A DNA stretch of 60,687 bases from Ruminococcus sp. (GTDB lineage: Bacteria > Bacillota > Clostridia > Oscillospirales > Ruminococcaceae), in contig SVNX01000012.1 in the NCBI GenBank assembly GCA_015066665.1, positions 1-60,687 of the forward strand, in the 5' to 3' direction. The notes beneath the pieces were generated by a model. The model made no database searches, was not told the origin of the DNA, and was given only the letters and a program-made list of their open reading frames with translations. Made by a program: the position numbers and the translations under genes. Shown piece by piece: positions 1-60,687 of the stretch; the first letter of the stretch is position 1, and the number at the start of each line of letters is the position of its first letter.

Positions 1-72
1 TACAATCATCAGCGTGTTCAGTTAAAGACAAAACTGACTCCGCTTGAATTGCGAAGCCAGTTTGTTGCTTAA
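1..72 (+). CDS. IS3-family transposase (OrfB), C-terminal fragment
   Basis: Only the last 23 codons are present; the frame is open at the contig edge and ends with TAA at 70-72. The peptide starts YNHQRVQLKTKLTPLELRSQ, which resembles the conserved C-terminus of the DDE transposase of IS3/IS150-type elements (YN..R.......P.E.R..F). The gene would transpose the element by a copy-out-paste-in route. An identical C-terminus is encoded at the other end of the window on the minus strand. No judgement on the integrity of the full gene is possible. Confidence 0.75.
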   Translation, partial: YNHQRVQLKTKLTPLELRSQFVA

Positions 73-92
73 TTTTATTTGCCATAGGGGCT

Positions 93-113
93 TTTTGTGC
101 TGTACGCACAAAA
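93..113. terminator. Hairpin inside the IS end
   Basis: TTTTGTGC at 93-100 and GCACAAAA at 106-113 form a perfect 8-bp stem around TGTAC, 21 bp after the transposase stop. It may terminate transposase transcription or block read-in. The same hairpin is present in the other IS end at 60574-60594. Confidence 0.5.
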
Positions 114-155
114 TGGTTCGGTTCAAATCGTCAGGGCGTTTTGATATTTGATGAA

Positions 156-1226
156 TTATTCTGCTGCCTCTGTGGTATCCGCTTCTGTCGGTGCCTCGGT
201 GGGCATGGTCACAGCGGGAGAACCGGACAGTGTCACCGTCACAACATAGCCATCCATATTGTTGCCGGAGATCTCATAGGGAGTGCCGCCGGACGGTACG
301 GAGAAGCTTGTGCTGCCGCTTGCATTCATGGGAACGTAGTACACACCGTACTTTGCAGTATCGGTCTTGATTTCGAGCATCTTATCGATGGTGTAGCTCT
401 TGACGGTGTTGAGGTATTCCTCAAGGCACTCGTTGTTCTCGGCCATATAGGTCGCAGCGGCTACGCCGACATAACGGAAGGTACCGGAGGTACGATCGGT
501 GATGTTCTCGCTGAAGTAGTTCTCCTTACCCTCGGGATAACGCTGCACGAAGCCATATTCATGTGCATGCTCCGCAATCCAGGAGAAGCTGCCCTCGTTC
601 TTGTACACCCAGGAACCGCTGTTCTCGGGATAGATGCCAAGTGTCAGGGTACGGCCGGTGTGGAAGTCCAGATCCTGAGAATCAGTTCTGTAGCCGGCAA
701 TCATGCGGACGTCATTGTTGCCGCCCTGTGCATAGAAATCGCTGAGCCATGCATCCATTGCATAAGCGGCTTCCTTATCGAGGCCGACCTCCCAGTCCTT
801 TGCGGTGTACGGCAGGGGCTTGCTCTTCTGTGCCAGAATACTCTGGATGGTGACATGGTTCACGGCATTGGAGGAACCGCTCTCAATGGCCTCGTGTACG
901 AACTCACAGTCATAATCATCGTTCATGAGAACGAGGTTGCCCTTATGCATATCCTCCTCATCAAGCTGCGTGGTTGCATAGCTGATGGCAGGCGGTTCAG
1001 TGGCAGCGGGCAGGGTTCCGACAGGATTGCCCTGTGCATCGGTACCGGCATTGGACTCGCCGGTGGACAGGCCATCCTGAAGCGGGTCATTGGTATTCGG
1101 TTTCTTGTTGGCGCATCCGCTGACGCAGGACACGAGCATAAAGATCAGCACCAGCAGAATTGCCAGCACGCAAATAATTCTGTCATATCTGACGCGATAA
1201 TTCTTCTTACGATATCTTTCAGCCAT
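156..1226 (-). CDS. VanY-fold (peptidase M15B-like) membrane-anchored pseudoenzyme
   Basis: 356 aa. A basic N-terminus precedes one membrane helix (about residues 17-38), then a low-complexity linker to about 85, an M15B/VanY-like domain (about 90-275) and a C-terminal extension with YEISGNNMDGYVVTV. Family landmarks are recognisable (AGYRTDSQDL; EHAHEYGFVQRYPEGKENY; FRYVG), but the zinc and catalytic positions are gone: Phe188 stands for the first His, Thr195 for Asp, Thr246 for the catalytic Glu and Thr249 for the second His. It is therefore probably not a D,D-carboxypeptidase; binding of peptidoglycan stems is an inference. A second degenerate VanY protein at 34540-35505 shares the C-terminal extension. 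Monocistronic, with its own promoter at 1273-1301. Fold call is good, function unknown. Confidence 0.7.
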   Translation of the reverse strand: MAERYRKKNYRVRYDRIICVLAILLVLIFMLVSCVSGCANKKPNTNDPLQDGLSTGESNAGTDAQGNPVGTLPAATEPPAISYATTQLDEEDMHKGNLVLMNDDYDCEFVHEAIESGSSNAVNHVTIQSILAQKSKPLPYTAKDWEVGLDKEAAYAMDAWLSDFYAQGGNNDVRMIAGYRTDSQDLDFHTGRTLTLGIYPENSGSWVYKNEGSFSWIAEHAHEYGFVQRYPEGKENYFSENITDRTSGTFRYVGVAAATYMAENNECLEEYLNTVKSYTIDKMLEIKTDTAKYGVYYVPMNASGSTSFSVPSGGTPYEISGNNMDGYVVTVTLSGSPAVTMPTEAPTEADTTEAAE

Positions 1227-1272
1227 ATGTATCTCCCTTTCTTTTTGTATGGGGTTTTTGTTCTACCTCACC

Positions 1273-1301
1273 ATTATACCACATATTCCGACACATGTAA
1301 A
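1273..1301 (-). promoter_or_regulatory. Promoter of the VanY-like gene
   Basis: On the minus strand TTTACA, a 17-nt spacer and TATAAT lie about 45 bp upstream of the start codon. SigA type. Confidence 0.65.
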
Positions 1302-1383
1302 CAGTTTTTTTGGTTTTTTTACAATTTTCACACAAAAAGATACACGCAAAGCCGCCGGATGGCCGCTTTCTTCCCATATTGGA

Positions 1384-1417
1384 AATCCCCCTCTCTCCCG
1401 CAGGAAAGAGGGGGATT
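1384..1417 (-). terminator. Hairpin after the anti-sigma gene
   Basis: AATCCCCCTCT and AGAGGGGGATT pair over 11 bp just beyond the stop at 1428. The U-run on the minus strand is short, so termination strength is uncertain. Confidence 0.5.
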
Positions 1418-1427
1418 CTGAAAAGGA

Positions 1428-2669
1428 TCACCGGAAGAGTGCAAGCATTTTTTCTTCGGCTTCCGGCGTCAGGCTCTCACAGCGGCCCATCATCTGTGCG
1501 GGCTGATCGTCCATGATATACAGATTTACGCCCCGCAGGCAGAACTTCTGCTCCATCATGCAGCATTCGCCCGTTTCCATATTCTCGAACTGGAACCAGA
1601 CCTTGTAGCGCCAGAAATTGCCTTCTATATCATAAGCATCGGAGGCATAGAGACAGTCCTTCAGCACCCAGCCATCCGCCAGAAGTGCTTTCATGCGTGC
1701 ATCGACGGCATCTTTATGAGCCTTATCCTCCGCCGAACCCGGCTCGGCATTGCGGATGCTCATGCCGAGAAAACGATAGCTGATGTCCGGATTCGCCGCC
1801 AAGACTTTCTCATAGCGAGCAGAAACCGTATAGCGGAGCAGCACATCCATAAGCACTGTGTCAAAAGGCAGTGTTGCCGGTGCAAAGGAAGGCGTGTCCC
1901 TCGATGCGTGAATATCGTCATGCAGATATTCCGTCACAATAAAGCTCTCGCTGCCGATTTTAGCAAATTCGAGTCCCAGAACGAGCGTATCGTCCTCATA
2001 GAAATCAAAGTAATAGAGGGTCGTGGCAAGATTCACTGCGGTCGTTTCATCTGCGCCCATATTGATGCTTTCTTCAACCGGGTACAGCTCCATATCTGAA
2101 AACTTCACACGGATGTCCCTGCCCTCAAAATAATACGCATAGGCCTTGTCCATATTCTTGCCGAGTGCTTCCTTGAAGGCTTCCATATCATCAAAACCGG
2201 CCTGTTTCTTGATGGCGTAGAAATCCTCCACACGATAGGCCAGAATGTCCACAAGCGCCTCCGTCTCTCCCTTTGTCAGATCCTTTGTCACCTTTTTGAG
2301 ACGGGCGATATCGGCGATACCCGAAAAACTGATGCACTTATTGGTCATCTCGCCATAACTCAGAATACCAACGCCCCCGAGCACCACGAACAGAATGCAT
2401 CCCAGCACAACCGAGAGCAGCACTCTGCGGCGCATCTTCCTGCGAATCTTCTTCATGGGGCGGAGTTTGTTTTCATTTTCTGCGGCGGTTTCCTCATTTT
2501 TTGCATTTTTGTCCTGCTCGAGCGTGCGTTGGTAATGTGCCAGCTGTTCACGGCAGGCAGCGCATTCTTCCATGTGCTGTTCAAGTTCCTTTGCAGTCTC
2601 CTCCGAGCAGAGCTGCTCGGCATAGAGTGTCAGCAGATCCTTTGCAATCTCACATTTCATATCGATCAC
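1428..2669 (-). CDS. Zinc-finger anti-sigma factor (membrane protein)
   Basis: 413 aa from a GTG start whose GTGA overlaps the sigma-factor stop by 4 bp; AAAGGA sits 4-5 nt upstream. An ATG nine bases later is the alternative. The N-terminus has the zf-HC2 (anti-sigma zinc finger) pattern with H..CAAC around residues 32-40. A basic stretch, RRKMRRR, leads into one membrane helix near 87-110, and the roughly 300-residue C-terminal part is predicted extracellular and not recognised. By family analogy the zinc finger holds the ECF sigma factor encoded immediately upstream and the outer domain senses an envelope signal. Pairing with 2666-3175 is supported by the overlap. Confidence 0.8.
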   Translation of the reverse strand: MIDMKCEIAKDLLTLYAEQLCSEETAKELEQHMEECAACREQLAHYQRTLEQDKNAKNEETAAENENKLRPMKKIRRKMRRRVLLSVVLGCILFVVLGGVGILSYGEMTNKCISFSGIADIARLKKVTKDLTKGETEALVDILAYRVEDFYAIKKQAGFDDMEAFKEALGKNMDKAYAYYFEGRDIRVKFSDMELYPVEESINMGADETTAVNLATTLYYFDFYEDDTLVLGLEFAKIGSESFIVTEYLHDDIHASRDTPSFAPATLPFDTVLMDVLLRYTVSARYEKVLAANPDISYRFLGMSIRNAEPGSAEDKAHKDAVDARMKALLADGWVLKDCLYASDAYDIEGNFWRYKVWFQFENMETGECCMMEQKFCLRGVNLYIMDDQPAQMMGRCESLTPEAEEKMLALFR

Positions 2670-3175
2670 GATTCCTTTCCCTGATTCTCATTTTCCATCA
2701 GTCTGAGCACCATATCCTTGCTGCGAAGGAAGGTGACTCTGCCCCAGACCTCGGATTTCCCGAACATCTGTGCAATCTCCCTGAATGGCAGTTCGGCATA
2801 GACCCGCAGGAGGAAGACCTCCTTATAGGGTTCATCAAGCTCATGGACAGCCTGTCGGATGTGTCTTGCGGCATCGGCATCCATCAGCTGTTCCTCAAAA
2901 GAAGGCCCTTCCTCACGAAGCTCCTCCTGCAGAGGCACGGCCGGATGGCGCTGCTTTTTTCGCAGATGGTCATAATATGTATGCTTGGCTATCTGGCAAA
3001 GCCACGAGGTCAGCTTGCAGCGATCATCGAAGCTTTCGCTCTTTTCCATGGCTTTGAGAAAAGTATCCTGCAAGAGATCCTCTGCCAGATCGGCGTCCGC
3101 ACACAGCCGGAGCAGGAAGTGATAGACTTCCTTTGCATGCTGTGCATAGACGGCATCGAAATTGATTTTCGCCAT
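2666..3175 (-). CDS. ECF RNA polymerase sigma factor
   Basis: 169 aa. Region 2 is seen in the N-terminal half (DLAEDLLQDTFLKAME, then LTSWLCQIAKHTYYDHLRK) and region 4 in the C-terminal half (LDEPYKEVFLLRVYAELPFREIAQMFG, a helix-turn-helix). Size and the absence of regions 1 and 3 fit the extracytoplasmic-function group. It is followed with a 4-bp overlap by its presumed membrane anti-sigma factor. An ECF-type promoter, TGTAAC-N16-CGTC, lies 27 bp upstream, suggesting autoregulation. The RBS AAAGGAGG precedes ATG by about 9 nt. The regulon is unknown. Confidence 0.9.
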   Translation of the reverse strand: MAKINFDAVYAQHAKEVYHFLLRLCADADLAEDLLQDTFLKAMEKSESFDDRCKLTSWLCQIAKHTYYDHLRKKQRHPAVPLQEELREEGPSFEEQLMDADAARHIRQAVHELDEPYKEVFLLRVYAELPFREIAQMFGKSEVWGRVTFLRSKDMVLRLMENENQGKES

Positions 3176-3201
3176 CGGTTCCGCCTCCTTTCACTATGTT
3201 A

Positions 3202-3227
3202 GACGCTGCGGGAAGGAATTCGTTACA
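3202..3227 (-). promoter_or_regulatory. Candidate ECF-sigma autoregulatory promoter
   Basis: On the minus strand TGTAAC, 16 nt, CGTC. This resembles the SigW-type pattern (TGAAAC-N16-CGTA) and differs from the SigA promoters of the rest of the window. It lies directly before the ECF gene at 3175. Confidence 0.55.
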
Positions 3228-3249
3228 TAAAATGCAGATTTTTTTAAAA

Positions 3250-3279
3250 ATAAAGCCCTCCCCGAAGGGAAGGCTTTAT
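3250..3279 (-). terminator. Terminator after the Asn/Gln-rich small protein gene
   Basis: ATAAAGCC and GGCTTTAT pair, with a further CCC/GGG inner stem around CGAA. On the minus strand the stem is followed by TTTTTA. It separates the small gene from the sigma operon downstream. Confidence 0.7.
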
Positions 3280-3281
3280 CA

Positions 3282-3413
3282 TTAGTTGCCGGAAGGATTG
3301 TTGTTCTTGTTCTGGGAAGCAGGATTCTGGTTCTTGTTCTGAGAACCGGGATTCTGATTCTTATTCTGGGAACCGGGAGTCTGGTTCTTGTTCTGAGAAT
3401 GCTGATTGCTCAT
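3282..3413 (-). CDS. 43-aa Asn/Gln/Lys-rich repeat protein
   Basis: Start chosen at ATG 3413 because AGGAG lies 8 nt upstream; a longer reading frame has no such site. The peptide is MSNQH followed by four near-identical nine-residue units of the type SQNKNQNPG, ending NNNPSGN. It has no hydrophobic segment and no Cys, and is predicted disordered and basic. The DNA itself carries the corresponding 27-bp repeat. It lies between two ECF sigma/anti-sigma pairs and has its own terminator. Small Asn/Gln-rich proteins occur in spore formers, but I cannot assign this one; function unknown. Confidence 0.65.
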   Translation of the reverse strand: MSNQHSQNKNQTPGSQNKNQNPGSQNKNQNPASQNKNNNPSGN

Positions 3414-3551
3414 ACGATCGCTCCTATCTCCGCACATGCCGGCATATCCCGAGCGGAATGTGCGGCGTTCCGTTTCCGATATACCGTCGGAGCGCTGACA
3501 TGGCTCCGTCAGAGATAGTATGCCCCGCACGCCTTCCTTCTATTCACGCAG

Positions 3552-3890
3552 TCAGTCCGGTACTGCGACTGTTTCCGTGGTCGGCTCCGTTGTCTCCTCT
3601 GCAGTGGTCGTCGAAACAACCGGCACGGTCGAGGCAGGCTTGAGGGGATTTTCCAGCTCCCGCATGCTCCACAGCGACAGACCGCATCCGACACACAGTG
3701 CCACTGCTGCCGCCGCATAGAGCGGGTAACGCAGGAAATGCCTGTTTGATGCTTCCTGCACTTCACATGTCATCTCTTCCGCATTTTCATTCAGATCCAT
3801 CTGATACAGATCCTGCTTCAGACGCTCCGTCACATCCTCGGGCGCATGCACCCTGCCAAAGGCTTCCTTGATTTCCTTATGCATATTCAT
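3552..3890 (-). CDS. Small membrane protein, putative anti-sigma factor
   Basis: 112 aa. Residues 1-48 are soluble (MNMHKEIKEAFGRVHAPEDVTERL..), a membrane helix spans about 53-75, and the C-terminus is a short Thr/Glu/Pro-rich external tail. The ATG overlaps the stop of the upstream ECF sigma gene by 4 bp, the usual arrangement for a sigma/anti-sigma pair. No zinc-finger Cys/His set is visible, so the assignment rests on position and topology rather than on a recognised domain. Confidence 0.6.
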   Translation of the reverse strand: MNMHKEIKEAFGRVHAPEDVTERLKQDLYQMDLNENAEEMTCEVQEASNRHFLRYPLYAAAAVALCVGCGLSLWSMRELENPLKPASTVPVVSTTTAEETTEPTTETVAVPD

Positions 3891-4423
3891 TTCCGATACC
3901 CTCCCAACTGTTTCTCCAGACGTTTCCGCCCCCGTGTCAGGTGCTGTGCAACGGCCGATTCACTGCTGCCGGTGATGCCGGCGATCTCCTTGATCGAATA
4001 ATCCTCGAAATAATGCAGGTAAATGGCAATGCGGTATTTCTCCGGCAGGGACAGCACTGCTTCCAGCACCGGATTGCTTCCGGGCGTCGTCTGTCCGCCA
4101 AGCGATGCAATGTCCACATCCACCCTGCGTCTGCGCCATGCACTGCGCAGAAGATTCTTGCTCTCATTGATTGTCACACGCAGAAACCACGCTTTCTCGT
4201 GCTCTCTGCTCTCAAACACGGGATGCGTCTTGAAGTACTTGAGGAACACCTCCTGAAGAATATCCTCCGCATCCGCATTGTTGCCGACCGCCGCAAGTGC
4301 TGTCCGGTATATCATATCCTTATAGATATCAATCACCGCAAAGGTCACACCGGACATTTCTATGCGGCTTTTCTGTCCGATCTCCACGGCTTTGTTCCTT
4401 TCCGATTCCATCATGGCAAGCAT
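3887..4423 (-). CDS. ECF RNA polymerase sigma factor
   Basis: 178 aa from ATG 4423, chosen because AGGTGGGAG lies just upstream; the frame extends further back but without an RBS. Region 2 is visible as AEDILQEVFLKYFKT and KAWFLRVTINESKNLLRSAWRR, region 4 as LSLPEKYRIAIYLHYFEDYSIKEIAGI plus SESAVAQHLTRGRKRLEKQL. It is a Firmicutes-type ECF factor paired with the small membrane protein that overlaps its stop. A SigA-type promoter (TTGACA-N17-TATACT) lies about 140 bp upstream, back to back with the promoter of the divergent YcxB-like gene. Confidence 0.88.
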   Translation of the reverse strand: MLAMMESERNKAVEIGQKSRIEMSGVTFAVIDIYKDMIYRTALAAVGNNADAEDILQEVFLKYFKTHPVFESREHEKAWFLRVTINESKNLLRSAWRRRRVDVDIASLGGQTTPGSNPVLEAVLSLPEKYRIAIYLHYFEDYSIKEIAGITGSSESAVAQHLTRGRKRLEKQLGGYRK

Positions 4424-4562
4424 CGTTCTCCCACCTTTCCAAGTGTCTTTACCCCTAATACACCTGAGGAGGCTGATTTCTGACAAAAATCCGATGCGGT
4501 TCCCGAAATTTGTATGAATGCACAATTTGTGTTTCGTTTTATCATGCAGTTTCACTAATGAC

Positions 4563-4591
4563 AGTATACCACAAAAATACGATTTTGTCAA
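4563..4591 (-). promoter_or_regulatory. Promoter of the ECF sigma/anti-sigma operon
   Basis: TTGACA (4591-4586), 17-nt spacer, TATACT (4568-4563) on the minus strand. It leaves a leader of about 130 nt before the ATG at 4423. Confidence 0.65.
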
Positions 4592-4595
4592 AGGG

Positions 4596-4624
4596 TTGCG
4601 CAATTTTCCGCATTGTGCTATAAT
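4596..4624 (+). promoter_or_regulatory. Promoter of the YcxB-like gene
   Basis: TTGCGC at 4596-4601, 17-nt spacer, TATAAT at 4619-4624; the start codon follows 25 bp later. Only 4 bp separate its -35 from the -35 of the divergent sigma operon. Confidence 0.7.
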
Positions 4625-4649
4625 GGAAGTGAAATGAGGTGAGAGCGGA

Positions 4650-5204
4650 ATGGAACTGACGGACGAGCTGCGGGAGATCCATCACATCGGCGATGCCGAG
4701 CCGGTTTATGTCATCCACACGACCATGAACGAAGCCGAGCTGCGGGATGCCATCTGCAATGCAAGGCAGCGTGAGCGTTTCTTTATATGCATCGCTCTTG
4801 CAGTGGTGGCCGTGCTGGCTGTGATCTACGGCCTGTATTCTGAATACGGTGCCAACTTCTGGGGCGTGGCCTTCTGTGTATTCCTGATCGTTGAGCGGAT
4901 TGCCGGTGCAAGACGGCACACAAACAAAGTGATTGCTCAGCTGCAGGAAAAATATGGTTTTGCCGGTGCGGAGGAAACGATCTGGTTTTTTGATGAGCAT
5001 GTTGTGGCATACGATCACATCAGGGACAGCAGCCGCGGCTATGTCTATGCACATTTCCAGAAGCTCTACTGCAAGCGGACGTACCTGTTCCTCTGCTGGG
5101 CGGAAAGACAGGGGCATTTCATCCGGAATGCAGACATTGCCGACAAGGATGCACTGATCCGCTTTCTGAAACAAAAGAACCCTTCAATGGAGATGAAGAA
5201 GTGA
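4650..5204 (+). CDS. YcxB-like membrane protein
   Basis: 184 aa. Two adjacent membrane helices (about 44-62 and 66-84) with a short extracellular turn are followed by a cytoplasmic C-terminal domain (about 105-175) with the YcxB-like pattern: a strand EETIWFFDEHVV, then a W/Y-rich core around VYAHFQKLYCKRTYLFLCW, and a final helix ALIRFLKQKNP. The biochemical role of this family is not established. The RBS GAGGTGAGAG precedes ATG. Monocistronic, with its own promoter; the next gene has a separate promoter. Confidence 0.7.
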   Translation: MELTDELREIHHIGDAEPVYVIHTTMNEAELRDAICNARQRERFFICIALAVVAVLAVIYGLYSEYGANFWGVAFCVFLIVERIAGARRHTNKVIAQLQEKYGFAGAEETIWFFDEHVVAYDHIRDSSRGYVYAHFQKLYCKRTYLFLCWAERQGHFIRNADIADKDALIRFLKQKNPSMEMKK

Positions 5205-5219
5205 GCGGCATGTGCCCAC

Positions 5220-5248
5220 TTGCATTCATCCGCAAAATATGATACAAT
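5220..5248 (+). promoter_or_regulatory. Promoter of the CxxCxxCC protein gene (and probably purB)
   Basis: TTGCAT at 5220-5225, 17-nt spacer, TACAAT at 5243-5248; the start codon follows at 5272. Confidence 0.7.
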
Positions 5249-5271
5249 AGATAGTAATGGAGGTGAGTTTC

Positions 5272-5763
5272 ATGCTGACAAAACTCCTCAGCCGTGCAAC
5301 CTGCGCAGACTGTCAGCTCTGCTGCGTCTTTGACCGGTACGATGTCTGGGAAACGCCCGTACTCAGTGATGAAATCAGACAAAAGGCACAGGCCCTGCTG
5401 CCCGATGCCGAATTTGTATCCAAGGGCGAGAGCTCCTGGCTGTTCCGCATCCGTGAATTCGATGAGGACGGTCTCTTCCGCTGTCCCCTGCTCGACCCTG
5501 CAAAGGGCTGCATGCTCGGCACGGAAAAACCGTTTGACTGCCAGATCTGGCCATACCGCATCATGGAGCTGGACGGCAGACAGGCCATCACCATTGCACC
5601 CATCTGCGATGCCATGACGGCACAGCCCCTCGGCACGCTGCTATCCTTCCTCAAGGAAGAGCTTGCCGATGTCATTTTTGACTATGCCGCAGCACATCCC
5701 GATGTGGTCAAGCCCTATGACCCCTTATATCCCATCCTGTTATGGAAGCCTCAGGAAATATAA
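5272..5763 (+). CDS. YkgJ-like cysteine-cluster protein
   Basis: 163 aa from ATG 5272, which has GGAGGTG at 5259-5265; an upstream ATG at 5257 overlaps that RBS and is rejected. The N-terminus carries the family signature CADCQLCCVF (C..C..CC), and two more Cys-containing strands follow (LFRCPLLDPAKGCMLG; PFDCQIWPYRIM; APICDAM), as in YkgJ/UPF0153 proteins thought to bind zinc or an iron-sulfur cluster. The exact function is unknown. It is 17 bp upstream of purB without a terminator, so the two are probably co-transcribed. Confidence 0.8.
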   Translation: MLTKLLSRATCADCQLCCVFDRYDVWETPVLSDEIRQKAQALLPDAEFVSKGESSWLFRIREFDEDGLFRCPLLDPAKGCMLGTEKPFDCQIWPYRIMELDGRQAITIAPICDAMTAQPLGTLLSFLKEELADVIFDYAAAHPDVVKPYDPLYPILLWKPQEI

Positions 5764-5780
5764 ATCAAGGAGAAATCATT

Positions 5781-7220
5781 ATGTCCAATACGTCCTATGT
5801 ATCCCCGTTCTGCACCCGCTATGCCAGCAAGGAAATGCAGTATCTCTTCTCTGCTGACAAGAAGTTCACAACCTGGAGAAAGCTCTGGGTGGCGCTTGCC
5901 CGTGCGGAAATGAAGCTTGGTCTGCCTGTAACACAGGAGCAGGTGGCAGAGCTGGAAGCCAATATCAACAACATCGACTATGAGATGGCCGCTGCGGAAG
6001 AAAAGATCGTACGCCACGACGTGATGGCACATGTGCACACCTATGCGCACTGCTGCCCGAAGGCGGCCCCCATCATCCATCTCGGCGCCACTTCCTGCTA
6101 TGTCGGTGACAATACCGATGTCATCATCATGCGTGATGCCCTTGAAGTGGTCAAGAGAAAGCTCGTCAAGGTCATTGCACAGCTCGCAAAATTCGCAGAC
6201 ACCTACAAGTCCCTCCCCTGCCTTGGCTACACCCATCTGCAGCCGGCACAGCTGACCACCATCGGCAAGCGTGCCACACTCTGGTGCAATGAGCTGCTGA
6301 TGGATCTGGAGGATCTGGAATTCCGCATTGCCTCCCTCAAGCTCCTCGGCTCCAAGGGCACCACCGGCACTCAGGCTTCTTTCGTGGAGCTGTTCGAGGG
6401 CGATTCTGACAAGATCAGAGCCATGGAGCAGATGATCGCAGAGGAAATGGGCTTTGATGCTGTGGTTCCGGTTTCCGGCCAGACCTATTCCAGAAAGATG
6501 GACTATCAGGTATGCTCCGTACTCGCCGGCATTGCCCAGTCGGCAAGCAAGTTCTCCTATGACATCCGACTGATGCAGAGCTTCAAGGAAATGGAAGAGC
6601 CGTTTGAGAAGAGCCAGATCGGTTCCTCTGCAATGGCCTACAAGCGCAACCCGATGCGTGATGAAAGAATCGGTGCACTGGCAAGATATGTGATGGTGGA
6701 TGTGCTCAACCCCGCATTCACAGCCGGCACACAGTGGCTCGAGCGTACACTGGATGACTCTGCCAACAGAAGAATCAGCGTGGCTGAGGCTTTCCTCGGT
6801 GTGGATGCCATTCTGAACATCCTGCTGAATGTGACCGATCCCGAGAACGGCCTTGTGGTCTATGAGAAGATCATCGAGCGCAGAGTGATGGCCGAGCTGC
6901 CGTTCATGGCAACGGAGAACATCATGATGGATGCCGTCAAGAAGGGCGGCAACCGTCAGGAGCTGCACGAAAAGATCCGCCAGTACTCCATGCAGGCGGG
7001 CGCAAGAGTCAAGCGTGAGGGTCTTGACAACAATCTCTGCGAGCTGATCATTGCCGATCCCATGTTCATGATCACAAAGGAAGAGATGGATGCCATCATG
7101 AAGCCGGAGAACTTCATCGGCCGTGCGCCCGAGCAGGTGGATGAATTCATCCGTGACTGCGTACAGCCGGCACTTGACAGAAACGGCGTCTCCGACGACA
7201 CCGCTGAAATCAGCGTCTGA
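5781..7220 (+). CDS. purB: Adenylosuccinate lyase
   Basis: 479 aa from ATG 5781, with AAGGAGA 8 nt upstream. The enzyme cleaves SAICAR to AICAR and adenylosuccinate to AMP, releasing fumarate, in purine synthesis. The fumarase/aspartase superfamily signature is present as GSSAMAYKRNPMRDE in the mobile catalytic loop; GATSCYVGDNTD and TYTHLQPAQ-type segments (GYTHLQPAQLTTIG) supply the other active-site strands. Length and the C-terminal NRQELHEKIR helix fit the bacterial/eukaryotic-type PurB. It stands apart from other pur genes, between a CxxCxxCC protein and an ArsC/Spx-like protein. Confidence 0.96.
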   Translation: MSNTSYVSPFCTRYASKEMQYLFSADKKFTTWRKLWVALARAEMKLGLPVTQEQVAELEANINNIDYEMAAAEEKIVRHDVMAHVHTYAHCCPKAAPIIHLGATSCYVGDNTDVIIMRDALEVVKRKLVKVIAQLAKFADTYKSLPCLGYTHLQPAQLTTIGKRATLWCNELLMDLEDLEFRIASLKLLGSKGTTGTQASFVELFEGDSDKIRAMEQMIAEEMGFDAVVPVSGQTYSRKMDYQVCSVLAGIAQSASKFSYDIRLMQSFKEMEEPFEKSQIGSSAMAYKRNPMRDERIGALARYVMVDVLNPAFTAGTQWLERTLDDSANRRISVAEAFLGVDAILNILLNVTDPENGLVVYEKIIERRVMAELPFMATENIMMDAVKKGGNRQELHEKIRQYSMQAGARVKREGLDNNLCELIIADPMFMITKEEMDAIMKPENFIGRAPEQVDEFIRDCVQPALDRNGVSDDTAEISV

Positions 7221-7239
7221 TCGTGAAAGGAGAATTTGC

Positions 7240-7593
7240 ATGCTGTTTGTTCATTATCCGAAGTGTACGACCTGCCAGAAGGCCGGCAAATGGCTGACAG
7301 CGCAGGGATTCTGCTTCGAGAGCCGCCACATTAAAGAGGCTTCACCCACACTCGAAGAACTGACGGACTGGTACCGCCGGAGCGGTCTGCCGCTGAAGCG
7401 GTTCTTCAACACAAGCGGCCTTGTATACAAGGAGATGGGACTGAAGGACAAGCTGCCGTCCCTGTCTGAAGAGGAACAGCTTGCACTGCTTGCCTCGGAT
7501 GGCATGCTGGTGAAGCGTCCGATTCTGATTGACGGCGACACGGTGCTTGTGGGATTCAAGGAAGCAGAGTGGACGGAGAAGCTCTGTAAATAA
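7240..7593 (+). CDS. ArsC/Spx/YffB-family protein
   Basis: 117 aa from ATG 7240 (AAAGGAG upstream), 19 bp after purB. Thioredoxin-like fold of the ArsC/Spx family: HYPKCTTCQKAGKWL carries Cys9-x-x-Cys12, LKRFFNTSGLVYKEMGLKDKL is the middle helix, and LVKRPILIDGDTVLVGFKEAEW contains the cis-Pro strand (RPILI). These features fit the YffB/Spx-like arsenate-reductase-related group found across Firmicutes; a dedicated arsenate function is not supported because no ars genes are nearby. A redox or regulatory role is equally possible. Confidence 0.85.
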   Translation: MLFVHYPKCTTCQKAGKWLTAQGFCFESRHIKEASPTLEELTDWYRRSGLPLKRFFNTSGLVYKEMGLKDKLPSLSEEEQLALLASDGMLVKRPILIDGDTVLVGFKEAEWTEKLCK

Positions 7594-7600
7594 GAAAGAA

Positions 7601-7622
7601 AAGCCCGCCGAATGGCGGGCTT
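7601..7622 (+). terminator. Hairpin after the purB transcript (copy 1)
   Basis: AAGCCCGCC, GAAT, GGCGGGCTT forms a perfect 9-bp stem 7 bp after the stop. The tail is TCGAGC, not a U-run, so termination may be weak. The same 22-base string recurs at 7879-7900. Confidence 0.6.
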
Positions 7623-7903
7623 CGAGCTTGTCGAAAATGGGGACTTTTATTGTATTGGGGCAATGGGGCAGTGCGTCTGCTCGCTCACGCATCGCAGAGA
7701 AAAGAAACATTAAGACTAAAGTCAAAATAACATTTTTCATCCAAATTCAGCTTTTATTTGAAGTGCAATGATTAAAGGGGGACTCTGTCCCCCTTGACCC
7801 CCTGCCAAAGGGAATGATTCCCTTTGGCATCCTCAGGCTGCTCCGCAGTATCTTTTGGAAATTTACCGTCAAACTAAAAGCCCGCCGAATGGCGGGCTTT
7901 TTC
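7623..7903. repeat. Hairpin-rich intergenic segment
   Basis: No convincing gene lies here. The stretch contains a perfect stem AAGGGGGAC/GTCCCCCTT at 7775-7795 and a 13-bp stem TGCCAAAGGGAAT/ATTCCCTTTGGCA at 7803-7829. It is bracketed by two copies of the same GC-rich hairpin (7601-7622 and 7877-7902). The composition suggests a decayed insertion or a dispersed palindromic repeat. Confidence 0.5.
7877..7902 (-). terminator. Terminator of the GH43 gene (copy 2 of the hairpin)
   Basis: AAAAGCCCGCC and GGCGGGCTTTTT surround GAAT, directly past the stop at 7904. U-rich on both strands. Confidence 0.75.
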
Positions 7904-9418
7904 TTATTCTGCATCATACTTCTCAAGACAGCGGCAGCAGAATTCCGTGAACTCCGCAAATGCATCCCCCGTCTCCTTTGCATACAATCCGATCATCACA
8001 CCTGTGAAATTGCCGGCAAGCTCTGTGGACAGATACTTCGTCCGGCCGCTGCCAAGCGCATAGGTCGTTCCATCGCAGACCGCAGTAAAGCGGATTGCAA
8101 AATTGTCGCAGTCCATCCGCAGCTGCACCTTAGCACCAGAGGGCACCGGAATATGGCCGTCCACCACAATCAGATCGCCCACACGGCGGCGCAGAATCAC
8201 TTCACTGCCCGTCTCCGTATGGGATACTGCGATATCATAATGCTGCTCCGCTGTCATATACAGCGTCATGCCTGCTTCACCCGCAGGAACGGAAACCGTG
8301 CAGGTGATCTCCTGCTTCATCTCCTGCTGGCGGATGCCAAGGAAAGTCGGGCGTCCCGTTTCCGTCTCGAGGGTGTCCTTTGTCCCCCGCATGCGGAAGG
8401 CCGTCTCGGAAAGTTCATAGCATGAGAAATCGGGATTGCGCATATAGCACCAGTCCACCCCGACCTTCGTATTCGCAAAGGTCTTGTCCGGAATGGGCTG
8501 CTGCACGACATCCGCCGCAATCCGATCCGTTTCCATCACAAGGCGGGTTGTGCCGTTGTCGCCGGCTGTGAACCAGCCATCGGCATCGAATGTCACCGGC
8601 ACCAGATTCACCTCACGGCCCGTTGTGTGATGCATCACCCACTGGTCGATCTGGCGGAATGCCAGATGTACCATCCACCAGTTGCCGTTCACATCGTCCA
8701 CAAGATCACCATGACCGCAGCCCTGCAGCACATAGCCGCCGAGATTACGGTTCGTGAGCACGGGATTGTGTGCATAGCTCTCAAAAGGCCCATAGATCTC
8801 ACTGCCCCGTGCATAGACGATCATGTGGCCGTATTCCGTGCCGCCCTCGGCTGCCATCAGATAGTAGCGGCCGCCGATCTTGTAGAGATGCGGGCTTTCC
8901 AGAAACCGTCCGCCCGTTCCCTGCCAGATGCATTTTGCAGGTGTCAGCTTCCGGCCGGTTTCAATGTCGATCTCACACTGCACAACACCGTGCATGCCCG
9001 CATCATCCGTGCCGTTGCTCATGAAATAGGCTTTGCCGTCCTCGAAATACAGTGACGGGTCAATGCCGTCCTGCTCCACACGGATCGGCTCCGACCATTC
9101 TCCGTGAATGTCATCCGTCCAGACATAGAAATTCCCGCCGAACGAAACATTCGTCGTCACCATATAGAAACGGCCGTTGTGGTAACGGATCGTGGGGGCG
9201 TAGATGCCGCCCACGGAATTGGCATCCTTCAAAGGGAGTTGGCTCTCCCGTGTCAGGACATGGCCGATCTGCGTCCAGTTGAGCAGGTCGCGGCTCTCAA
9301 ACAGGGGCACGCCGGGAAAAAACTGGAACGAACTGCAGACCATGCAAAACGTATCGCCCACCCGGCAGATACTCGGATCGGGATAGAATCCCGGAATAAT
9401 CGGATTACGGTATTTCAT
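7904..9418 (-). CDS. Intracellular GH43 glycosidase (beta-xylosidase / arabinofuranosidase type)
   Basis: 504 aa, no signal peptide, so probably cytoplasmic. The five-bladed propeller starts at PIIPGFYPDPS with the catalytic base Asp14; GIDPSLYF gives Asp120 (pKa modulator) and RFLESPHLY gives the acid Glu174. Residues after about 320 form a second beta-sandwich domain of the kind found C-terminally in GH43 beta-xylosidases (PTFLGIRQQ; MTAEQHYDIAV). It would remove xylosyl or arabinosyl ends from imported oligosaccharides; the exact specificity cannot be read from sequence. RBS GGAGG lies 8 nt before ATG. It is transcribed divergently from a sugar O-acetyltransferase gene, and the shared region holds one promoter for each plus an AAGCGATT palindrome. 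Confidence 0.9.
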   Translation of the reverse strand: MKYRNPIIPGFYPDPSICRVGDTFCMVCSSFQFFPGVPLFESRDLLNWTQIGHVLTRESQLPLKDANSVGGIYAPTIRYHNGRFYMVTTNVSFGGNFYVWTDDIHGEWSEPIRVEQDGIDPSLYFEDGKAYFMSNGTDDAGMHGVVQCEIDIETGRKLTPAKCIWQGTGGRFLESPHLYKIGGRYYLMAAEGGTEYGHMIVYARGSEIYGPFESYAHNPVLTNRNLGGYVLQGCGHGDLVDDVNGNWWMVHLAFRQIDQWVMHHTTGREVNLVPVTFDADGWFTAGDNGTTRLVMETDRIAADVVQQPIPDKTFANTKVGVDWCYMRNPDFSCYELSETAFRMRGTKDTLETETGRPTFLGIRQQEMKQEITCTVSVPAGEAGMTLYMTAEQHYDIAVSHTETGSEVILRRRVGDLIVVDGHIPVPSGAKVQLRMDCDNFAIRFTAVCDGTTYALGSGRTKYLSTELAGNFTGVMIGLYAKETGDAFAEFTEFCCRCLEKYDAE

Positions 9419-9448
9419 ACAAAACCTCCAGGCTCATTTACTTTGTTC

Positions 9449-9477
9449 ATTATAGCACAGCCGCAGAGCAGAGTCAA
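9449..9477 (-). promoter_or_regulatory. Promoter of the GH43 gene
   Basis: TTGACT, 17-nt spacer, TATAAT on the minus strand, about 30 bp upstream of the start. Confidence 0.7.
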
Positions 9478-9602
9478 GACGAAATCGGGCGTTCAGAAAA
9501 ATTCCTTTTATTGCTGATTTATGGCACCTTTTTATACCAATTGCGCATATCTCACAAAATATGGTAAGCGATTGCATCCTGACTGCGTAATTATCTTCGA
9601 CC

Positions 9603-9631
9603 TTGCATTTTCCCCTGTGATATGTTATAAT
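9603..9631 (+). promoter_or_regulatory. Promoter of the sugar O-acetyltransferase gene
   Basis: TTGCAT at 9603-9608, 17-nt spacer, TATAAT at 9626-9631; the start codon is 30 bp downstream. Confidence 0.75.
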
Positions 9632-9661
9632 GAAGCCAAACCCCTGAAAGGAGTCCGATTC

Positions 9662-10273
9662 ATGGAAAAAGAAAAAATGCTGGCCGGAAAGCTCTACGAT
9701 CCTTCCGACAAACAGCTCACAGAAGAACGTGTCCGTGCACACCGTCTCTCCCGCCGCTACAATCAGCTCGACGAAACCGATGAGGCTGCCTGTGCAGCAC
9801 TGCTGCAGGAACTGCTGCACATCGGCGAGGGCAGCATGCTGCTTGCGCCCATCCAGTTCGACTATGGCATCAACACAACCATGGGCAAGCGCTGCTTTGC
9901 GAATTTCAATTTCACGGTGCTCGATGTCTGTCCCGTAACCATCGGGGATGATGTTTTCTTCGGGCCGAACTGCACGATTGCCACACCCCTTCATCCCCTG
10001 CTGCCCGAGGAACGCAGACTCAGACAACATGAAGACGGCACCTTCTACGATCTCGAATACGGCAAGCCCATCACCATCGGAAATGACTGCTGGCTCGCCT
10101 CGAATGTGGTGGTCTGCGGCGGCGTCACCATCGGCGAGGGCTGTGTGATCGGTGCGGGCAGCGTTGTCACACGGGACATTCCGCCCCATTCCCTTGCAGC
10201 CGGCAATCCCTGCAAGGTCATCCGCACCATTACGGAGGCGGATTCCGTCCACCTGAAAAAGGAACTGTTCTGA
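9662..10273 (+). CDS. Sugar O-acetyltransferase (maltose/galactoside acetyltransferase family)
   Basis: 203 aa from ATG 9662 (GAAAGGAG upstream). The N-terminal MAC-type helix (EKMLAGKLYDPSDKQLTEER) precedes a left-handed beta-helix of hexapeptide repeats (VTIGDDVFFGPNCTI; ITIGNDCWLASNVVVCGGVTIGEG; IGAGSVV). The catalytic His lies in TPLHPLLPEERR, and the C-terminal GNPCKVIR is typical. It transfers acetyl from acetyl-CoA to a sugar hydroxyl; the physiological substrate is unknown, though divergence from a xylan-side-chain type glycosidase is suggestive of sugar detoxification. Cytoplasmic trimer by family. Confidence 0.92.
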   Translation: MEKEKMLAGKLYDPSDKQLTEERVRAHRLSRRYNQLDETDEAACAALLQELLHIGEGSMLLAPIQFDYGINTTMGKRCFANFNFTVLDVCPVTIGDDVFFGPNCTIATPLHPLLPEERRLRQHEDGTFYDLEYGKPITIGNDCWLASNVVVCGGVTIGEGCVIGAGSVVTRDIPPHSLAAGNPCKVIRTITEADSVHLKKELF

Positions 10274-10319
10274 CGAAGCGTTACAGCTCTCCGGATTCTC
10301 TCTTTTTCACAAAATGCAA

Positions 10320-10348
10320 TTGACTTTTGTGCAGAAATATGCTATACT
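10320..10348 (+). promoter_or_regulatory. Promoter of the FucO-like gene
   Basis: TTGACT at 10320-10325, 17-nt spacer, TATACT at 10343-10348. Confidence 0.7.
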
Positions 10349-10381
10349 ATACATATCATACTACGAAAAGGAGTCCTACTT

Positions 10382-11530
10382 ATGGCACAGAGAATTGTAT
10401 TAAACGGCACATCCTACCACGGCAGCGGTGCTGTGGCTGAGATCATCACAGAAGTCAAGGCAAGAGCATTCCAGAAGGCATTTGTCTGCTCCGACCCCGA
10501 TCTGATCAAGTTCGGCGTAACCGCAAAGGTGACCGATCTGCTTGACCAGAACGGCCTCGCCTACGAAATCTACTCCGACATCAAGCCCAATCCCACCATC
10601 GACAATGTTCAGAACGGTGTGGCTGCTTTCAAGGCATCGGGTGCGGACTACATCATTGCTGTCGGCGGCGGCTCCTCCATGGATACAGCCAAGGCCATCG
10701 GCATCATCATCACCAATCCTGAGTTTGAGGACGTACGCAGCCTTGAGGGCGTAGCACCCACAAAGAATGCCTGCGTACCGATTCTGGCTGTTCCCACAAC
10801 TGCCGGTACCGCAGCGGAAGTGACCATCAACTACGTTATCACCGATGAAGAAAAGAACCGCAAGATGGTTTGCGTGGATGTACATGACATCCCGATCGTG
10901 GCATTTGTGGATCCCGATATGATGAGCACCATGCCCAAGGGTCTGACAGCTGCAACCGGTATGGACGCACTGACGCATGCAATCGAGGGCTTCACCACCA
11001 AGGCAGCTTGGGAGATGACGGACATGTTCCATCTCAAGGCAATCGAGATCATCGCCAAATCTCTGCGTGGTGCAGTGGACAATACCCCCGAAGGCCGTGA
11101 GGGCATGGCACTGGGTCAGTACATCGCCGGCATGGGCTTCTCGAATGTAGGTCTGGGCATTGTGCACTCCATGGCACATCCTCTGGGCGCACTTTATGAC
11201 ACCCCCCACGGTGTTGCCAATGCGATCATCCTGCCCGTTGTGATGGAATACAACGCTGAGGCAACCGGTGACAAGTACAAGTACATTGCCGCTGCCATGG
11301 GCGTAGAGGGCACCGAGTCCATGAGCGTGGACGAATACAGAAAGGCCGCCATTGACGCAGTGCGTCAGCTGTCCGTGGATGTGGGCATTCCGGCCGATCT
11401 GAAGGAGATCGTAAACCCTGAGGACATTGACTTCCTGGCGGAATCTGCTTATGCGGATGCCTGCCGTCCCGGCAACCCGAAGGATACGTCTGTCGAAGAA
11501 ATTGCTGCACTGTATCGTTCGATGCTGTAA
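10382..11530 (+). CDS. fucO: Iron-dependent alcohol dehydrogenase, lactaldehyde reductase (FucO) type
   Basis: 382 aa from ATG with AAAAGGAG upstream. Group III iron-dependent dehydrogenase: the NAD-binding segment is AVGGGSSMDTAKA (93-105), and the metal ligands fall at Asp195, His199, His262 and His276, one residue from the spacing of E. coli FucO. It reduces lactaldehyde to 1,2-propanediol or an equivalent aldehyde to an alcohol, recycling NADH. No fucose or rhamnose catabolic genes are adjacent, so the substrate in this organism is an inference. Monocistronic, with its own promoter and a strong terminator. Confidence 0.85.
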   Translation: MAQRIVLNGTSYHGSGAVAEIITEVKARAFQKAFVCSDPDLIKFGVTAKVTDLLDQNGLAYEIYSDIKPNPTIDNVQNGVAAFKASGADYIIAVGGGSSMDTAKAIGIIITNPEFEDVRSLEGVAPTKNACVPILAVPTTAGTAAEVTINYVITDEEKNRKMVCVDVHDIPIVAFVDPDMMSTMPKGLTAATGMDALTHAIEGFTTKAAWEMTDMFHLKAIEIIAKSLRGAVDNTPEGREGMALGQYIAGMGFSNVGLGIVHSMAHPLGALYDTPHGVANAIILPVVMEYNAEATGDKYKYIAAAMGVEGTESMSVDEYRKAAIDAVRQLSVDVGIPADLKEIVNPEDIDFLAESAYADACRPGNPKDTSVEEIAALYRSML

Positions 11531-11547
11531 TATGTGAGATATAACGA

Positions 11548-11577
11548 AATCCCCTCCGGATGGAGGGGATTTTTTTA
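11548..11577. terminator. Bidirectional terminator between convergent genes
   Basis: AATCCCCTCC, GGAT, GGAGGGGATTTTTTT. It serves the dehydrogenase on the plus strand and overlaps the stop of the minus-strand gene at 11575. Confidence 0.85.
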
Positions 11578-12729
11578 CAGCTTCTTCTTTTCTGCTTCCA
11601 GCACACGCAGCAGATCATCGATCGAATCCGTTGCGGCAATGTTGGAATTGATACGCTGTCCCGTCTTTGCTGCACGCAGCTCGGAGGGGCTGACAACATC
11701 GTCAATATTCGGTGCATCGCTCTTAGGAGCAGGTGCCGTGTAGGACGGTGCGGAGTAAGCCGGTCTCTGAACCGGTGTCTCCTCTGTCGACTCAGGTACA
11801 GGTGCGGTGCGTACTTCCTGCTGACGAACCTCAGGCTCGGGGCTGGTATCCGGTACGGCAGGACGGAATTCAGGCTGCTGACGGCGTGCACGCTCCTCCA
11901 CTTCCTGTGTGGAGAACACCTGTGTGCCCTGCTTGCTGAATGCCTGCTGCTTGGCAGCGGCTTCAATATCCTGCTGCTGGATACGGAACTTCATTGTACG
12001 CTCCTGTACTGCCTTCTGGTAGGGGGAGCTGGTGTCAACATCCTTCTTCTGGAAGTGCTCGGAAATGGAAGACTTCTTTCTCTCAAAGGATGCGGTAATG
12101 TCGGGAGAAGTATTCTGGCCGGGTTCAAACAGCGGGCTGGCAGTACGTCTCGGCGGCGCCATAATCTCCAGATCGTCGAAGAGGAAATCGTCCTCGTCAA
12201 CCTCTTCCCTTCTGCTCATGCCGATCTTCACAAGGAACATCAGAATCAGGATAATGCAGGGGATGATGAGCAGTGCCATCAGGCCGCCGACGGATGTAGC
12301 AAATGTCACATAATCGTACAGTTCCTTGCTCTGCCAGGAGCAGATGGCAAAGATATTCGAGCGGGGAATCACAAGCTCGGATCCCTGATCAACTGCGGTA
12401 CCGGGGAAATAGTTCGTGTTGCCGGAAGCATCCACAGAAATGTCGTAGATGCAGCGGAGGGCAAGTGTGCCGTCGGCCAGATAACACAGCACCTTGCTGC
12501 CCTTATTCAGGCTGATTTCGCTGTCTTCCTTGGCAATGATCAGAGAATTCTGCGCAATGTCCGGTTCCATATCGGCGGACTCGTGCAGATAAAGATAATT
12601 GCCGGCAATCTTCGGCATCTTTTCGCCGGAGAAAATCACATTGGTCACCACTGTGCTGATCACAAGCAGCACCAGAATAATCGCTACAATAATCGCAAGC
12701 ACGGACTTGCGGCGGGTCTTCGTCTTCAC
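11575..12729 (-). CDS. Signal-peptidase-I-like (SipW fold) membrane protein lacking catalytic residues
   Basis: 384 aa. N-terminal helix about 10-32, extracellular domain about 38-138, second helix about 144-168, then a roughly 210-residue cytoplasmic tail rich in Pro, Gln and Glu, ending in an ESLDD-like helical segment (ATDSIDDLLRVLEAEKKKL). The outer domain follows the S26B (archaeal/SipW) signal peptidase pattern: SADMEPDIAQNSLIIAK corresponds to SGSMEP.I..GDLVIV, KGSKVLCYLADG to the second box, and IPRSNIFAIC to the NVIG strand. The nucleophile Ser is Asp53 and the His of the THR box is Leu91, so peptidase activity is unlikely. It may bind preproteins or act as a scaffold (inference). 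It has its own promoter. Confidence 0.6.
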   Translation of the reverse strand: MKTKTRRKSVLAIIVAIILVLLVISTVVTNVIFSGEKMPKIAGNYLYLHESADMEPDIAQNSLIIAKEDSEISLNKGSKVLCYLADGTLALRCIYDISVDASGNTNYFPGTAVDQGSELVIPRSNIFAICSWQSKELYDYVTFATSVGGLMALLIIPCIILILMFLVKIGMSRREEVDEDDFLFDDLEIMAPPRRTASPLFEPGQNTSPDITASFERKKSSISEHFQKKDVDTSSPYQKAVQERTMKFRIQQQDIEAAAKQQAFSKQGTQVFSTQEVEERARRQQPEFRPAVPDTSPEPEVRQQEVRTAPVPESTEETPVQRPAYSAPSYTAPAPKSDAPNIDDVVSPSELRAAKTGQRINSNIAATDSIDDLLRVLEAEKKKL

Positions 12730-12783
12730 TTCGGACTCTCCTTCCAGATTCTGTTACGGATACGCTGTAACCTTATTGTAATT

Positions 12784-12812
12784 ATTATACCACATTCTGC
12801 AGTTCATTGCAA
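12784..12812 (-). promoter_or_regulatory. Promoter of the SipW-like gene
   Basis: TTGCAA, 17-nt spacer, TATAAT on the minus strand, 55 bp upstream of the start. Confidence 0.7.
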
Positions 12813-12865
12813 GTGTATTCGTAAAAAAATCTTGGATTTTTTTGAATTTTTCGCTGTTTCAAAGA

Positions 12866-12894
12866 AAAAGCCGGTAGAAACCTACCGGCTTTTG
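12866..12894 (-). terminator. Terminator of rpsB-tsf
   Basis: AAGCCGGTAG and CTACCGGCTT around AAAC, with a U-run on the minus strand, 19 bp past the tsf stop. Confidence 0.85.
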
Positions 12895-12912
12895 CATTTG
12901 TAACGAATTGGC

Positions 12913-13839
12913 TTAGCCAATCATGCTTGCAACTTCATCAGCGAAGTTGTCAGCCTTCTTCTCGATGCCCTCGCCCAGCTCGAAGCAAACAAAACCAGTA
13001 ATCTCGATGGCAGCGCCGGCTTCCTTAGCCTTTGCATCCACATACTGCTTGATTGTCATGGAGTTATCCTTAACAAATGTCTGCTCAACGAGGCAGTGCT
13101 CAGAATAGTACTTGCCGAGCTTACCCTCTGCGATCTTGGCCTTCACCTGCTCAGGCTTGGAAGCCATCTTGGGATCCTCATTCATCTGACCGATGATGAG
13201 CTTCTTCTCCTCTTCAATGATCTCAGCCGGAACATCAGCGGGGACCAGATACTCAGGATGCATAGCAGCAACCTGGAATGTGCAGTCCTTCAGAGCCTCG
13301 CATACTGCGGGAGCAGCGCCAGCCTCTGTCTTTGCGCTTACCAGAACACCGGCCTGGCCGCCCTGATGAACATAAGGAACAACAGCATCGCCAGTGATTC
13401 TTGCGAAACGACGGATCTTCATGTTCTCACGGATGGTGAGGAACAGTTCCTGCAGGCCCTCAGCAACAGTTGCTGTGCCGCCGCTGATTGTGCATGCATT
13501 CAGTGCATCCAGATCAGCAGGATCCTGCTCAATTACAGTGTTTGCTACATCAGCAACAAACTTTCTGAAGTTTTCATTGTTTGCAGCGAAGTCGGTCTCG
13601 ATGTTAACCTCAACAACGGCACCAACAGTGCTGTCAGCATTTACAACTGCGAGTACAACACCCTCAGCTGCAACTCTGCCGGCCTTCTTAGCCTGGGTAG
13701 CCAGACCCTTCTCACGCAGCAGAACGATTGCCTTCTCTACGTCGCCGTCAGCCTCAACCAGAGCCTTCTTGCAGTCCATCATACCTACGCCGGTCATCTT
13801 GCGCAGTTCGTTTACATCTTTAGCAGTAATATTAGCCAT
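12913..13839 (-). CDS. tsf: Elongation factor Ts
   Basis: 308 aa. It exchanges GDP for GTP on EF-Tu. The N-terminal UBA-like module with the signature LRKMTGVGMMDCKKAL is followed by the TDFAANNENF motif that contacts EF-Tu, then the two core subdomains and the C-terminal module (GFVCFELGEGIEKK). The length is normal for Firmicutes. AGGAGG lies 8 nt before ATG, and the gene is 27 bp downstream of rpsB in the usual rpsB-tsf operon. Confidence 0.98.
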   Translation of the reverse strand: MANITAKDVNELRKMTGVGMMDCKKALVEADGDVEKAIVLLREKGLATQAKKAGRVAAEGVVLAVVNADSTVGAVVEVNIETDFAANNENFRKFVADVANTVIEQDPADLDALNACTISGGTATVAEGLQELFLTIRENMKIRRFARITGDAVVPYVHQGGQAGVLVSAKTEAGAAPAVCEALKDCTFQVAAMHPEYLVPADVPAEIIEEEKKLIIGQMNEDPKMASKPEQVKAKIAEGKLGKYYSEHCLVEQTFVKDNSMTIKQYVDAKAKEAGAAIEITGFVCFELGEGIEKKADNFADEVASMIG

Positions 13840-13866
13840 TTCAGACGCCTCCTGAATTTATTTTAA

Positions 13867-14607
13867 TTATTCAGCAGCAGCTTCCTCAGCTACAGCCTCT
13901 TCAGCAGCAGCAGCAGTCTCATCTGCACCCTGTCTGCCCTCGATGATTGCATTTGCAATTGTGCCTGCGATCAGCTTTACAGCACGGATTGCGTCATCGT
14001 TGCCGGGGATTACATAATCAACCTCATCGGGATCGCAGTTTGTATCAACGATAGCTACGATCGGGATGTTCAGCTTCTTAGCCTCTGCAACAGCGATCTT
14101 TTCCTTGCGGGGGTCAACGATGAAGAGTGCGCCGGGGAGCTTCTTCATATCCTTGATACCGCCCATGAACTTTTCGAGACGCTCGATCTCGAGGTTCAGC
14201 TTGATTACTTCCTTCTTGGGCAGCAGAGCGAAGGTGCCGTCCTCAGCCATCTGATGGAGCTGCTCCAGTCTCTGGATTCTTCTCTGGATGGTCTTGAAGT
14301 TTGTCATCATACCGCCCAGCCAACGTGCATTAACATAGTGTGCGCCTGCACGGATTGCCTCTTCACGGATGGAGTCGCCAGCCTGCTTCTTGGTACCAAC
14401 AAACAGTACGGACTCGCCCTGTGCGGAGATGTCACGGATAAACATGTAAGCTTCTTCCAGCTTCTTTACTGTCTTCTGCAGGTCGATGATGTAGATGCCG
14501 TTGCGCTCTGTAAAGATATACGGAGCCATTTTCGGATTCCATCTTCTGGTCTGGTGACCAAAGTGTACGCCTGCTTCGAGCAGCTGCTTCATAGATACTA
14601 CGCCCAT
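13867..14607 (-). CDS. rpsB: 30S ribosomal protein S2
   Basis: 246 aa. Core motifs [22 protein letters not shown] and FVGTKKQA, then [13 protein letters not shown] and [27 protein letters not shown], are all present. The C-terminus is a low-complexity Ala/Glu tail ([17 protein letters not shown]). It heads the rpsB-tsf operon, with AGGAGG upstream and a SigA promoter at 14721-14749. Confidence 0.98.
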
Positions 14608-14720
14608 TTGTAGTTCCTCCTAAAAAATGTTTGGTTTTTTGAATCCTCCGCCCACTGTCCGTCCGACAGCCCCTTGCAGGGCACCTTGCCACGGAAACAT
14701 GAGCGTGCGAAATCCTATAT

Positions 14721-14749
14721 ATTATAACATAATCCGCCGCATTTTGCAA
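14721..14749 (-). promoter_or_regulatory. rpsB-tsf promoter
   Basis: TTGCAA, 17-nt spacer, TATAAT on the minus strand, leaving a leader of roughly 110 nt in which S2 autoregulation is possible. Confidence 0.75.
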
Positions 14750-14757
14750 GAGGAAAC

Positions 14758-15060
14758 TCACCGCCGCATGACAAAATTTTTAATGTCCGACGCCGCGATT
14801 TTTGTGCAATCCGACGGTTCCCGATAAAACGGCTCAGCAAGAAGGACATCCTTCCCATAGAGTCTGACGCCCTCGCAGGGAATGAAGATATCGGCATCAC
14901 GGCCAAAGAGCCCAAAGAGCCGCCTGCGGCCATAGATCACAAAGCCTCTGAGAGAGCAGTGGTCAGTGTCGAGTTCAAGATCATCAATAAATCCGAGTTT
15001 TTCGCCGGTATGGACGTCAATGACCTCCTTCCGGCGGAGTGCATCGAGGCTGCACTGCAC
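14758..15060 (-). CDS. YlmC/YmxH-family PRC-barrel protein
   Basis: 100 aa from a GTG start with GGAGGTG 5 nt upstream; an ATG inside the spacer is out of frame. The pattern LRRKEVIDVHTGEKLGFIDDLELD, then GLFGRDADIFIPCEGVRLYGKDVLLAE, is that of the YlmC/YmxH family of small PRC-barrel-like proteins conserved in spore-forming Firmicutes. The family is linked to sporulation by conservation, with no known activity. It stands alone between the rpsB promoter and a microprotein gene. Confidence 0.85.
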   Translation of the reverse strand: MQCSLDALRRKEVIDVHTGEKLGFIDDLELDTDHCSLRGFVIYGRRRLFGLFGRDADIFIPCEGVRLYGKDVLLAEPFYREPSDCTKIAASDIKNFVMRR

Positions 15061-15080
15061 GCCATCACCTCCGCATACAA

Positions 15081-15109
15081 AGAAAGTGCGGCAAGAAACT
15101 CACCGCACT
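15081..15109 (-). terminator. Terminator after the microprotein gene
   Basis: On the minus strand AGTGCGG pairs with CCGCACT and is followed by TTCTTTG, 13 bp beyond the microprotein stop. Confidence 0.55.
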
Positions 15110-15121
15110 CATAGAATATGC

Positions 15122-15262
15122 TTACTTTTTCTTAGACATGACGGACATAATCGCACATGCAATGACAAGAACGAGTGCAAGTGCAGCGATCACGATCCAC
15201 ATGCCGATGCTGCGTTCATCGCCTGTAGGAACGCTTCCGACCATGGAAAGCAGCTGATACAT
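15122..15262 (-). CDS. 46-aa single-pass microprotein resembling a stand-alone sortase sorting signal
   Basis: The peptide is MYQLLSMVGS, then VPTGDERSIGMW, a hydrophobic helix of about 20 residues, and the basic tail MSKKK. VPTGD-x5-W plus helix plus Lys tail is the layout of an LPXTG-type C-terminal sorting signal with first-position Val and no third-position x-Pro match. No mature protein precedes it, so it may instead be a small membrane subunit. ATG 15262 has AGAAAGGGGG about 8 nt upstream, and a terminator-like hairpin follows. It lies 77 bp after the AI-2E permease gene on the same strand. Confidence 0.65.
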   Translation of the reverse strand: MYQLLSMVGSVPTGDERSIGMWIVIAALALVLVIACAIMSVMSKKK

Positions 15263-15339
15263 GGGAGGTTCCCCCTTTCTCGGGTCTTTTCTTATAGTAT
15301 AGCATAGAAGCGGACATTCGTCAAGGGGAAGGCAGAGAT

Positions 15340-16515
15340 TTACGCACCTGCCTGTTCGGGGATTTCCTCCGGAATCTCGTCGGGGGTGGAATCATCCGTA
15401 TCGTCGGGCTTGGGGTCATCCTTATGCATATCCTCACGGATGATGCGGTACACAGCCGATGCCACGGGCACGCCGACGAGCATGCCGAGAATACCGGAAA
15501 CACCGCCGCCGATGGTGACAGCGGCCAGCACCCAGATACCGGGCAGACCGAGGGAGGAGCCGACCACCTTCGGGTAGATCAGATTGCCCTCAAGCTGCTG
15601 GAGGATGATCATATAGACAATGAACAGCACGGCCTTGATGGGCGATTCAGTCAGAATCATAAAGGCGCCCACGCCTGCACCGATATAGCCGCCGGCAACG
15701 GGGATGAGTGCAGTGAACGCCACCAGTGCACCGATCATCACAGCATACGGGAAGCCGAACAGCAGCATGCCGAGTGTACAGAGAATGCCGAGGATCACGG
15801 CTTCTGTGCACTGGCCGACGATATAGCGGCGGAAGCTGTCATGCAGGACGGACAGCAGGTAGACGATCTTGCGGTACCAGCTTTCCTTCAGATAGCGGGA
15901 CAGGAAGCGGCTTCCCTGATCGGCAAGGGTATCCTTGGCGAGGAGCAGGTAGATCGAGAAGATGATGGCTACGACGCTTGTCACGATGCCGGAGAACACG
16001 CCCACAACCACATTCACAACGGTACTCATGATGTTGCCCAGACCCGATGTGACCATCCCGAGCAGTTCCTGAATGCCCTGCTTGAGATCGAGATCATTGA
16101 GGAAGCTGAGGATATTTTCGGGGAGCAGATGGAAGGACTCAGCATAGGCAAGAACCCGGTCAAACAGTGCAGGTACTTCGGAAACAATGACCTTGACGCA
16201 TTCACCGAGCTGGGGAATGATCAGGCCGATGACGAGAGCCACAACGGCAAGCACGGCAATATAGGCCAGAACCATGCAGATGGGACGTCTTGTGATGGCG
16301 ATGACTTTGGCCTGAGACTTCGGGAAAAAGTGCCGCTCAAAGAATCCCATGGGGATACTGATAATGTAGGCAATCACGCCGCCGATGATGAGCGGAAATG
16401 CTGCCGAGCACACGGCCGCACCAAGACCGGCGATGTTCTTCCAGTAATGAATGACAAGGAAGACACCGATCACGCCAAGTGCGAGCCGGAGGATGGTTTT
16501 CCATTCGATTTTCAT
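15340..16515 (-). CDS. AI-2E/PerM-family permease
   Basis: 391 aa. About seven or eight membrane helices: an N-terminal set (9-75), a pair around 80-105, a central soluble-looking region (about 110-190) and a C-terminal bundle with the family core LIPVAGGYIGAGVGAF and QQLEGNLIYPKVVGSSLGLPGIWVL. The acidic C-terminal tail (DDPKPDDTDDSTPDEIPEEIPE) is unusual and cytoplasmic. Members have been linked to quorum-signal export or Na+/H+ exchange; the substrate here is unknown. Promoter at 16566-16594. Confidence 0.9.
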   Translation of the reverse strand: MKIEWKTILRLALGVIGVFLVIHYWKNIAGLGAAVCSAAFPLIIGGVIAYIISIPMGFFERHFFPKSQAKVIAITRRPICMVLAYIAVLAVVALVIGLIIPQLGECVKVIVSEVPALFDRVLAYAESFHLLPENILSFLNDLDLKQGIQELLGMVTSGLGNIMSTVVNVVVGVFSGIVTSVVAIIFSIYLLLAKDTLADQGSRFLSRYLKESWYRKIVYLLSVLHDSFRRYIVGQCTEAVILGILCTLGMLLFGFPYAVMIGALVAFTALIPVAGGYIGAGVGAFMILTESPIKAVLFIVYMIILQQLEGNLIYPKVVGSSLGLPGIWVLAAVTIGGGVSGILGMLVGVPVASAVYRIIREDMHKDDPKPDDTDDSTPDEIPEEIPEQAGA

Positions 16516-16565
16516 ACAATAGCCTCTTTTCTGTTGTCTGCAGATGACTGCAGGATGCTTCTTTT

Positions 16566-16594
16566 ATTGTAACGCATGAACCAGGTTTTGTCAA
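16566..16594 (-). promoter_or_regulatory. Promoter of the AI-2E permease gene
   Basis: TTGACA, 17-nt spacer, TACAAT on the minus strand; the start codon is about 50 bp downstream. Confidence 0.75.
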
Positions 16595-16604
16595 GTACGG
16601 GATT

Positions 16605-16844
16605 GCATGGGAAAGGATCTTCCCGACTGCCCCCCTCCCCGAGGGGGAGGGGGCTTCAGGTCGGGGCCTGCCGGCCCCGACGCTCCGCCCAAGGGCACAG
16701 CCCTTGACCCTGTCCGGCTGCTATTACTTTTATGTGCAGTCTTTGCATGGGGAGGGGCTTCCGTGCTCCCCCACTCTTCCCCGAAGGGGATTCAGATCAC
16801 CGCCTGACGCCCCGACGCTCCGCCTTGTTTCCTCTTCTGACAGC
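16605..16844. repeat. GC-rich palindrome cluster in an intergenic region
   Basis: No gene is supported in this stretch. It contains successive hairpins: CCCCCTCCCC/GGGGAGGGGG near 16630-16653, GTCGGGGCC/GGCCCCGAC near 16660-16682, CAAGGGC/GCCCTTG near 16690-16706, and TTCCCC/GGGGAT near 16778-16792. A 15-bp direct repeat, CCCCGACGCTCCGCC, is found at 16675-16689 and 16810-16824. This looks like dispersed repeat units rather than promoter sequence. Confidence 0.6.
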
Positions 16845-16876
16845 AAAAACCTCCGGCTGTGCAGCCGAAGGTTTTT
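16845..16876. terminator. Terminator of the 16.9-25.6 kb minus-strand cluster
   Basis: AAAAACCT.CGGCT, a GTGC loop, AGCCG.AGGTTTTT; U-runs on both strands, 4 bp past the stop at 16881. Confidence 0.8.
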
Positions 16877-16880
16877 CATC

Positions 16881-17267
16881 CTATTTTTCATCATCAAGAA
16901 GCTGAATGCGCAGGATTCCATGGTAGACGGGAGGGTAGATTTCCGCCACGTCACCGCTGTATGTCACAGCAATCCTGTCCCCTGCCTGCAGCTCGTGCCG
17001 CTCCATGGGCGTATGCCGCCATTCATAGACCGTATTTTCATCCGCTGCAATGACCATGGGGCCACGATGATTGACGTCATTGACATCCAGTCCCTCTGCG
17101 GTGATCTGAGTGTCACTGCATGCTGTGACCGTGGCATAAAAGGTCTCGCTCCATGGCATCTGCGTCTCTGCGGGCGGCGGTGCCGTCCGAAAACCGATGA
17201 ACCACCCGATGCCCCCGCAAAGCAGACAGCTCAGCATCACAGCAACGGTCATGACTGCTTTCTTCAT
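16881..17267 (-). CDS. Small membrane-anchored beta-barrel-type protein (DUF3221-like)
   Basis: 128 aa. A signal/anchor (MKKAVMTVAVMLSCLLCGGIG) is followed by a domain of about 95 residues: FYATVTACSDTQITAEGLD, MVIAADENTVYEW, then LQAGDRIAVTYSGDVAEIYPP and a closing strand. The LxAGDxIxVxYxGxxxExYP pattern is that of DUF3221-type OB-fold-like extracytoplasmic domains of unknown function. It is the last gene of the seven-gene cluster, 11 bp after the lipoprotein gene, and is followed by a terminator. Confidence 0.6.
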   Translation of the reverse strand: MKKAVMTVAVMLSCLLCGGIGWFIGFRTAPPPAETQMPWSETFYATVTACSDTQITAEGLDVNDVNHRGPMVIAADENTVYEWRHTPMERHELQAGDRIAVTYSGDVAEIYPPVYHGILRIQLLDDEK

Positions 17268-17278
17268 GTTATCCTCCT

Positions 17279-18286
17279 CTATTCATGCATGCTGCGGTAC
17301 AGCGCACAGATTTCCTTTGCGGCAGCATCCTCAAGCTGCCGGTCATAATCGCCGGTGCTGCCAAGCGGAATCAGCGAACCCGTTTCACTCTCAAACAGGC
17401 ACAGCGTCCACAGCCCTGCGTCCCATTCCATATGCGTTTCCGACATGGGGGCATCGGGATTGACATCCGTGCCGAGCTGCCAGCATTTCTCCGCCTTATC
17501 CGCATCGACCCGTCCCGTGCATTTGAGTGCACCGGATTCGTACTGTTCCCACAGCCGCAGGCCTGCTTCCTCCCATGAAATCTCCTCATCGGGATCGTCA
17601 CTGAAATCGAAATGGAACACATTGCCCTCCAGATCAATGACCTCGCCATAATACTGGAATCCCTCCGCCCAGTTGCAGTGTATATTTGCCAGCACAAGTG
17701 CCGAGACAGCGTAAGCACCGCCCGTCTCCTGCGGCATCTGATACATGATGTATTCATCCCGCCGCACAGCGCCATCAATGAGTGCCTGAAACTGCACTGC
17801 CGTTTCCGGAGAATGCTCAGCATAGCAGTATGTGCCCGAATACGCACCGGAGACAATGAAGCTCGTCACGCCGCCCTCCTCGCCGTCATTCCGGTAGTGC
17901 ATGCCATAGCCGATATAAATCTCCTCCCCCGTCTCCCGGTGGGTCAGAATGAGAGGGTAATTGCTCGAATGTCCGCCCCCCTCAAGACGCTTCTGCTGCT
18001 CCTGCAGGCAGAGGAGGTCCCAGATTGCACGGCAGGTCTCATCATCGGTGATTTCACCGCGCCAGACCGTCTGCAGACCGTTTTCGATCACAAAGCTCCC
18101 GCCGCTGAACGTGAAATCATCCATGGACAGCTCACTGAAATGCAGATCGATGGCAGGCCCTGCGGGCACTTCATCGATCATGCCGGTTTCGGGCGGTGCT
18201 GCGCTGTCCGAATCGCTGCAGATCCGGCTGCATCCGCAAAACAGCATTGCCGATGCCAGCAGTACGGACAGGATTCCTCTTTTCAT
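17279..18286 (-). CDS. Lipoprotein of unknown function
   Basis: 335 aa from ATG 18286, four bases after the stop of the vWA gene, with GGAG upstream; this start puts MKRGILSVLLASAMLFCGCS at the N-terminus, a lipoprotein signal with the lipid Cys in FCGC. The mature part has two alpha/beta stretches, including FVIENGLQTVWRGEI, GYGMHYRNDGEEGG and YYGEVIDLEGNVFHFDF. I do not recognise the family. It is translationally coupled to the vWA lipoprotein gene, so a role in the same surface complex is likely (inference). Confidence 0.65.
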   Translation of the reverse strand: MKRGILSVLLASAMLFCGCSRICSDSDSAAPPETGMIDEVPAGPAIDLHFSELSMDDFTFSGGSFVIENGLQTVWRGEITDDETCRAIWDLLCLQEQQKRLEGGGHSSNYPLILTHRETGEEIYIGYGMHYRNDGEEGGVTSFIVSGAYSGTYCYAEHSPETAVQFQALIDGAVRRDEYIMYQMPQETGGAYAVSALVLANIHCNWAEGFQYYGEVIDLEGNVFHFDFSDDPDEEISWEEAGLRLWEQYESGALKCTGRVDADKAEKCWQLGTDVNPDAPMSETHMEWDAGLWTLCLFESETGSLIPLGSTGDYDRQLEDAAAKEICALYRSMHE

Positions 18287-18290
18287 CGCA

Positions 18291-20174
18291 TCAGTTCTCC
18301 ATCGGGTTGAAGTCACGGACACGGACGCCGCCCATCACACCGCAGCTGTAGCGGAAATTCACCATGCCGCTGCCATATGAGATGCTGCCCTCCTCCACAA
18401 GGCCGTTCTTGGCCAGTGCAATCAGCAGCTGCTGCACCTCAACAGCACGCTCATCCTCGCTCATTCCGGCATAGACATCGGACTGAATCATATTGGCGAG
18501 CGCCTGATCCACCTCCTGCATCGCCGCCAGCTCTGCATCACTGAAACCGGAGGGCTGCACTGTTTCCGTCGGCAGCTCTGTAGACGGTTCACTCGTAGCG
18601 GGATTCTCTGTCAGGGGCTGTGTTTCCCGCTCGGGCAGATAGAAATCGCTTCTGTCAAAGACAATATCCACAAGCTCGGCAAATTCCTTCCTGTAGTCAT
18701 TGTCCATATCGGTCTGATCGAGAAGCATCTGAATGCTGTCATAGGAAGAATTGCCCGCATAGGCACTGCCACGCAGGCACATGCCGTATTCTGCCACCGC
18801 AGCGGCAAAGGCCAGATTCTTCGGCATGGATTCACATGCGGCATCGCCCACAGTCACAGGGGTTTCGAGCAGCTGGCTCTCATCGGCATCGGGTGCCTTA
18901 TAGCGCAGTGCCAGATTCATCAGACCGGAATCGGACTGTGCGGAATCCTTCAGCACCACTTCATAGAGTGCGGTCACGGAATGACCTGCACCAATTTCAC
19001 CGGCATCGACCTTGTCATTGTCAAAATCCTCTGTATTGAGCACACGGTTCTCATAGCCGATGAGGCGGTAGCTTTCCACCGTATCCGCGTTGAATTCCGC
19101 CTGAATCTTCACATCCTTAGCCACAGTATAGAGCGTGCCGCCCATCTCCTGCACGAGTACCTTGCGTGCTTCCAGAAGGCTGTCGATGTAGGCGTAATTG
19201 CCGTTGCCGTTATCGGCCAGTGCCTCCAGACGGTCATCCTTGAGATTGCCCGTACCGAAGCCCAGAACGGACAGGTAGACGCCGCCGTCCCGCTTTTCCT
19301 CGACGAGTTTTGTCAGCTCTTCCTCGGAGGACGGGCCGACATTCAGATCGCCGTCAGTGGCGAGGATCACACGATTATTGCCGCCCTCGATGAAATGCTC
19401 CTGTGCGAGGGCATAGGCCTTGTTGATGCCGGCCGCACCCGCTGTGGAACCGCCCGCAGTCAGACTGTAGAGGGCATCGGTGATGGTCATATATTCATTG
19501 CCGCAGACGCCCTCGAGCACAACAGCCTCCTGACCGGCATAAGTCACGATGGAAATGCGGTCATTCTCAGTGAGATTCTCTGCCAGCATGGCAAAGGCCT
19601 GCTGCACGAGCGGGAGCTTGTTGGCATCGTACATCGAGCCGCTCACATCAATGAGGAAGACCACGTTCATGGGCGCACGGCCGCTCATGTCGATCTCCTC
19701 CGCCTGCAGACCTACGAGGAACAGCTCGCTCTCGGGATTCCACGGGCAGTCATACATCTCCGTTGTCACGGAAAAGGGCTTGCCGTCCGCGGGAGCGGGG
19801 TAGTCATAGGAGAAGTAGTTGATCATCTCCTCAATGCGTACAGCATCGGGGTCAACGGGCTGTCCGGCACGGATCATGCGGCGGACATTGGTGTAGGATG
19901 CGGTATCCACATCGATGGAAAACGTGCTGAAAGGCTGGTCGAGGGGAGAAACGAAGCCGTTTTCCGTGATCTCGTTGTATTCCTCCGTATTCGGCATTTC
20001 GGCCGGCATGCCGTTCTCCACGGCCGCCTCCATATCAAATCCGTCCATGGCCTGTTCGCCCTTGGCTTCGTTGGTGGTATATCTTATATCCGCACCGCCG
20101 CCGCAGGCCGTCATGGATACGGCCGCAAGCGCACAGGCTGTACAAAGTGCTGCGTAGTTGAGTCGTTTTTTCAT
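18291..20174 (-). CDS. von Willebrand factor A lipoprotein (YfbK type)
   Basis: 627 aa from ATG 20174 (AGGAGG upstream). Lipoprotein signal ending in SMTAC (Cys24); N-terminal YfbK domain (FSTFSIDVDTASYTNVRRM; RIEEMINYFSYDYP); vWA domain about 168-345 with the metal-ion-dependent adhesion site DVSGS (176-180); then a C-terminal domain (YRLIGYENRVLNTEDFDND; YEVVLK) related to DUF3520. A Thr/Pro/Glu linker leads to a last helical segment after residue 525. YfbK proteins are surface or periplasmic Ca/Mg-binding domains of unknown partner. Here it follows an ECF sigma/anti-sigma pair directly, as elsewhere in Firmicutes and Proteobacteria. Confidence 0.88.
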   Translation of the reverse strand: MKKRLNYAALCTACALAAVSMTACGGGADIRYTTNEAKGEQAMDGFDMEAAVENGMPAEMPNTEEYNEITENGFVSPLDQPFSTFSIDVDTASYTNVRRMIRAGQPVDPDAVRIEEMINYFSYDYPAPADGKPFSVTTEMYDCPWNPESELFLVGLQAEEIDMSGRAPMNVVFLIDVSGSMYDANKLPLVQQAFAMLAENLTENDRISIVTYAGQEAVVLEGVCGNEYMTITDALYSLTAGGSTAGAAGINKAYALAQEHFIEGGNNRVILATDGDLNVGPSSEEELTKLVEEKRDGGVYLSVLGFGTGNLKDDRLEALADNGNGNYAYIDSLLEARKVLVQEMGGTLYTVAKDVKIQAEFNADTVESYRLIGYENRVLNTEDFDNDKVDAGEIGAGHSVTALYEVVLKDSAQSDSGLMNLALRYKAPDADESQLLETPVTVGDAACESMPKNLAFAAAVAEYGMCLRGSAYAGNSSYDSIQMLLDQTDMDNDYRKEFAELVDIVFDRSDFYLPERETQPLTENPATSEPSTELPTETVQPSGFSDAELAAMQEVDQALANMIQSDVYAGMSEDERAVEVQQLLIALAKNGLVEEGSISYGSGMVNFRYSCGVMGGVRVRDFNPMEN

Positions 20175-20212
20175 AGTAATCCTCCTGTTCTGTATGGGAA
20201 GGCATGCGGGGA

Positions 20213-21124
20213 TTATAGCCTTCCCCATTCCTCTGCAAAGCGGATCAGGGCATCCGCATCGCCGAGATACATTCTGTCGTAAAAATAGTCCTCTGCTCCG
20301 AATCGTGCACAGACCAGCGGCTGTTCATCATCCTGACGGAACGACTGCCATCCGTTATGATAGACCGCCTGCCCGTCGGCTGTAAATTCCGGCTGGGGGG
20401 CACTGTCACAGCTTGTATGCCAGAAATTATCCTCATACCGCAGTCCCAGCAGATACCGGTGGCCGGACTGCATCAGATAGGGATTATCCGACCGCACTGC
20501 AATGGTCTCGCCGCTGTCAATGGCGGCATCGCCGTAGATCTGCTCCGGTATGAAAAAGTAGAGCATTTGTCCGTCCTCGGGATCCTGTGTGCCGCCGGCG
20601 ATCGTGCCGATGACAAGGCACTCGGAATCGGCCAGCACCTGCTCTTCACTGAACAGCTGCCCGCTGCCGGAAAGCATTGCGATGCTGTCAAGATGCACCT
20701 TATCCTGAGCCGTCGGAAAATGCAGACTCTCATACCGGATCGGTTCTGTCTGCGGATTTGACATGACGCCTTCATTCTCTTCTTTCATCTCTTCTCCGGC
20801 CTGCTCTTCAGCAGGTGCCTCGTTCATGAATCCATCGAAGTGCTCCTGCTGTACCTGCTCCTTGTTTTCTGCGGGTGCCATTGCATTCTGCAAACGGCCG
20901 CCCACAACGCCGACACCTGCCACAACAATCAGCAGACAGGCTGCCGCCGTAAGTACGGAGCGGAATACCTTTATGCCGGACGATGTCCTGCGGATGCTCT
21001 GCGGCCTGGGTGCTTCCTGCTGCGCCGGAAGTCCGGCTTCGATCCGCTGCCAGAGGGCTTCTCTATCCGGAATCGATTGCTGCATTTCTTCTCTGCACCG
21101 CTCTTCTATTTCTTTTCTTGTCAT
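20213..21124 (-). CDS. Membrane anti-sigma-like protein with extracellular domain
   Basis: 303 aa. Cytoplasmic N-terminus (about 1-50, IEERCREEMQQSIPDREALWQRI), membrane helix about 55-77, then a Glu/Gln-rich spacer and an outer domain with SIAMLSGSGQLFSEEQVLADSECLVIGTI. The start overlaps the ECF sigma stop by 4 bp, so it is taken as the cognate anti-sigma factor although no zinc finger is visible. The outer domain is not recognised; it could receive signals from the adjacent vWA lipoprotein (inference). Confidence 0.65.
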   Translation of the reverse strand: MTRKEIEERCREEMQQSIPDREALWQRIEAGLPAQQEAPRPQSIRRTSSGIKVFRSVLTAAACLLIVVAGVGVVGGRLQNAMAPAENKEQVQQEHFDGFMNEAPAEEQAGEEMKEENEGVMSNPQTEPIRYESLHFPTAQDKVHLDSIAMLSGSGQLFSEEQVLADSECLVIGTIAGGTQDPEDGQMLYFFIPEQIYGDAAIDSGETIAVRSDNPYLMQSGHRYLLGLRYEDNFWHTSCDSAPQPEFTADGQAVYHNGWQSFRQDDEQPLVCARFGAEDYFYDRMYLGDADALIRFAEEWGRL

Positions 21125-21669
21125 ACGAATCGTCCCTCCTTTGCCGTTTTCTGCAGCTTACTGATTGCATTCCGATATTTCCATGCAACAGTGCCAAGGG
21201 GACGTTTCAGAATTTCTGCAATTTCACGGAACGTCAATTCTGCTGCAATGTGGAGCTGTACGATCTCCCGCTCCTCCTCCGCCAGTCCCGACAGCAGCTG
21301 GGCTGCGCTCATTTCGCTGAGCACATTGTCCTCCGCTGTGACGGTTTCCGTCAGTGCGCCGGGGCAGACCTCGGACGCATCCTCAACCGGAATCTCCCGG
21401 CCGTGTCTGCGCATGTGGTCGATCGCCATATTCCGTGCGATGGTGTGCAGCCAGCTTCTGTGGCCGTTTCCCGCACGATACTGATCCGCAATGCTCCATA
21501 ACTTCAGAAAAAAATCGGAGGTCAGGTCTTCGGCATCCTGATGCCTGTGCACCCGGCTCAGGAACAGACTGTAGATCATATTGCCGTACGAATCATATAT
21601 GTCCCGCAGTCCGCTGCGATCGCCCTGCCTGATCTTTTCCATTGCGGTCTGGAATTCCGCATCCGTCAT
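21121..21669 (-). CDS. ECF RNA polymerase sigma factor
   Basis: 182 aa from ATG 21669, with GGAAGGAGAG upstream; a longer frame reaches into the terminator hairpin of the previous gene and is rejected. Region 2: QDAEDLTSDFFLKLWSIADQY and SWLHTIARNMAIDHMRRH. Region 4: LSGLAEEEREIVQLHIAAELTFREIAEIL and PLGTVAWKYRNAISKLQK. It is the first gene after the terminator at 21746-21781 and leads sigma, anti-sigma, vWA lipoprotein, lipoprotein and DUF3221-like gene. A clear SigA promoter is not visible in the 120-bp gap, so it may be read from an ECF-type promoter. Confidence 0.88.
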   Translation of the reverse strand: MTDAEFQTAMEKIRQGDRSGLRDIYDSYGNMIYSLFLSRVHRHQDAEDLTSDFFLKLWSIADQYRAGNGHRSWLHTIARNMAIDHMRRHGREIPVEDASEVCPGALTETVTAEDNVLSEMSAAQLLSGLAEEEREIVQLHIAAELTFREIAEILKRPLGTVAWKYRNAISKLQKTAKEGRFV

Positions 21670-21745
21670 GGTCTTCTCTCCTTCCGTGTGAAGCGTTTCG
21701 CTTCTGTAATATAGTACGGCCGTGCAGGCCGCTTTGTATGGAAAA

Positions 21746-21781
21746 ATCTGCACAAAATATCGTTCCATATTTTGTGCAGAT
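21746..21781 (-). terminator. Terminator after the PASTA pseudokinase gene
   Basis: A perfect 15-bp stem, ATCTGCACAAAATAT with ATATTTTGTGCAGAT, around a 6-nt loop. On the minus strand TTTTTCC follows. It splits the seven-gene cluster into two transcription units unless read through. Confidence 0.75.
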
Positions 21782-21791
21782 CTGATAGTTT

Positions 21792-23909
21792 TTAGTTTTC
21801 GGACACTTCAGCCGCCTGTGTTTCCGGCTCGGTTGGCTCCGGTTCCGTTGCGGGCGGATCTGTGGGAGGATCCGTCGGGGGATCCGTCGGCGGATCGGTC
21901 GGGGGATCCGTCGGCGGTGCCGTTGTGGTCGGCGGCTCGGTCGGCTCAGGCGTCGAGGTGGTCTCGGGTTCGGTCGGCTCGGCGGTGGTGGTCGCCGTGG
22001 TTTCCTGTTCGGTCGTCGCCGTAGTCGGTGCCGTGGTCTGCACTGTCGTGGCCGTTGTGGCAACGGTCGGAAGCGGATCGCCCGACCATCCGCCGGTACT
22101 GATCACGCTGTTGCCCTCACCGGTGCTGACCGTGATCCAGACCTCACTGCCCTTGGGGGCAAGCTGTCCGGCTGTCACATTCTGCGAAATGACGCAGTCC
22201 TTGGCATAACTGGGATCGGCCACATAGGCGATGACGGCCTTGAAGCCGGCCTCTTCCAGAATACGCTTGGCGGCATCGGAGAAGAGCATGGTCACACGGG
22301 GCACGCGTGCCGTTTCCACACCAAGGCTCACGACCATGTTGATGGAAGTACCCTGCGGCACGGTGGAACCGGCGGGGATGTCCTGCGAAATGATGACACC
22401 GGCCGGAATATCGGGATCGTATACAGCTTCCGCCTGCAGTGCATAGAGATAGATATCCGCAAGAAGCGACTGTGCCTCCTCGAAATCCATGCCGACATAA
22501 TCGCCGACTTCCTCATACTTCGTCGGATCGACGTCATCACGGCCGAGAGAAACCTTCAGGACAATGACGGACTCACGGCTCAGAAGCGTATTCGGCTTGA
22601 TGCTCTGACTGATGACGGTGCCGGGGGCAAATTCCGTGCTGCTGACTTCCTGATACTTGATGAAGAAGCCGAGCTGCTCGAGGGAGGAGATGGCATCGGC
22701 AATGCGCATATTCACGACATTCGGGACGTAATTCTCCCAGCCGTCGCTGATGGTCAGCTTGAGCGTGCCGCCGGTACGGATGCCGGTGCCCGCCTTCGGG
22801 GACTGCATGATGACCGCATCGGTGGGGACTGTCGGATTCTCCTCACGGGAGGCAATGATCACACGCAGACCCAGCTCCTGTGCAATCTGCAGTGCCTCAT
22901 CCTGCGGCAGATAGACCAGATCCGGCACGATGACTTCATCGGCGGCCAGTTCACGGACATAATCGGGCAGACGGGAACTGCCGGTCACCACTGCCCAGAC
23001 AAGCACGGGCAGCAGACAGCAGAGGATGCAGAAGACCACAGCGGCCTTGCCCCATGCCTTGCCGGCACCAGGTACAGCGGCAGCAGCCGATTTTGTCTCG
23101 GCACGGCGCAGACGGGGTGCCGCACTGCTGCCATGCAGCTGCGACCAGAGCTGTTCGATCGTCATTTCTTCGGCTTCCATGCCGTTCTGCAGTGCGCTGC
23201 GCACGGGTGCGGACAGCGAAGCCATTCCTTTTTTAGTAATTTCCGTTTCGCCTGTGAGCATCCGGTAAAGCAGACGGCTCACCGCACGGACATCGCCCCG
23301 CACGGATGCGTCATCAGCAAATTCCTCGCAATAGCAGGCACCCCAGTCGGTCAGGATGGTCTCCTCCTCACTGAGCACAATGGTCTGCTCGGTGATGGCA
23401 CCATGATAAATCCCCTCGGCATGCAGGCCGGCGAGCGTATCGAGCACGGGTGCAAGCACATCCACGGCCTCGGCAAGGGTGAAGGGCTCGCCTTCCATTT
23501 CCGTGCAGAGCGCCCTTGCAGGTTCCCCTTCCGTCACGGTAAAGAGCGTGCCGTTTTCTTCAAAGCAGTCGAGCACGGCTTCCACCGCACTCTCCTCGTC
23601 AAATTCCTGAAGCTGTGCCATACGGGCGAGATAAGATGCTTTAACAGCCGCAAACTCCGCTTCCGCAGCACGGTGATAGGGCACCCATTCACCGGCTTCT
23701 GTCTGCATGCACCAGCGCATGGGCAGAAGCATATGCATCAGCACAGGAATATTGGTGGTGATTTCCACAGCACGGCAGGTCAGCTCCATGCCGCTCACAC
23801 GCAGCGGTTCTTCGATCCGATAGCGTTCCTGCACCAGTGTGCCCGCAGGGAGCATGGCCTGGCGCACCGCTTTCGGAAAATGTTCGGTTTCTTCACTGAA
23901 CCAGATCAT
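21792..23909 (-). CDS. Membrane pseudokinase with four PASTA repeats (PrkC/PknB-like)
   Basis: 705 aa. A divergent kinase-like domain (about 20-265), a membrane helix (about 288-309), four PASTA repeats (about 326-388, 394-456, 465-529, 535-597) and a Thr/Pro tail ending in five TDPP units (666-685). PASTA domains bind peptidoglycan and beta-lactams in PrkC/PknB. The catalytic loop HRDxKxxN reads HGAITEQTI (169-177), so base Asp, Lys and Asn are missing; the DFG equivalent is DWG (188-190); no glycine-rich loop or beta-3 Lys is apparent. It is therefore a probable pseudokinase. The start lies 11 bp after another pseudokinase gene, and the two share a promoter. Confidence 0.82.
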   Translation of the reverse strand: MIWFSEETEHFPKAVRQAMLPAGTLVQERYRIEEPLRVSGMELTCRAVEITTNIPVLMHMLLPMRWCMQTEAGEWVPYHRAAEAEFAAVKASYLARMAQLQEFDEESAVEAVLDCFEENGTLFTVTEGEPARALCTEMEGEPFTLAEAVDVLAPVLDTLAGLHAEGIYHGAITEQTIVLSEEETILTDWGACYCEEFADDASVRGDVRAVSRLLYRMLTGETEITKKGMASLSAPVRSALQNGMEAEEMTIEQLWSQLHGSSAAPRLRRAETKSAAAAVPGAGKAWGKAAVVFCILCCLLPVLVWAVVTGSSRLPDYVRELAADEVIVPDLVYLPQDEALQIAQELGLRVIIASREENPTVPTDAVIMQSPKAGTGIRTGGTLKLTISDGWENYVPNVVNMRIADAISSLEQLGFFIKYQEVSSTEFAPGTVISQSIKPNTLLSRESVIVLKVSLGRDDVDPTKYEEVGDYVGMDFEEAQSLLADIYLYALQAEAVYDPDIPAGVIISQDIPAGSTVPQGTSINMVVSLGVETARVPRVTMLFSDAAKRILEEAGFKAVIAYVADPSYAKDCVISQNVTAGQLAPKGSEVWITVSTGEGNSVISTGGWSGDPLPTVATTATTVQTTAPTTATTEQETTATTTAEPTEPETTSTPEPTEPPTTTAPPTDPPTDPPTDPPTDPPTDPPATEPEPTEPETQAAEVSEN
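21856..21920. repeat. 12-bp tandem repeat coding for TDPP units
   Basis: About five near-identical units of the type GGATCCGTCGGG on the plus strand, coding for (TDPP)5 in the PASTA protein tail. Copy-number change would be in frame. Confidence 0.75.
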
Positions 23910-23920
23910 AACAGCCTCCC

Positions 23921-25627
23921 TTACGATTGTGATGCAGGATCAAAGCAGGTCAGTGTATCATCCACAAAGGCATACTGACTGTGGCGTCCTGCGATGTCAT
24001 ACATGGCCGCACGGTGGACGGGCAGCGTCCCGCCGCCGTCACTGAAGAGAATGTCCTGTGCCTCCTCCGTCAGCAGATACTGCAGCCAGAGCATGCCGAT
24101 ACGCTTGCTGTCGGTATCCTTTTCGCTGTTAACCGCACAGAATTGGTCATAGGACAGCGGATAACGGCCGTTGACAGAGACCGGTGCCATCTGCACGGTG
24201 CCCACTGCCATGGGCGTGTGCTGCACGGTATACAAGCAGGACGAATCAGCCAGAATCGGCATACTGCCATCGTTCATAAAGAACGAGAAATCAATCTTTG
24301 TGCGGATGGTTTCCAGATCGCCGCCGAGATAGCTGACGCTCTCATCATAGCAGATCTCCACCGGAAGCGTTTCAAAATCCGGCTCGGTGAGTGTCATTTC
24401 ACTGCCGCGGTAGGTGTTCCAGTACAGTGCGGGGAAAGTGCAGCCCAGCGGCAGAACATCGCCGAATGCAGTGAGATCGGTCATATATGTATCGTAAAGG
24501 GAGCGGTGCAGCAGCGTCAGATCCTCCGCCGGCACATCAATTCCGCCGCAGTCCATGAACACTGCGGGATGCGCAGCCGGATCACCGGCAACGGCCTTCT
24601 GATAGGCCGCTTCGCCGTAGAGGGTGATGTTGACGCCGTAGCCCGGGTATTTTTCCTCAAAGCCCTCGGTGAGACGCTCATAGACCGCAACGGCTTCCTG
24701 TTCATCGGTGCCCATGGGCAGCGGTGCCCAGACATCGATCACACCGGGGGTAATCATGCCGCTGCGCAGACAGCTGTGCAGGGACATGCGGCTCTGATAG
24801 ACATGATGTGCCGCCACAATGCCCAGTCCCAGACAAACCACACACAGTGCAGCCAGCAGAAGCGGCCGTCTGGATGCGGTCGAGGTTGCCTCCAGCTTGT
24901 CCTCGCCTTCTTCACAGATCAGCGCACGCTTGAGCGTGGCAGCATCCTTATAGCGGCGGGGCAGAACCTCCTGCAGAACGATGCGGGACGGATCGGCGTT
25001 GTTTTCGTCCTCTTCACAGAGGGCAAGGCATTCAGTCAGAAAATCACACAGTGCCCCCAGATCGGATGCGGCCGAAGCAGCAGGCGAAAAGAAATAGTCA
25101 CTGGAAAGGAAAAGGTGACCCGTACTGTCCGTGAGCAGCTCGTTCAGGGTCAGTCGGCCGCCGGACATGGCCGGATGCATCACGGCGTAGGCATCGCAGA
25201 GCTGAATGCCAAGGCTGCGTACATAGGACGGAGTCATGAGGAGATCCGCATCGGAAAGTCTTGTGGTCTCACGGTATTCTGCTGCGCAGTAGGCTGTGCC
25301 GTTTTCAGCAAAAGCCTCCCTGACCGCAAGGGTATGCGGAATCGGCTTCTCCTGCAGAAGAGCTGCCCGCTCAAGGAACTGTGCCACAAGTGCCGTCATT
25401 TCCTTTTCCGGTGCCTCCACTGTGCCCGCATCGCTGCGCACAGCCATCTGATGGGGAAAGCACTCCCTGATATAATAGTACGCCTCGCCGTCTTCCGTAC
25501 CGGCAAGGTACGAAATTCCGCTTCTGTCCTCGGAAACCGTCCGCAGCACGGTGTAAGTTCCATGCAGCACGGTGCCCGTCGGCAGACAGCTGGCGCTGAA
25601 TCGTCTTGTATTCTGACCTGATTCCAT
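23921..25627 (-). CDS. Pseudokinase fused through one membrane helix to a solute-binding-protein domain
   Basis: 568 aa. Residues 16-240 form a kinase-like domain of the Clostridia type: the usual VAIKEYFP strand reads YYYIRECFP with Arg54 for the beta-3 Lys, no glycine loop is seen, the catalytic-loop region is MHPAMSGGRLTLNELL without base Asp, and the DFG region is SDYF. A single membrane helix spans about 255-274. Residues 296-545 look like an extracellular solute-binding protein: VIDVWAPLPMGTDEQ, LTEGFEEKYPGYGVNITLY, AVAGDPAAHPAVFMDCGG, then LLTEEAQDILFSDGGGTLPVHRAAM as at the end of family 1 binding proteins. No permease gene is adjacent. A ligand-sensing receptor is the likeliest reading (inference). 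First gene of its operon; promoter at 25683-25711. Confidence 0.75.
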   Translation of the reverse strand: MESGQNTRRFSASCLPTGTVLHGTYTVLRTVSEDRSGISYLAGTEDGEAYYYIRECFPHQMAVRSDAGTVEAPEKEMTALVAQFLERAALLQEKPIPHTLAVREAFAENGTAYCAAEYRETTRLSDADLLMTPSYVRSLGIQLCDAYAVMHPAMSGGRLTLNELLTDSTGHLFLSSDYFFSPAASAASDLGALCDFLTECLALCEEDENNADPSRIVLQEVLPRRYKDAATLKRALICEEGEDKLEATSTASRRPLLLAALCVVCLGLGIVAAHHVYQSRMSLHSCLRSGMITPGVIDVWAPLPMGTDEQEAVAVYERLTEGFEEKYPGYGVNITLYGEAAYQKAVAGDPAAHPAVFMDCGGIDVPAEDLTLLHRSLYDTYMTDLTAFGDVLPLGCTFPALYWNTYRGSEMTLTEPDFETLPVEICYDESVSYLGGDLETIRTKIDFSFFMNDGSMPILADSSCLYTVQHTPMAVGTVQMAPVSVNGRYPLSYDQFCAVNSEKDTDSKRIGMLWLQYLLTEEAQDILFSDGGGTLPVHRAAMYDIAGRHSQYAFVDDTLTCFDPASQS

Positions 25628-25682
25628 AGTCCATCTCCATTTCCTCCGGCATCGATGTGCCGGGATACAGTCATACTATTTT

Positions 25683-25711
25683 AGTATAGCATATTTCCTT
25701 CATATTGTCAA
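25683..25711 (-). promoter_or_regulatory. Promoter of the pseudokinase pair
   Basis: TTGACA, 17-nt spacer, TATACT on the minus strand, with a leader of about 50 nt. Confidence 0.75.
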
Positions 25712-25736
25712 ATTTTCAAAAACAAACAAAAAACAC

Positions 25737-25765
25737 TTTACCTTTTCATCAGGATATGTTATAAT
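25737..25765 (+). promoter_or_regulatory. pcrA promoter
   Basis: TTTACC at 25737-25742, 17-nt spacer, TATAAT at 25760-25765. Confidence 0.65.
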
Positions 25766-25805
25766 GTAAGGTGAATGTCCATTTTTATATGAAAGGAGTC
25801 ACTCC

Positions 25806-28166
25806 ATGACGGAAACTGAATTTATGACGCTCAAGCAGAAGGCACTGCGCCGCTGCTTTCAGCGGATGAACGACTGCCAGTTTGAGGCAGTCACCACGGT
25901 CAACGGCCCCGTCCTTGTCCTTGCCGGAGCCGGCAGCGGCAAGACCACGGTCATTGTCAACCGCATTGCCGGCATGGTGCTGTTCGGCGATACGGCGCAC
26001 ACCCCCACACCCGTCCCCTCCGAGGATGGGATCGCACGGCTGCAGCAGTATATCGACGGCGGTGCCCTCACCATGGGCGAGCTGTGCGATCTGATCGCAG
26101 CCAGACCCGTGCAGCCTTGGCAGATCCTTGCCATCACCTTCACGAACAAAGCCGCAGGCGAGCTGAAAAGCCGTCTCTCCGAAACACTCGGGGAAGCCGC
26201 TCTCGATATCCATGCCTCCACGTTCCATTCCGCCTGCGTGCGGATTCTGCGCACCTGCATCGACCGTCTCGGCTACGAAAAAAGCTTTACGATCTACGAC
26301 AGCGACGACAGCCTGCGTGTTATGAAAAAATGCCTGCAGGAGATGAATCTTTCCGATAAGAAGTTCGCACCAAAGAGTGTGCTCGGCACCATCAGTGCCG
26401 CCAAGGATCAGATGCTCTCCCCCGAAGAATTCGCTTCAGAGGCCGGCAATGACTACTGGAAAGCCACCGTGGCCAAGCTCTACGCTGCCTATCAGCAGAA
26501 GCTCCGTGCGGCACAGGCTGTGGACTTTGATGATCTGATCACACTGACTGTCCGTGTCTTTGAGACCTGTCCGGACATCCTTGAAAAATACCAGCGGAAA
26601 TACCGCTACCTTCTGGTCGACGAGTATCAGGATACGAACTACGCCCAGTACCGCCTTGTGAGTCTGCTGGCCGAGGCGCACAGCAATCTCTGCGTTGTGG
26701 GCGACGATGACCAGAGCATCTACCGCTTCCGCGGTGCGACCATTGAGAATATCCTGAATTTCGAAGCACAGTTCCCCGGCTGCAAGACCATCCGTCTTGA
26801 GGAGAACTATCGCTCCACCCAGAACATCCTCAGTGCGGCAAACGCCGTTATCGCACATAACTGCAACCGCAAGGAAAAGTCCCTGTGGACGTCCGTCGGT
26901 GATGGTGAACCGGTAACCCTGCTGAAGGTTTCGCAGGAAAAGGACGAGGCACAGTTCATTGCGGATACCGTCGAAGAGGCCGTGGCAGACGGTGCATCCT
27001 ACAGCGATTTTGTCGTGCTCTATCGTATGAACGCCCTGTCGAACAACGTGGAGCGTGCACTCATCCGCAGCCGCATCCCCTATCGTGTCTACGGCGGCGT
27101 GCGCTTCCAGGACAGAAAAGAAATCAAGGACGTGACCTCGTATCTGTGCGTCCTGCAGAATCCCAATGATACCGTGCGGTTCGAACGTATTGTCAACATG
27201 CCCAAGCGCGGCATCGGCGATGCGACCATTGCGACCATCCTGGCCATTGCCTCGGATCTGCACATGACCCCGCTTGAGGTCATGAAATCGGCGGAGGACT
27301 TTCCTGCACTGGCAAGACGCACAGCACCGCTTCTGAAATTTGCACAGATGATGGAAGATCTCTCCGAAATGGCCGAAACTGAACCCCTCGACAAGCTTTT
27401 TGACGCCGTGCTCGAACGGAGCGGCTACAAGGAAATGCTCATCCTGCAGGGCGATGAGGGTGCGGCTCGGCTGGAAAACGTAGAGGAACTGCGTTCAAAT
27501 ATCGTTGACTACATGAGCGAAAGCACTGAACCGTCCCTCGAGGGCTTCCTTGAGGAGAATGCGCTCTACACCGATGCGGACAAGGAGACGGCTGATGAGC
27601 ATGTCTCCCTCATGACGATGCATGCCGCCAAGGGTCTGGAATTCGACACCGTCTTTGCCGTCGGCATGGAGGAGGGGCTTTTCCCCGGCATGCGCAGCAT
27701 GGATGACCCTGCCGATATGGAGGAGGAACGCCGCCTTGCCTATGTGGCCATCACCCGTGCCAAGCGCCGGCTGTATCTGATTCATTCCGAAAACCGCCTG
27801 CTCTTCGGCAGCAGCAGACAATACCCCCTCTCACGATTTGCACGGGAAATCCCCGAAAATCTGATCCACAGCGATGACCGCACCGTGAAGAAATTCCGTG
27901 ACATGCCCGCTGAGATCGGGGCCGGTTCCGGCGTTGCCTATATGCGAAAGCAGCTCGCCGCCAGACAGCAGCAGTCGCCCCCGCCGTCCGCCCCCGCCGC
28001 CGAGCTGGATTTCAAGGTCGGCGAACGCATCAACAGCCGCTTCTTTGGTGACGGCACCGTGCTGTCCATCGAATTCATCGGCGGCGATGCCCTCATGGAG
28101 ATCGCCTTTGACCGTGTGGGTACCAAAAAAATCATGGCAAAGTACCAGAAGATCACAAAGATCTGA
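25806..28166 (+). CDS. pcrA: ATP-dependent DNA helicase UvrD/PcrA family
   Basis: 786 aa, 3'-5' superfamily 1 helicase for repair and for removal of protein-DNA blocks. Q-motif region NDCQFEAVT, Walker A GAGSGKTT (41-48), Ia ITFTNKAAGELKSRL, motif II VDEYQDTN, motif III VVGDDDQSIYRFRGA, motif IV VVLYRMNALSN, motif V SLMTMHAAKGLEFD and motif VI VAITRAKRRLYL are all present. The C-terminal tudor-like domain (GERINSRFFGDGTVLSIE..FDRVGTKKIM) that contacts RNA polymerase is retained. A short insertion after Walker A (about 60-95) is larger than usual. GAAAGGAG precedes ATG. Monocistronic. Confidence 0.95.
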   Translation: MTETEFMTLKQKALRRCFQRMNDCQFEAVTTVNGPVLVLAGAGSGKTTVIVNRIAGMVLFGDTAHTPTPVPSEDGIARLQQYIDGGALTMGELCDLIAARPVQPWQILAITFTNKAAGELKSRLSETLGEAALDIHASTFHSACVRILRTCIDRLGYEKSFTIYDSDDSLRVMKKCLQEMNLSDKKFAPKSVLGTISAAKDQMLSPEEFASEAGNDYWKATVAKLYAAYQQKLRAAQAVDFDDLITLTVRVFETCPDILEKYQRKYRYLLVDEYQDTNYAQYRLVSLLAEAHSNLCVVGDDDQSIYRFRGATIENILNFEAQFPGCKTIRLEENYRSTQNILSAANAVIAHNCNRKEKSLWTSVGDGEPVTLLKVSQEKDEAQFIADTVEEAVADGASYSDFVVLYRMNALSNNVERALIRSRIPYRVYGGVRFQDRKEIKDVTSYLCVLQNPNDTVRFERIVNMPKRGIGDATIATILAIASDLHMTPLEVMKSAEDFPALARRTAPLLKFAQMMEDLSEMAETEPLDKLFDAVLERSGYKEMLILQGDEGAARLENVEELRSNIVDYMSESTEPSLEGFLEENALYTDADKETADEHVSLMTMHAAKGLEFDTVFAVGMEEGLFPGMRSMDDPADMEEERRLAYVAITRAKRRLYLIHSENRLLFGSSRQYPLSRFAREIPENLIHSDDRTVKKFRDMPAEIGAGSGVAYMRKQLAARQQQSPPPSAPAAELDFKVGERINSRFFGDGTVLSIEFIGGDALMEIAFDRVGTKKIMAKYQKITKI

Positions 28167-28324
28167 CCTCACGCAAATGTTCACAAAATATTTACAATTT
28201 AACTTCCAATCTTTTTCCCGCATCGGGGTTATATATATGGTATCTGTCATCTGCATGCTTTTGAACACTGCTATGATAAAGCACGGTACAGATGATCCGA
28301 AAATCAAGTGAAAAGAGGCATATT

Positions 28325-31276
28325 ATGAAACGCATCACCAAAGAACAGGCATTGAAAACAGGCGGACTGGTTCTGCCCTATGTCCTTGCATTTGTGATTT
28401 CCCTGTGCATCGGTCTGATCACCTATGCCGCCAAGGAGGTCATGCCCTTCGGCGAAAACTCCGTTCTCTGCATGGATCTGTGGGGACAGTATTTCCCCAT
28501 GTATGTGGAAAAGGCGAATGCCGATTCGTTCTCGGAGCTGCTCTATTCCTGGAACGGCGCACTAGGTTACAACATCTTCGCACAGAACGCCTATTACAGC
28601 AACAGCATTTTCCTGCTCCTGCTTGAAATTGTTCCGCTCAGCAAAATGGTCAGTGCCATCAACTGGATCTGTCTGCTGAAAATGGGATGCAGCGCCTGTA
28701 CAGCACTGGGCTATCTGCAGTACAAGCTCCGCAGCCGTTCGCCCTATCTGATCGCAGCGGGTGTGGCCTACAGTGCCTGCGCCTACATGCTTGCGTTCCT
28801 CTCTCAGCCGATGTGGACGGACTCCCTGATCTATGTCCCCCTCATCCTGATCGGACTCGAACGCCTTGTCCATGAGAAGAAGCCGCTGATGTATGTGATC
28901 TTCCTTGCGGCCTGCATCATTTCCAGCTTCTACATCGGCTTTGCGGTGTGCATCTTCCTTGTGCTCTACTTCTTTGTGACAGCCATCAACCACTTTGCCA
29001 TTAAAAAGAATGAAGAGGGCAAGCGCCGTCTGACCGGCTTCAAGGCCTTTGCCATGAGTTTCCTGCGATTTGCCGGCTTCTCCATTCTCGGCGGCGGTGC
29101 CGCAGCCGCTGTTATCCTGCCCATCGGCTATGCCGTCAGCAATACGGTTGCCTCCACGCTCGATGCCCCCTCAAAGCTTGAATGGTACGAAAACATCACC
29201 GCCTACATGCAGCAGCTTCTGCCCGGCCGCATGCTTGCGCTGGAATATGATCTGGCCAATCTCTATGTCGGCCTGCCGATCTTCCTGCTGGTGCCGCTCT
29301 ATTTCTGCAACAAGAAATTCCGCCTGACCGAACGCATCCTGCATGCAGGTCTTGTGGTTTTCCTCTTCGCTTCCATGAACTGCAACCTGCTCGACTATGC
29401 ATGGCACGGCTTCCATTTCCCGAATCAGCTGCCCGGCCGCTGGACCTTCCTGCTCTCTCTGGAGCTTGTAATCCTTGCCGGCTCCGCACTGGCACGCCGT
29501 GAAGGCCTCACGCCCATCCGCACCGGCATCGGCCTGCTGGCAGGCTATGTCGCACTGTTCACCACGCTCAAGGGTCTTGGCGATACGCCCTCCGAAACCC
29601 TCTCCGGCATGCATTTCCTGCTGCTGGCAGCGGTGACCGCAGCGCTCATTGCCAACAGCATTGCCGCTCAGCTCGAGCGTGACCGTGTTGTGCCGGCTCC
29701 CGAAACCGCAGCTGAAGACGAAACGGCTGAAAACGAAACGGCTGAAAACGAAACGGCTGAAAACGAAGCGGCTGAAAACGAAGCGGCTGAAGAAAATGCA
29801 GCTGAAGAAAATGCTGCGGACGCCTCCGCTCCGGAAGAGACTTCTGCGGATGAAGCCGCTGACGATGCCGCCGAAACGGAAGCCGTCCCCGCAGAAACAA
29901 AGCCTGCCAAACCGAAGACCATCACCATCCCCGCACCGCCCGCCCGCAAAAAGAAGATGCGTATTGTAGCATTCTGCTGCGTCTGCCTGATTGCAGTCCT
30001 CCATGTCTGTGACAGTGCTGCCAATTTCTCCGCTGTGGCACAGCGTGAGCAGTATGGCATGCGTGTAAGCTCCGGCAAGGGTTACAGCGAAAATGTTGTC
30101 AAGATGCATGCATTCGGCGATCAGTGGGCACCCGATTCCGATGAATTCTACCGCAACGAAGCCAACGGCGGCTTCACCTTCAACCCTTCGATGCTTGGTG
30201 ATTTCCACGGTATCGGCTACTACTCCTCCACAATGAACGGCGATGTCTTCAAGCTCCTGCGTTTCCTCGGCAATCGCGTGTATGCACAGAATGTCAGCAC
30301 CGTGTACAACAACACCTCACCCGTGCAGAACAGCCTCTTCGGCATCCGCCACATCCTCGATTTCAACAAGAACTACGGCAATCTTCTGCCGAACGGCGTT
30401 CTGATTGACGAGAACGAAAAGTGCAATATCTTCGAGAATCCGACTGCACTGAGCGTGGCCTATCCCGTTTCCGATCAGGTGCTCAGCCTTGAGATCAACG
30501 ACCAGGTCCGTGCCATTCAGAACCAGAACACCCTGCTCAACAGCATCTGCGGCGAGACTGTGGATGTCTTCGAGCGAATGAACTGCGGCGTATTCTGGTA
30601 TGACAACGCCACCATGACCGAAAGTGCAAACTGGAACACCAACTACTTCCACACAGTGGACGGCTCCAAGGATGTGGTGTTCCACTATGAATTTGCAATG
30701 CAGCAGGACGGCCCTGTTTATCTTGAGCACAATTACCGTGCCGGCAAGCTGACCGCTTCCTGGAACGGCGGCCAGACAAATATCGACACCGGCGCACAGA
30801 AATTCGCCTATCTCGGCCGTTTCCATGCGGGCGACATCATCTCTGTGGATGCTGTCATCAGCGGTGTCGGCCTTGGCTGCTGCGGCCTGAACATGTACTA
30901 CTTCAATGAAGAAAAGTGGAACAGCACGTTCCAGAAGCTCTCCGCCCATCAGATGGATGTCGAATCCTTCAATCAGACTTCCATCACCGGCAGCATCACC
31001 ATGGATGCAGAAGGTCTTGTGATGACCTCCATTCCGCAGGACGGCGGCTGGGAGGCTTACTGCGACGGCCAGCCCCTTGCCATTGAGGAAGTGGGTGACA
31101 GCCTGATTGCTGTGCGTGTCCCCGAAGGTACACATGTTCTCAAGTTCCGCTATCATGTGCCCGGCCTTGCACCCGGTCTGATCATTTCGATCACCTGCGT
31201 GCTGCTTGCCATCATCTTCGGCCGGCCGGATCTCATCCGCAAACTCATCCGAAAAGTCTGCGTCAAGCGTGACTGA
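28325..31276 (+). CDS. YfhO-family membrane protein
   Basis: 983 aa from ATG 28325 (AAAAGAGG upstream). About 12-14 membrane helices, with the N-terminal GT-C-like pattern of YfhO: helix 1, then an extracellular loop with ENSVLCMDLWGQYFPMY and SWNGALGYN, as in bacterial membrane proteins proposed to transfer sugars onto lipid-anchored polymers (YfhO modifies lipoteichoic acid in Bacillus). A large extracellular C-terminal domain (about 580-950) is followed by a last helix. An acidic segment of 15-bp repeat origin (TAENE, AAENE, AAEEN) sits in the loop before the helix at about 550. The glycosyl donor is unknown. Transcript ends at a strong terminator. Confidence 0.85.
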   Translation: MKRITKEQALKTGGLVLPYVLAFVISLCIGLITYAAKEVMPFGENSVLCMDLWGQYFPMYVEKANADSFSELLYSWNGALGYNIFAQNAYYSNSIFLLLLEIVPLSKMVSAINWICLLKMGCSACTALGYLQYKLRSRSPYLIAAGVAYSACAYMLAFLSQPMWTDSLIYVPLILIGLERLVHEKKPLMYVIFLAACIISSFYIGFAVCIFLVLYFFVTAINHFAIKKNEEGKRRLTGFKAFAMSFLRFAGFSILGGGAAAAVILPIGYAVSNTVASTLDAPSKLEWYENITAYMQQLLPGRMLALEYDLANLYVGLPIFLLVPLYFCNKKFRLTERILHAGLVVFLFASMNCNLLDYAWHGFHFPNQLPGRWTFLLSLELVILAGSALARREGLTPIRTGIGLLAGYVALFTTLKGLGDTPSETLSGMHFLLLAAVTAALIANSIAAQLERDRVVPAPETAAEDETAENETAENETAENEAAENEAAEENAAEENAADASAPEETSADEAADDAAETEAVPAETKPAKPKTITIPAPPARKKKMRIVAFCCVCLIAVLHVCDSAANFSAVAQREQYGMRVSSGKGYSENVVKMHAFGDQWAPDSDEFYRNEANGGFTFNPSMLGDFHGIGYYSSTMNGDVFKLLRFLGNRVYAQNVSTVYNNTSPVQNSLFGIRHILDFNKNYGNLLPNGVLIDENEKCNIFENPTALSVAYPVSDQVLSLEINDQVRAIQNQNTLLNSICGETVDVFERMNCGVFWYDNATMTESANWNTNYFHTVDGSKDVVFHYEFAMQQDGPVYLEHNYRAGKLTASWNGGQTNIDTGAQKFAYLGRFHAGDIISVDAVISGVGLGCCGLNMYYFNEEKWNSTFQKLSAHQMDVESFNQTSITGSITMDAEGLVMTSIPQDGGWEAYCDGQPLAIEEVGDSLIAVRVPEGTHVLKFRYHVPGLAPGLIISITCVLLAIIFGRPDLIRKLIRKVCVKRD
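29711..29815. repeat. 15-bp tandem repeat inside the YfhO gene
   Basis: Seven units from 29711: GCTGAAGACGAAACG, two copies of GCTGAAAACGAAACG, two of GCTGAAAACGAAGCG, then two of GCTGAAGAAAATGC[A/T]. The repeat encodes an acidic Ala-Glu-Asn stretch; unit loss or gain keeps the frame. Confidence 0.85.
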
Positions 31277-31280
31277 TACA

Positions 31281-31310
31281 ACGCCCCCGCTCTCTGCGGG
31301 GGCGTTTTTC
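31281..31310 (+). terminator. Terminator of the YfhO gene
   Basis: ACGCCCCCGC, TCTCT, GCGGGGGCGT, then TTTTT. Confidence 0.9.
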
Positions 31311-31370
31311 TGTCTCCTGTACCGGAATTTGGATGCTCTCAATTTTTTCGTGAAAATCAATAAAATTCTA

Positions 31371-31399
31371 TTGCATTTCACTCAGAAATATGCTATAAT
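31371..31399 (+). promoter_or_regulatory. Promoter of the beta-CASP hydrolase gene
   Basis: TTGCAT at 31371-31376, 17-nt spacer, TATAAT at 31394-31399. Confidence 0.8.
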
Positions 31400-31431
31400 G
31401 TTTATAAAGCCCATAAAAGGAGGTTTCTGGT

Positions 31432-33027
31432 ATGAAAATGCAATTTATCGGTGCTGCGCATGAAGTCACAGGCAGCTGCACCTATCTCGAAATCGGTGAC
31501 AAGAAACTGCTGATTGACTTCGGTATGGAGCAGGGACGGGATGTTTATGAAAACGCACGCATTCCCTGTGCACCGGGCGAAATCGATTTCGTTCTGCTGA
31601 CCCATGCTCACATTGACCATTCCGGTCTCCTTCCGCTGCTCTATGCAGGCGGTTTTCAGGGGGAAATTCATACCACGCAGGCCACTGCCAATCTCTGCAG
31701 CATCATGCTGCGTGACAGTGCCCATATCCAGGAATTTGAAGCACAGTGGCGCAGCCGTAAGGCACAGCGCCGCGGCGAAGAGCCGTATGTGCCGCTTTAT
31801 ACCATGCAGGATGCCATCGGCACCATTGAAAAAATGCGTCCGCACCGCTATGACGAACGGATTTCGCTTGCGGAAGGCATTGACATTCGCTTCACGGATG
31901 CCGGCCATCTGCTCGGCTCGGCCAGCATTGAGATCTGGGCGACAGAAGGTACAGAAACCCGCAAATTCGTCTTTTCCGGCGACATCGGCAATCTCAATCA
32001 GCCCCTCCTGCGCGATCCCATCATGATCGATGAGGCAGACTATGTTGTCATGGAATCCACCTACGGCGACCGCCGGCATGAGCGTCCCAAGGATTACTGT
32101 ACTGCCTTTGCTCAGGTGCTGCAGCAGACCTTCGACAGGGGCGGCAATGTTATCATCCCGTCCTTCGCTGTCGGCAGAAGCCAGGAGCTGCTCTACTTCC
32201 TCCGCCAGATCAAGGAGGAGGGCATGGTCAAGGGGCATGACGATTTCCCTGTCTACATGGACAGCCCCCTTGCCATTGAAGCAACGAACGTCTTCCTGCG
32301 CAATCAGAACAGCTGCTATGATGAGGAAGCCATGCGCTTTGTGAGTGCGGGCATCAATCCCCTCACCTTCCCCGGTCTGATTCTTGCCACCTCGGCTGAC
32401 GAATCCAAGGCCATCAACTTCGATAAGCGCTGCAAGGTCATCATCTCTGCCTCGGGCATGTGTGAGGCCGGCCGCATCAAGCATCATCTCAAGCATAATC
32501 TCTGGGGTGCCAAAAACACCATTCTCTTTGTTGGTTATCAGGCCTACGGTACCCTGGGCCGCTCCCTCGTAGAGGGGGCCAAGACCGCAAAGCTCTTCGG
32601 CGAACAGATTCATGTGGCTGCCGAAATCAGAGAACTGCCCGGCATCAGCGGTCATGCCGATCTTGACGGACTGACCGAATGGATTGCTCATATCCAGAAT
32701 GTCAAGCGTGTTTTCGTCGTACACGGCGAGAGCGATACGGCAGACCGGTTTGCGGCACATCTGAAGAACGATCTGGGACTTGAGGTCTATGCGCCCTACA
32801 GCGGTGCGGAATTTGATCCGCTCACCAATGCCGTCACGATCGATGCCGTACCCAGACCCATCGAAAAGAAATCGCCCAGCGGCAAGGCCAATGCTGTATA
32901 TCAGCGTCTGCTGGCCGTACTCGACAGACTCACTCTGCTCATCAAACACAGCAAGGGTCGCACCAACAAGGATATCGCGAAGCTCACCGATCAGCTGACC
33001 GAGATCTGCAACAAATGGGAAAAATAA
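31432..33027 (+). CDS. Metallo-beta-lactamase / beta-CASP / RMMBL hydrolase (probable RNase)
   Basis: 531 aa from ATG, with AAAGGAGG upstream. MBL motifs LLTHAHIDHSG (HxHxDH), GHLLGS and SGDIG provide the two-metal site; the beta-CASP insert follows (IPSFAVGRSQELLYFL; MDSPLAIEATNVF), then ISASGMCEAGRIKHHL and the RMMBL segment ELPGISGHADLDGL. This is the architecture of CPSF73-like bacterial RNases of the YSH1 group, distinct from RNase J in length and C-terminus. The C-terminal extension (about 470-531) is helical. RNA cleavage is inferred from the family. It heads a likely three-gene transcript with the SGNH hydrolase and AIM24 genes. Confidence 0.88.
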   Translation: MKMQFIGAAHEVTGSCTYLEIGDKKLLIDFGMEQGRDVYENARIPCAPGEIDFVLLTHAHIDHSGLLPLLYAGGFQGEIHTTQATANLCSIMLRDSAHIQEFEAQWRSRKAQRRGEEPYVPLYTMQDAIGTIEKMRPHRYDERISLAEGIDIRFTDAGHLLGSASIEIWATEGTETRKFVFSGDIGNLNQPLLRDPIMIDEADYVVMESTYGDRRHERPKDYCTAFAQVLQQTFDRGGNVIIPSFAVGRSQELLYFLRQIKEEGMVKGHDDFPVYMDSPLAIEATNVFLRNQNSCYDEEAMRFVSAGINPLTFPGLILATSADESKAINFDKRCKVIISASGMCEAGRIKHHLKHNLWGAKNTILFVGYQAYGTLGRSLVEGAKTAKLFGEQIHVAAEIRELPGISGHADLDGLTEWIAHIQNVKRVFVVHGESDTADRFAAHLKNDLGLEVYAPYSGAEFDPLTNAVTIDAVPRPIEKKSPSGKANAVYQRLLAVLDRLTLLIKHSKGRTNKDIAKLTDQLTEICNKWEK

Positions 33028-33066
33028 TCCGCCGGCATTGGTTCCGGCCTATCGGAGGTAATACCC

Positions 33067-33789
33067 ATGTCCGACTTTCAATTCACTTCAGGACAATCCT
33101 ATTCCATAATCGGTGATTCCATCAGTACACTGCGTGGTTATCATCCGCCCTTCTGCAAGGCCTTTTATATGCAGAATCCGGAATCCATGTGCTCGGGTAT
33201 TGCCAGACCATCGGATACCTGGTGGGCCAAGGTCATCCGTCATTTTGACGGCGTGGTCTGTATCAACAATTCTTATTCCGGCTCACAGGTCAGCGGCATG
33301 ATCTTCCCCAGTGCCACCCAGCAGCTGCGCTGGGGGGAACTGCACTGCAATCAGGGCGAATATTATTACTCCCTGATCAAGGGTAAGGCCGGCCGCACTA
33401 TCTGTACAGAAACCATGAATCCTGACATCATTCTGATCTACATGGGCACGAACGACTGGCTCTTCAATGCGCCCATCGGCGATCTGAATCGCTTCAATTT
33501 CGATTATTCCTATGCCTATATGCTGGAAAAAGCACAGAAGCGTTATCCCAATGCAAAAATCATCTGCGGCACACTGTTCCAGAACAATGGTGTGGCACCG
33601 CAGGCAACCTATCCGATCAGCTTCTACAACCGCATCATCCGCAAGTCCGCTAAGGAGGCAGGCTGTGCCATTGCCGAGCTTGCCGGTTCCGGCCGTGAAA
33701 TTGAGACGATCGACGGGATTCACCCCACTTACCAAGGTATGCAGGTTCTTTCCGAGCTTTGGATCAAAAGCATGGAGAACCTCAAATAA
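33067..33789 (+). CDS. SGNH/GDSL-family hydrolase
   Basis: 240 aa, no signal peptide. Block I SIIGDSIST gives the nucleophile Ser18; block II SYSGSQVSG supplies the oxyanion Gly; block III MGTNDW the Asn; block V DGIHPT the Asp216 and His219. It is an esterase or lipase fold with unassigned substrate; carbohydrate deacetylation is common among such proteins in fibre degraders, but nothing here proves it. RBS TCGGAGG precedes ATG; the gap to the hydrolase upstream is 39 bp with no terminator. Confidence 0.85.
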   Translation: MSDFQFTSGQSYSIIGDSISTLRGYHPPFCKAFYMQNPESMCSGIARPSDTWWAKVIRHFDGVVCINNSYSGSQVSGMIFPSATQQLRWGELHCNQGEYYYSLIKGKAGRTICTETMNPDIILIYMGTNDWLFNAPIGDLNRFNFDYSYAYMLEKAQKRYPNAKIICGTLFQNNGVAPQATYPISFYNRIIRKSAKEAGCAIAELAGSGREIETIDGIHPTYQGMQVLSELWIKSMENLK

Positions 33790-33816
33790 ATAATACATAA
33801 TATGGAGGAAAAGAGT

Positions 33817-34491
33817 ATGAAGTATCAAATCCAGGGAAGTCCGTTTCCGGTTGCTGTTGTGACCCTCGAAAGCGGAGAAAGTGTTATTTGCCAGAAGGGT
33901 GCCATGACATGGATGTCCCCCAATGTTGAAATGCAGACCAAGAGTGGTGGCCTCGGCAAAATGTTCAGCCGTGCACTGACCGGTGAGTCCATGTTCCAGA
34001 ACATCTACACCGCACAGGGCGGCCCCGGCATGATTGCTTTCGGTGCAACAGGCCCCGGCGAGATCATGGCTGTTGAGCTGACACCCGGCAAGTCCATCGT
34101 GGCACAGAAGTCCGCATTCCTGGCTTCCGAGTCCAGCGTGTCCTATGAAATGTTCCTGCAGAAGAAGATGGGCTCCGGCTTCTTCGGCGGCGAGGGCTTC
34201 ATCATGCAGAAGTTCAGCGGTCAGGGCATGCTCCTGCTGGAGATCGACGGCAGCGTTGTTTCCTACGATCTGGCAGCCGGCCAGTCCATGCTGATCGACA
34301 CAGGCTATCTGGCAGCGATGGAATCCACCTGCTCCATTGACGTTGAGTCCGTAAAGGGCGTTGGCAATGCACTCCTGGGCGGCGAAGGCTTCTTCAACAC
34401 ACGAGTTACCGGCCCCGGCAGAATCTGGCTGCAGACCATGCCCATGCCGCAGCTTGCTTCCTCCATTGCACGTTTCATTCCTTCCAAGTAA
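33817..34491 (+). CDS. AIM24/TIGR00266-family protein
   Basis: 224 aa from ATG 33817; the ATG at 33802 is inside the GGAGG of this gene and is rejected. The domain starts PFPVAVVTLESGESVICQKGAMTWMSPNVEM and continues through GLGKMFSRALTGESMFQN, both typical of TIGR00266/AIM24. The rest is a double-stranded beta-helix with Gly-rich turns. The family has no settled function; in eukaryotes it is mitochondrial. Last gene of the unit; terminator follows. Confidence 0.85.
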   Translation: MKYQIQGSPFPVAVVTLESGESVICQKGAMTWMSPNVEMQTKSGGLGKMFSRALTGESMFQNIYTAQGGPGMIAFGATGPGEIMAVELTPGKSIVAQKSAFLASESSVSYEMFLQKKMGSGFFGGEGFIMQKFSGQGMLLLEIDGSVVSYDLAAGQSMLIDTGYLAAMESTCSIDVESVKGVGNALLGGEGFFNTRVTGPGRIWLQTMPMPQLASSIARFIPSK

Positions 34492-34503
34492 GAGTGAATA
34501 TGG

Positions 34504-34533
34504 AAAGCCCCTCCGGATGGAGGGGCTTTTTAT
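34504..34533. terminator. Bidirectional terminator
   Basis: AAAGCCCCTCC, GGAT, GGAGGGGCTTTTTA between the convergent AIM24 and VanY-like genes. Confidence 0.85.
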
Positions 34534-34539
34534 TATGTA

Positions 34540-35505
34540 TCAGTGCTGGCCTTCTACCGTGACAATATAGCCATCGGAATTGTTGCCGGAAATCTCATAC
34601 TTTGCCTTCTTCGGGATCGGCACTTCCGTTGTGCCGCCCGCAGAGGGAACATAGTAGACTGTATAGATCGTCTCGCCGACAGTATAGTACAGCGGCACGT
34701 CCATTGTATGTGCTCTGAGATAGTCATAATAACCGCTGAGCGTCAGGTTCTGGCTCTGCATGATGCCTGCATGCACCTTGCCGATAAAGCGCAGATGATG
34801 CGGTGCAGCACCCACACCGGATGCGGAATCCGCTTCCGTATAGCTGAACACAAAGCCATACTTCCAGGCATTCTCACTCAGCCATGCATTGGGCTTTTCA
34901 ATGCGGGAAATCGTCTCATCCTCATTGAGGATGCACAGATCCACGCAGTAGCCGGTGCACTGATCCGGCAGTGCATTGGGATAAAGGCTGCCCGCCTTTT
35001 CGTAGGGTGCTGTGGTGCTGTACACCATCAGATTGGCGGCACCGTTGGCGGACTGATAGGCCGTGCCCATGGCATTCATCGCATTGACCACCGCAGACTG
35101 CACGGGCAGATCCATACGCTTCATGCGGTAGCTCTCATTTTTCTTTTCAAATGTAGTAAAATCACCGGGGTTGCCGGAATAAGAATGTGTGCTGTCCAGC
35201 TGCACCAGCATACCAGTATGGATGGCTGCCTCGTCCTGCGGAATGGTCATGTAGCCGTCGGGCACATCCTCTCCGCCGCCCAGACCCGAACCTGCCTCCT
35301 GAATGATCAGGGTATTGCCGGCATCATCCGTTGTCAGGATGGTCTCGGCCGGTTCCGTCTCGGAATTATTGAAGCGAGCATCATCTATGGCTGCTTTTTC
35401 ATCGGGCTGGTTTACGAGACGATACACTGCGTCTCCACCCCAGATGAGTCCGAACAGTACGCCGCAAATCACGACAGCGCCGCGGACTGAAAGTTCTCTT
35501 GCCAT
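34540..35505 (-). CDS. Second VanY-fold membrane-anchored pseudoenzyme
   Basis: 321 aa. Membrane anchor about 8-24, a linker to about 85, then an M15B-like domain with QCTGYCVDLCI, WLSENAWKYGFVFSY and PHHLRFIG, and a C-terminal VPIPKKAKYEISGNNSDGYIVTV that matches the end of the 156-1226 protein. In this copy Asp189 and His237 of the zinc site are kept, but the first ligand His is Gln182 and the catalytic Glu is Ala234. It is less decayed than the first copy, still unlikely to hydrolyse peptide bonds. It lies downstream of a dacF-like gene on the same strand, after a 77-bp purine-rich spacer. Confidence 0.7.
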   Translation of the reverse strand: MARELSVRGAVVICGVLFGLIWGGDAVYRLVNQPDEKAAIDDARFNNSETEPAETILTTDDAGNTLIIQEAGSGLGGGEDVPDGYMTIPQDEAAIHTGMLVQLDSTHSYSGNPGDFTTFEKKNESYRMKRMDLPVQSAVVNAMNAMGTAYQSANGAANLMVYSTTAPYEKAGSLYPNALPDQCTGYCVDLCILNEDETISRIEKPNAWLSENAWKYGFVFSYTEADSASGVGAAPHHLRFIGKVHAGIMQSQNLTLSGYYDYLRAHTMDVPLYYTVGETIYTVYYVPSAGGTTEVPIPKKAKYEISGNNSDGYIVTVEGQH

Positions 35506-35582
35506 ATGTTTCTCCTGTTGTCTTCTGTTCTGTATTTCTCTCTTTTTTCTATCTTCTCTTTTTCTGTCTTCTTTTGTATTCT
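35506..35582 (-). other. Purine-rich spacer between dacF-like and VanY-like genes
   Basis: On the minus strand this 77-nt stretch is almost only A and G, with just a few pyrimidines, ending in ACAGGAGAAAC before the ATG. It contains no gene or hairpin. Confidence 0.6.
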
Positions 35583-36626
35583 TTATTCTTCTTCATCCAT
35601 GGGGTAGGTGCCTGTCACAACACCGTAGAGCTTGAAGGCGTCATATACAGGATGCCATTTTGAGGTACCGCCGGCTGTCACGGCAATATAGGTCTTGCCG
35701 TCCGGTGTGACACCATAGCTTGCCAGGCACTGTCCGGCCTCATCCGTGTAACCGGTCTTGCCGCCGGTAATGGTAATGCCCTCGACCTCGGTGCCATACA
35801 TACGATTGAACATAGTGTTGTTCATGGTGATGCCGGCAGGATTCTGTTCGGTCTGACGGGTGGTATGTACATAAGTGGAAATGATCTCGCGGCAGCGGTC
35901 ATTCATCATGCAGTACTCCAGAATCAGTGCAATATCTGTTGCAGTGCTGTAGTGATCGAGATCATGCAGGCCGCTTGCATTGGTGAAATGGGTGTTGACG
36001 AGCTCAAGCTCTTCCACCTTTTCATTCATCAGTTCCACAAACGCCTCTTCGGAACCAGCCACTTCAATGGCAAGTGCCGTGGTTGCATCTGCACCGGAGG
36101 GCAGCGCTGCACCAAAAAGCAGATCTCTGAAGGTGCACTTCTCACCGTCGAGGAAGCCCGCACGGGATGCATTTGCCTCGATCAGCGGGTCGATGATCTC
36201 CTGTGTCATCGTAAATGTTGCATTGAGGTCTTCAATATGCTCAATGGCCACAATCAGGGTCATGAGCTTCGTCATGGAAGCGGGATACATTTTCTGATCT
36301 GCGCTCTTTTCCGCAAGAATCAGGTCATTTTCCGGATCGATCAGTACCGCATAGGCACTGTCGATGCCCTCTGTGGAAGGCAGCACGCCGTTCTCGGACG
36401 GATACTGCACAGGGCTTGTCGGCTCCGTGGTCGGCTCCGTGGGGGGCAGCGTGGGCATTGTAAAGGCAGCTTCGCTCTCAAGCGTTGCCACCGGTGTAAC
36501 CGGGGTGGAAAGTACGGCAATGATGGCAATCATACCGCCGAGGATCACAACGATCATCACGAGCAGCAGCCATATCACACCCTGGGAATTCTTTGCAGCA
36601 GGCTTTTTACTTGTTTCTTTCTGCAA
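35583..36626 (-). CDS. dacF: Serine D-alanyl-D-alanine carboxypeptidase (S11 family)
   Basis: 347 aa from a TTG start with GGAGTG 11 nt upstream; no in-frame ATG lies near it. Membrane helix about 17-40, Pro/Thr linker, then the S11 catalytic domain: Ser117-Met-Thr-Lys120 (SxxK), the SxN motif written SGA (177-179) and KTG (290-292). The Asn of SxN contacts substrate in family members, so its change to Ala may lower or alter activity. It trims the terminal D-Ala from peptidoglycan stems. The N-terminal membrane anchor replaces the usual C-terminal amphipathic anchor. First gene of an operon with the VanY-like gene. Confidence 0.88.
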   Translation of the reverse strand: MQKETSKKPAAKNSQGVIWLLLVMIVVILGGMIAIIAVLSTPVTPVATLESEAAFTMPTLPPTEPTTEPTSPVQYPSENGVLPSTEGIDSAYAVLIDPENDLILAEKSADQKMYPASMTKLMTLIVAIEHIEDLNATFTMTQEIIDPLIEANASRAGFLDGEKCTFRDLLFGAALPSGADATTALAIEVAGSEEAFVELMNEKVEELELVNTHFTNASGLHDLDHYSTATDIALILEYCMMNDRCREIISTYVHTTRQTEQNPAGITMNNTMFNRMYGTEVEGITITGGKTGYTDEAGQCLASYGVTPDGKTYIAVTAGGTSKWHPVYDAFKLYGVVTGTYPMDEEE

Positions 36627-36683
36627 CTATCATTCACTCCATTCAGAACAATCACCATTTATCGACATGAATCGACTACTTTA

Positions 36684-36712
36684 ATTATAATGCATTTTTT
36701 CCTCCTTGTCAA
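36684..36712 (-). promoter_or_regulatory. dacF-like promoter
   Basis: TTGACA, 17-nt spacer, TATAAT on the minus strand; full consensus. Confidence 0.8.
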
Positions 36713-36841
36713 CTGCCTAAATGCTTAAAAATTCCTGAATTTCTTATCTATTTTCCACAATGTGGAGCATCCGGACGGGAATGCGTGGAAATTCCTCTTT
36801 TTGTGCAAAGTGACGAAATTTGTTTTTTTCAGTATTTGCGC
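36713..36841. other. Intergenic stretch between dacF-like and rpmE promoters
   Basis: AT-rich; no gene or clear hairpin seen beyond the two divergent promoters that bracket it. Confidence 0.6.
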
Positions 36842-36870
36842 TTGCAATTTAGATTGATCCATGGTATAAT
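36842..36870 (+). promoter_or_regulatory. rpmE promoter
   Basis: TTGCAA at 36842-36847, 17-nt spacer, TATAAT at 36865-36870. A leader of about 73 nt follows and no obvious regulator fold is visible in it. Confidence 0.75.
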
Positions 36871-36949
36871 ATTAAAGTTGTATAGTACTACTGTCTAAGG
36901 GAACTGATGGGCTGCTATCATGATTAACCATGAAAGAGGTGAATTTTCG

Positions 36950-37153
36950 ATGAAAAAGGACATCCATCCTACACTGTTCAAGACCACAATTACCTGCCAC
37001 TGCGGTAACGTGATCGAGACACAGTCTACCAAGCAGGACATCAAGGTGGAAATTTGCTCCAAGTGCCATCCGTTCTTCACCGGTAAGCAGAAGCTTGTTG
37101 ATACCGGCGGACGTGTTGACAGATTCAAGAGACGTTTCAATCTGGATAAGTAA
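36950..37153 (+). CDS. rpmE: 50S ribosomal protein L31
   Basis: 67 aa from ATG 36950 (GAAAGAGGTG upstream). The zinc-binding form: Cys16, Cys18, Cys36 and Cys39 are all present ([14 protein letters not shown]). [10 protein letters not shown] and RVDRFKRRF are the usual ends. The transcript ends at a hairpin at 37163-37191. Confidence 0.96.
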
Positions 37154-37162
37154 TGCAAAATT

Positions 37163-37191
37163 GCGGGCGGTTTTCGGGCTGCCCGCTTTTT
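37163..37191 (+). terminator. rpmE terminator
   Basis: GCGGGC and GCCCGC enclose a 12-nt loop; TTTTTC follows. It also argues that yigZ starts at 37213 rather than at the ATG overlapping the rpmE stop. Confidence 0.75.
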
Positions 37192-37212
37192 CATCATAGG
37201 ACGGTGCATTTT

Positions 37213-37845
37213 ATGGATTATTTTACGATTGCGGACTTTGCCGAGACCACCTTCACAGAGAAGCGTTCCGAGTTTATCGGTTACCTTGCCCCCGTCACGA
37301 CCAATGACGAGGCGGTTGCCTTCATCAACGAGATCAAGGCGGATCACCGCAAGGCAAAACATCATGTTTATGCCTATATTCTTCGGGATTCCAATATTTC
37401 CCGTTACAGTGACGACGGCGAGCCCCAGGGTACGGCCGGCGTTCCCGTCCTTGACGTCCTGCAAAAGAGAGGTCTGACCGATGTCTGCTGTGTGGTTGTC
37501 CGTTACTTCGGCGGCATTCTGCTCGGCGGCGGCGGTCTTGTGCGTGCCTATTCCCACAGTGCTGCCCTCACCTGCGAGGCGGCCGGAATTCTCCACATGT
37601 GCGAGAGCTGTCCCCTCACCCTGCGCATGGACTACACCCTCTACGGCAAGGTCACACACTGCCTGCCGCAGTACCGTGTCATCGAAAACAGCAGTGATTT
37701 TGCGGACGATGTAACGCTCCGGCTGACTGTGCGCACGGAAATGATCGACCGGCTCATGCAGGATCTCACCGAACTTTCCGCCGGACGCATTCAGATGGAA
37801 AAAGGCCCGGTGGGCTTTGCTGATTTTTCCTCTGTCGATTCATAA
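37213..37845 (+). CDS. YigZ/IMPACT-family protein
   Basis: 210 aa from ATG 37213. The UPF0029/IMPACT N-terminal domain shows KRSEFIGYLAPV, DHRKAKHHVYAYI, SDDGEPQGTAGVPVLDVL and VVVRYFGGILLGGGGLVRAY, the family signature; a DUF1949 domain follows from about 135. It probably binds RNA or ribosomes; no enzymatic activity is established. The RBS is weak (GGACGG), and the gene is cut off from rpmE by a terminator. Confidence 0.9.
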   Translation: MDYFTIADFAETTFTEKRSEFIGYLAPVTTNDEAVAFINEIKADHRKAKHHVYAYILRDSNISRYSDDGEPQGTAGVPVLDVLQKRGLTDVCCVVVRYFGGILLGGGGLVRAYSHSAALTCEAAGILHMCESCPLTLRMDYTLYGKVTHCLPQYRVIENSSDFADDVTLRLTVRTEMIDRLMQDLTELSAGRIQMEKGPVGFADFSSVDS

Positions 37846-37947
37846 AAAATTCACGAATTATTTCGATAAAAACAGAGGGTTTTTCTGTTTTTATTTTGTA
37901 TATAGTAATAGAGGGGCTTGCCCCGATCTGACGAAGGGAGACTGACT

Positions 37948-38943
37948 ATGACCATCAGGGAAGAACTGGAACTGCGTGAATCGAATATGCTCCATCCCGC
38001 TGCCTGCCGCAGTACGGATGAAAAGGCGGCATCCCGTCTCCGTGAGGAGGAAGCCTGCCCGTTCCGGACAGCATTCCAGCGTGACCGTGACCGCATTCTG
38101 CACTGCAATGCATTCCGCAGACTCAAGCGCAAGACCCAGGTATTTCTCTCCCCCGTCGGCGACCACTACCGTACACGTCTGACGCACACCCTTGAGGTGG
38201 CGCAGATCGCCCGCACGATTTCCCGTGCCATGTCCCTCAATGAAGACCTGACCGAAGCGATTGCGCTCGGCCATGATCTCGGGCACTCCCCGTTCGGACA
38301 TGCCGGCGAAGCCGTGCTCAATGCCATCTGTCCGCATGGGTACAAGCATTACCAGCAGAGCGTGCGTGTCGTGGATTACATTGAAAAGAAGGGCGAGGGT
38401 CTGAACCTGACCCACGCCGTGCGCAATGGCATTCTCTGTCATACCAATGCCGTTGCCGATACACTCGAGGGCAACATCGTCCGTGTGGCGGACAAAATCG
38501 CCTACATCAACCACGATATCGAGGACGCGGTGCGTGCCGGCATCCTCGACAGTGCCGCCCTCCCCCGTGATGCCGTTGCGGTGCTCGGTGAGACCCGCAC
38601 AGCCCGCATTTCCACCATGGTTTCGTCGGTTGTGGCACATGGCACCGAGACCATCGGCATGACACCCCCCGTGCAGGAAGCCCACGATGTCCTGCACACT
38701 TTCATGTATGAACATGTCTATCACAATCCCACCGCCAAGCATGAAGAGCAGAAGGCCAAACTCCTGCTTGAGAAGCTCTATGGCTATTTCCGTGACAATC
38801 CCGAAAAGCTGCCCGAAGAGTATCTTCGCATTTCACAGACCCACGACATTGACCGTGCGGTGTGCGACTATATTTCCGGCATGAGCGATGGCTATGCGGT
38901 GGATCTTTATTCCGAGCTGTTTATCCCTAAATTCTGGAAGTAG
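37948..38943 (+). CDS. dgt: Deoxyguanosinetriphosphate triphosphohydrolase-like protein
   Basis: 331 aa from ATG 37948 (GAAGGGAG upstream). HD-domain dNTPase: RLTHTLEVAQIARTI gives the first His, ALGHDLGHSPFGHAGE the HD pair, and RVADKIAYINHDIEDA the last Asp. It corresponds to the bacterial short Dgt-like group that hydrolyses dNTPs to deoxynucleoside and triphosphate. Its stop abuts the dnaG start, giving dgt-dnaG-rpoD, a known Firmicutes arrangement that couples dNTP pools, primer synthesis and the housekeeping sigma factor. Confidence 0.92.
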   Translation: MTIREELELRESNMLHPAACRSTDEKAASRLREEEACPFRTAFQRDRDRILHCNAFRRLKRKTQVFLSPVGDHYRTRLTHTLEVAQIARTISRAMSLNEDLTEAIALGHDLGHSPFGHAGEAVLNAICPHGYKHYQQSVRVVDYIEKKGEGLNLTHAVRNGILCHTNAVADTLEGNIVRVADKIAYINHDIEDAVRAGILDSAALPRDAVAVLGETRTARISTMVSSVVAHGTETIGMTPPVQEAHDVLHTFMYEHVYHNPTAKHEEQKAKLLLEKLYGYFRDNPEKLPEEYLRISQTHDIDRAVCDYISGMSDGYAVDLYSELFIPKFWK

Positions 38944-40695
38944 GTGAGCACATTGCTGTCTGAAGATTTCATTTACAGACTGCGAGAGGCGAATGATATT
39001 GTTGCCGCATTCAGCATGTATGTGAATCTGAAGCGGCGGGGCCGCACCCATGTGTGCAACTGCCCTTTTCACTCCGAGAAGACACCGTCCTGTACGGTCT
39101 ATCCGGACACCCAGAGCTTCTACTGCTTCGGCTGCGGAGCAGGCGGTGATGTCATCAGCTTCACCATGCGGATGGAAAATCTCCCCTACCGTGAGGCCGT
39201 CCGGCTGCTGGCACAGCGCTGCGGCATGGAAATGCCGGCCGAAAATCCCGAGGCGGAACGATTTGCCAGACGCCGCACAAGGATTCTGGAAATCAATCGG
39301 GAAGCCGCCAATTTCTATTATAAACAGCTGATTTCCGGACAGGATAAGAGTGGTCTGCGCTATTTTTCCGAGCGCAAGCTCTCCCCTGCCACCATCAAGA
39401 AATACGGTCTGGGCTTTGCGCCCAATGACTGGAATACCCTGCGTGATCATCTGCGCAAAAAGGGCTACACCGATGAGGAGCTTGTCTCCGCCGGTGTCTG
39501 CCAGCAGGGCCAGAAAGGCAGCATCTATGACAATTTCCGCAACCGTGTCATGTTCCCCATCGTCGATCTGCGGGGCAATGTGATCGGCTTCGGCGGACGT
39601 GTCCTTGATGACAGCAAGCCCAAATATCTCAACACGGGCAAAACCCCCGTCTTTGACAAGGGACGCAACCTGTTCTCGATGAACTTCGCCAAGGATGCCG
39701 CCTCCACCACCATGATTCTGGCGGAGGGGTATATGGATGTCATTGCCATCCATCAGGCCGGTTTTCCGAATGTCGTTGCAACGCTCGGCACGGCCATTAC
39801 GCCCGATCAGGCAAGGCTCATTGCCCAGTATGCCCGTGAAGTCGTCATCGCCTATGACAGTGACGGTGCCGGTCAGGCGGCCACCCAGAAGGCCATGAAT
39901 CATTTCAGTGCCGTGGGTCTGCCGACTCGCATCCTGAAGCTCGAAAACGCAAAGGATCCTGACGAATTCATCAAACGCTTCGGCCCTGAGCAATTCCGCA
40001 TTCTCATCGACCACGCCGGTGATGCACTGAATTTCCGGCTCGATCAGTGCCGCAAGGGACTCGATCTGCAGACCGAAATCGGCAAGACCGAGCTGCTGCG
40101 CCGCAGTGTCAGCGTGCTGGCCGATATCTCCAATCCGCTCGAGCGGGAGGTATATATTTCCCGCACAGCAAGGGAGCTGGAGATCCGTGTCGAGCTGCTG
40201 CGGCTGCAGGTGGACAAGGCAGTGCAGCGTGATACACGCAATGCCCGGAAGGCCCAGTTCCGTGCCATTGAGGCCCGCTCGCTCCAGAAGGATGAGATCA
40301 ATCCGCAGGCGCAGCAATTCCCGAAGGAAAGCAAGGCCGAGGAACAGATTCTGGCCTATCTGCTGCGGCATCCGGAGGAATATGAAATGGTGTGGAATGC
40401 CCTTTCGCCTACATATTTCGTGACGGATTTCCACCGAAGGGTCTATGAAACCATCTGTCAGCTGCTCCCCGATCATCCGCAGTTCAATATGTCGCTCCTG
40501 ACGGAGAGATTTGATGTGAATGAGATGGGACGCATCAGCGGCATTGAGGCCCGCAGCAGGGATTTCGATGTCAACCGTGACACTCTGGAGGAATGCATCC
40601 GGGTGCTCAAAGAAAAAAAGAATCGCATTTCTGTCAGTGCGGAGATGTCCGATGAGGATCTTCTCAACATCATCGCCGGCAGAAAAAAATCATAA
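38944..40695 (+). CDS. dnaG: DNA primase
   Basis: 583 aa if GTG 38944 is used, directly after the dgt stop; TTG 38953 has the better placed AGGTGAG and would remove three residues. Zinc-binding CHC2 domain: Cys40, His43, Cys61, Cys64. The RNA polymerase core contains [27 protein letters not shown] and the Toprim [10 protein letters not shown] helicase-binding C-terminal domain begins near 440 ([15 protein letters not shown]). It lays RNA primers for Okazaki fragments. Located between dgt and rpoD. Confidence 0.96.
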
Positions 40696-40718
40696 GTGTC
40701 AAACAGGAGGAACAAGAA

Positions 40719-41819
40719 ATGGACAAGAAGTCAACAATCGAAGCATTGCTCGAAAAGGGAAAGGCCGTCGGTAAACTGACGACCAAACAGATTTCGGATG
40801 CGCTGGAGGAAATGGATTTCGATGCCGATCAGCTCAACTCCTTTTATGACAGCTGCGAACAGCTCAACATTGAGATTATTGACAACAACGTACTGGATGA
40901 CAATTTCGATCTGAATAACATTCCGCTCATCGAGAATTTCGATGACGATCTTGAGTCCGCATTGTCCACAGAGGGCATTGCCATTGACGATCCGGTCAAG
41001 ATCTACCTCAAGGAGATCGGCCGTGTACCGCTGCTGTCCGGTGATGAGGAAATTCGTCTCGCCAAAGTCATGGTCGAGGGCACACCGCTCGAAGCCAAGC
41101 GTGCCAAGCAGCGTCTGTCCGAAGCCAATCTGCGTCTGGTTGTCAGCATCGCCAAGAAGTATGTCGGCCGCGGCATGCAGTTCCTTGACCTCATTCAGGA
41201 GGGCAATCTTGGTCTGATCAAGGCTGTGGAAAAGTTCGACTACAACAAGGGCTTCAAGTTCTCCACATACGCCACATGGTGGATCCGTCAGGCCATCACC
41301 CGTGCCATTGCCGATCAGGCCAGAACCATCCGTATTCCCGTGCACATGGTGGAAACCATCACCAAGGTGAAGAAGATCTCCAGCCAGCTGCTGCATGAAA
41401 ACGGCCATGATCCGACGCCCGAGGAAATTGCTGAGCGTCTGGAAATGCCCGTTGACCGTGTGCGAGAGATCATGCGTATTGCACAGGATCCTGTTTCTCT
41501 GGAAACGCCCATCGGTGAGGAGGAGGACAGCCATCTCGGCGACTTCATTCCGGACGATGATGCCCCTGCACCGGCAGATGCCGCTTCCCTGACCCTGCTC
41601 AAGGAACAGCTTGAGGAAGTACTTTCTACGCTGACCGATCGTGAGGCCAATGTTCTGCGTCTGCGTTTCGGCCTGATCGATGGCCGTTCCCGTACTCTCG
41701 AGGAAGTGGGCGCCCAGTTCAACGTGACCCGTGAGCGTATCCGTCAGATCGAAGCCAAGGCACTGCGCAAGCTGCGTCATCCCAGCAGAAGCAAGAAGGT
41801 CAAGGATTTCCTCGACTAA
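40719..41819 (+). CDS. rpoD: Housekeeping sigma factor SigA/RpoD
   Basis: 366 aa. Region 1.1-like acidic N-terminus; region 1.2/2 from [18 protein letters not shown] through [25 protein letters not shown] and [25 protein letters not shown]; region 3 [14 protein letters not shown]; region 4 [15 protein letters not shown] and [20 protein letters not shown]. The size matches Firmicutes SigA. Its -10/-35 specificity explains the TTGACA/TATAAT promoters found through the window. Last gene of dgt-dnaG-rpoD. Confidence 0.98.
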
Positions 41820-41870
41820 TCCCATGCTCCATAGCCTTTTGACCCATCGTTCAGACGATATTCAAAAAAG

Positions 41871-41899
41871 ATGCCCCTTCCATCTGGAAGGGGTATTTC
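41871..41899 (+). terminator. First rpoD terminator
   Basis: ATGCCCCTTCC, ATCT, GGAAGGGGTAT, then TTTCT. Confidence 0.8.
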
Positions 41900-41906
41900 T
41901 GATGAA

Positions 41907-41936
41907 GAAAAACCCCCGCATCGGCGGGGGTTTTTA
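41907..41936. terminator. Second, bidirectional terminator
   Basis: AAAACCCCCGC, ATCG, GCGGGGGTTTTT 12 bp downstream. It also ends the convergent GH26 gene. Confidence 0.85.
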
Positions 41937-41946
41937 AGCTATATGC

Positions 41947-44613
41947 TTACTTTACAGGAAGTGTCATCAGATCAACGAGGGACTTCAGTACGCACAGAGA
42001 GTCAGCAGCTTCTACCTCGCCATTGAGGTCAACGTCTGCGTTCAGCTTCTGCTGTGCATCAAGTGTCTCGACACCGAGAACAGCCTTGTTCAGGTAAACA
42101 ACGTCAACGATGGAAACAGTGTCATCAAGGTTCAGGTCACCATATACAGTCTCTGTAGGATCTGTAGAAGAGGTGTTACCCTCGGACTTGATGTATGCAC
42201 CAACGATGGCAGCACTGGATGTGGGAGCCTCTTCGCCTGCGGCATCATTTGCCCACCATACCTGACCGGTCAGTTCCTTCAGCTCGAGCAGACCTGCGGA
42301 AGCAGCAGCCACGATGGCTTCGTCAGTTACCTCAACGCCGTCGAGGGAAACCTGGAAGATCTCGGTCATATCCATTTCGATCTCACCGGAGCCATTTGCT
42401 ACCCACTGTACTGCTACCCAGTAAGTGGTACCATCTACTTCAACATTGCCTGCTACGCAGCCATTTGCATAAGAAATACCGGTTTCGAGTTCAACATCAA
42501 GATACAGAGTATCGCCCACTGCCTCAGGCAGGGAGATGCTCACGCCATCCGCAGTTTCCTTTACAGTTGCCTCTACCTTGGTAGAATCGTCTTCGGTGGT
42601 AGGCTCTGTGGTGGGCTCTGTGGAATCAGAAGTACCGGGTGTAGCATCAGCCAGCCAAGCGTCTACGAACTTCACGTCAGTCTTGGAACCGCCCTCAGCA
42701 GACCAAACCTGTGCCTGGAAGGATGTATTCTGGGTCTTCAGGATTTCAGCAAGCTGAGCGATGATGGCTTCGTCAGTCACAGGATCACCATCGGATGTGG
42801 TCACATTGAAGAAGTTGTCAGTATCCACTTCAATCACGCCGGAACCAGTTGCTTCCCAGCTGATATTTGCCCAGTAATAGGTATCGCCGATCATGGAGCC
42901 GGCACCCATACCGCCGCTTGCAGAAGTCACGCCATCTGCAAATTCAAGCTCTACAAAGAAGGATTCACCCACAGCCTCGGGGAATGTCAGCGCTGTGTAG
43001 CCTTCTTCCTCTACAACCTTTGCATGGCCATCCTCAGGGGGTGCTGTAGGAGTGATGGGATCGGTCGGCTCGGTTGTCTCGGGAACGAATGCAGGGCCTG
43101 TGTACTCATAGGTCTTGTAATTCGGCAGCTCGTCAAGTGTGATGACTGTCTCGCTCTGATAGAGCTTGATCAGTGTCTCTTCGTTATTCATGAGAGTCAG
43201 GAACTTACCATTGTCCTGATCACCCTCATACCAGGGGCAGAAATACAGCCAGTATGCATTTTCGCTGGTCATATTGTCGACAGCAGGAATGGTGTCACAC
43301 TCGGACAGAGCGATCATCTTGCCATACTTGTTGTACATATCCACAAGGCCGTTGAATGTGGAGGAAATAGCGCTCTCATTGGGGTTATTGGCAGAAGCAT
43401 TGTACTTGTCATAACCAACGAGATCCACATAATCATTGCCGGGATACCAGTTGTAGGACTTTGCATAGGTATAGCTGTTGAATTCCCAGATGAGGTTATG
43501 GAGACCATACTCTTCAGTCAGGGTATCATACAGCAGGTGCCACAGAGCCTTATAGGTTGTGGAACCATCCTTGCCCCACCAGAACCAGGAAGCGGACTCA
43601 CCGCCGCCGCCTTCTGCCTCATGGAAAGGACGGAAGATCAGCGGAACGCCTGCATCCTGCAGCTGCTTGAGCTCGGTAGCCAGCAGATCCACAGCATCCA
43701 TGAAGTACAGATATTCCTTGGAGGTCTTGTCAGTCAGAATCTTTGTGGGGCTGAAATCTGTCTCAACGCCGTAGGTTGCGTTGCTCCAGTCAACCTTATC
43801 GCCCACGTTGTAGGAGGACATATCCTTCGGAACATTGATATGCCAGGAAGCAGTTGCAATACCGCCCTTATCGTTAACCCAGCTGATGACACGTTCTGTT
43901 GTGCCGTCATCCCAGCCGTACAGAGAGTTATAGTTCATGAAGTCGAAGCCGCGGATGGCAGGCAGTTCGCCGGTCAGATCCTGCAGATAATCGAATTCCC
44001 ACTCGTAGTTGCCGTTATGGCCGCCGCCGTAGGTCTCCTGCTGACCGGAAATGATATTCTTGCCATACATATCAGCCATGTAGTTCATCAGGCCCTGTGC
44101 TTCCGCAGTTGCATTCGGGTCGCTCAGGATATTGCACTGGTTGAGTTCTTCAATCTCAGCGGGTGCGATGGAAACATAGTCAAACAGAGTCCAGCCCCAG
44201 TTGCCGACGATGGTCACAGTGTTGTCACCCTCATTGAGCATAACAGTACCGAACTTCATCTCCTCAAAGCCCGTGCCCTCGGGGAAGCTCACATTGCCCT
44301 GGTTCTCGCCGTTGACTTCCAGACCCTGCACCTTATCACCATAAATGGCAGCATAGCCGATGGTGAGTTCATACATACCCTTTTCAGGAGCAGTAACAGT
44401 CACAGAAATGGTATCTGCGTTGTCCTCGAGGAAAACATAACCTGTGCCGGAATAACCGGACTGTTCGGACATGACTCTTGCAAGGCCGGTCTGTGTGCCG
44501 TCCTCAAATTCAAATCTTGCGTCAGCAGCAAGCGAGCTAAACGGAACTGTCATCAGACAATTCATTGCCAAAGCGCAGGCAATACCGCCGCCGATGAGTC
44601 TCTTTTTAAGCAT
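41947..44613 (-). CDS. Secreted GH26 beta-mannanase with CBM35-like, two further modules and dockerin
   Basis: 888 aa from ATG 44613, with GGAAGGAAG upstream; a TTG two codons earlier is not needed. Signal peptide 1-30; CBM35-like module about 33-150 (FEFEDGT, then YVFLEDNADTISVTV); GH26 barrel about 160-500 with acid/base Glu332 in FRPFHE and nucleophile Glu438 in ALSECD; Pro/Thr linker; two homologous modules at about 535-655 and 685-805, each with the core (P/L)PEAVG and a YWANISW or YWVAVQW strand, like small carbohydrate-binding modules of Ruminococcus (identity unproven); type I dockerin 822-888 (GDLNLDDTVSIVDVVYLNK; ADVDLNGEVEAADSLCVLK). It hydrolyses mannan and docks to a cellulosome scaffoldin. 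Confidence 0.92.
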   Translation of the reverse strand: MLKKRLIGGGIACALAMNCLMTVPFSSLAADARFEFEDGTQTGLARVMSEQSGYSGTGYVFLEDNADTISVTVTAPEKGMYELTIGYAAIYGDKVQGLEVNGENQGNVSFPEGTGFEEMKFGTVMLNEGDNTVTIVGNWGWTLFDYVSIAPAEIEELNQCNILSDPNATAEAQGLMNYMADMYGKNIISGQQETYGGGHNGNYEWEFDYLQDLTGELPAIRGFDFMNYNSLYGWDDGTTERVISWVNDKGGIATASWHINVPKDMSSYNVGDKVDWSNATYGVETDFSPTKILTDKTSKEYLYFMDAVDLLATELKQLQDAGVPLIFRPFHEAEGGGGESASWFWWGKDGSTTYKALWHLLYDTLTEEYGLHNLIWEFNSYTYAKSYNWYPGNDYVDLVGYDKYNASANNPNESAISSTFNGLVDMYNKYGKMIALSECDTIPAVDNMTSENAYWLYFCPWYEGDQDNGKFLTLMNNEETLIKLYQSETVITLDELPNYKTYEYTGPAFVPETTEPTDPITPTAPPEDGHAKVVEEEGYTALTFPEAVGESFFVELEFADGVTSASGGMGAGSMIGDTYYWANISWEATGSGVIEVDTDNFFNVTTSDGDPVTDEAIIAQLAEILKTQNTSFQAQVWSAEGGSKTDVKFVDAWLADATPGTSDSTEPTTEPTTEDDSTKVEATVKETADGVSISLPEAVGDTLYLDVELETGISYANGCVAGNVEVDGTTYWVAVQWVANGSGEIEMDMTEIFQVSLDGVEVTDEAIVAAASAGLLELKELTGQVWWANDAAGEEAPTSSAAIVGAYIKSEGNTSSTDPTETVYGDLNLDDTVSIVDVVYLNKAVLGVETLDAQQKLNADVDLNGEVEAADSLCVLKSLVDLMTLPVK

Positions 44614-44669
44614 AATCAAATTCTTCCTTCCATAATTAGTTTTACACCGTCCACTTCAGTGTATATCTA

Positions 44670-44698
44670 ATTGTAACACATTACCGTCAGTTTTGCAA
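44670..44698 (-). promoter_or_regulatory. Promoter of the GH26 gene
   Basis: TTGCAA, 17-nt spacer, TACAAT on the minus strand, about 57 bp upstream of the start. Confidence 0.7.
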
Positions 44699-44826
44699 TA
44701 TTTTTTGTATAATTTATATTCAGAAACCGAAATTTCAGCATTTTGCACAAACATTAAGTAAATCAAAGTCAATGCGAAGTGTATTTTTAGCTAATTTTCT
44801 AATTCATATTTAGCTAATCAAGAACA

Positions 44827-44859
44827 AAAAAAGAGAGGACATAAGTCCTCTCTTTTTAA
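44827..44859 (-). terminator. Terminator of the str operon
   Basis: A perfect 13-bp stem, AAAAAGAGAGGAC with GTCCTCTCTTTTT, around ATAA, U-rich on both strands, just past the tuf stop. Confidence 0.9.
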
Positions 44860-44868
44860 AAGACGAAA

Positions 44869-46068
44869 TTATTCGTTGATAGCGATAACTACGCCGGAAC
44901 CTACAGTTCTACCACCCTCACGGATAGCGAAGCGGAGGTTCTGCTCGATAGCGATGGGAGTGATCAGCTCAACATCCATCTCTACGTTGTCGCCAGGACG
45001 GCACATTTCTACGCCCTCGGGCAGAGTAACGATACCGGTAACGTCAGTTGTTCTGAAATAGAACTGAGGTCTGTAGTTGTTGAAGAAAGGAGTATGACGG
45101 CCGCCCTCTTCCTTCTTCAGAACGTAAACCTGGCCCTTGAACTTTGTGTAGGGGTTGATGGAACCGGGCTTGCAGAGAACCTGGCCTCTTTCAACGTCCT
45201 TTCTCTGAACACCACGGAGCAGAGCACCTACGTTGTCACCAGCCTCAGCGAAGTCGAGCTGCTTTCTGAACATTTCGAGACCTGTTACAGTTGTCTTGGA
45301 GCTCTCGTCCTTCAGACCAACGATCTCAACTTCCTCACCTACGTTCAGACGGCCTCTCTCTACACGGCCTGTTACTACAGTACCACGGCCAGAGATGGTC
45401 ATTGTGTCCTCAACGGGCATCAGGAAGGGCTTAGCATCGTCACGCTCAGGAGTAGGAATGTACTCGTCAACAGCGTTCATCAGCTCAAGGATGGGTGCAT
45501 ATGCGGGATCATTGATATCATCGCCTGCATTCAGTGCAGCGAGAGCGGAGCCCTTGATGATCGGAATATCATCGCCAGGGAACTCGTAGGAAGACAGAGT
45601 ATCACGGATATCCATCTCAACCAGCTCGAGCAGCTCTTCGTCGTCAACCTGGTCAGCCTTGTTCATGAATACAACGATTGCGGGTACGCCTACCTGACGA
45701 GCCAGCAGGATGTGCTCCTTGGTCTGAGCCATGGGGCCATCGGAAGAAGCTACTACGAGGATAGCACCGTCCATCTGAGCAGCACCGGTGATCATGTTCT
45801 TTACATAGTCAGCATGTCCGGGGCAGTCAACGTGTGCATAGTGACGAGCATCAGTCTCATACTCAACGTGAGCTGTGTTGATTGTAATACCGCGCTCTCT
45901 CTCCTCAGGAGCCTTATCGATCATGTCATAAGCCTCAAACTTTGCCTGACCCTTCATAGCGAGAGTCTTAGTGATAGCAGCAGTCAGAGTTGTCTTACCG
46001 TGGTCAACGTGACCAATTGTACCAATATTTACATGGGGCTTGGTACGTTCAAATTTTGCCTTTGCCAT
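44869..46068 (-). CDS. tuf: Elongation factor Tu
   Basis: 399 aa. G1 [10 protein letters not shown], the switch I region [13 protein letters not shown]3 [13 protein letters not shown]4 NKAD, then the domain 2/3 segments [19 protein letters not shown] and [13 protein letters not shown]. It delivers aminoacyl-tRNA to the ribosome. GGAGG precedes ATG. It has its own promoter at 46116-46144 in addition to read-through from fusA. Confidence 0.98.
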
Positions 46069-46115
46069 TGGAAGTTTCCTCCTTTAAATGTTTGGTATCA
46101 GAATCTGATATATAT

Positions 46116-46144
46116 ATTATACCAGAATACTGCATAAATTGCAA
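46116..46144 (-). promoter_or_regulatory. tuf promoter
   Basis: TTGCAA (46144-46139), 17-nt spacer, TATAAT (46121-46116) in the fusA-tuf gap of 130 bp. Confidence 0.75.
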
Positions 46145-46198
46145 GTCTTTTTTTCAAAAAATTCCTGCGAAATCACAAATTTTACAAGACTGGCGAAT

Positions 46199-48280
46199 TT
46201 ACGCCTTCTTGCCTCTGGAAGTCATGATGGTTTCTGCAATATTCTTCGGTACTTCACGATAGCTGTGAGGTTCCATTGCATACTGACCACGACCCTGAGT
46301 GTTGGAACGCAGCTGGTTGGAGTAGCCGAACATTTCGCTCAGCGGAACCAGAGCGTCTACCTGTACAGTACCGGGTCTTGTCTCCTGACCCTGGATCTCA
46401 CCACGACGGGAGCTCAGGTCACCGATGACATTACCGAGATACTCATCAGGAGCGATAACAGCAACCTTCATGATGGGTTCCATCAGAACGGGCTCTGCCT
46501 TACGCATAGCTTCCTTGAACGCCATAGAACCAGCGATCTTGAACGCCATTTCAGAGGAGTCAACTTCGTGGTAAGAACCATCATACAGTTCAACCTTAAC
46601 GTCAACTACCTGATAGCCGGCCAGAATACCAGCCTGCATTGCGCCCTTGATACCAGCATCAACAGCGGGGATATATTCCTTCGGAATGGAGCCGCCGACT
46701 ACAGAGTTTACGAACTCGTAGCCCTTACCGGACTCGTTGGGAGATACGCGGATCTTAACGTGACCGTACTGACCGCTACCACCGGACTGCTTCTTGTACT
46801 TGTGATCCACATCGGCATTGCCCTTGATGGTTTCCTTATAGGATACCTGAGGTGCACCAACGTTAGCCTCAACCTTGAACTCACGGAGCAGTCTGTCAAC
46901 GATGATATCGAGGTGGAGCTCACCCATACCAGCGATAATGGTCTGACCGGTTTCCTCGTCAGTCCATGTGCGGAATGTCGGATCCTCTTCAGCCAGCTTT
47001 GCGAGAGCAACGCCCATCTTCTCCTGACCAGCCTTGGTCTTGGGCTCGATGGCGAGGTTGATTACAGGCTCCGGGAATTCCATGGACTCGAGGATGACAG
47101 GATGATCCTCATCACACAGTGTATCACCGGTTGTGGTCTGCTTCAGACCAATTGCAGCTGCGATATCACCGGAATAAACCTTATCCAGTTCCTTACGGCT
47201 GTTAGCATGCATCTGCACGATACGGCCAATTCTCTCGTGCTTACCCTTTGTGGAGTTCAGAACGCCGGAACCAGCCTCCAGAACACCGGAGTATACACGG
47301 AAGAATGTCAGCTTACCTACATAGGGGTCAGTTGCGATCTTGAATGCCAGAGCTGCGAAAGGCTCATCGTCAGAAGACGGACAGATTCTTTCCTCGCCTG
47401 TATCCACATCGATACCCTTGATGTCATCAACATCTGTAGGAGCGGGCATATAGTCTACAATGGCATCCAGAAGCTTCTGTACGCCCTTGTTCTTATAGGA
47501 AGTACCGCAAACCACGGGAACCATGGTGTTAGCGATACAGGACTTTCTGATGCAGGTCTTGATCTCCTCGATGCTGAGTTCCTCACCAGCGAAGTACTTC
47601 TCCATCAGCTCGTCATCCTGCTCAGCAACGTGCTCGAGCAGAGACTCACGATATTCTGCAGCCTTTTCAGCCATGTCTGCGGGAATCTCCTCAACACGGA
47701 TGTCCTTGCCCAGATCATCGTAGTATACATACGCCTTCATCTCAACAAGGTCAATGATGCCCTTGAAGGTCTCCTCAGCGCCGATGGGCAGCTGAATCGG
47801 AACAGCGTTGCACTTGAGTCTGTCACGCATCATTTCTACAACGCGGTAGAAGTCTGCGCCCATGATATCCATCTTGTTGACATAAGCCATTCTCGGTACC
47901 TTGTACTTGTCGGCCTGTCTCCAAACGGTTTCGGACTGGGGCTCTACACCGCCCTTTGCGCACAGTACAGTTACAGAACCGTCGAGTACACGAAGGGAAC
48001 GCTCAACCTCAACAGTGAAGTCAACGTGTCCGGGAGTATCGATGATGTTCAGTCTGTGACCTGCCCAGTAAGCTGTGGTAGCAGCGGAGGTGATTGTGAT
48101 ACCTCTCTCCTGCTCCTGCTCCATCCAGTCCATTGTAGCGGCACCCTCATGGGTCTCGCCGATCTTGTAGTTTACGCCTGTGTAAAACAGGATACGCTCT
48201 GTAGTCGTAGTCTTACCGGCATCGATGTGAGCCATGATACCGATATTTCTGGTACGCTCCAGTGAACAATCTCTTGCCAT
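46199..48280 (-). CDS. fusA: Elongation factor G
   Basis: 693 aa. [15 protein letters not shown] (G1), [23 protein letters not shown] and NKMD, followed by domains II-V, including the domain IV loop [14 protein letters not shown] near 500-515. Ribosomal translocase and recycling factor. AAAGGAG precedes ATG; 40 bp follow the rpsG stop. Confidence 0.98.
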
Positions 48281-48319
48281 AATTCTTCTCCTTTATCAAC
48301 GGATTTGCATTCTGGCAAA

Positions 48320-48790
48320 TTACCAGCGGTAGTGAGCAAACGCCTTGTTTGCCTCTGCCATCTTGTGTGTATCGTCACGCTTCTTGCATGCACCGCCTAC
48401 GCCGTTGAGTGCATCCAGAATCTCACCGGCCAGTCTCTCCTTCATGGTCTTCTCGTTACGCTCTCTGGAATACTTTGTAATCCATCTCAGACCGAGAGTC
48501 TGCTTTCTTTCCGGACGAACTTCCATCGGAACCTGGTAAGTAGCACCGCCGAGACGACGAGCCTTAACTTCCAGCTGAGGCATAATGTTTTCCATAGCCT
48601 CTTCAAATACCTCCAGTGCATCTCTGCCTGTCTTTTCAGCGACAATCTCAAATGCACCGTAAACGATCTTCTGCGCTACGCCCTTCTTACCATCCAGCAT
48701 CACGTTGTTGATCAGACGTGTTACCAGCTTGGAATTGTAAACGGGATCCTGCAGTACATCACGCTTTGCGACATTACCTCTTCTTGGCAT
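48320..48790 (-). CDS. rpsG: 30S ribosomal protein S7
   Basis: 156 aa from ATG 48790 with GGAGGG 7 nt upstream (a GTG/ATG six codons earlier lacks a site). [18 protein letters not shown] and [13 protein letters not shown], then [25 protein letters not shown] and a C-terminal [15 protein letters not shown]. It nucleates the 3' major domain of 16S rRNA. Member of the str operon. Confidence 0.98.
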
Positions 48791-48880
48791 TTCGCTTCCC
48801 TCCTTCACATTACGTTCATGAATTCATAGGTACTCGTCCTGCTTTGCCGCAGGCACGTCAAGACCAATGCAGAGGTTTCG

Positions 48881-48895
48881 CATATATTATATATG
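48881..48895. other. Short palindrome in the rpsL-rpsG gap
   Basis: CATATAT-T-ATATATG forms a perfect 15-bp palindrome in the 173-bp gap. The minus strand also contains a TATAAT string here, but no -35 at a standard distance is seen. No gene is present in the gap. Confidence 0.4.
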
Positions 48896-48963
48896 AAAAC
48901 TCCACATTTATCCTGTGGTAATCAATGATTCATCTTAAAAAATGGTCGGCTATGCAGAAATTC

Positions 48964-49386
48964 TTACTTCTTGCCAGCCTTCGGTCTCTTGGCACCGTAC
49001 TTGGAACGTGCCTGCTGTCTGTTGGCAACACCCTGTGCATCGAGCGCACCACGAATGATGTGGTAACGTACACCGGGGAGGTCCTTTACACGTCCGCCAC
49101 GGATCAGAACCACGCTATGTTCCTGCAGGTTGTGACCGATACCGGGAATGTAAGATGTTACCTCGTAGCCGTTTGTCAGCTTAACTCTTGCGATCTTACG
49201 CATAGCAGAGTTCGGCTTCTTGGGAGTTGTTGTCTTAACAACTGTGCAAACGCCTCTCTTCTGAGGAGCACTCTGGTCGATCTGTACCTTCTTCTTTGCA
49301 TTGTAACCCTTCTGCAAAGCCGGTGCAGTGGACTTAGACTCCTGCATCTTTCTGCCCTTACGTACGAGCTGGTTAAATGTCGGCAT
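48964..49386 (-). CDS. rpsL: 30S ribosomal protein S12
   Basis: 140 aa. [38 protein letters not shown] (PKKPNSA hairpin at the decoding site), [38 protein letters not shown] and a basic C-terminus. The streptomycin-sensitive Lys of TTPKKPNSA is unchanged. AAGGAGG precedes ATG. First gene of rpsL-rpsG-fusA-tuf, oriented away from rpoBC. Confidence 0.98.
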
Positions 49387-49439
49387 CTCGTATCCTCCTT
49401 TTCAACGAATGTTATGCTGCTTTTGCCGCATACCATGTT

Positions 49440-49468
49440 ATTATACACCATAAACTGCGGCTTGTCAA
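49440..49468 (-). promoter_or_regulatory. Proximal promoter of the str operon
   Basis: TTGACA (49468-49463), 17-nt spacer, TATAAT (49445-49440): full consensus, 54 bp upstream of rpsL. Confidence 0.85.
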
Positions 49469-49585
49469 TACTTTTTTTCGAATTTTTTCTTTTTTCGCAT
49501 GCATCTTTTTCTCAGCATCCCGCCGTTTCATCGTGGTAAAGCAACCTTTTCCGGAGACTCTGCCGTGTGTTTTCGGCCGGATATG

Positions 49586-49614
49586 AAAAACATCCCGTGC
49601 CACTGCACAGGATG
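49586..49614 (-). terminator. Terminator or attenuator upstream of the proximal rpsL promoter
   Basis: On the minus strand CATCCTGTGC, AGTG, GCACGGGATG, then TTTTT: a 10-bp stem with one G-U pair. It lies between the distal (49740-49768) and proximal minus promoters, so it would end a transcript from the distal one. Confidence 0.7.
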
Positions 49615-49667
49615 CACAAGGCAACAAGCTTTGAATTTGTGCAAGTCGCCGAATTTTTAGATTTCGC

Positions 49668-49696
49668 TTGACATTCTATATAAAATGTAATATAAT
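49668..49696 (+). promoter_or_regulatory. rpoBC promoter
   Basis: TTGACA at 49668-49673, 17-nt spacer, TATAAT at 49691-49696: full consensus. It gives a leader of about 165 nt. Confidence 0.85.
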
Positions 49697-49715
49697 GTTA
49701 AAATGTATCATAATG

Positions 49716-49777
49716 GCTTGGTATGCCCATTGACAAAATAGTATAACACATCCTGAAGATTTTGTCAAGTACCAATT
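49716..49777. promoter_or_regulatory. Long inverted repeat in the rpoB leader
   Basis: TTGGTA...TTGACAAAAT on the left pairs with ATTTTGTCAA.TACCAA on the right around a loop of about 19 nt. It contains the distal minus-strand promoter and, as RNA, would fold near the 5' end of the rpoB mRNA. Confidence 0.6.
49740..49768 (-). promoter_or_regulatory. Distal minus-strand promoter facing rpsL
   Basis: TTGACA (49768-49763), 17-nt spacer, TATACT (49745-49740). Its start point lies downstream of the rpoB start point, so the two transcripts overlap for about 30 nt. Confidence 0.6.
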
Positions 49778-49868
49778 TTTCTATGATCCACATTTCCAAG
49801 AATCCGTCATACATCGGCAGCGCATGGGTGTCTGCCGGGTGTGAAAAAATTGAAGGAGGTATCCGCCT

Positions 49869-52800
49869 ATGGTGAATGTGACAGCCAAACAGCTCGGAAA
49901 GAATGTCAGAATGAGCTTCGGAAAGATCTCAGAGGTTCTGGATATGCCGAACCTGATCGAGATCCAGAAGAACTCCTACAAGTGGTTCCGTGAAGAGGGT
50001 CTGCAGGAGGTATTTCGCGACTTTTCCGCAACGGACTACAACGGCAATCTGGTGCTGACCTTCGTTGGTTATCGTTTTGATGACGACAACCTGAAGTACA
50101 CCATTTCTGAGGCAAAGGATCATCAGGCCACCTACGCTTCTCCCCTGCGTGTGACAGCCAAGCTCTGGAACAAGGAAACGGGCGAAGTGAAGGAAAGCGA
50201 AATTTTCATGGGTGATTTCCCGCTGATGACCGAAAGCGGTACATTTGTAATCAACGGTGCAGAGCGTGTCATCGTATCTCAGCTGGTTCGTTCTCCCGGT
50301 GTATATTATGACATGGAAAGGGACAAGACCGGTAAGGAACTGTTCAAGTCCACCATCATCCCCAACCGCGGTGCATGGCTGGAATATGAAATGGATTCCA
50401 ATGACGTTGTCTATGTCCGCATCGACAAGAATCGTAAGATCCCGCTGACAACCTTCATCCGTTCCATCGGTCTGAGCACTGATGAGGAGATCTACGAGAC
50501 CTTTGGTATGGACCAGCGTCTGTACCAGACCATTCTCCAGAAGGATACCACCAAGAACACCAATGACGGTCTGATTGAAGTATATAAGAAGCTTCGTCCC
50601 GGCGAGCCGCCCACGGTGGAGAGCGCACAGTCCCATCTGTACATGCTCTTCTTCGACCCCAGACGTTATGATCTGTGCAAGTTCGGACGCTACAAGTACA
50701 ATAAGAAGCTGGGCATCGCCTCCCGTCTTGCAGGCCATCGCCTGACCAAGAGCGTAGTCAGCCCCTATACCGGTGAAGTATTTGCCGAAGCCGGCGAGAT
50801 TGTTTCCGCTGAGAAGGCTGCTGAGATCGAGCAGGCAGGTATATTCGAAGCATACGTGACCGTAGAGTCCAAGGAATACTACACCAACGAGCAGGGTCAG
50901 TCCGCTGTCCGCATGGTCGAAAGAGAAATCAAGATCCTCGGCAACGGCATGGTAGATCTGGCCGGCTATGTGGACTTTGATCCCGCTGAGTGCGGCATCA
51001 ATGAAAAAGTCTGCTACAAGGTACTGCATGAGATTCTCGAGAATACACCTGCTGAGGAACTCAAGGATGTCATTAAGAAGCGTGCTGAGGAACTGATTCC
51101 CAACCACATCACACTCGATGATATCTATGCAACCGTCAGCTACTTTCTCAACCTCTGCGAGGGCGTGGGCACCATCGATGACATCGACCATCTGGGCAAC
51201 CGTCGTATCCGCTGCGTTGGTGAGCTTCTGCAGAACACCATGAGAAGCGGCTTTGCCAGAATGGAAAGAAGCATCCGTGAGCGCATGAATCTTCAGGCGC
51301 AGGACATGGATGTTGTCACACCCCAGGCTCTGGTTAACATCCGTTCCATCACCTCTCAGGTCAAGGAATTCTTCTGCTCCTCCCCCCTGTCCCAGTTCAT
51401 GGATCAGAACAACCCCCTGGCTGAGCTGACACATAAGAGACGTCTCTCCGCACTGGGTCCCGGCGGTCTGTCCCGAGACAGAGCCGGATTTGAGGTGCGT
51501 GACGTACACTACAGCCACTACGGCAGAATGTGTCCCATCGAGACCCCCGAAGGTCCCAACATCGGTCTGATTTCCTATCTTGCAACCTTTGCAAGAATCA
51601 ATGAATACGGCTTCATCGAAGCCCCCTACCGCCGTGTGGACAAGGCAACCGGCGTTGTCACCGACGAAGTCGTATACATGTCCGCTGACGTTGAGGATAT
51701 GTATATCGTTGCACAGGCGAATGAACCGCTGACTGAGGAAGGCAAGTTTGCCCGTGCCAAGGTCAATGCACGTTACCGTGACAAGATCCTCGAGTGTGAG
51801 AACAGCAAGGTCGACTACATGGACGTATCTCCTAAGATGGTCGTTTCTGTCGCAACCGCTATGATTCCCTTCCTCGAGAACGATGACGCAAACCGTGCCC
51901 TCATGGGTGCGAACATGCAGCGTCAGGCTGTGCCGCTGCTGAGAACCGAGCGTCCCTTCGTTGGTACCGGTATGGAATACAAGGCTGCCGTTGACTCCGG
52001 CGTCTGCGTTCTGTCCGAAACCGACGGTGTTGTGACATTTGTATCCGCCGACAAGGTTGTGGTACAGGATGAGCACAAGCTCGATCACACTTATGAACTG
52101 ATCAAGTTCAAGCGTTCCAACCAGGATACCTGCGTGAACCAGCGTCCCATCGTGAATGTGGGCGATACCATCCGCAAGGGTCAGGTTCTGGCCGACGGCC
52201 CGGCTACGGCTGACGGCGAAATCTCCCTCGGTAAGAATGCCCTCATCGGCTTCATGACCTGGGAAGGTTACAACTATGAGGACGCCGTACTGCTGAACGA
52301 GCGTCTGGTGCGTGAGGACGTCTTCACTTCCATTCATATTGAAGAGTATGAGCTGGAGTGCCGTGATACCAAGCTCGGACCTGAAGAAATCACCCGTGAC
52401 ATCCCGAACGTCGGCGATGATGCACTCAAGAACCTCGACGAAAACGGTATCATCCGCATCGGTGCGGAAGTGCATGCCGGTGACATTCTGGTTGGTAAGG
52501 TCACACCCAAGGGCGAAACCGAGCTGACCGCAGAAGAGCGTCTGCTCCGTGCCATCTTCGGTGAAAAGGCACGCGAGGTGCGCGACAACTCCCTGAAGGT
52601 GCCCCACGGTGAGGGCGGCGTCATCATTGACGTCAAGATCTTCACCCGTGACAACTGCGACGAGCTGACACCCGGTGTCAACAAGCTGGTTCGCTGCTAT
52701 ATTGCACAGAAGAGAAAGATCTCCGTCGGCGATAAGATGGCCGGCCGTCATGGTAACAAGGGTGTCGTTTCCCGTATCCTGCCTGAGGAAGATATGCCCT

Positions 52801-53708
52801 TCCTGCCCGACGGCACACCGCTGGATATCGTGCTGAACCCCCTGGGCGTACCGTCCCGAATGAACATCGGTCAGGTACTCGAGGTGCATCTGGGTATGTC
52901 TGCAAAGGCACTCGGCTGGCACATCATGACCCCTGTATTCGACGGTGCACACGAGTCCGATATCCGTGCATGCTTCCGTGAAGCAAACGAGAGAAATGCA
53001 CAGTACCGCGATGAGCTGTTCGAGCTCAAGCAGATGGATAAGGTCATCAACCCCAAGGCCCTCGAAATGTCTGAGGACGGCAAGTTCACTCTGTACGACG
53101 GCCGTACCGGTGAGAAGTTCGACAACAAGGTTACTGTTGGTTACATGTACTACCTCAAGCTCCATCACCTGGTTGACGATAAGATCCACGCCCGTTCCGT
53201 AGGCCCCTACTCCCTCGTTACCCAGCAGCCTCTGGGTGGTAAGGCGCAGTTCGGCGGCCAGCGTTTCGGTGAGATGGAAGTATGGGCTCTGGAGGCCTAC
53301 GGCGCAGCCTACACCCTCCAGGAAATCCTGACCGTCAAGTCCGACGATACGGTGGGTCGTGTCAATACCTACGAAGCAATCGTAAAGGGTCAGAATGTTC
53401 CCAAGCCCGGTATCCCTGAGTCCTTCAAGGTACTGATCAAGGAACTGCAGTCCCTGGGTCTGGATGTCAAGGTACTGGATATCAATCAGGAAGAAATCGA
53501 CCTCAAGCAGCATTTCGATGAGGATGATGAGGTGCCCATGGTGCCCACCACCGATTTCTCCGATGAGATGACAGCCGATGAAATGTCCGGTGAGTCCGAT
53601 TTCGCCGATGCCGGTTACAGAACCGTGGATGCGGACGAAGAGGACGATATGTGGGCAAACGAGCCCGATGATGCGGATGTCTTTGATCTCCCCGATGACG
53701 AAGACTGA
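49869..53708 (+). CDS. rpoB: RNA polymerase beta subunit
   Basis: 1279 aa, AAGGAGG before ATG. N-terminal [24 protein letters not shown], the rifampicin cluster region [34 protein letters not shown], catalytic-core segments ([51 protein letters not shown]) and HGNKGVVS are present. The rifampicin segment is wild type. After the conserved end near residue 1205 comes an acidic extension of about 75 residues (DEDDEVPMV.. to DLPDDED), seen in some Clostridia. Co-transcribed with rpoC. rplJ-rplL are not upstream. Confidence 0.99.
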
Positions 53709-53784
53709 GTACGTTAATCCATTCTCTGCATGCATCCCTGCGGGGATGTATGCAGACCCCATCTTGCTTTAGGAGGTTCATGGT

Positions 53785-56700
53785 TTGGAATTTAATACAT
53801 TTGAATCCATTAAAATCGGACTGGCATCACCGGAAAGAATCAGAAGCTGGTCCTATGGCGCTGTAGAACGCCCCGAAACCATCAATTACAGAACACAGAA
53901 GCCCGAGCGTGACGGTCTGTACTGCGAACGCATCTTCGGTCCCACAAAGGACTGGGAGTGCCACTGCGGTAAGTTCAAGAAGATCCGCTTCAAGGGTAAA
54001 GTCTGCGACCGCTGCGGCGTTGAGGTTACCCGTGCCAAGGTGCGTCGTGAGCGCATGGGTCATATTGAACTCGCGGCTCCTGTTTCCCATATCTGGTATT
54101 TCAAGGGTACACCCTCCCGTATCGGTCAGGTGCTTGAAATTTCCCAGAAGCGTCTTGAAGAGGTTCTCTACTTCACAAAGTACGTTGTCATCGACGGCGG
54201 CAATACTGAGCTTGTCAAGAAGAGCCTGCTGACAGAGAAGGAATACTTTGAGTATCAGGAAAAGTACGGCGACGAATTCATCGCAGAAATGGGTGCAGAA
54301 GCCATCCAGCGTCTGCTCGAAGAATACGACCCCGACTGCTATGTCCGCTACTTCATGCAGAATCTCAGCCAGTTCGCACAGATCATCGGTCTGCCCGATC
54401 AGCAGGTGCGTGACTACCTCTACAAGAGAATCTATATGATCGAAGAAGCCGGTCAGTCCGGCTATGAAAACGGCCAGGTGGTCAGCTATGCGGAATATAA
54501 GGAGATGATCCTCCCCTACAACCGCAAGTGCGAGGATGACAGAAATACCCCTGTTTCCCTCAAGACCGGCTTTGCCTATATGCTCGAACTGTTCGAGCAG
54601 AATTATGACCCCACAAACACTGAGAACGATGTGATTCGCAGAGAAAACTGGATCAATGACCTCCAGTGGGTTGCTGACGAGCTGAAGGCTGAGCTGAAGG
54701 ATCTCCCCAACGGCCAGAAGAAGATCAAGCTCCTCAAGCGTCTCGAAATCATCGAAGCGTTCAACATGTCCGGCAATAAGCCCGAGTGGATGGTCATGGA
54801 TGTCATTCCCGTCATCCCCCCCGATCTGCGTCCCATGGTTATGCTCGACGGCGGCCGTTATGCGACTTCCGACCTGAATGATCTCTACCGCAGAGTCATC
54901 AACAGAAACAATCGTCTCCAGCGTATGCTCAAGCTCGAAGCACCCGACATCATCGTCCGCAACGAGAAGCGCATGCTGCAGGAAGCTGTCGATGCCCTCA
55001 TCGACAACGGCAGAAGAGGCCGTCCTGTTACCGGCCCCAACAACCGTGCACTCAAGTCCCTCTCCGATATGCTGAAGGGTAAGCAGGGCCGCTTCCGTCA
55101 GAACCTGCTGGGTAAGCGTGTTGACTATTCCGGCCGTTCCGTTATCGTTGTTGGTCCCGAGCTGAAGATGTATCAGTGCGGTCTGCCGAAGGAAATGGCT
55201 CTCGAGCTCTTCAAGCCCTTCGTGCTGAAGAGACTGGTTGACACCAAGGTCATCGCCAACATCAAGAGCGCAAGAAAGATGGTTGACCGTGCTTCCGAGG
55301 AAGTATGGGATGCTCTCGAGCATGTCATCAAGGGTCACCCCGTTCTGCTGAACCGTGCACCCACACTGCATAGACTGGGTATTCAGGCATTCGAGCCGAT
55401 CCTGGTTGAAGGCCGTGCACTCAAGCTCCATCCGCTGGTATGTTCTGCGTTCAATGCTGACTTCGACGGCGACCAGATGGCCGTGCATCTGCCCCTGTCC
55501 GCTGAGGCACAGGCTGAGGCTCGCTTCCTGATGCTCGCTGCCAACAACCTGCTCAAGCCCTCCGATGGACGCCCTGTGGCTGTTCCCTCTCAGGATATGG
55601 TGCTTGGTTCCTACTATCTGACCATGCTCAAGCCCGGCGAAAAGGGCGAAGGCAAGGTATTCCGCGACGTCAACGAGGCACTGATGGCTTATGCCGAGGG
55701 CGATGTTTCCCTCCACGCTGCCATCAAGGTTCGTATTACCAAGGACGTTGCTGAAAAGAAGCTTTCCAAGATCATCGACTGCACCATCGGCCGTCTGATC
55801 TTCAATGAAAATATCCCTCAGAATCTGGGCTATGTGGACAGAACCAATTCTGATAAGCAGTTCGATCTGGAAATTTCCTTCCTGGTCGGCAAGAATCAGC
55901 TCTCCGAAATCATCGAGCGCTGCATCAGAATCCATGGTACCACAACAACCTCCGAGGTACTCGACAAGGTTAAGGCGCTGGGCTTCAAGTACTCTACAAG
56001 AGCTGCCATCACCGTAGCCGTTTGTGACGCAGAGATCCCGCCGCAGAAGAAGGATATCCTTGCTGCTGCTGATGCAGAGATCGAAGAAATCACACAGGAA
56101 TACGATTATGGTTACATCTCCTCCATGGAGAAGTCCAAGCGTGTCATCGAAGTCTGGAACAAGGCTACTGACGATGTTACCGCTGCCCTGAAGGCCGGTC
56201 TCGACAAGTACAACCCCATCTTCATGATGGCTGACTCCGGTGCCCGTGGTAGTATCTCCCAGATCCGTCAGCTGGCAGGTATGCGTGGTCTGATCGCCAA
56301 TACCTCCGGTACCACCATCGAAATCCCGATCCGCGCGAATTATCGTGAAGGTCTGAACATTCTGGAATACTTCATCTCCTCCCGTGGTGCCCGTAAGGGT
56401 CTGGCCGATACGGCGCTGCGTACCGCTGACTCCGGTTACCTGACACGTCGTCTGGTTGACGTTTCTCAGGATGTGATCATCCGTGAGCCCGACTGCGGTA
56501 CGGATGACGGTATTGAAATCTACGAGATCCGCAACGGCAAGGAGATCATCGAGCCGATGGACGAACGTCTGGTTGGCCGTTACCTCTGCACCGATCTGCG
56601 TGATGCCGAAACAGGCGAGCTGATCGTTTCCAAGAACAAGCTCATGACCGAAGCCGATGCACAGAAGATTACTGAAATGGGCATCGAGCGCATCAAGATC

Positions 56701-57681
56701 CGTTCCGTTCTGAGATGTAAGGCAAAGCAGGGCGCCTGCGCAAAGTGCTACGGTGCAAACCTTGCCAACGGCAACCTCGTTGCTGTGGGTGAGGCAGTTG
56801 GTATCATCGCCGCACAGTCCATCGGTGAGCCCGGTACACAGCTGACCATGCGTACCTTCCATACCGGCGGTATCGCGAACGCAGAAGATATTACACAGGG
56901 TCTGCCCCGTGTCGAGGAACTGTTTGAAGGCAGAAAGCCCAAGAATGCTGCCATTATTGCTGGCATTGACGGCGTAGTTCACATCGAGGAAGTGAAGAAC
57001 ACCTTCAACCTCATCGTGAATGATCCTGAGACCGGCAACTCCGAGACACACATGATCCCCTACAACTACAAGATCCGTGTCCGTGAAGGCGAAAAGATCG
57101 AAAAGGGTACCCGCCTGACTGAAGGCAACGTATTCCCGACCGATATCCTGAACGTACTCGGCACCAAGGCTGTACAGGACTATATCATCAGTGAAGTACA
57201 GAAGGTTTACCGTCTCCAGGGTGTAGATATCAACGATAAGCACATCGAGGTTATCGTGCGTCAGATGCTCCGCAAGGTTAAGGTTGACGATCCCGGCAGC
57301 AGCTACCTGCTCCCCGGCACACTCACCGACCGCAAGGAAATCGATGCCATCAACGATGTTCTCCGTGAGCGTATGGAGAATGGCGAGGCCGATCTCAGTC
57401 TCGTAACCATCACACCTGTGCTCCAGGGTATCACCAAGGCAGCTTCCAGCTCTGACAGCTTCCTGTCTGCCGCTTCCTTCCAGGAAACCACCAAGGCTCT
57501 GACCGATGCAGCCATCCGCGGCAAGATCGACACACTCCTTGGTCTGAAGGAAAATGTTATCATCGGTAAGCTCATCCCTGCCGGTACCGGCATGGAGGTC
57601 TACAACAATGTCGAGGTTGTGAAGATTGCAAAGTCCGACACACCCGACCACACTGTCAGCACAATGGCTCCGCTGATCTGA
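53785..57681 (+). CDS. rpoC: RNA polymerase beta-prime subunit
   Basis: 1298 aa from TTG 53785, which has AGGAGG at 53771-53776 (8-nt spacing); an ATG at 53780 is in the wrong frame and too close to the RBS. The N-terminal zinc finger CHCGKFK..CDRCGVE, the catalytic [12 protein letters not shown], the bridge helix region ([20 protein letters not shown]) and the second zinc site ([13 protein letters not shown]) are all present. Its stop is followed by the terminator at 57702-57734. Confidence 0.99.
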
Positions 57682-57701
57682 CAGACAACCCCATAAACTA
57701 C

Positions 57702-57734
57702 AACCGGAAGACATCTTGTCTTCCGGTTTTTTTA
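57702..57734 (+). terminator. rpoBC terminator
   Basis: AACCGGAAGAC, ATCTT, GTCTTCCGGTT, then TTTTTTT, 21 bp past rpoC. Confidence 0.92.
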
Positions 57735-57799
57735 TGTCATTTCCACGCCGGAAAAGATAAAAAAATCTTCAAAAACCCCAGAAAATAGAGAAAAACCCG

Positions 57800-57828
57800 T
57801 TGACATTTTTTCTAAAATGTGGTATAAT
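57800..57828 (+). promoter_or_regulatory. Promoter of the GH30 gene
   Basis: TTGACA at 57800-57805, 17-nt spacer, TATAAT at 57823-57828: full consensus. Confidence 0.85.
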
Positions 57829-57891
57829 ATAAATACAATATGAATTTTTTGTTTCGAGAAAAATAAAAGAAACAATATGGAGGAATTGGAC

Positions 57892-60480
57892 ATGAAAAAG
57901 CGCATCAGACCCATTGGGCTGCTGCTGGCTGCGTGCCTGATGGGCACTTATGGGGGAAACATAGCCTGCCATGTCAGCGCGGCGGAAAATGTTGTAGTCT
58001 CGCCCTACAACAAGTACGAAATCAACGACGGCGAATTTGAAGGTTGGGGCACATCCCTCTGCTGGTGGGCGAACCGCATCGGCTATTCGGATTCCCTTGC
58101 CCAGCAGGCAGCCGACGCCTTCTATGGAGACAACGGCCTGCGGCTGAACATCGCACGATTCAATATCGGCGGCGGCGATGATCCGACCCACACCCACATC
58201 ACCCGCACGGATTCCAACATGCCCGGCTACACTGTTTACAACAACGGCAATGTGACCTACAACTGGAACGCCGACCACAACCAGAGAAATGTGCTGCTCA
58301 AGGCCATCGAGGCGGCCGGCGATGACATGATCGTTGAGATGTTCTCGAATTCGCCGCCCTATTACATGACGAACAGCGGCTGCAGCAGCGGCGGCAATGA
58401 TCCGAACAAGAATAATCTGAAAGACGACTGCTATGACGATTTTGCGGAATATTTCGCTGAGGTCTGCTACCATTACGAAACCGTCTGGGGCGTGGACATT
58501 CAGTCGGCCACTCCTCTGAATGAGCCCTACACCAATTACTGGAGCGCAAACAGTCCCAAGCAGGAGGGCTGCCACTTTGATCAGGGCGAATCCGAATCCA
58601 GAATCATTCTGGAGCTGCAGAAATCAATGGATGCCAGAGGTCTGGGAGATGTGATTCTCTCCGGTACGGATGAAACCTCCATCGATACGCAGATCACCTC
58701 CTACCAGAAGCTGTCGGCGGATGCCAAGGCGGCAATCGATCGTATTGACACACATACTTACAGCGGCAGCAAGCGTACGGAACTGAAGGAGCTTGCCATC
58801 AGTGAAGGCAAGAATCTCTGGATGAGTGAGGTTGACGGCGGCAGTACAGCCGGCACGAATGCAGGCGAAATGGGCTCGGCTCTCTGGCTTGCACAGCGTA
58901 TCACGACCGATGTCAATGATCTCAACGCTTCCGCATGGATCATGTGGCAGGTCATCGACAACCACATCTCGAAGGACGGCTACAACGGCAACAAGGATTC
59001 CGGCATGGTCAATGTCAACGGCGGCTTCTGGGGCACAGCGGTCGCAGACCATGACAATGACAAGATCATCCTCACAAAGAAGTACTATGGCTTCGGCCAG
59101 TATTCACGCTATATCCGCCCCGGCATGACAATGCTGAAATCCTCCGGCTCAACCGTGGCGGCCTATGATCCGGAAAAGGAACAGCTGGTCATCGTTGCCT
59201 ATAATACGGGCGGCAGTACAAAGGATATGAGCTTTGATCTCTCGGGCTTTGGCACTGTGGGAGGATCGGCACAGATCATCCGCACGAGTGCCACCGAAAA
59301 CTGGGCAAATGCCGGTACTGTCAAGACCAGCGGCACTTCCCTGAATGTATCGCTTCCGGCCAACTCCATCTCCACTTTCCTCATTGATGGTGTAACGGGC
59401 GGCAAGGCACTTGAGAACAAGATCGACATCACAAAGGATATGATCTCCGGCAGCAATGCATGGAATAATTCCTCCAACGACTGCTACAAGGTCTTCGACG
59501 GCAGCACCTCCACTTACTTTGATGGCGTCGGCAATGGCTGGGTGCAGGTGAATCTCGGTCAGCTCTATGACATTTCGGCCATCGGCTATGCCCCCCGCGG
59601 CGGCTATGAGTACCGCTGTCCGGATGCAATGTTCATGGTTTCGAAGGATGGCGTGAACTGGGAGACCATCCACACCATCAAAGCACAGCCCAGCGGCGGC
59701 ATGAATTATGTGACCAGCTTCACGGGCGGCACGGCCGCACAGTATGTGCGTTATCAGGTGCCGGAGGGTGCACCCACGAACCAGTGGAACAAGGATAACA
59801 CTTATTGCTGCAATATCGCCGAAATCGAGCTGTACGGCACACTGAATGTGGCCGCAACACAGACGAAGATCACACCGGCGGAGATTTCCGGCAGCAACGC
59901 ATGGAACAATTCCGCAAACGACTATACAAAGGTATTCGATGGCGATCTTTCGACCTTTTTCGATGGTGTCGGCAATGGCTGGGTCATGGCCGACCTCGGG
60001 GCACTTTATGAAATCACTGCCCTTGGCTATGCACCGAGAAAGGGCTATGAATACCGCTGTCCGGATGCAATGATGCAGATTTCGAAGGACGGCACAAACT
60101 GGACAACGGTCTACACCGTTCCGAACCAGCCTGCATTTGCCATGCAGTACATCAAGGATTTCGATGGTGACATGACCGCCCGCTATGTCCGCTATATTGT
60201 ACCGGAGGGTGCACCGCAGAATTTCTGGAATACGGATGATGTATACTGCTGCAATCTCTCGGAACTCGAGATCTACGGTGATTTCGTCAGTGACATCACC
60301 ATCGAGGGCGATGTGAATGCGGATGGCACACTGAGTCTTCTGGATGTGGTGACACTGCAGAAGTGGCTGCTGCAGTCGAAGGGCGTCGTGCTCACCGACT
60401 GGGAAGCTGCGGATCTTTGCAAGGATGGCCGCATCGATGCATTCGATCTGGCACTGATGAAGCGCAAGCTCCTCAAATAA
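57892..60480 (+). CDS. Secreted GH30 enzyme (endo-beta-1,6-galactanase type) with two CBM32-like modules and dockerin
   Basis: 862 aa from ATG 57892 (GGAGGAATT upstream). Signal peptide 1-31; GH30 barrel plus side beta-domain about 36-500, with acid/base Glu211 in TPLNEPYTNYW and nucleophile Glu313 in WMSEVDGG; FEGWGTSLCWWA and FSNSPPYYM match subfamily 5 (beta-1,6-galactanase). Two F5/8 type C (CBM32-like) modules, 512-649 and 659-797, are nearly duplicate (SGSNAWNNS, FDGVGNGWV, GYEYRCPDAM, YVRY.VPEGAP). A type I dockerin, 803-862 (GDVNADGTLSLLDVVTLQKWLL; CKDGRIDAFDLALMKRKLL), ends the protein. It would cut arabinogalactan side chains as a cellulosome part. Substrate is a family-level inference. 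Confidence 0.9.
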   Translation: MKKRIRPIGLLLAACLMGTYGGNIACHVSAAENVVVSPYNKYEINDGEFEGWGTSLCWWANRIGYSDSLAQQAADAFYGDNGLRLNIARFNIGGGDDPTHTHITRTDSNMPGYTVYNNGNVTYNWNADHNQRNVLLKAIEAAGDDMIVEMFSNSPPYYMTNSGCSSGGNDPNKNNLKDDCYDDFAEYFAEVCYHYETVWGVDIQSATPLNEPYTNYWSANSPKQEGCHFDQGESESRIILELQKSMDARGLGDVILSGTDETSIDTQITSYQKLSADAKAAIDRIDTHTYSGSKRTELKELAISEGKNLWMSEVDGGSTAGTNAGEMGSALWLAQRITTDVNDLNASAWIMWQVIDNHISKDGYNGNKDSGMVNVNGGFWGTAVADHDNDKIILTKKYYGFGQYSRYIRPGMTMLKSSGSTVAAYDPEKEQLVIVAYNTGGSTKDMSFDLSGFGTVGGSAQIIRTSATENWANAGTVKTSGTSLNVSLPANSISTFLIDGVTGGKALENKIDITKDMISGSNAWNNSSNDCYKVFDGSTSTYFDGVGNGWVQVNLGQLYDISAIGYAPRGGYEYRCPDAMFMVSKDGVNWETIHTIKAQPSGGMNYVTSFTGGTAAQYVRYQVPEGAPTNQWNKDNTYCCNIAEIELYGTLNVAATQTKITPAEISGSNAWNNSANDYTKVFDGDLSTFFDGVGNGWVMADLGALYEITALGYAPRKGYEYRCPDAMMQISKDGTNWTTVYTVPNQPAFAMQYIKDFDGDMTARYVRYIVPEGAPQNFWNTDDVYCCNLSELEIYGDFVSDITIEGDVNADGTLSLLDVVTLQKWLLQSKGVVLTDWEAADLCKDGRIDAFDLALMKRKLLK

Positions 60481-60494
60481 GATAACGGAATTCA

Positions 60495-60530
60495 GAGTGG
60501 AGATGGTGCGGCCATCTCCGCTCTTGCTTT
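60495..60530 (+). terminator. Terminator of the GH30 gene
   Basis: GAGTGGAGATGG, TGCGG, CCATCTCCGCTC; one internal mismatch; TTGCTTTTCC follows. Confidence 0.75.
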
Positions 60531-60561
60531 TCCTGTAAAATAAAACCCGCCGGTTTCAAAG

Positions 60562-60687
60562 TGAACCGCCCCATTTTGTGCGTACAGCACAAAAAGCCCC
60601 TATGGCAAATAAAATTAAGCAACAAACTGGCTTCGCAATTCAAGCGGAGTCAGTTTTGTCTTTAACTGAACACGCTGATGATTGTAA
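60562..60687 (-). mobile_element. IS3-family element, right end (inverted copy, truncated by contig edge)
   Basis: Tip TGAACCG at 60562-60568, then a segment (60571-60686) identical to the reverse complement of bases 1-116. The transposase frame points outward to the left edge from the minus strand, so this is the same IS end as at the other side of the window in opposite orientation. Confidence 0.85.
60615..60687 (-). CDS. IS3-family transposase (OrfB), C-terminal fragment
   Basis: Last 23 codons on the minus strand, TAA at 60617-60615, plus one base of the preceding codon. The peptide is identical to that at 1-72. The body of the gene is beyond the contig edge. Confidence 0.75.
   Translation of the reverse strand, partial: YNHQRVQLKTKLTPLELRSQFVA

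Follow-up and report, generated by a model that had tools for sequence, protein, structure and literature searches.

The gene P0001 (23921..25627, minus strand) of a Ruminococcus sp. contig encodes a 568-aa fusion of a pseudokinase, a single transmembrane (TM) helix and a solute-binding-protein (SBP) domain. We put at about one in two the probability that this protein forms half of a two-subunit membrane sensor, which would have its ancestry in common with an active receptor-kinase tandem and would have given up phosphorylation. The candidate second subunit lies immediately downstream in the window, by which we mean the whole 60,687-nucleotide stretch of DNA that was analysed: a 705-aa pseudokinase-TM-PASTA protein (21792..23909, minus strand; PASTA E 4.5e-49) whose gene begins 11 bases past the stop codon of the fusion. 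The first-pass annotation of the fusion left out this partner, which is essential to the picture. Its proposals of a kinase-like domain joined through one helix to an SBP, and of lost catalytic residues, are borne out by the profile searches and alignments described below. Moreover, comparison with collected homologues confirms the fusion as a real gene that is kept within its genus; a frameshift or fusion artefact is ruled out by its presence in 14/37 same-genus genomes, its own included.

Searched as a single sequence, the 568-aa protein matched no Pfam family at E up to 1 and nothing in NCBIfam, and both domain assignments therefore rest on profiles. With a 12-row profile the pseudokinase (residues 12-240; 24908..25594, minus strand) matched the PpkA kinase at 8.7e-16 over profile positions 23-167, the sole PDB match at E<0.001. 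It also aligned with its active relatives (hhalign 2.3e-19, 156 columns), in an alignment that stops short of the activation segment. Judged by this profile homology to protein kinases, the half has a kinase fold. Its catalytic residues are lost: the beta-3 Lys is Arg54, other residues occupy the alpha-C Glu, HRD His, HRD Asp, Asn, DFG Asp and DFG Gly columns, and the segment as far as APE is deleted. The same is seen across the window family, where none of 11 rows keeps the four key residues of an active Hanks-type Ser/Thr kinase; the beta-3 Lys, alpha-C Glu, HRD Asp and following Asn are absent from all 11 and the activation segment is deleted. The beta-3 column holds Arg in 8 rows, Ala in 2 and Val in 1. 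An Asp is retained in the DFG-Asp column of 2/11 window-family rows and 5/6 partner rows, which we count against our best reading. In the active relatives every catalytic column examined is intact (9/9 rows).

In four close species pairs, the window protein not among them, dN/dS was 0.12-0.30 for the pseudokinase and 0.10-0.21 for the SBP domain, rough values given that dS was >1 in three of the four pairs. These ratios point to purifying selection on both domains among close relatives. Mean pairwise identity within the window family (9 rows, omitting the near-copies L072 and L073 and truncated rows) was 32.3 for the pseudokinase and 43.6 for the SBP domain, and in the PASTA partner (9 rows) it was 41.4 for the pseudokinase and 53.8 for PASTA. 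The active family (8 rows) gave 56.8 for the kinase and 26.4 for the SBP domain, or 61.5 and 36.5 when the three active members of the window genus were taken alone. Conservation is thus inverted, with the kinase ahead of the SBP domain in the active pair and the SBP domain ahead of the pseudokinase in the degenerate family. Taken with the dN/dS values, these identities indicate that the pseudokinase is maintained where it is present, yet less so than the ectodomain.

The ectodomain (residues 290-560; 23948..24760, minus strand) was assigned by profile homology through an intermediate. Its profile aligns with that of the active-relative ectodomain at 1.3e-17 over 264 columns, and the latter with bona fide transporter SBPs at 1.5e-13 over 236 columns; hhalign controls with unrelated profiles gave 0.6, 0.38 and 0.41. 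Direct likeness is weak. Against a first SBP set the window ectodomain reached 2.1e-5 (55 columns, probability 77), against a broader set of bona fide SBPs 4.5e-6 (102 columns, probability 87), and only 5/29 family members matched SBP_bac_8, and 5/29 SBP_bac_1, at E up to 0.1. The best solved match in the PDB was a xylo-oligosaccharide-binding protein (XOS-binding) at 3.9e-5. Among active-relative ectodomains, Pfam at E up to 0.01 finds SBP_bac_8 in 7/8, with L117 scoring 39.3 bits over a cut-off of 27, and SBP_bac_1 in 6/8. By transitivity through the active family, where the support is strong, the window ectodomain has profile homology over both lobes to SBPs of the carbohydrate type (SBP_bac_1/8). 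The earlier label of a family-1 binding protein fits loosely, given these Pfam matches of the active relatives on the one hand and the length of the domain on the other. At ~270 aa, compared with ~420-460 aa for the whole transporter SBPs aligned, the ectodomain is a compact form.

The partner has the layout of kinase-like domain, TM helix and PASTA repeats that is common to the PASTA kinases PrkC, StkP and PknB. Unlike these it scores 157.6 bits against NF033483, below the cut-off of 450, and its catalytic residues are lost as well: the 6/6 rows checked keep the HRD His but have none of the beta-3 Lys, alpha-C Glu, HRD Asp and Asn. A PASTA gene comes next after the window-family gene in 31/31 named loci, several of which reach contig ends; just the last part of the first gene is present in L099 and L100, and at L084 the two genes share one ORF.

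Beyond the partner, the tightly packed same-strand run continues with an ECF sigma factor (21121..21768, minus strand), a putative anti-sigma factor (20213..21124, minus strand; no Pfam match, assigned by position, overlap with the sigma gene and a hydrophobic segment seen by eye), a YfbK-type vWA protein (18291..20228, minus strand) and, again by eye and with no Pfam match, a putative lipoprotein (17279..18322, minus strand). Upstream of the fusion gene lies a sigma-70-type promoter-like site, TTGACA-17-TATACT (25683..25711, minus strand), in which TG precedes the second hexamer. A TTGA-N19-TATA dyad is found upstream of 16/26 relatives, the window gene among them, compared with at most 3-5 over 20 single-base shuffles. 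As the dyad is sigma-70-like, ECF autoregulation was rejected. Relatives of the sigma factor occur in 35/38 genus genomes: the gene adjoins the pair in 15, lies apart with contig to spare in 12, and has its adjacency hidden by a contig end in 5, whilst in 3 no pair was found, in searches for the pair that covered all but G610.

The pair might be a dedicated regulator of this sigma/anti-sigma module, with an outside ligand changing the hold of the pseudokinases on the anti-sigma factor. The packing of the run in the window would suit such a role, as would the adjacency of sigma factor and pair in all four members of the window subclade and in 15 genomes overall; phosphorylation of an ECF sigma factor by a Hanks-type kinase has been published for another system, according to the available part of PMC13147305. 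However, among the 27 genomes that allow adjacency to be judged, 12 have the sigma gene elsewhere, the dyad upstream of 16/26 relatives is sigma-70-like, and the linkage is kept in species that have no kinase domain in either partner. We consider this reading unlikely, although it fares best among the alternatives. Since the linkage is patchy across the genus, sigma control is a lineage-specific possibility and not clearly the general function.

Several other features of the surroundings deserve mention. Genes for a VanY-type and an S11-type D-alanyl-D-alanine carboxypeptidase lie side by side in the window at 34543-36626. Dockerin-bearing proteins are encoded at 41950-44619 and 57877-60477 (GH26-CBM35-dockerin and F5/8C-dockerin), and a GH10-CBM-dockerin protein stands beside the pair in G005 (L038 432-3782). 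With these dockerin-bearing proteins the host has the look of a fibre degrader of the cellulosome type. A role in anti-phage defence was considered and rejected: PADLOC gave no match for the 568-aa protein, and the matches of the partner and the active kinase to the PD-T4-6, mad6 and MkoA models are taken as generic kinase similarity.

An intact version of the pair is present in the same genome. Contig C36 carries a 660-aa zinc-ribbon-kinase-TM-SBP protein with the motifs VAIKEFF, HRDIAPDN and DFGAAR; a kinase-PASTA gene comes next. The active ectodomain was found in 8/394 genomes of the order at E<1e-70, own genome included, with 12 further matches at E 3e-10 to 3e-6 in frames of 427-545 aa. 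Within the genus it was found at E<1e-40 in 3/38 genomes, the other 5 matches being window-family genes. At 11/11 loci examined, the active SBP-kinase lies directly upstream of an intact kinase-PASTA gene on the same strand (one of these loci, L164, is included on a profile match to ectodomain residues 495-557 only), and 8/9 active SBP-kinase rows have the N-terminal zinc ribbon. The window pair has the same arrangement, SBP type then PASTA type, adjacent and on one strand; the intact kinases of the tandem are what the window family lacks. In the kinase tree each pseudokinase groups with the other (97/96) rather than with its own active counterpart, which counts against our best reading. Constraining the SBP types together cost 14.8 log units (AU p=0.079), so that grouping by SBP type is neither rejected nor demonstrated. 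Parallel decay, one common pseudokinase ancestor and long-branch attraction are all possible.

Variants of the tandem were also seen. L157 (11438-15529) and L161 (12084-15539) each have a further PASTA kinase after the first, giving a three-kinase array. A divergent active kinase with a shorter SBP-like ectodomain (~240 aa) adjoins a PASTA kinase in G199 (L105 121-1872; L164 5359-7110). The window's own genome moreover has three consecutive kinase-like frames of 481, 578 and 721 aa (G000:C24:85833-89481), which match only Pkinase profile positions 94-258.

The co-occurrence of intact and degenerate pairs in three genomes, G000 (the own genome), G009 and G020, raises the idea that the fusion acts on the intact pair on C36 as a dominant decoy or modulator, through mixed dimers. 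Against this, a strong match to the intact SBP-kinase was found in only 3/38 genus genomes, compared with a degenerate gene or fragment in 33/37, although incomplete genomes could hide some. We regard the decoy as improbable.

The degenerate family shows a graded loss of its kinase domain. A scan of genome contigs with the single protein found no relative, whilst an alignment found 31 loci. In the 37 genus genomes, own included, we counted 14 with the pseudokinase fusion, 2 with the kinase C-lobe only and 15 with TM helix and SBP domain and no kinase; a further 2 hold contig-edge fragments and 4 are without a copy. The 14 fusions include G005, whose 5' end is cut by a contig edge, and G010, split across two contigs. 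The 15 kinase-less genomes include G019, which starts from a contig edge and was judged by its sisters, G033, in which the gene is one ORF with the partner, and G013, with a 212-aa version. Thus in 17/37 genus genomes the SBP subunit has no N-lobe or no kinase domain at all, and the TM helix and ectodomain are retained; the pseudokinase is dispensable in sister species. All six frames of the named loci, 15 kinase-less and 2 C-lobe, were searched for a hidden or frameshifted pseudokinase, and nothing came up beyond the known C-lobes and the kinase domains of the partners. In a concatenated ectodomain tree rooted on the active family, a single clade unites 14 kinase-less rows (90/92; 87/88 with L084 added), L084 is a second, separate kinase loss that groups with two full fusions (99/99), and the two C-lobe-only rows form one clade (100/99). 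The tree points to loss of the SBP-subunit kinase domain at least twice and of the N-lobe once. Within the kinase-less clade the partner kinase domain persists in L090 and is gone from the other rows that have a partner; by inspection the partner has lost it at least twice, apparently after the loss in the SBP subunit. At L084 (2381-5455, G033) the SBP subunit and the PASTA partner are one 1025-aa ORF, and between SBP and pseudokinase there is neither a stop nor an evident TM helix. The resulting topology would be odd, and a sequence error or internal start is therefore likely.

Across 61 genomes the ectodomain matches were restricted to the genus, the one outside match (G058) spanning only residues 15-127. 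At the level of the order, the ectodomain profile matched 10/294 genomes at E 1.3e-9 to 1e-3, comprising four kinase-SBP fusions and six stand-alone proteins 527-608 aa long, all of which adjoin a permease-like ORF by eye. Taken to the whole class, a 3-row profile had 9 matches outside the order, in frames of SBP length that look like lipoprotein SBPs by eye.

These losses bear on how the protein might signal. Nucleotide-binding pseudokinases exist, and the purifying selection on the pseudokinase in the four relative pairs would fit a switch worked by nucleotide occupancy, through which ATP or metabolite state is signalled to the ectodomain or a partner. Such a switch is nevertheless very improbable, as the beta-3 Lys, alpha-C Glu, HRD Asp and Asn are gone from 11/11 rows, the activation segment is deleted, and the N-lobe or entire domain is missing from 17/37 genus genomes. 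The first-pass annotation had offered protein contacts or nucleotide occupancy as the mode of signalling; with all catalytic and nucleotide-binding columns checked changed in this protein and relatives dropping the N-lobe or domain, the second is disfavoured and protein contacts are the better option. Least probable of all, despite the SBP homology, is a membrane-tethered transporter SBP carrying an accidental kinase remnant, since the gene is followed in the window by PASTA, sigma, putative anti-sigma and vWA genes and no ABC transporter parts, a PASTA gene comes next in 31/31 named loci, and intact kinase-SBP fusions exist in the order.

The helix of the fusion (residues 255-273; 24809..24865, minus strand) is its only hydrophobic helix, and its Cys262 is present in 29/29 rows between variable flanking columns. 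The partner helix (22995..23054, minus strand) carries the motif F293-C294-x-x-C297-x-x-x-P301, with F293 in 27/28 rows, C294 in 28/28, C297 in 27/28 and P301 in 27/28, so that each partner has an invariant TM cysteine in these alignments. Partners L084 and L100, outside the alignment, fit the motif, and the SBP-subunit TM Cys is seen by eye in L084 and L065. C-terminal to its PASTA repeats the partner has a conserved GGWSG-x-PLP motif (22068..22094, minus strand). No FCxxC motif occurs in the 11 active PASTA-kinase TM segments examined, and GGWSG is in no ORF of the active loci. Counting against our best reading, in 6/9 active SBP-kinases a Cys lies within the TM segment or next to it, with no column fixed; the SBP-subunit Cys is fixed in the degenerate family and was perhaps not invented there. 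As the TM and ectodomain features persist without kinase domains, the helices and ectodomains look like the working core.

We return to the two-subunit sensor, for which the homology of both domains to the active pair and the conserved pairing also argue. Its SBP domain would bind a small extracellular ligand, our best guess being a saccharide or cell-wall fragment, and its PASTA partner would be held at peptidoglycan. The two subunits would associate via their TM helices, and ligand binding would alter this association. Where it remains, the pseudokinase may scaffold a cytoplasmic partner, which could be the adjacent anti-sigma/ECF sigma system or an active kinase. The whole would be a catalysis-free envelope sensor that signals through membrane helices. 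More tentatively, and at rather less than an even chance, we propose that a receptor-kinase pair shed its enzymes stepwise, from active kinase to pseudokinase to C-lobe only or no kinase, and is now a catalysis-free co-receptor with a dispensable kinase scaffold, driven by ectodomain-led rearrangement of two helices with fixed cysteines.

The joining of a kinase and an SBP in one polypeptide is itself already in print. The first-pass annotation knew of no described pairing of a kinase fold with a family-1 binding protein, a claim that fails on two counts: intact kinase-SBP genes occur in the same order and genome, and the available part of PMC6069109 describes MSMEG_1200 and a further 260 SBP kinases in InterPro (SBPs of whatever type). 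These have kinase and SBP domains on one polypeptide like the window protein. As described there they are Mycobacterium and Streptomyces kinases, whereas the window family is dead, belongs to Oscillospiraceae/Ruminococcus and has a PASTA partner. The same source describes an SBP that feeds PknG. In PknG-GlnX-GlnH an SBP acts as sensor for a Ser/Thr kinase system, as in our reading of the window family; there, however, the SBP is a separate lipoprotein and a second membrane protein links it to an active, TM-less kinase, whereas the window protein is a fusion. Similarly, CuaD/CuaSR uses an SBP as sugar sensor in a cellulolytic clostridium, but with a separate SBP and a two-component system, going by the part of PMC10384115 available. 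EssB/YukC, treated in a 2025 review of bacterial pseudokinase families (PMC12599244), also combines a pseudokinase domain with a TM segment in Firmicutes; unlike the window protein it is a type VII secretion component, and the window protein matched it neither in Pfam at E up to 1 nor in the PDB at 0.001. In the available part of that review the words 'solute', 'extracellular' and 'substrate-binding' are absent and 'PASTA' occurs once, in the references. Judged by title and start of abstract, none of the literature matches listed, among which subscription journals are thinly covered, describes a pseudokinase, PASTA and solute-binding pair. What is new is the history of a degenerate counterpart to the intact tandem.

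This history bears on why bacteria keep pseudokinases. One genus offers a natural series of intact, dead, half-deleted and fully deleted kinase domains, and with related ectodomains and helices throughout, the series lets one ask directly where in a receptor kinase the signal is carried. Moreover, several families of the order have the intact SBP-kinase/PASTA-kinase tandem, a route, open to testing, by which an extracellular solute could act on Ser/Thr phosphorylation.
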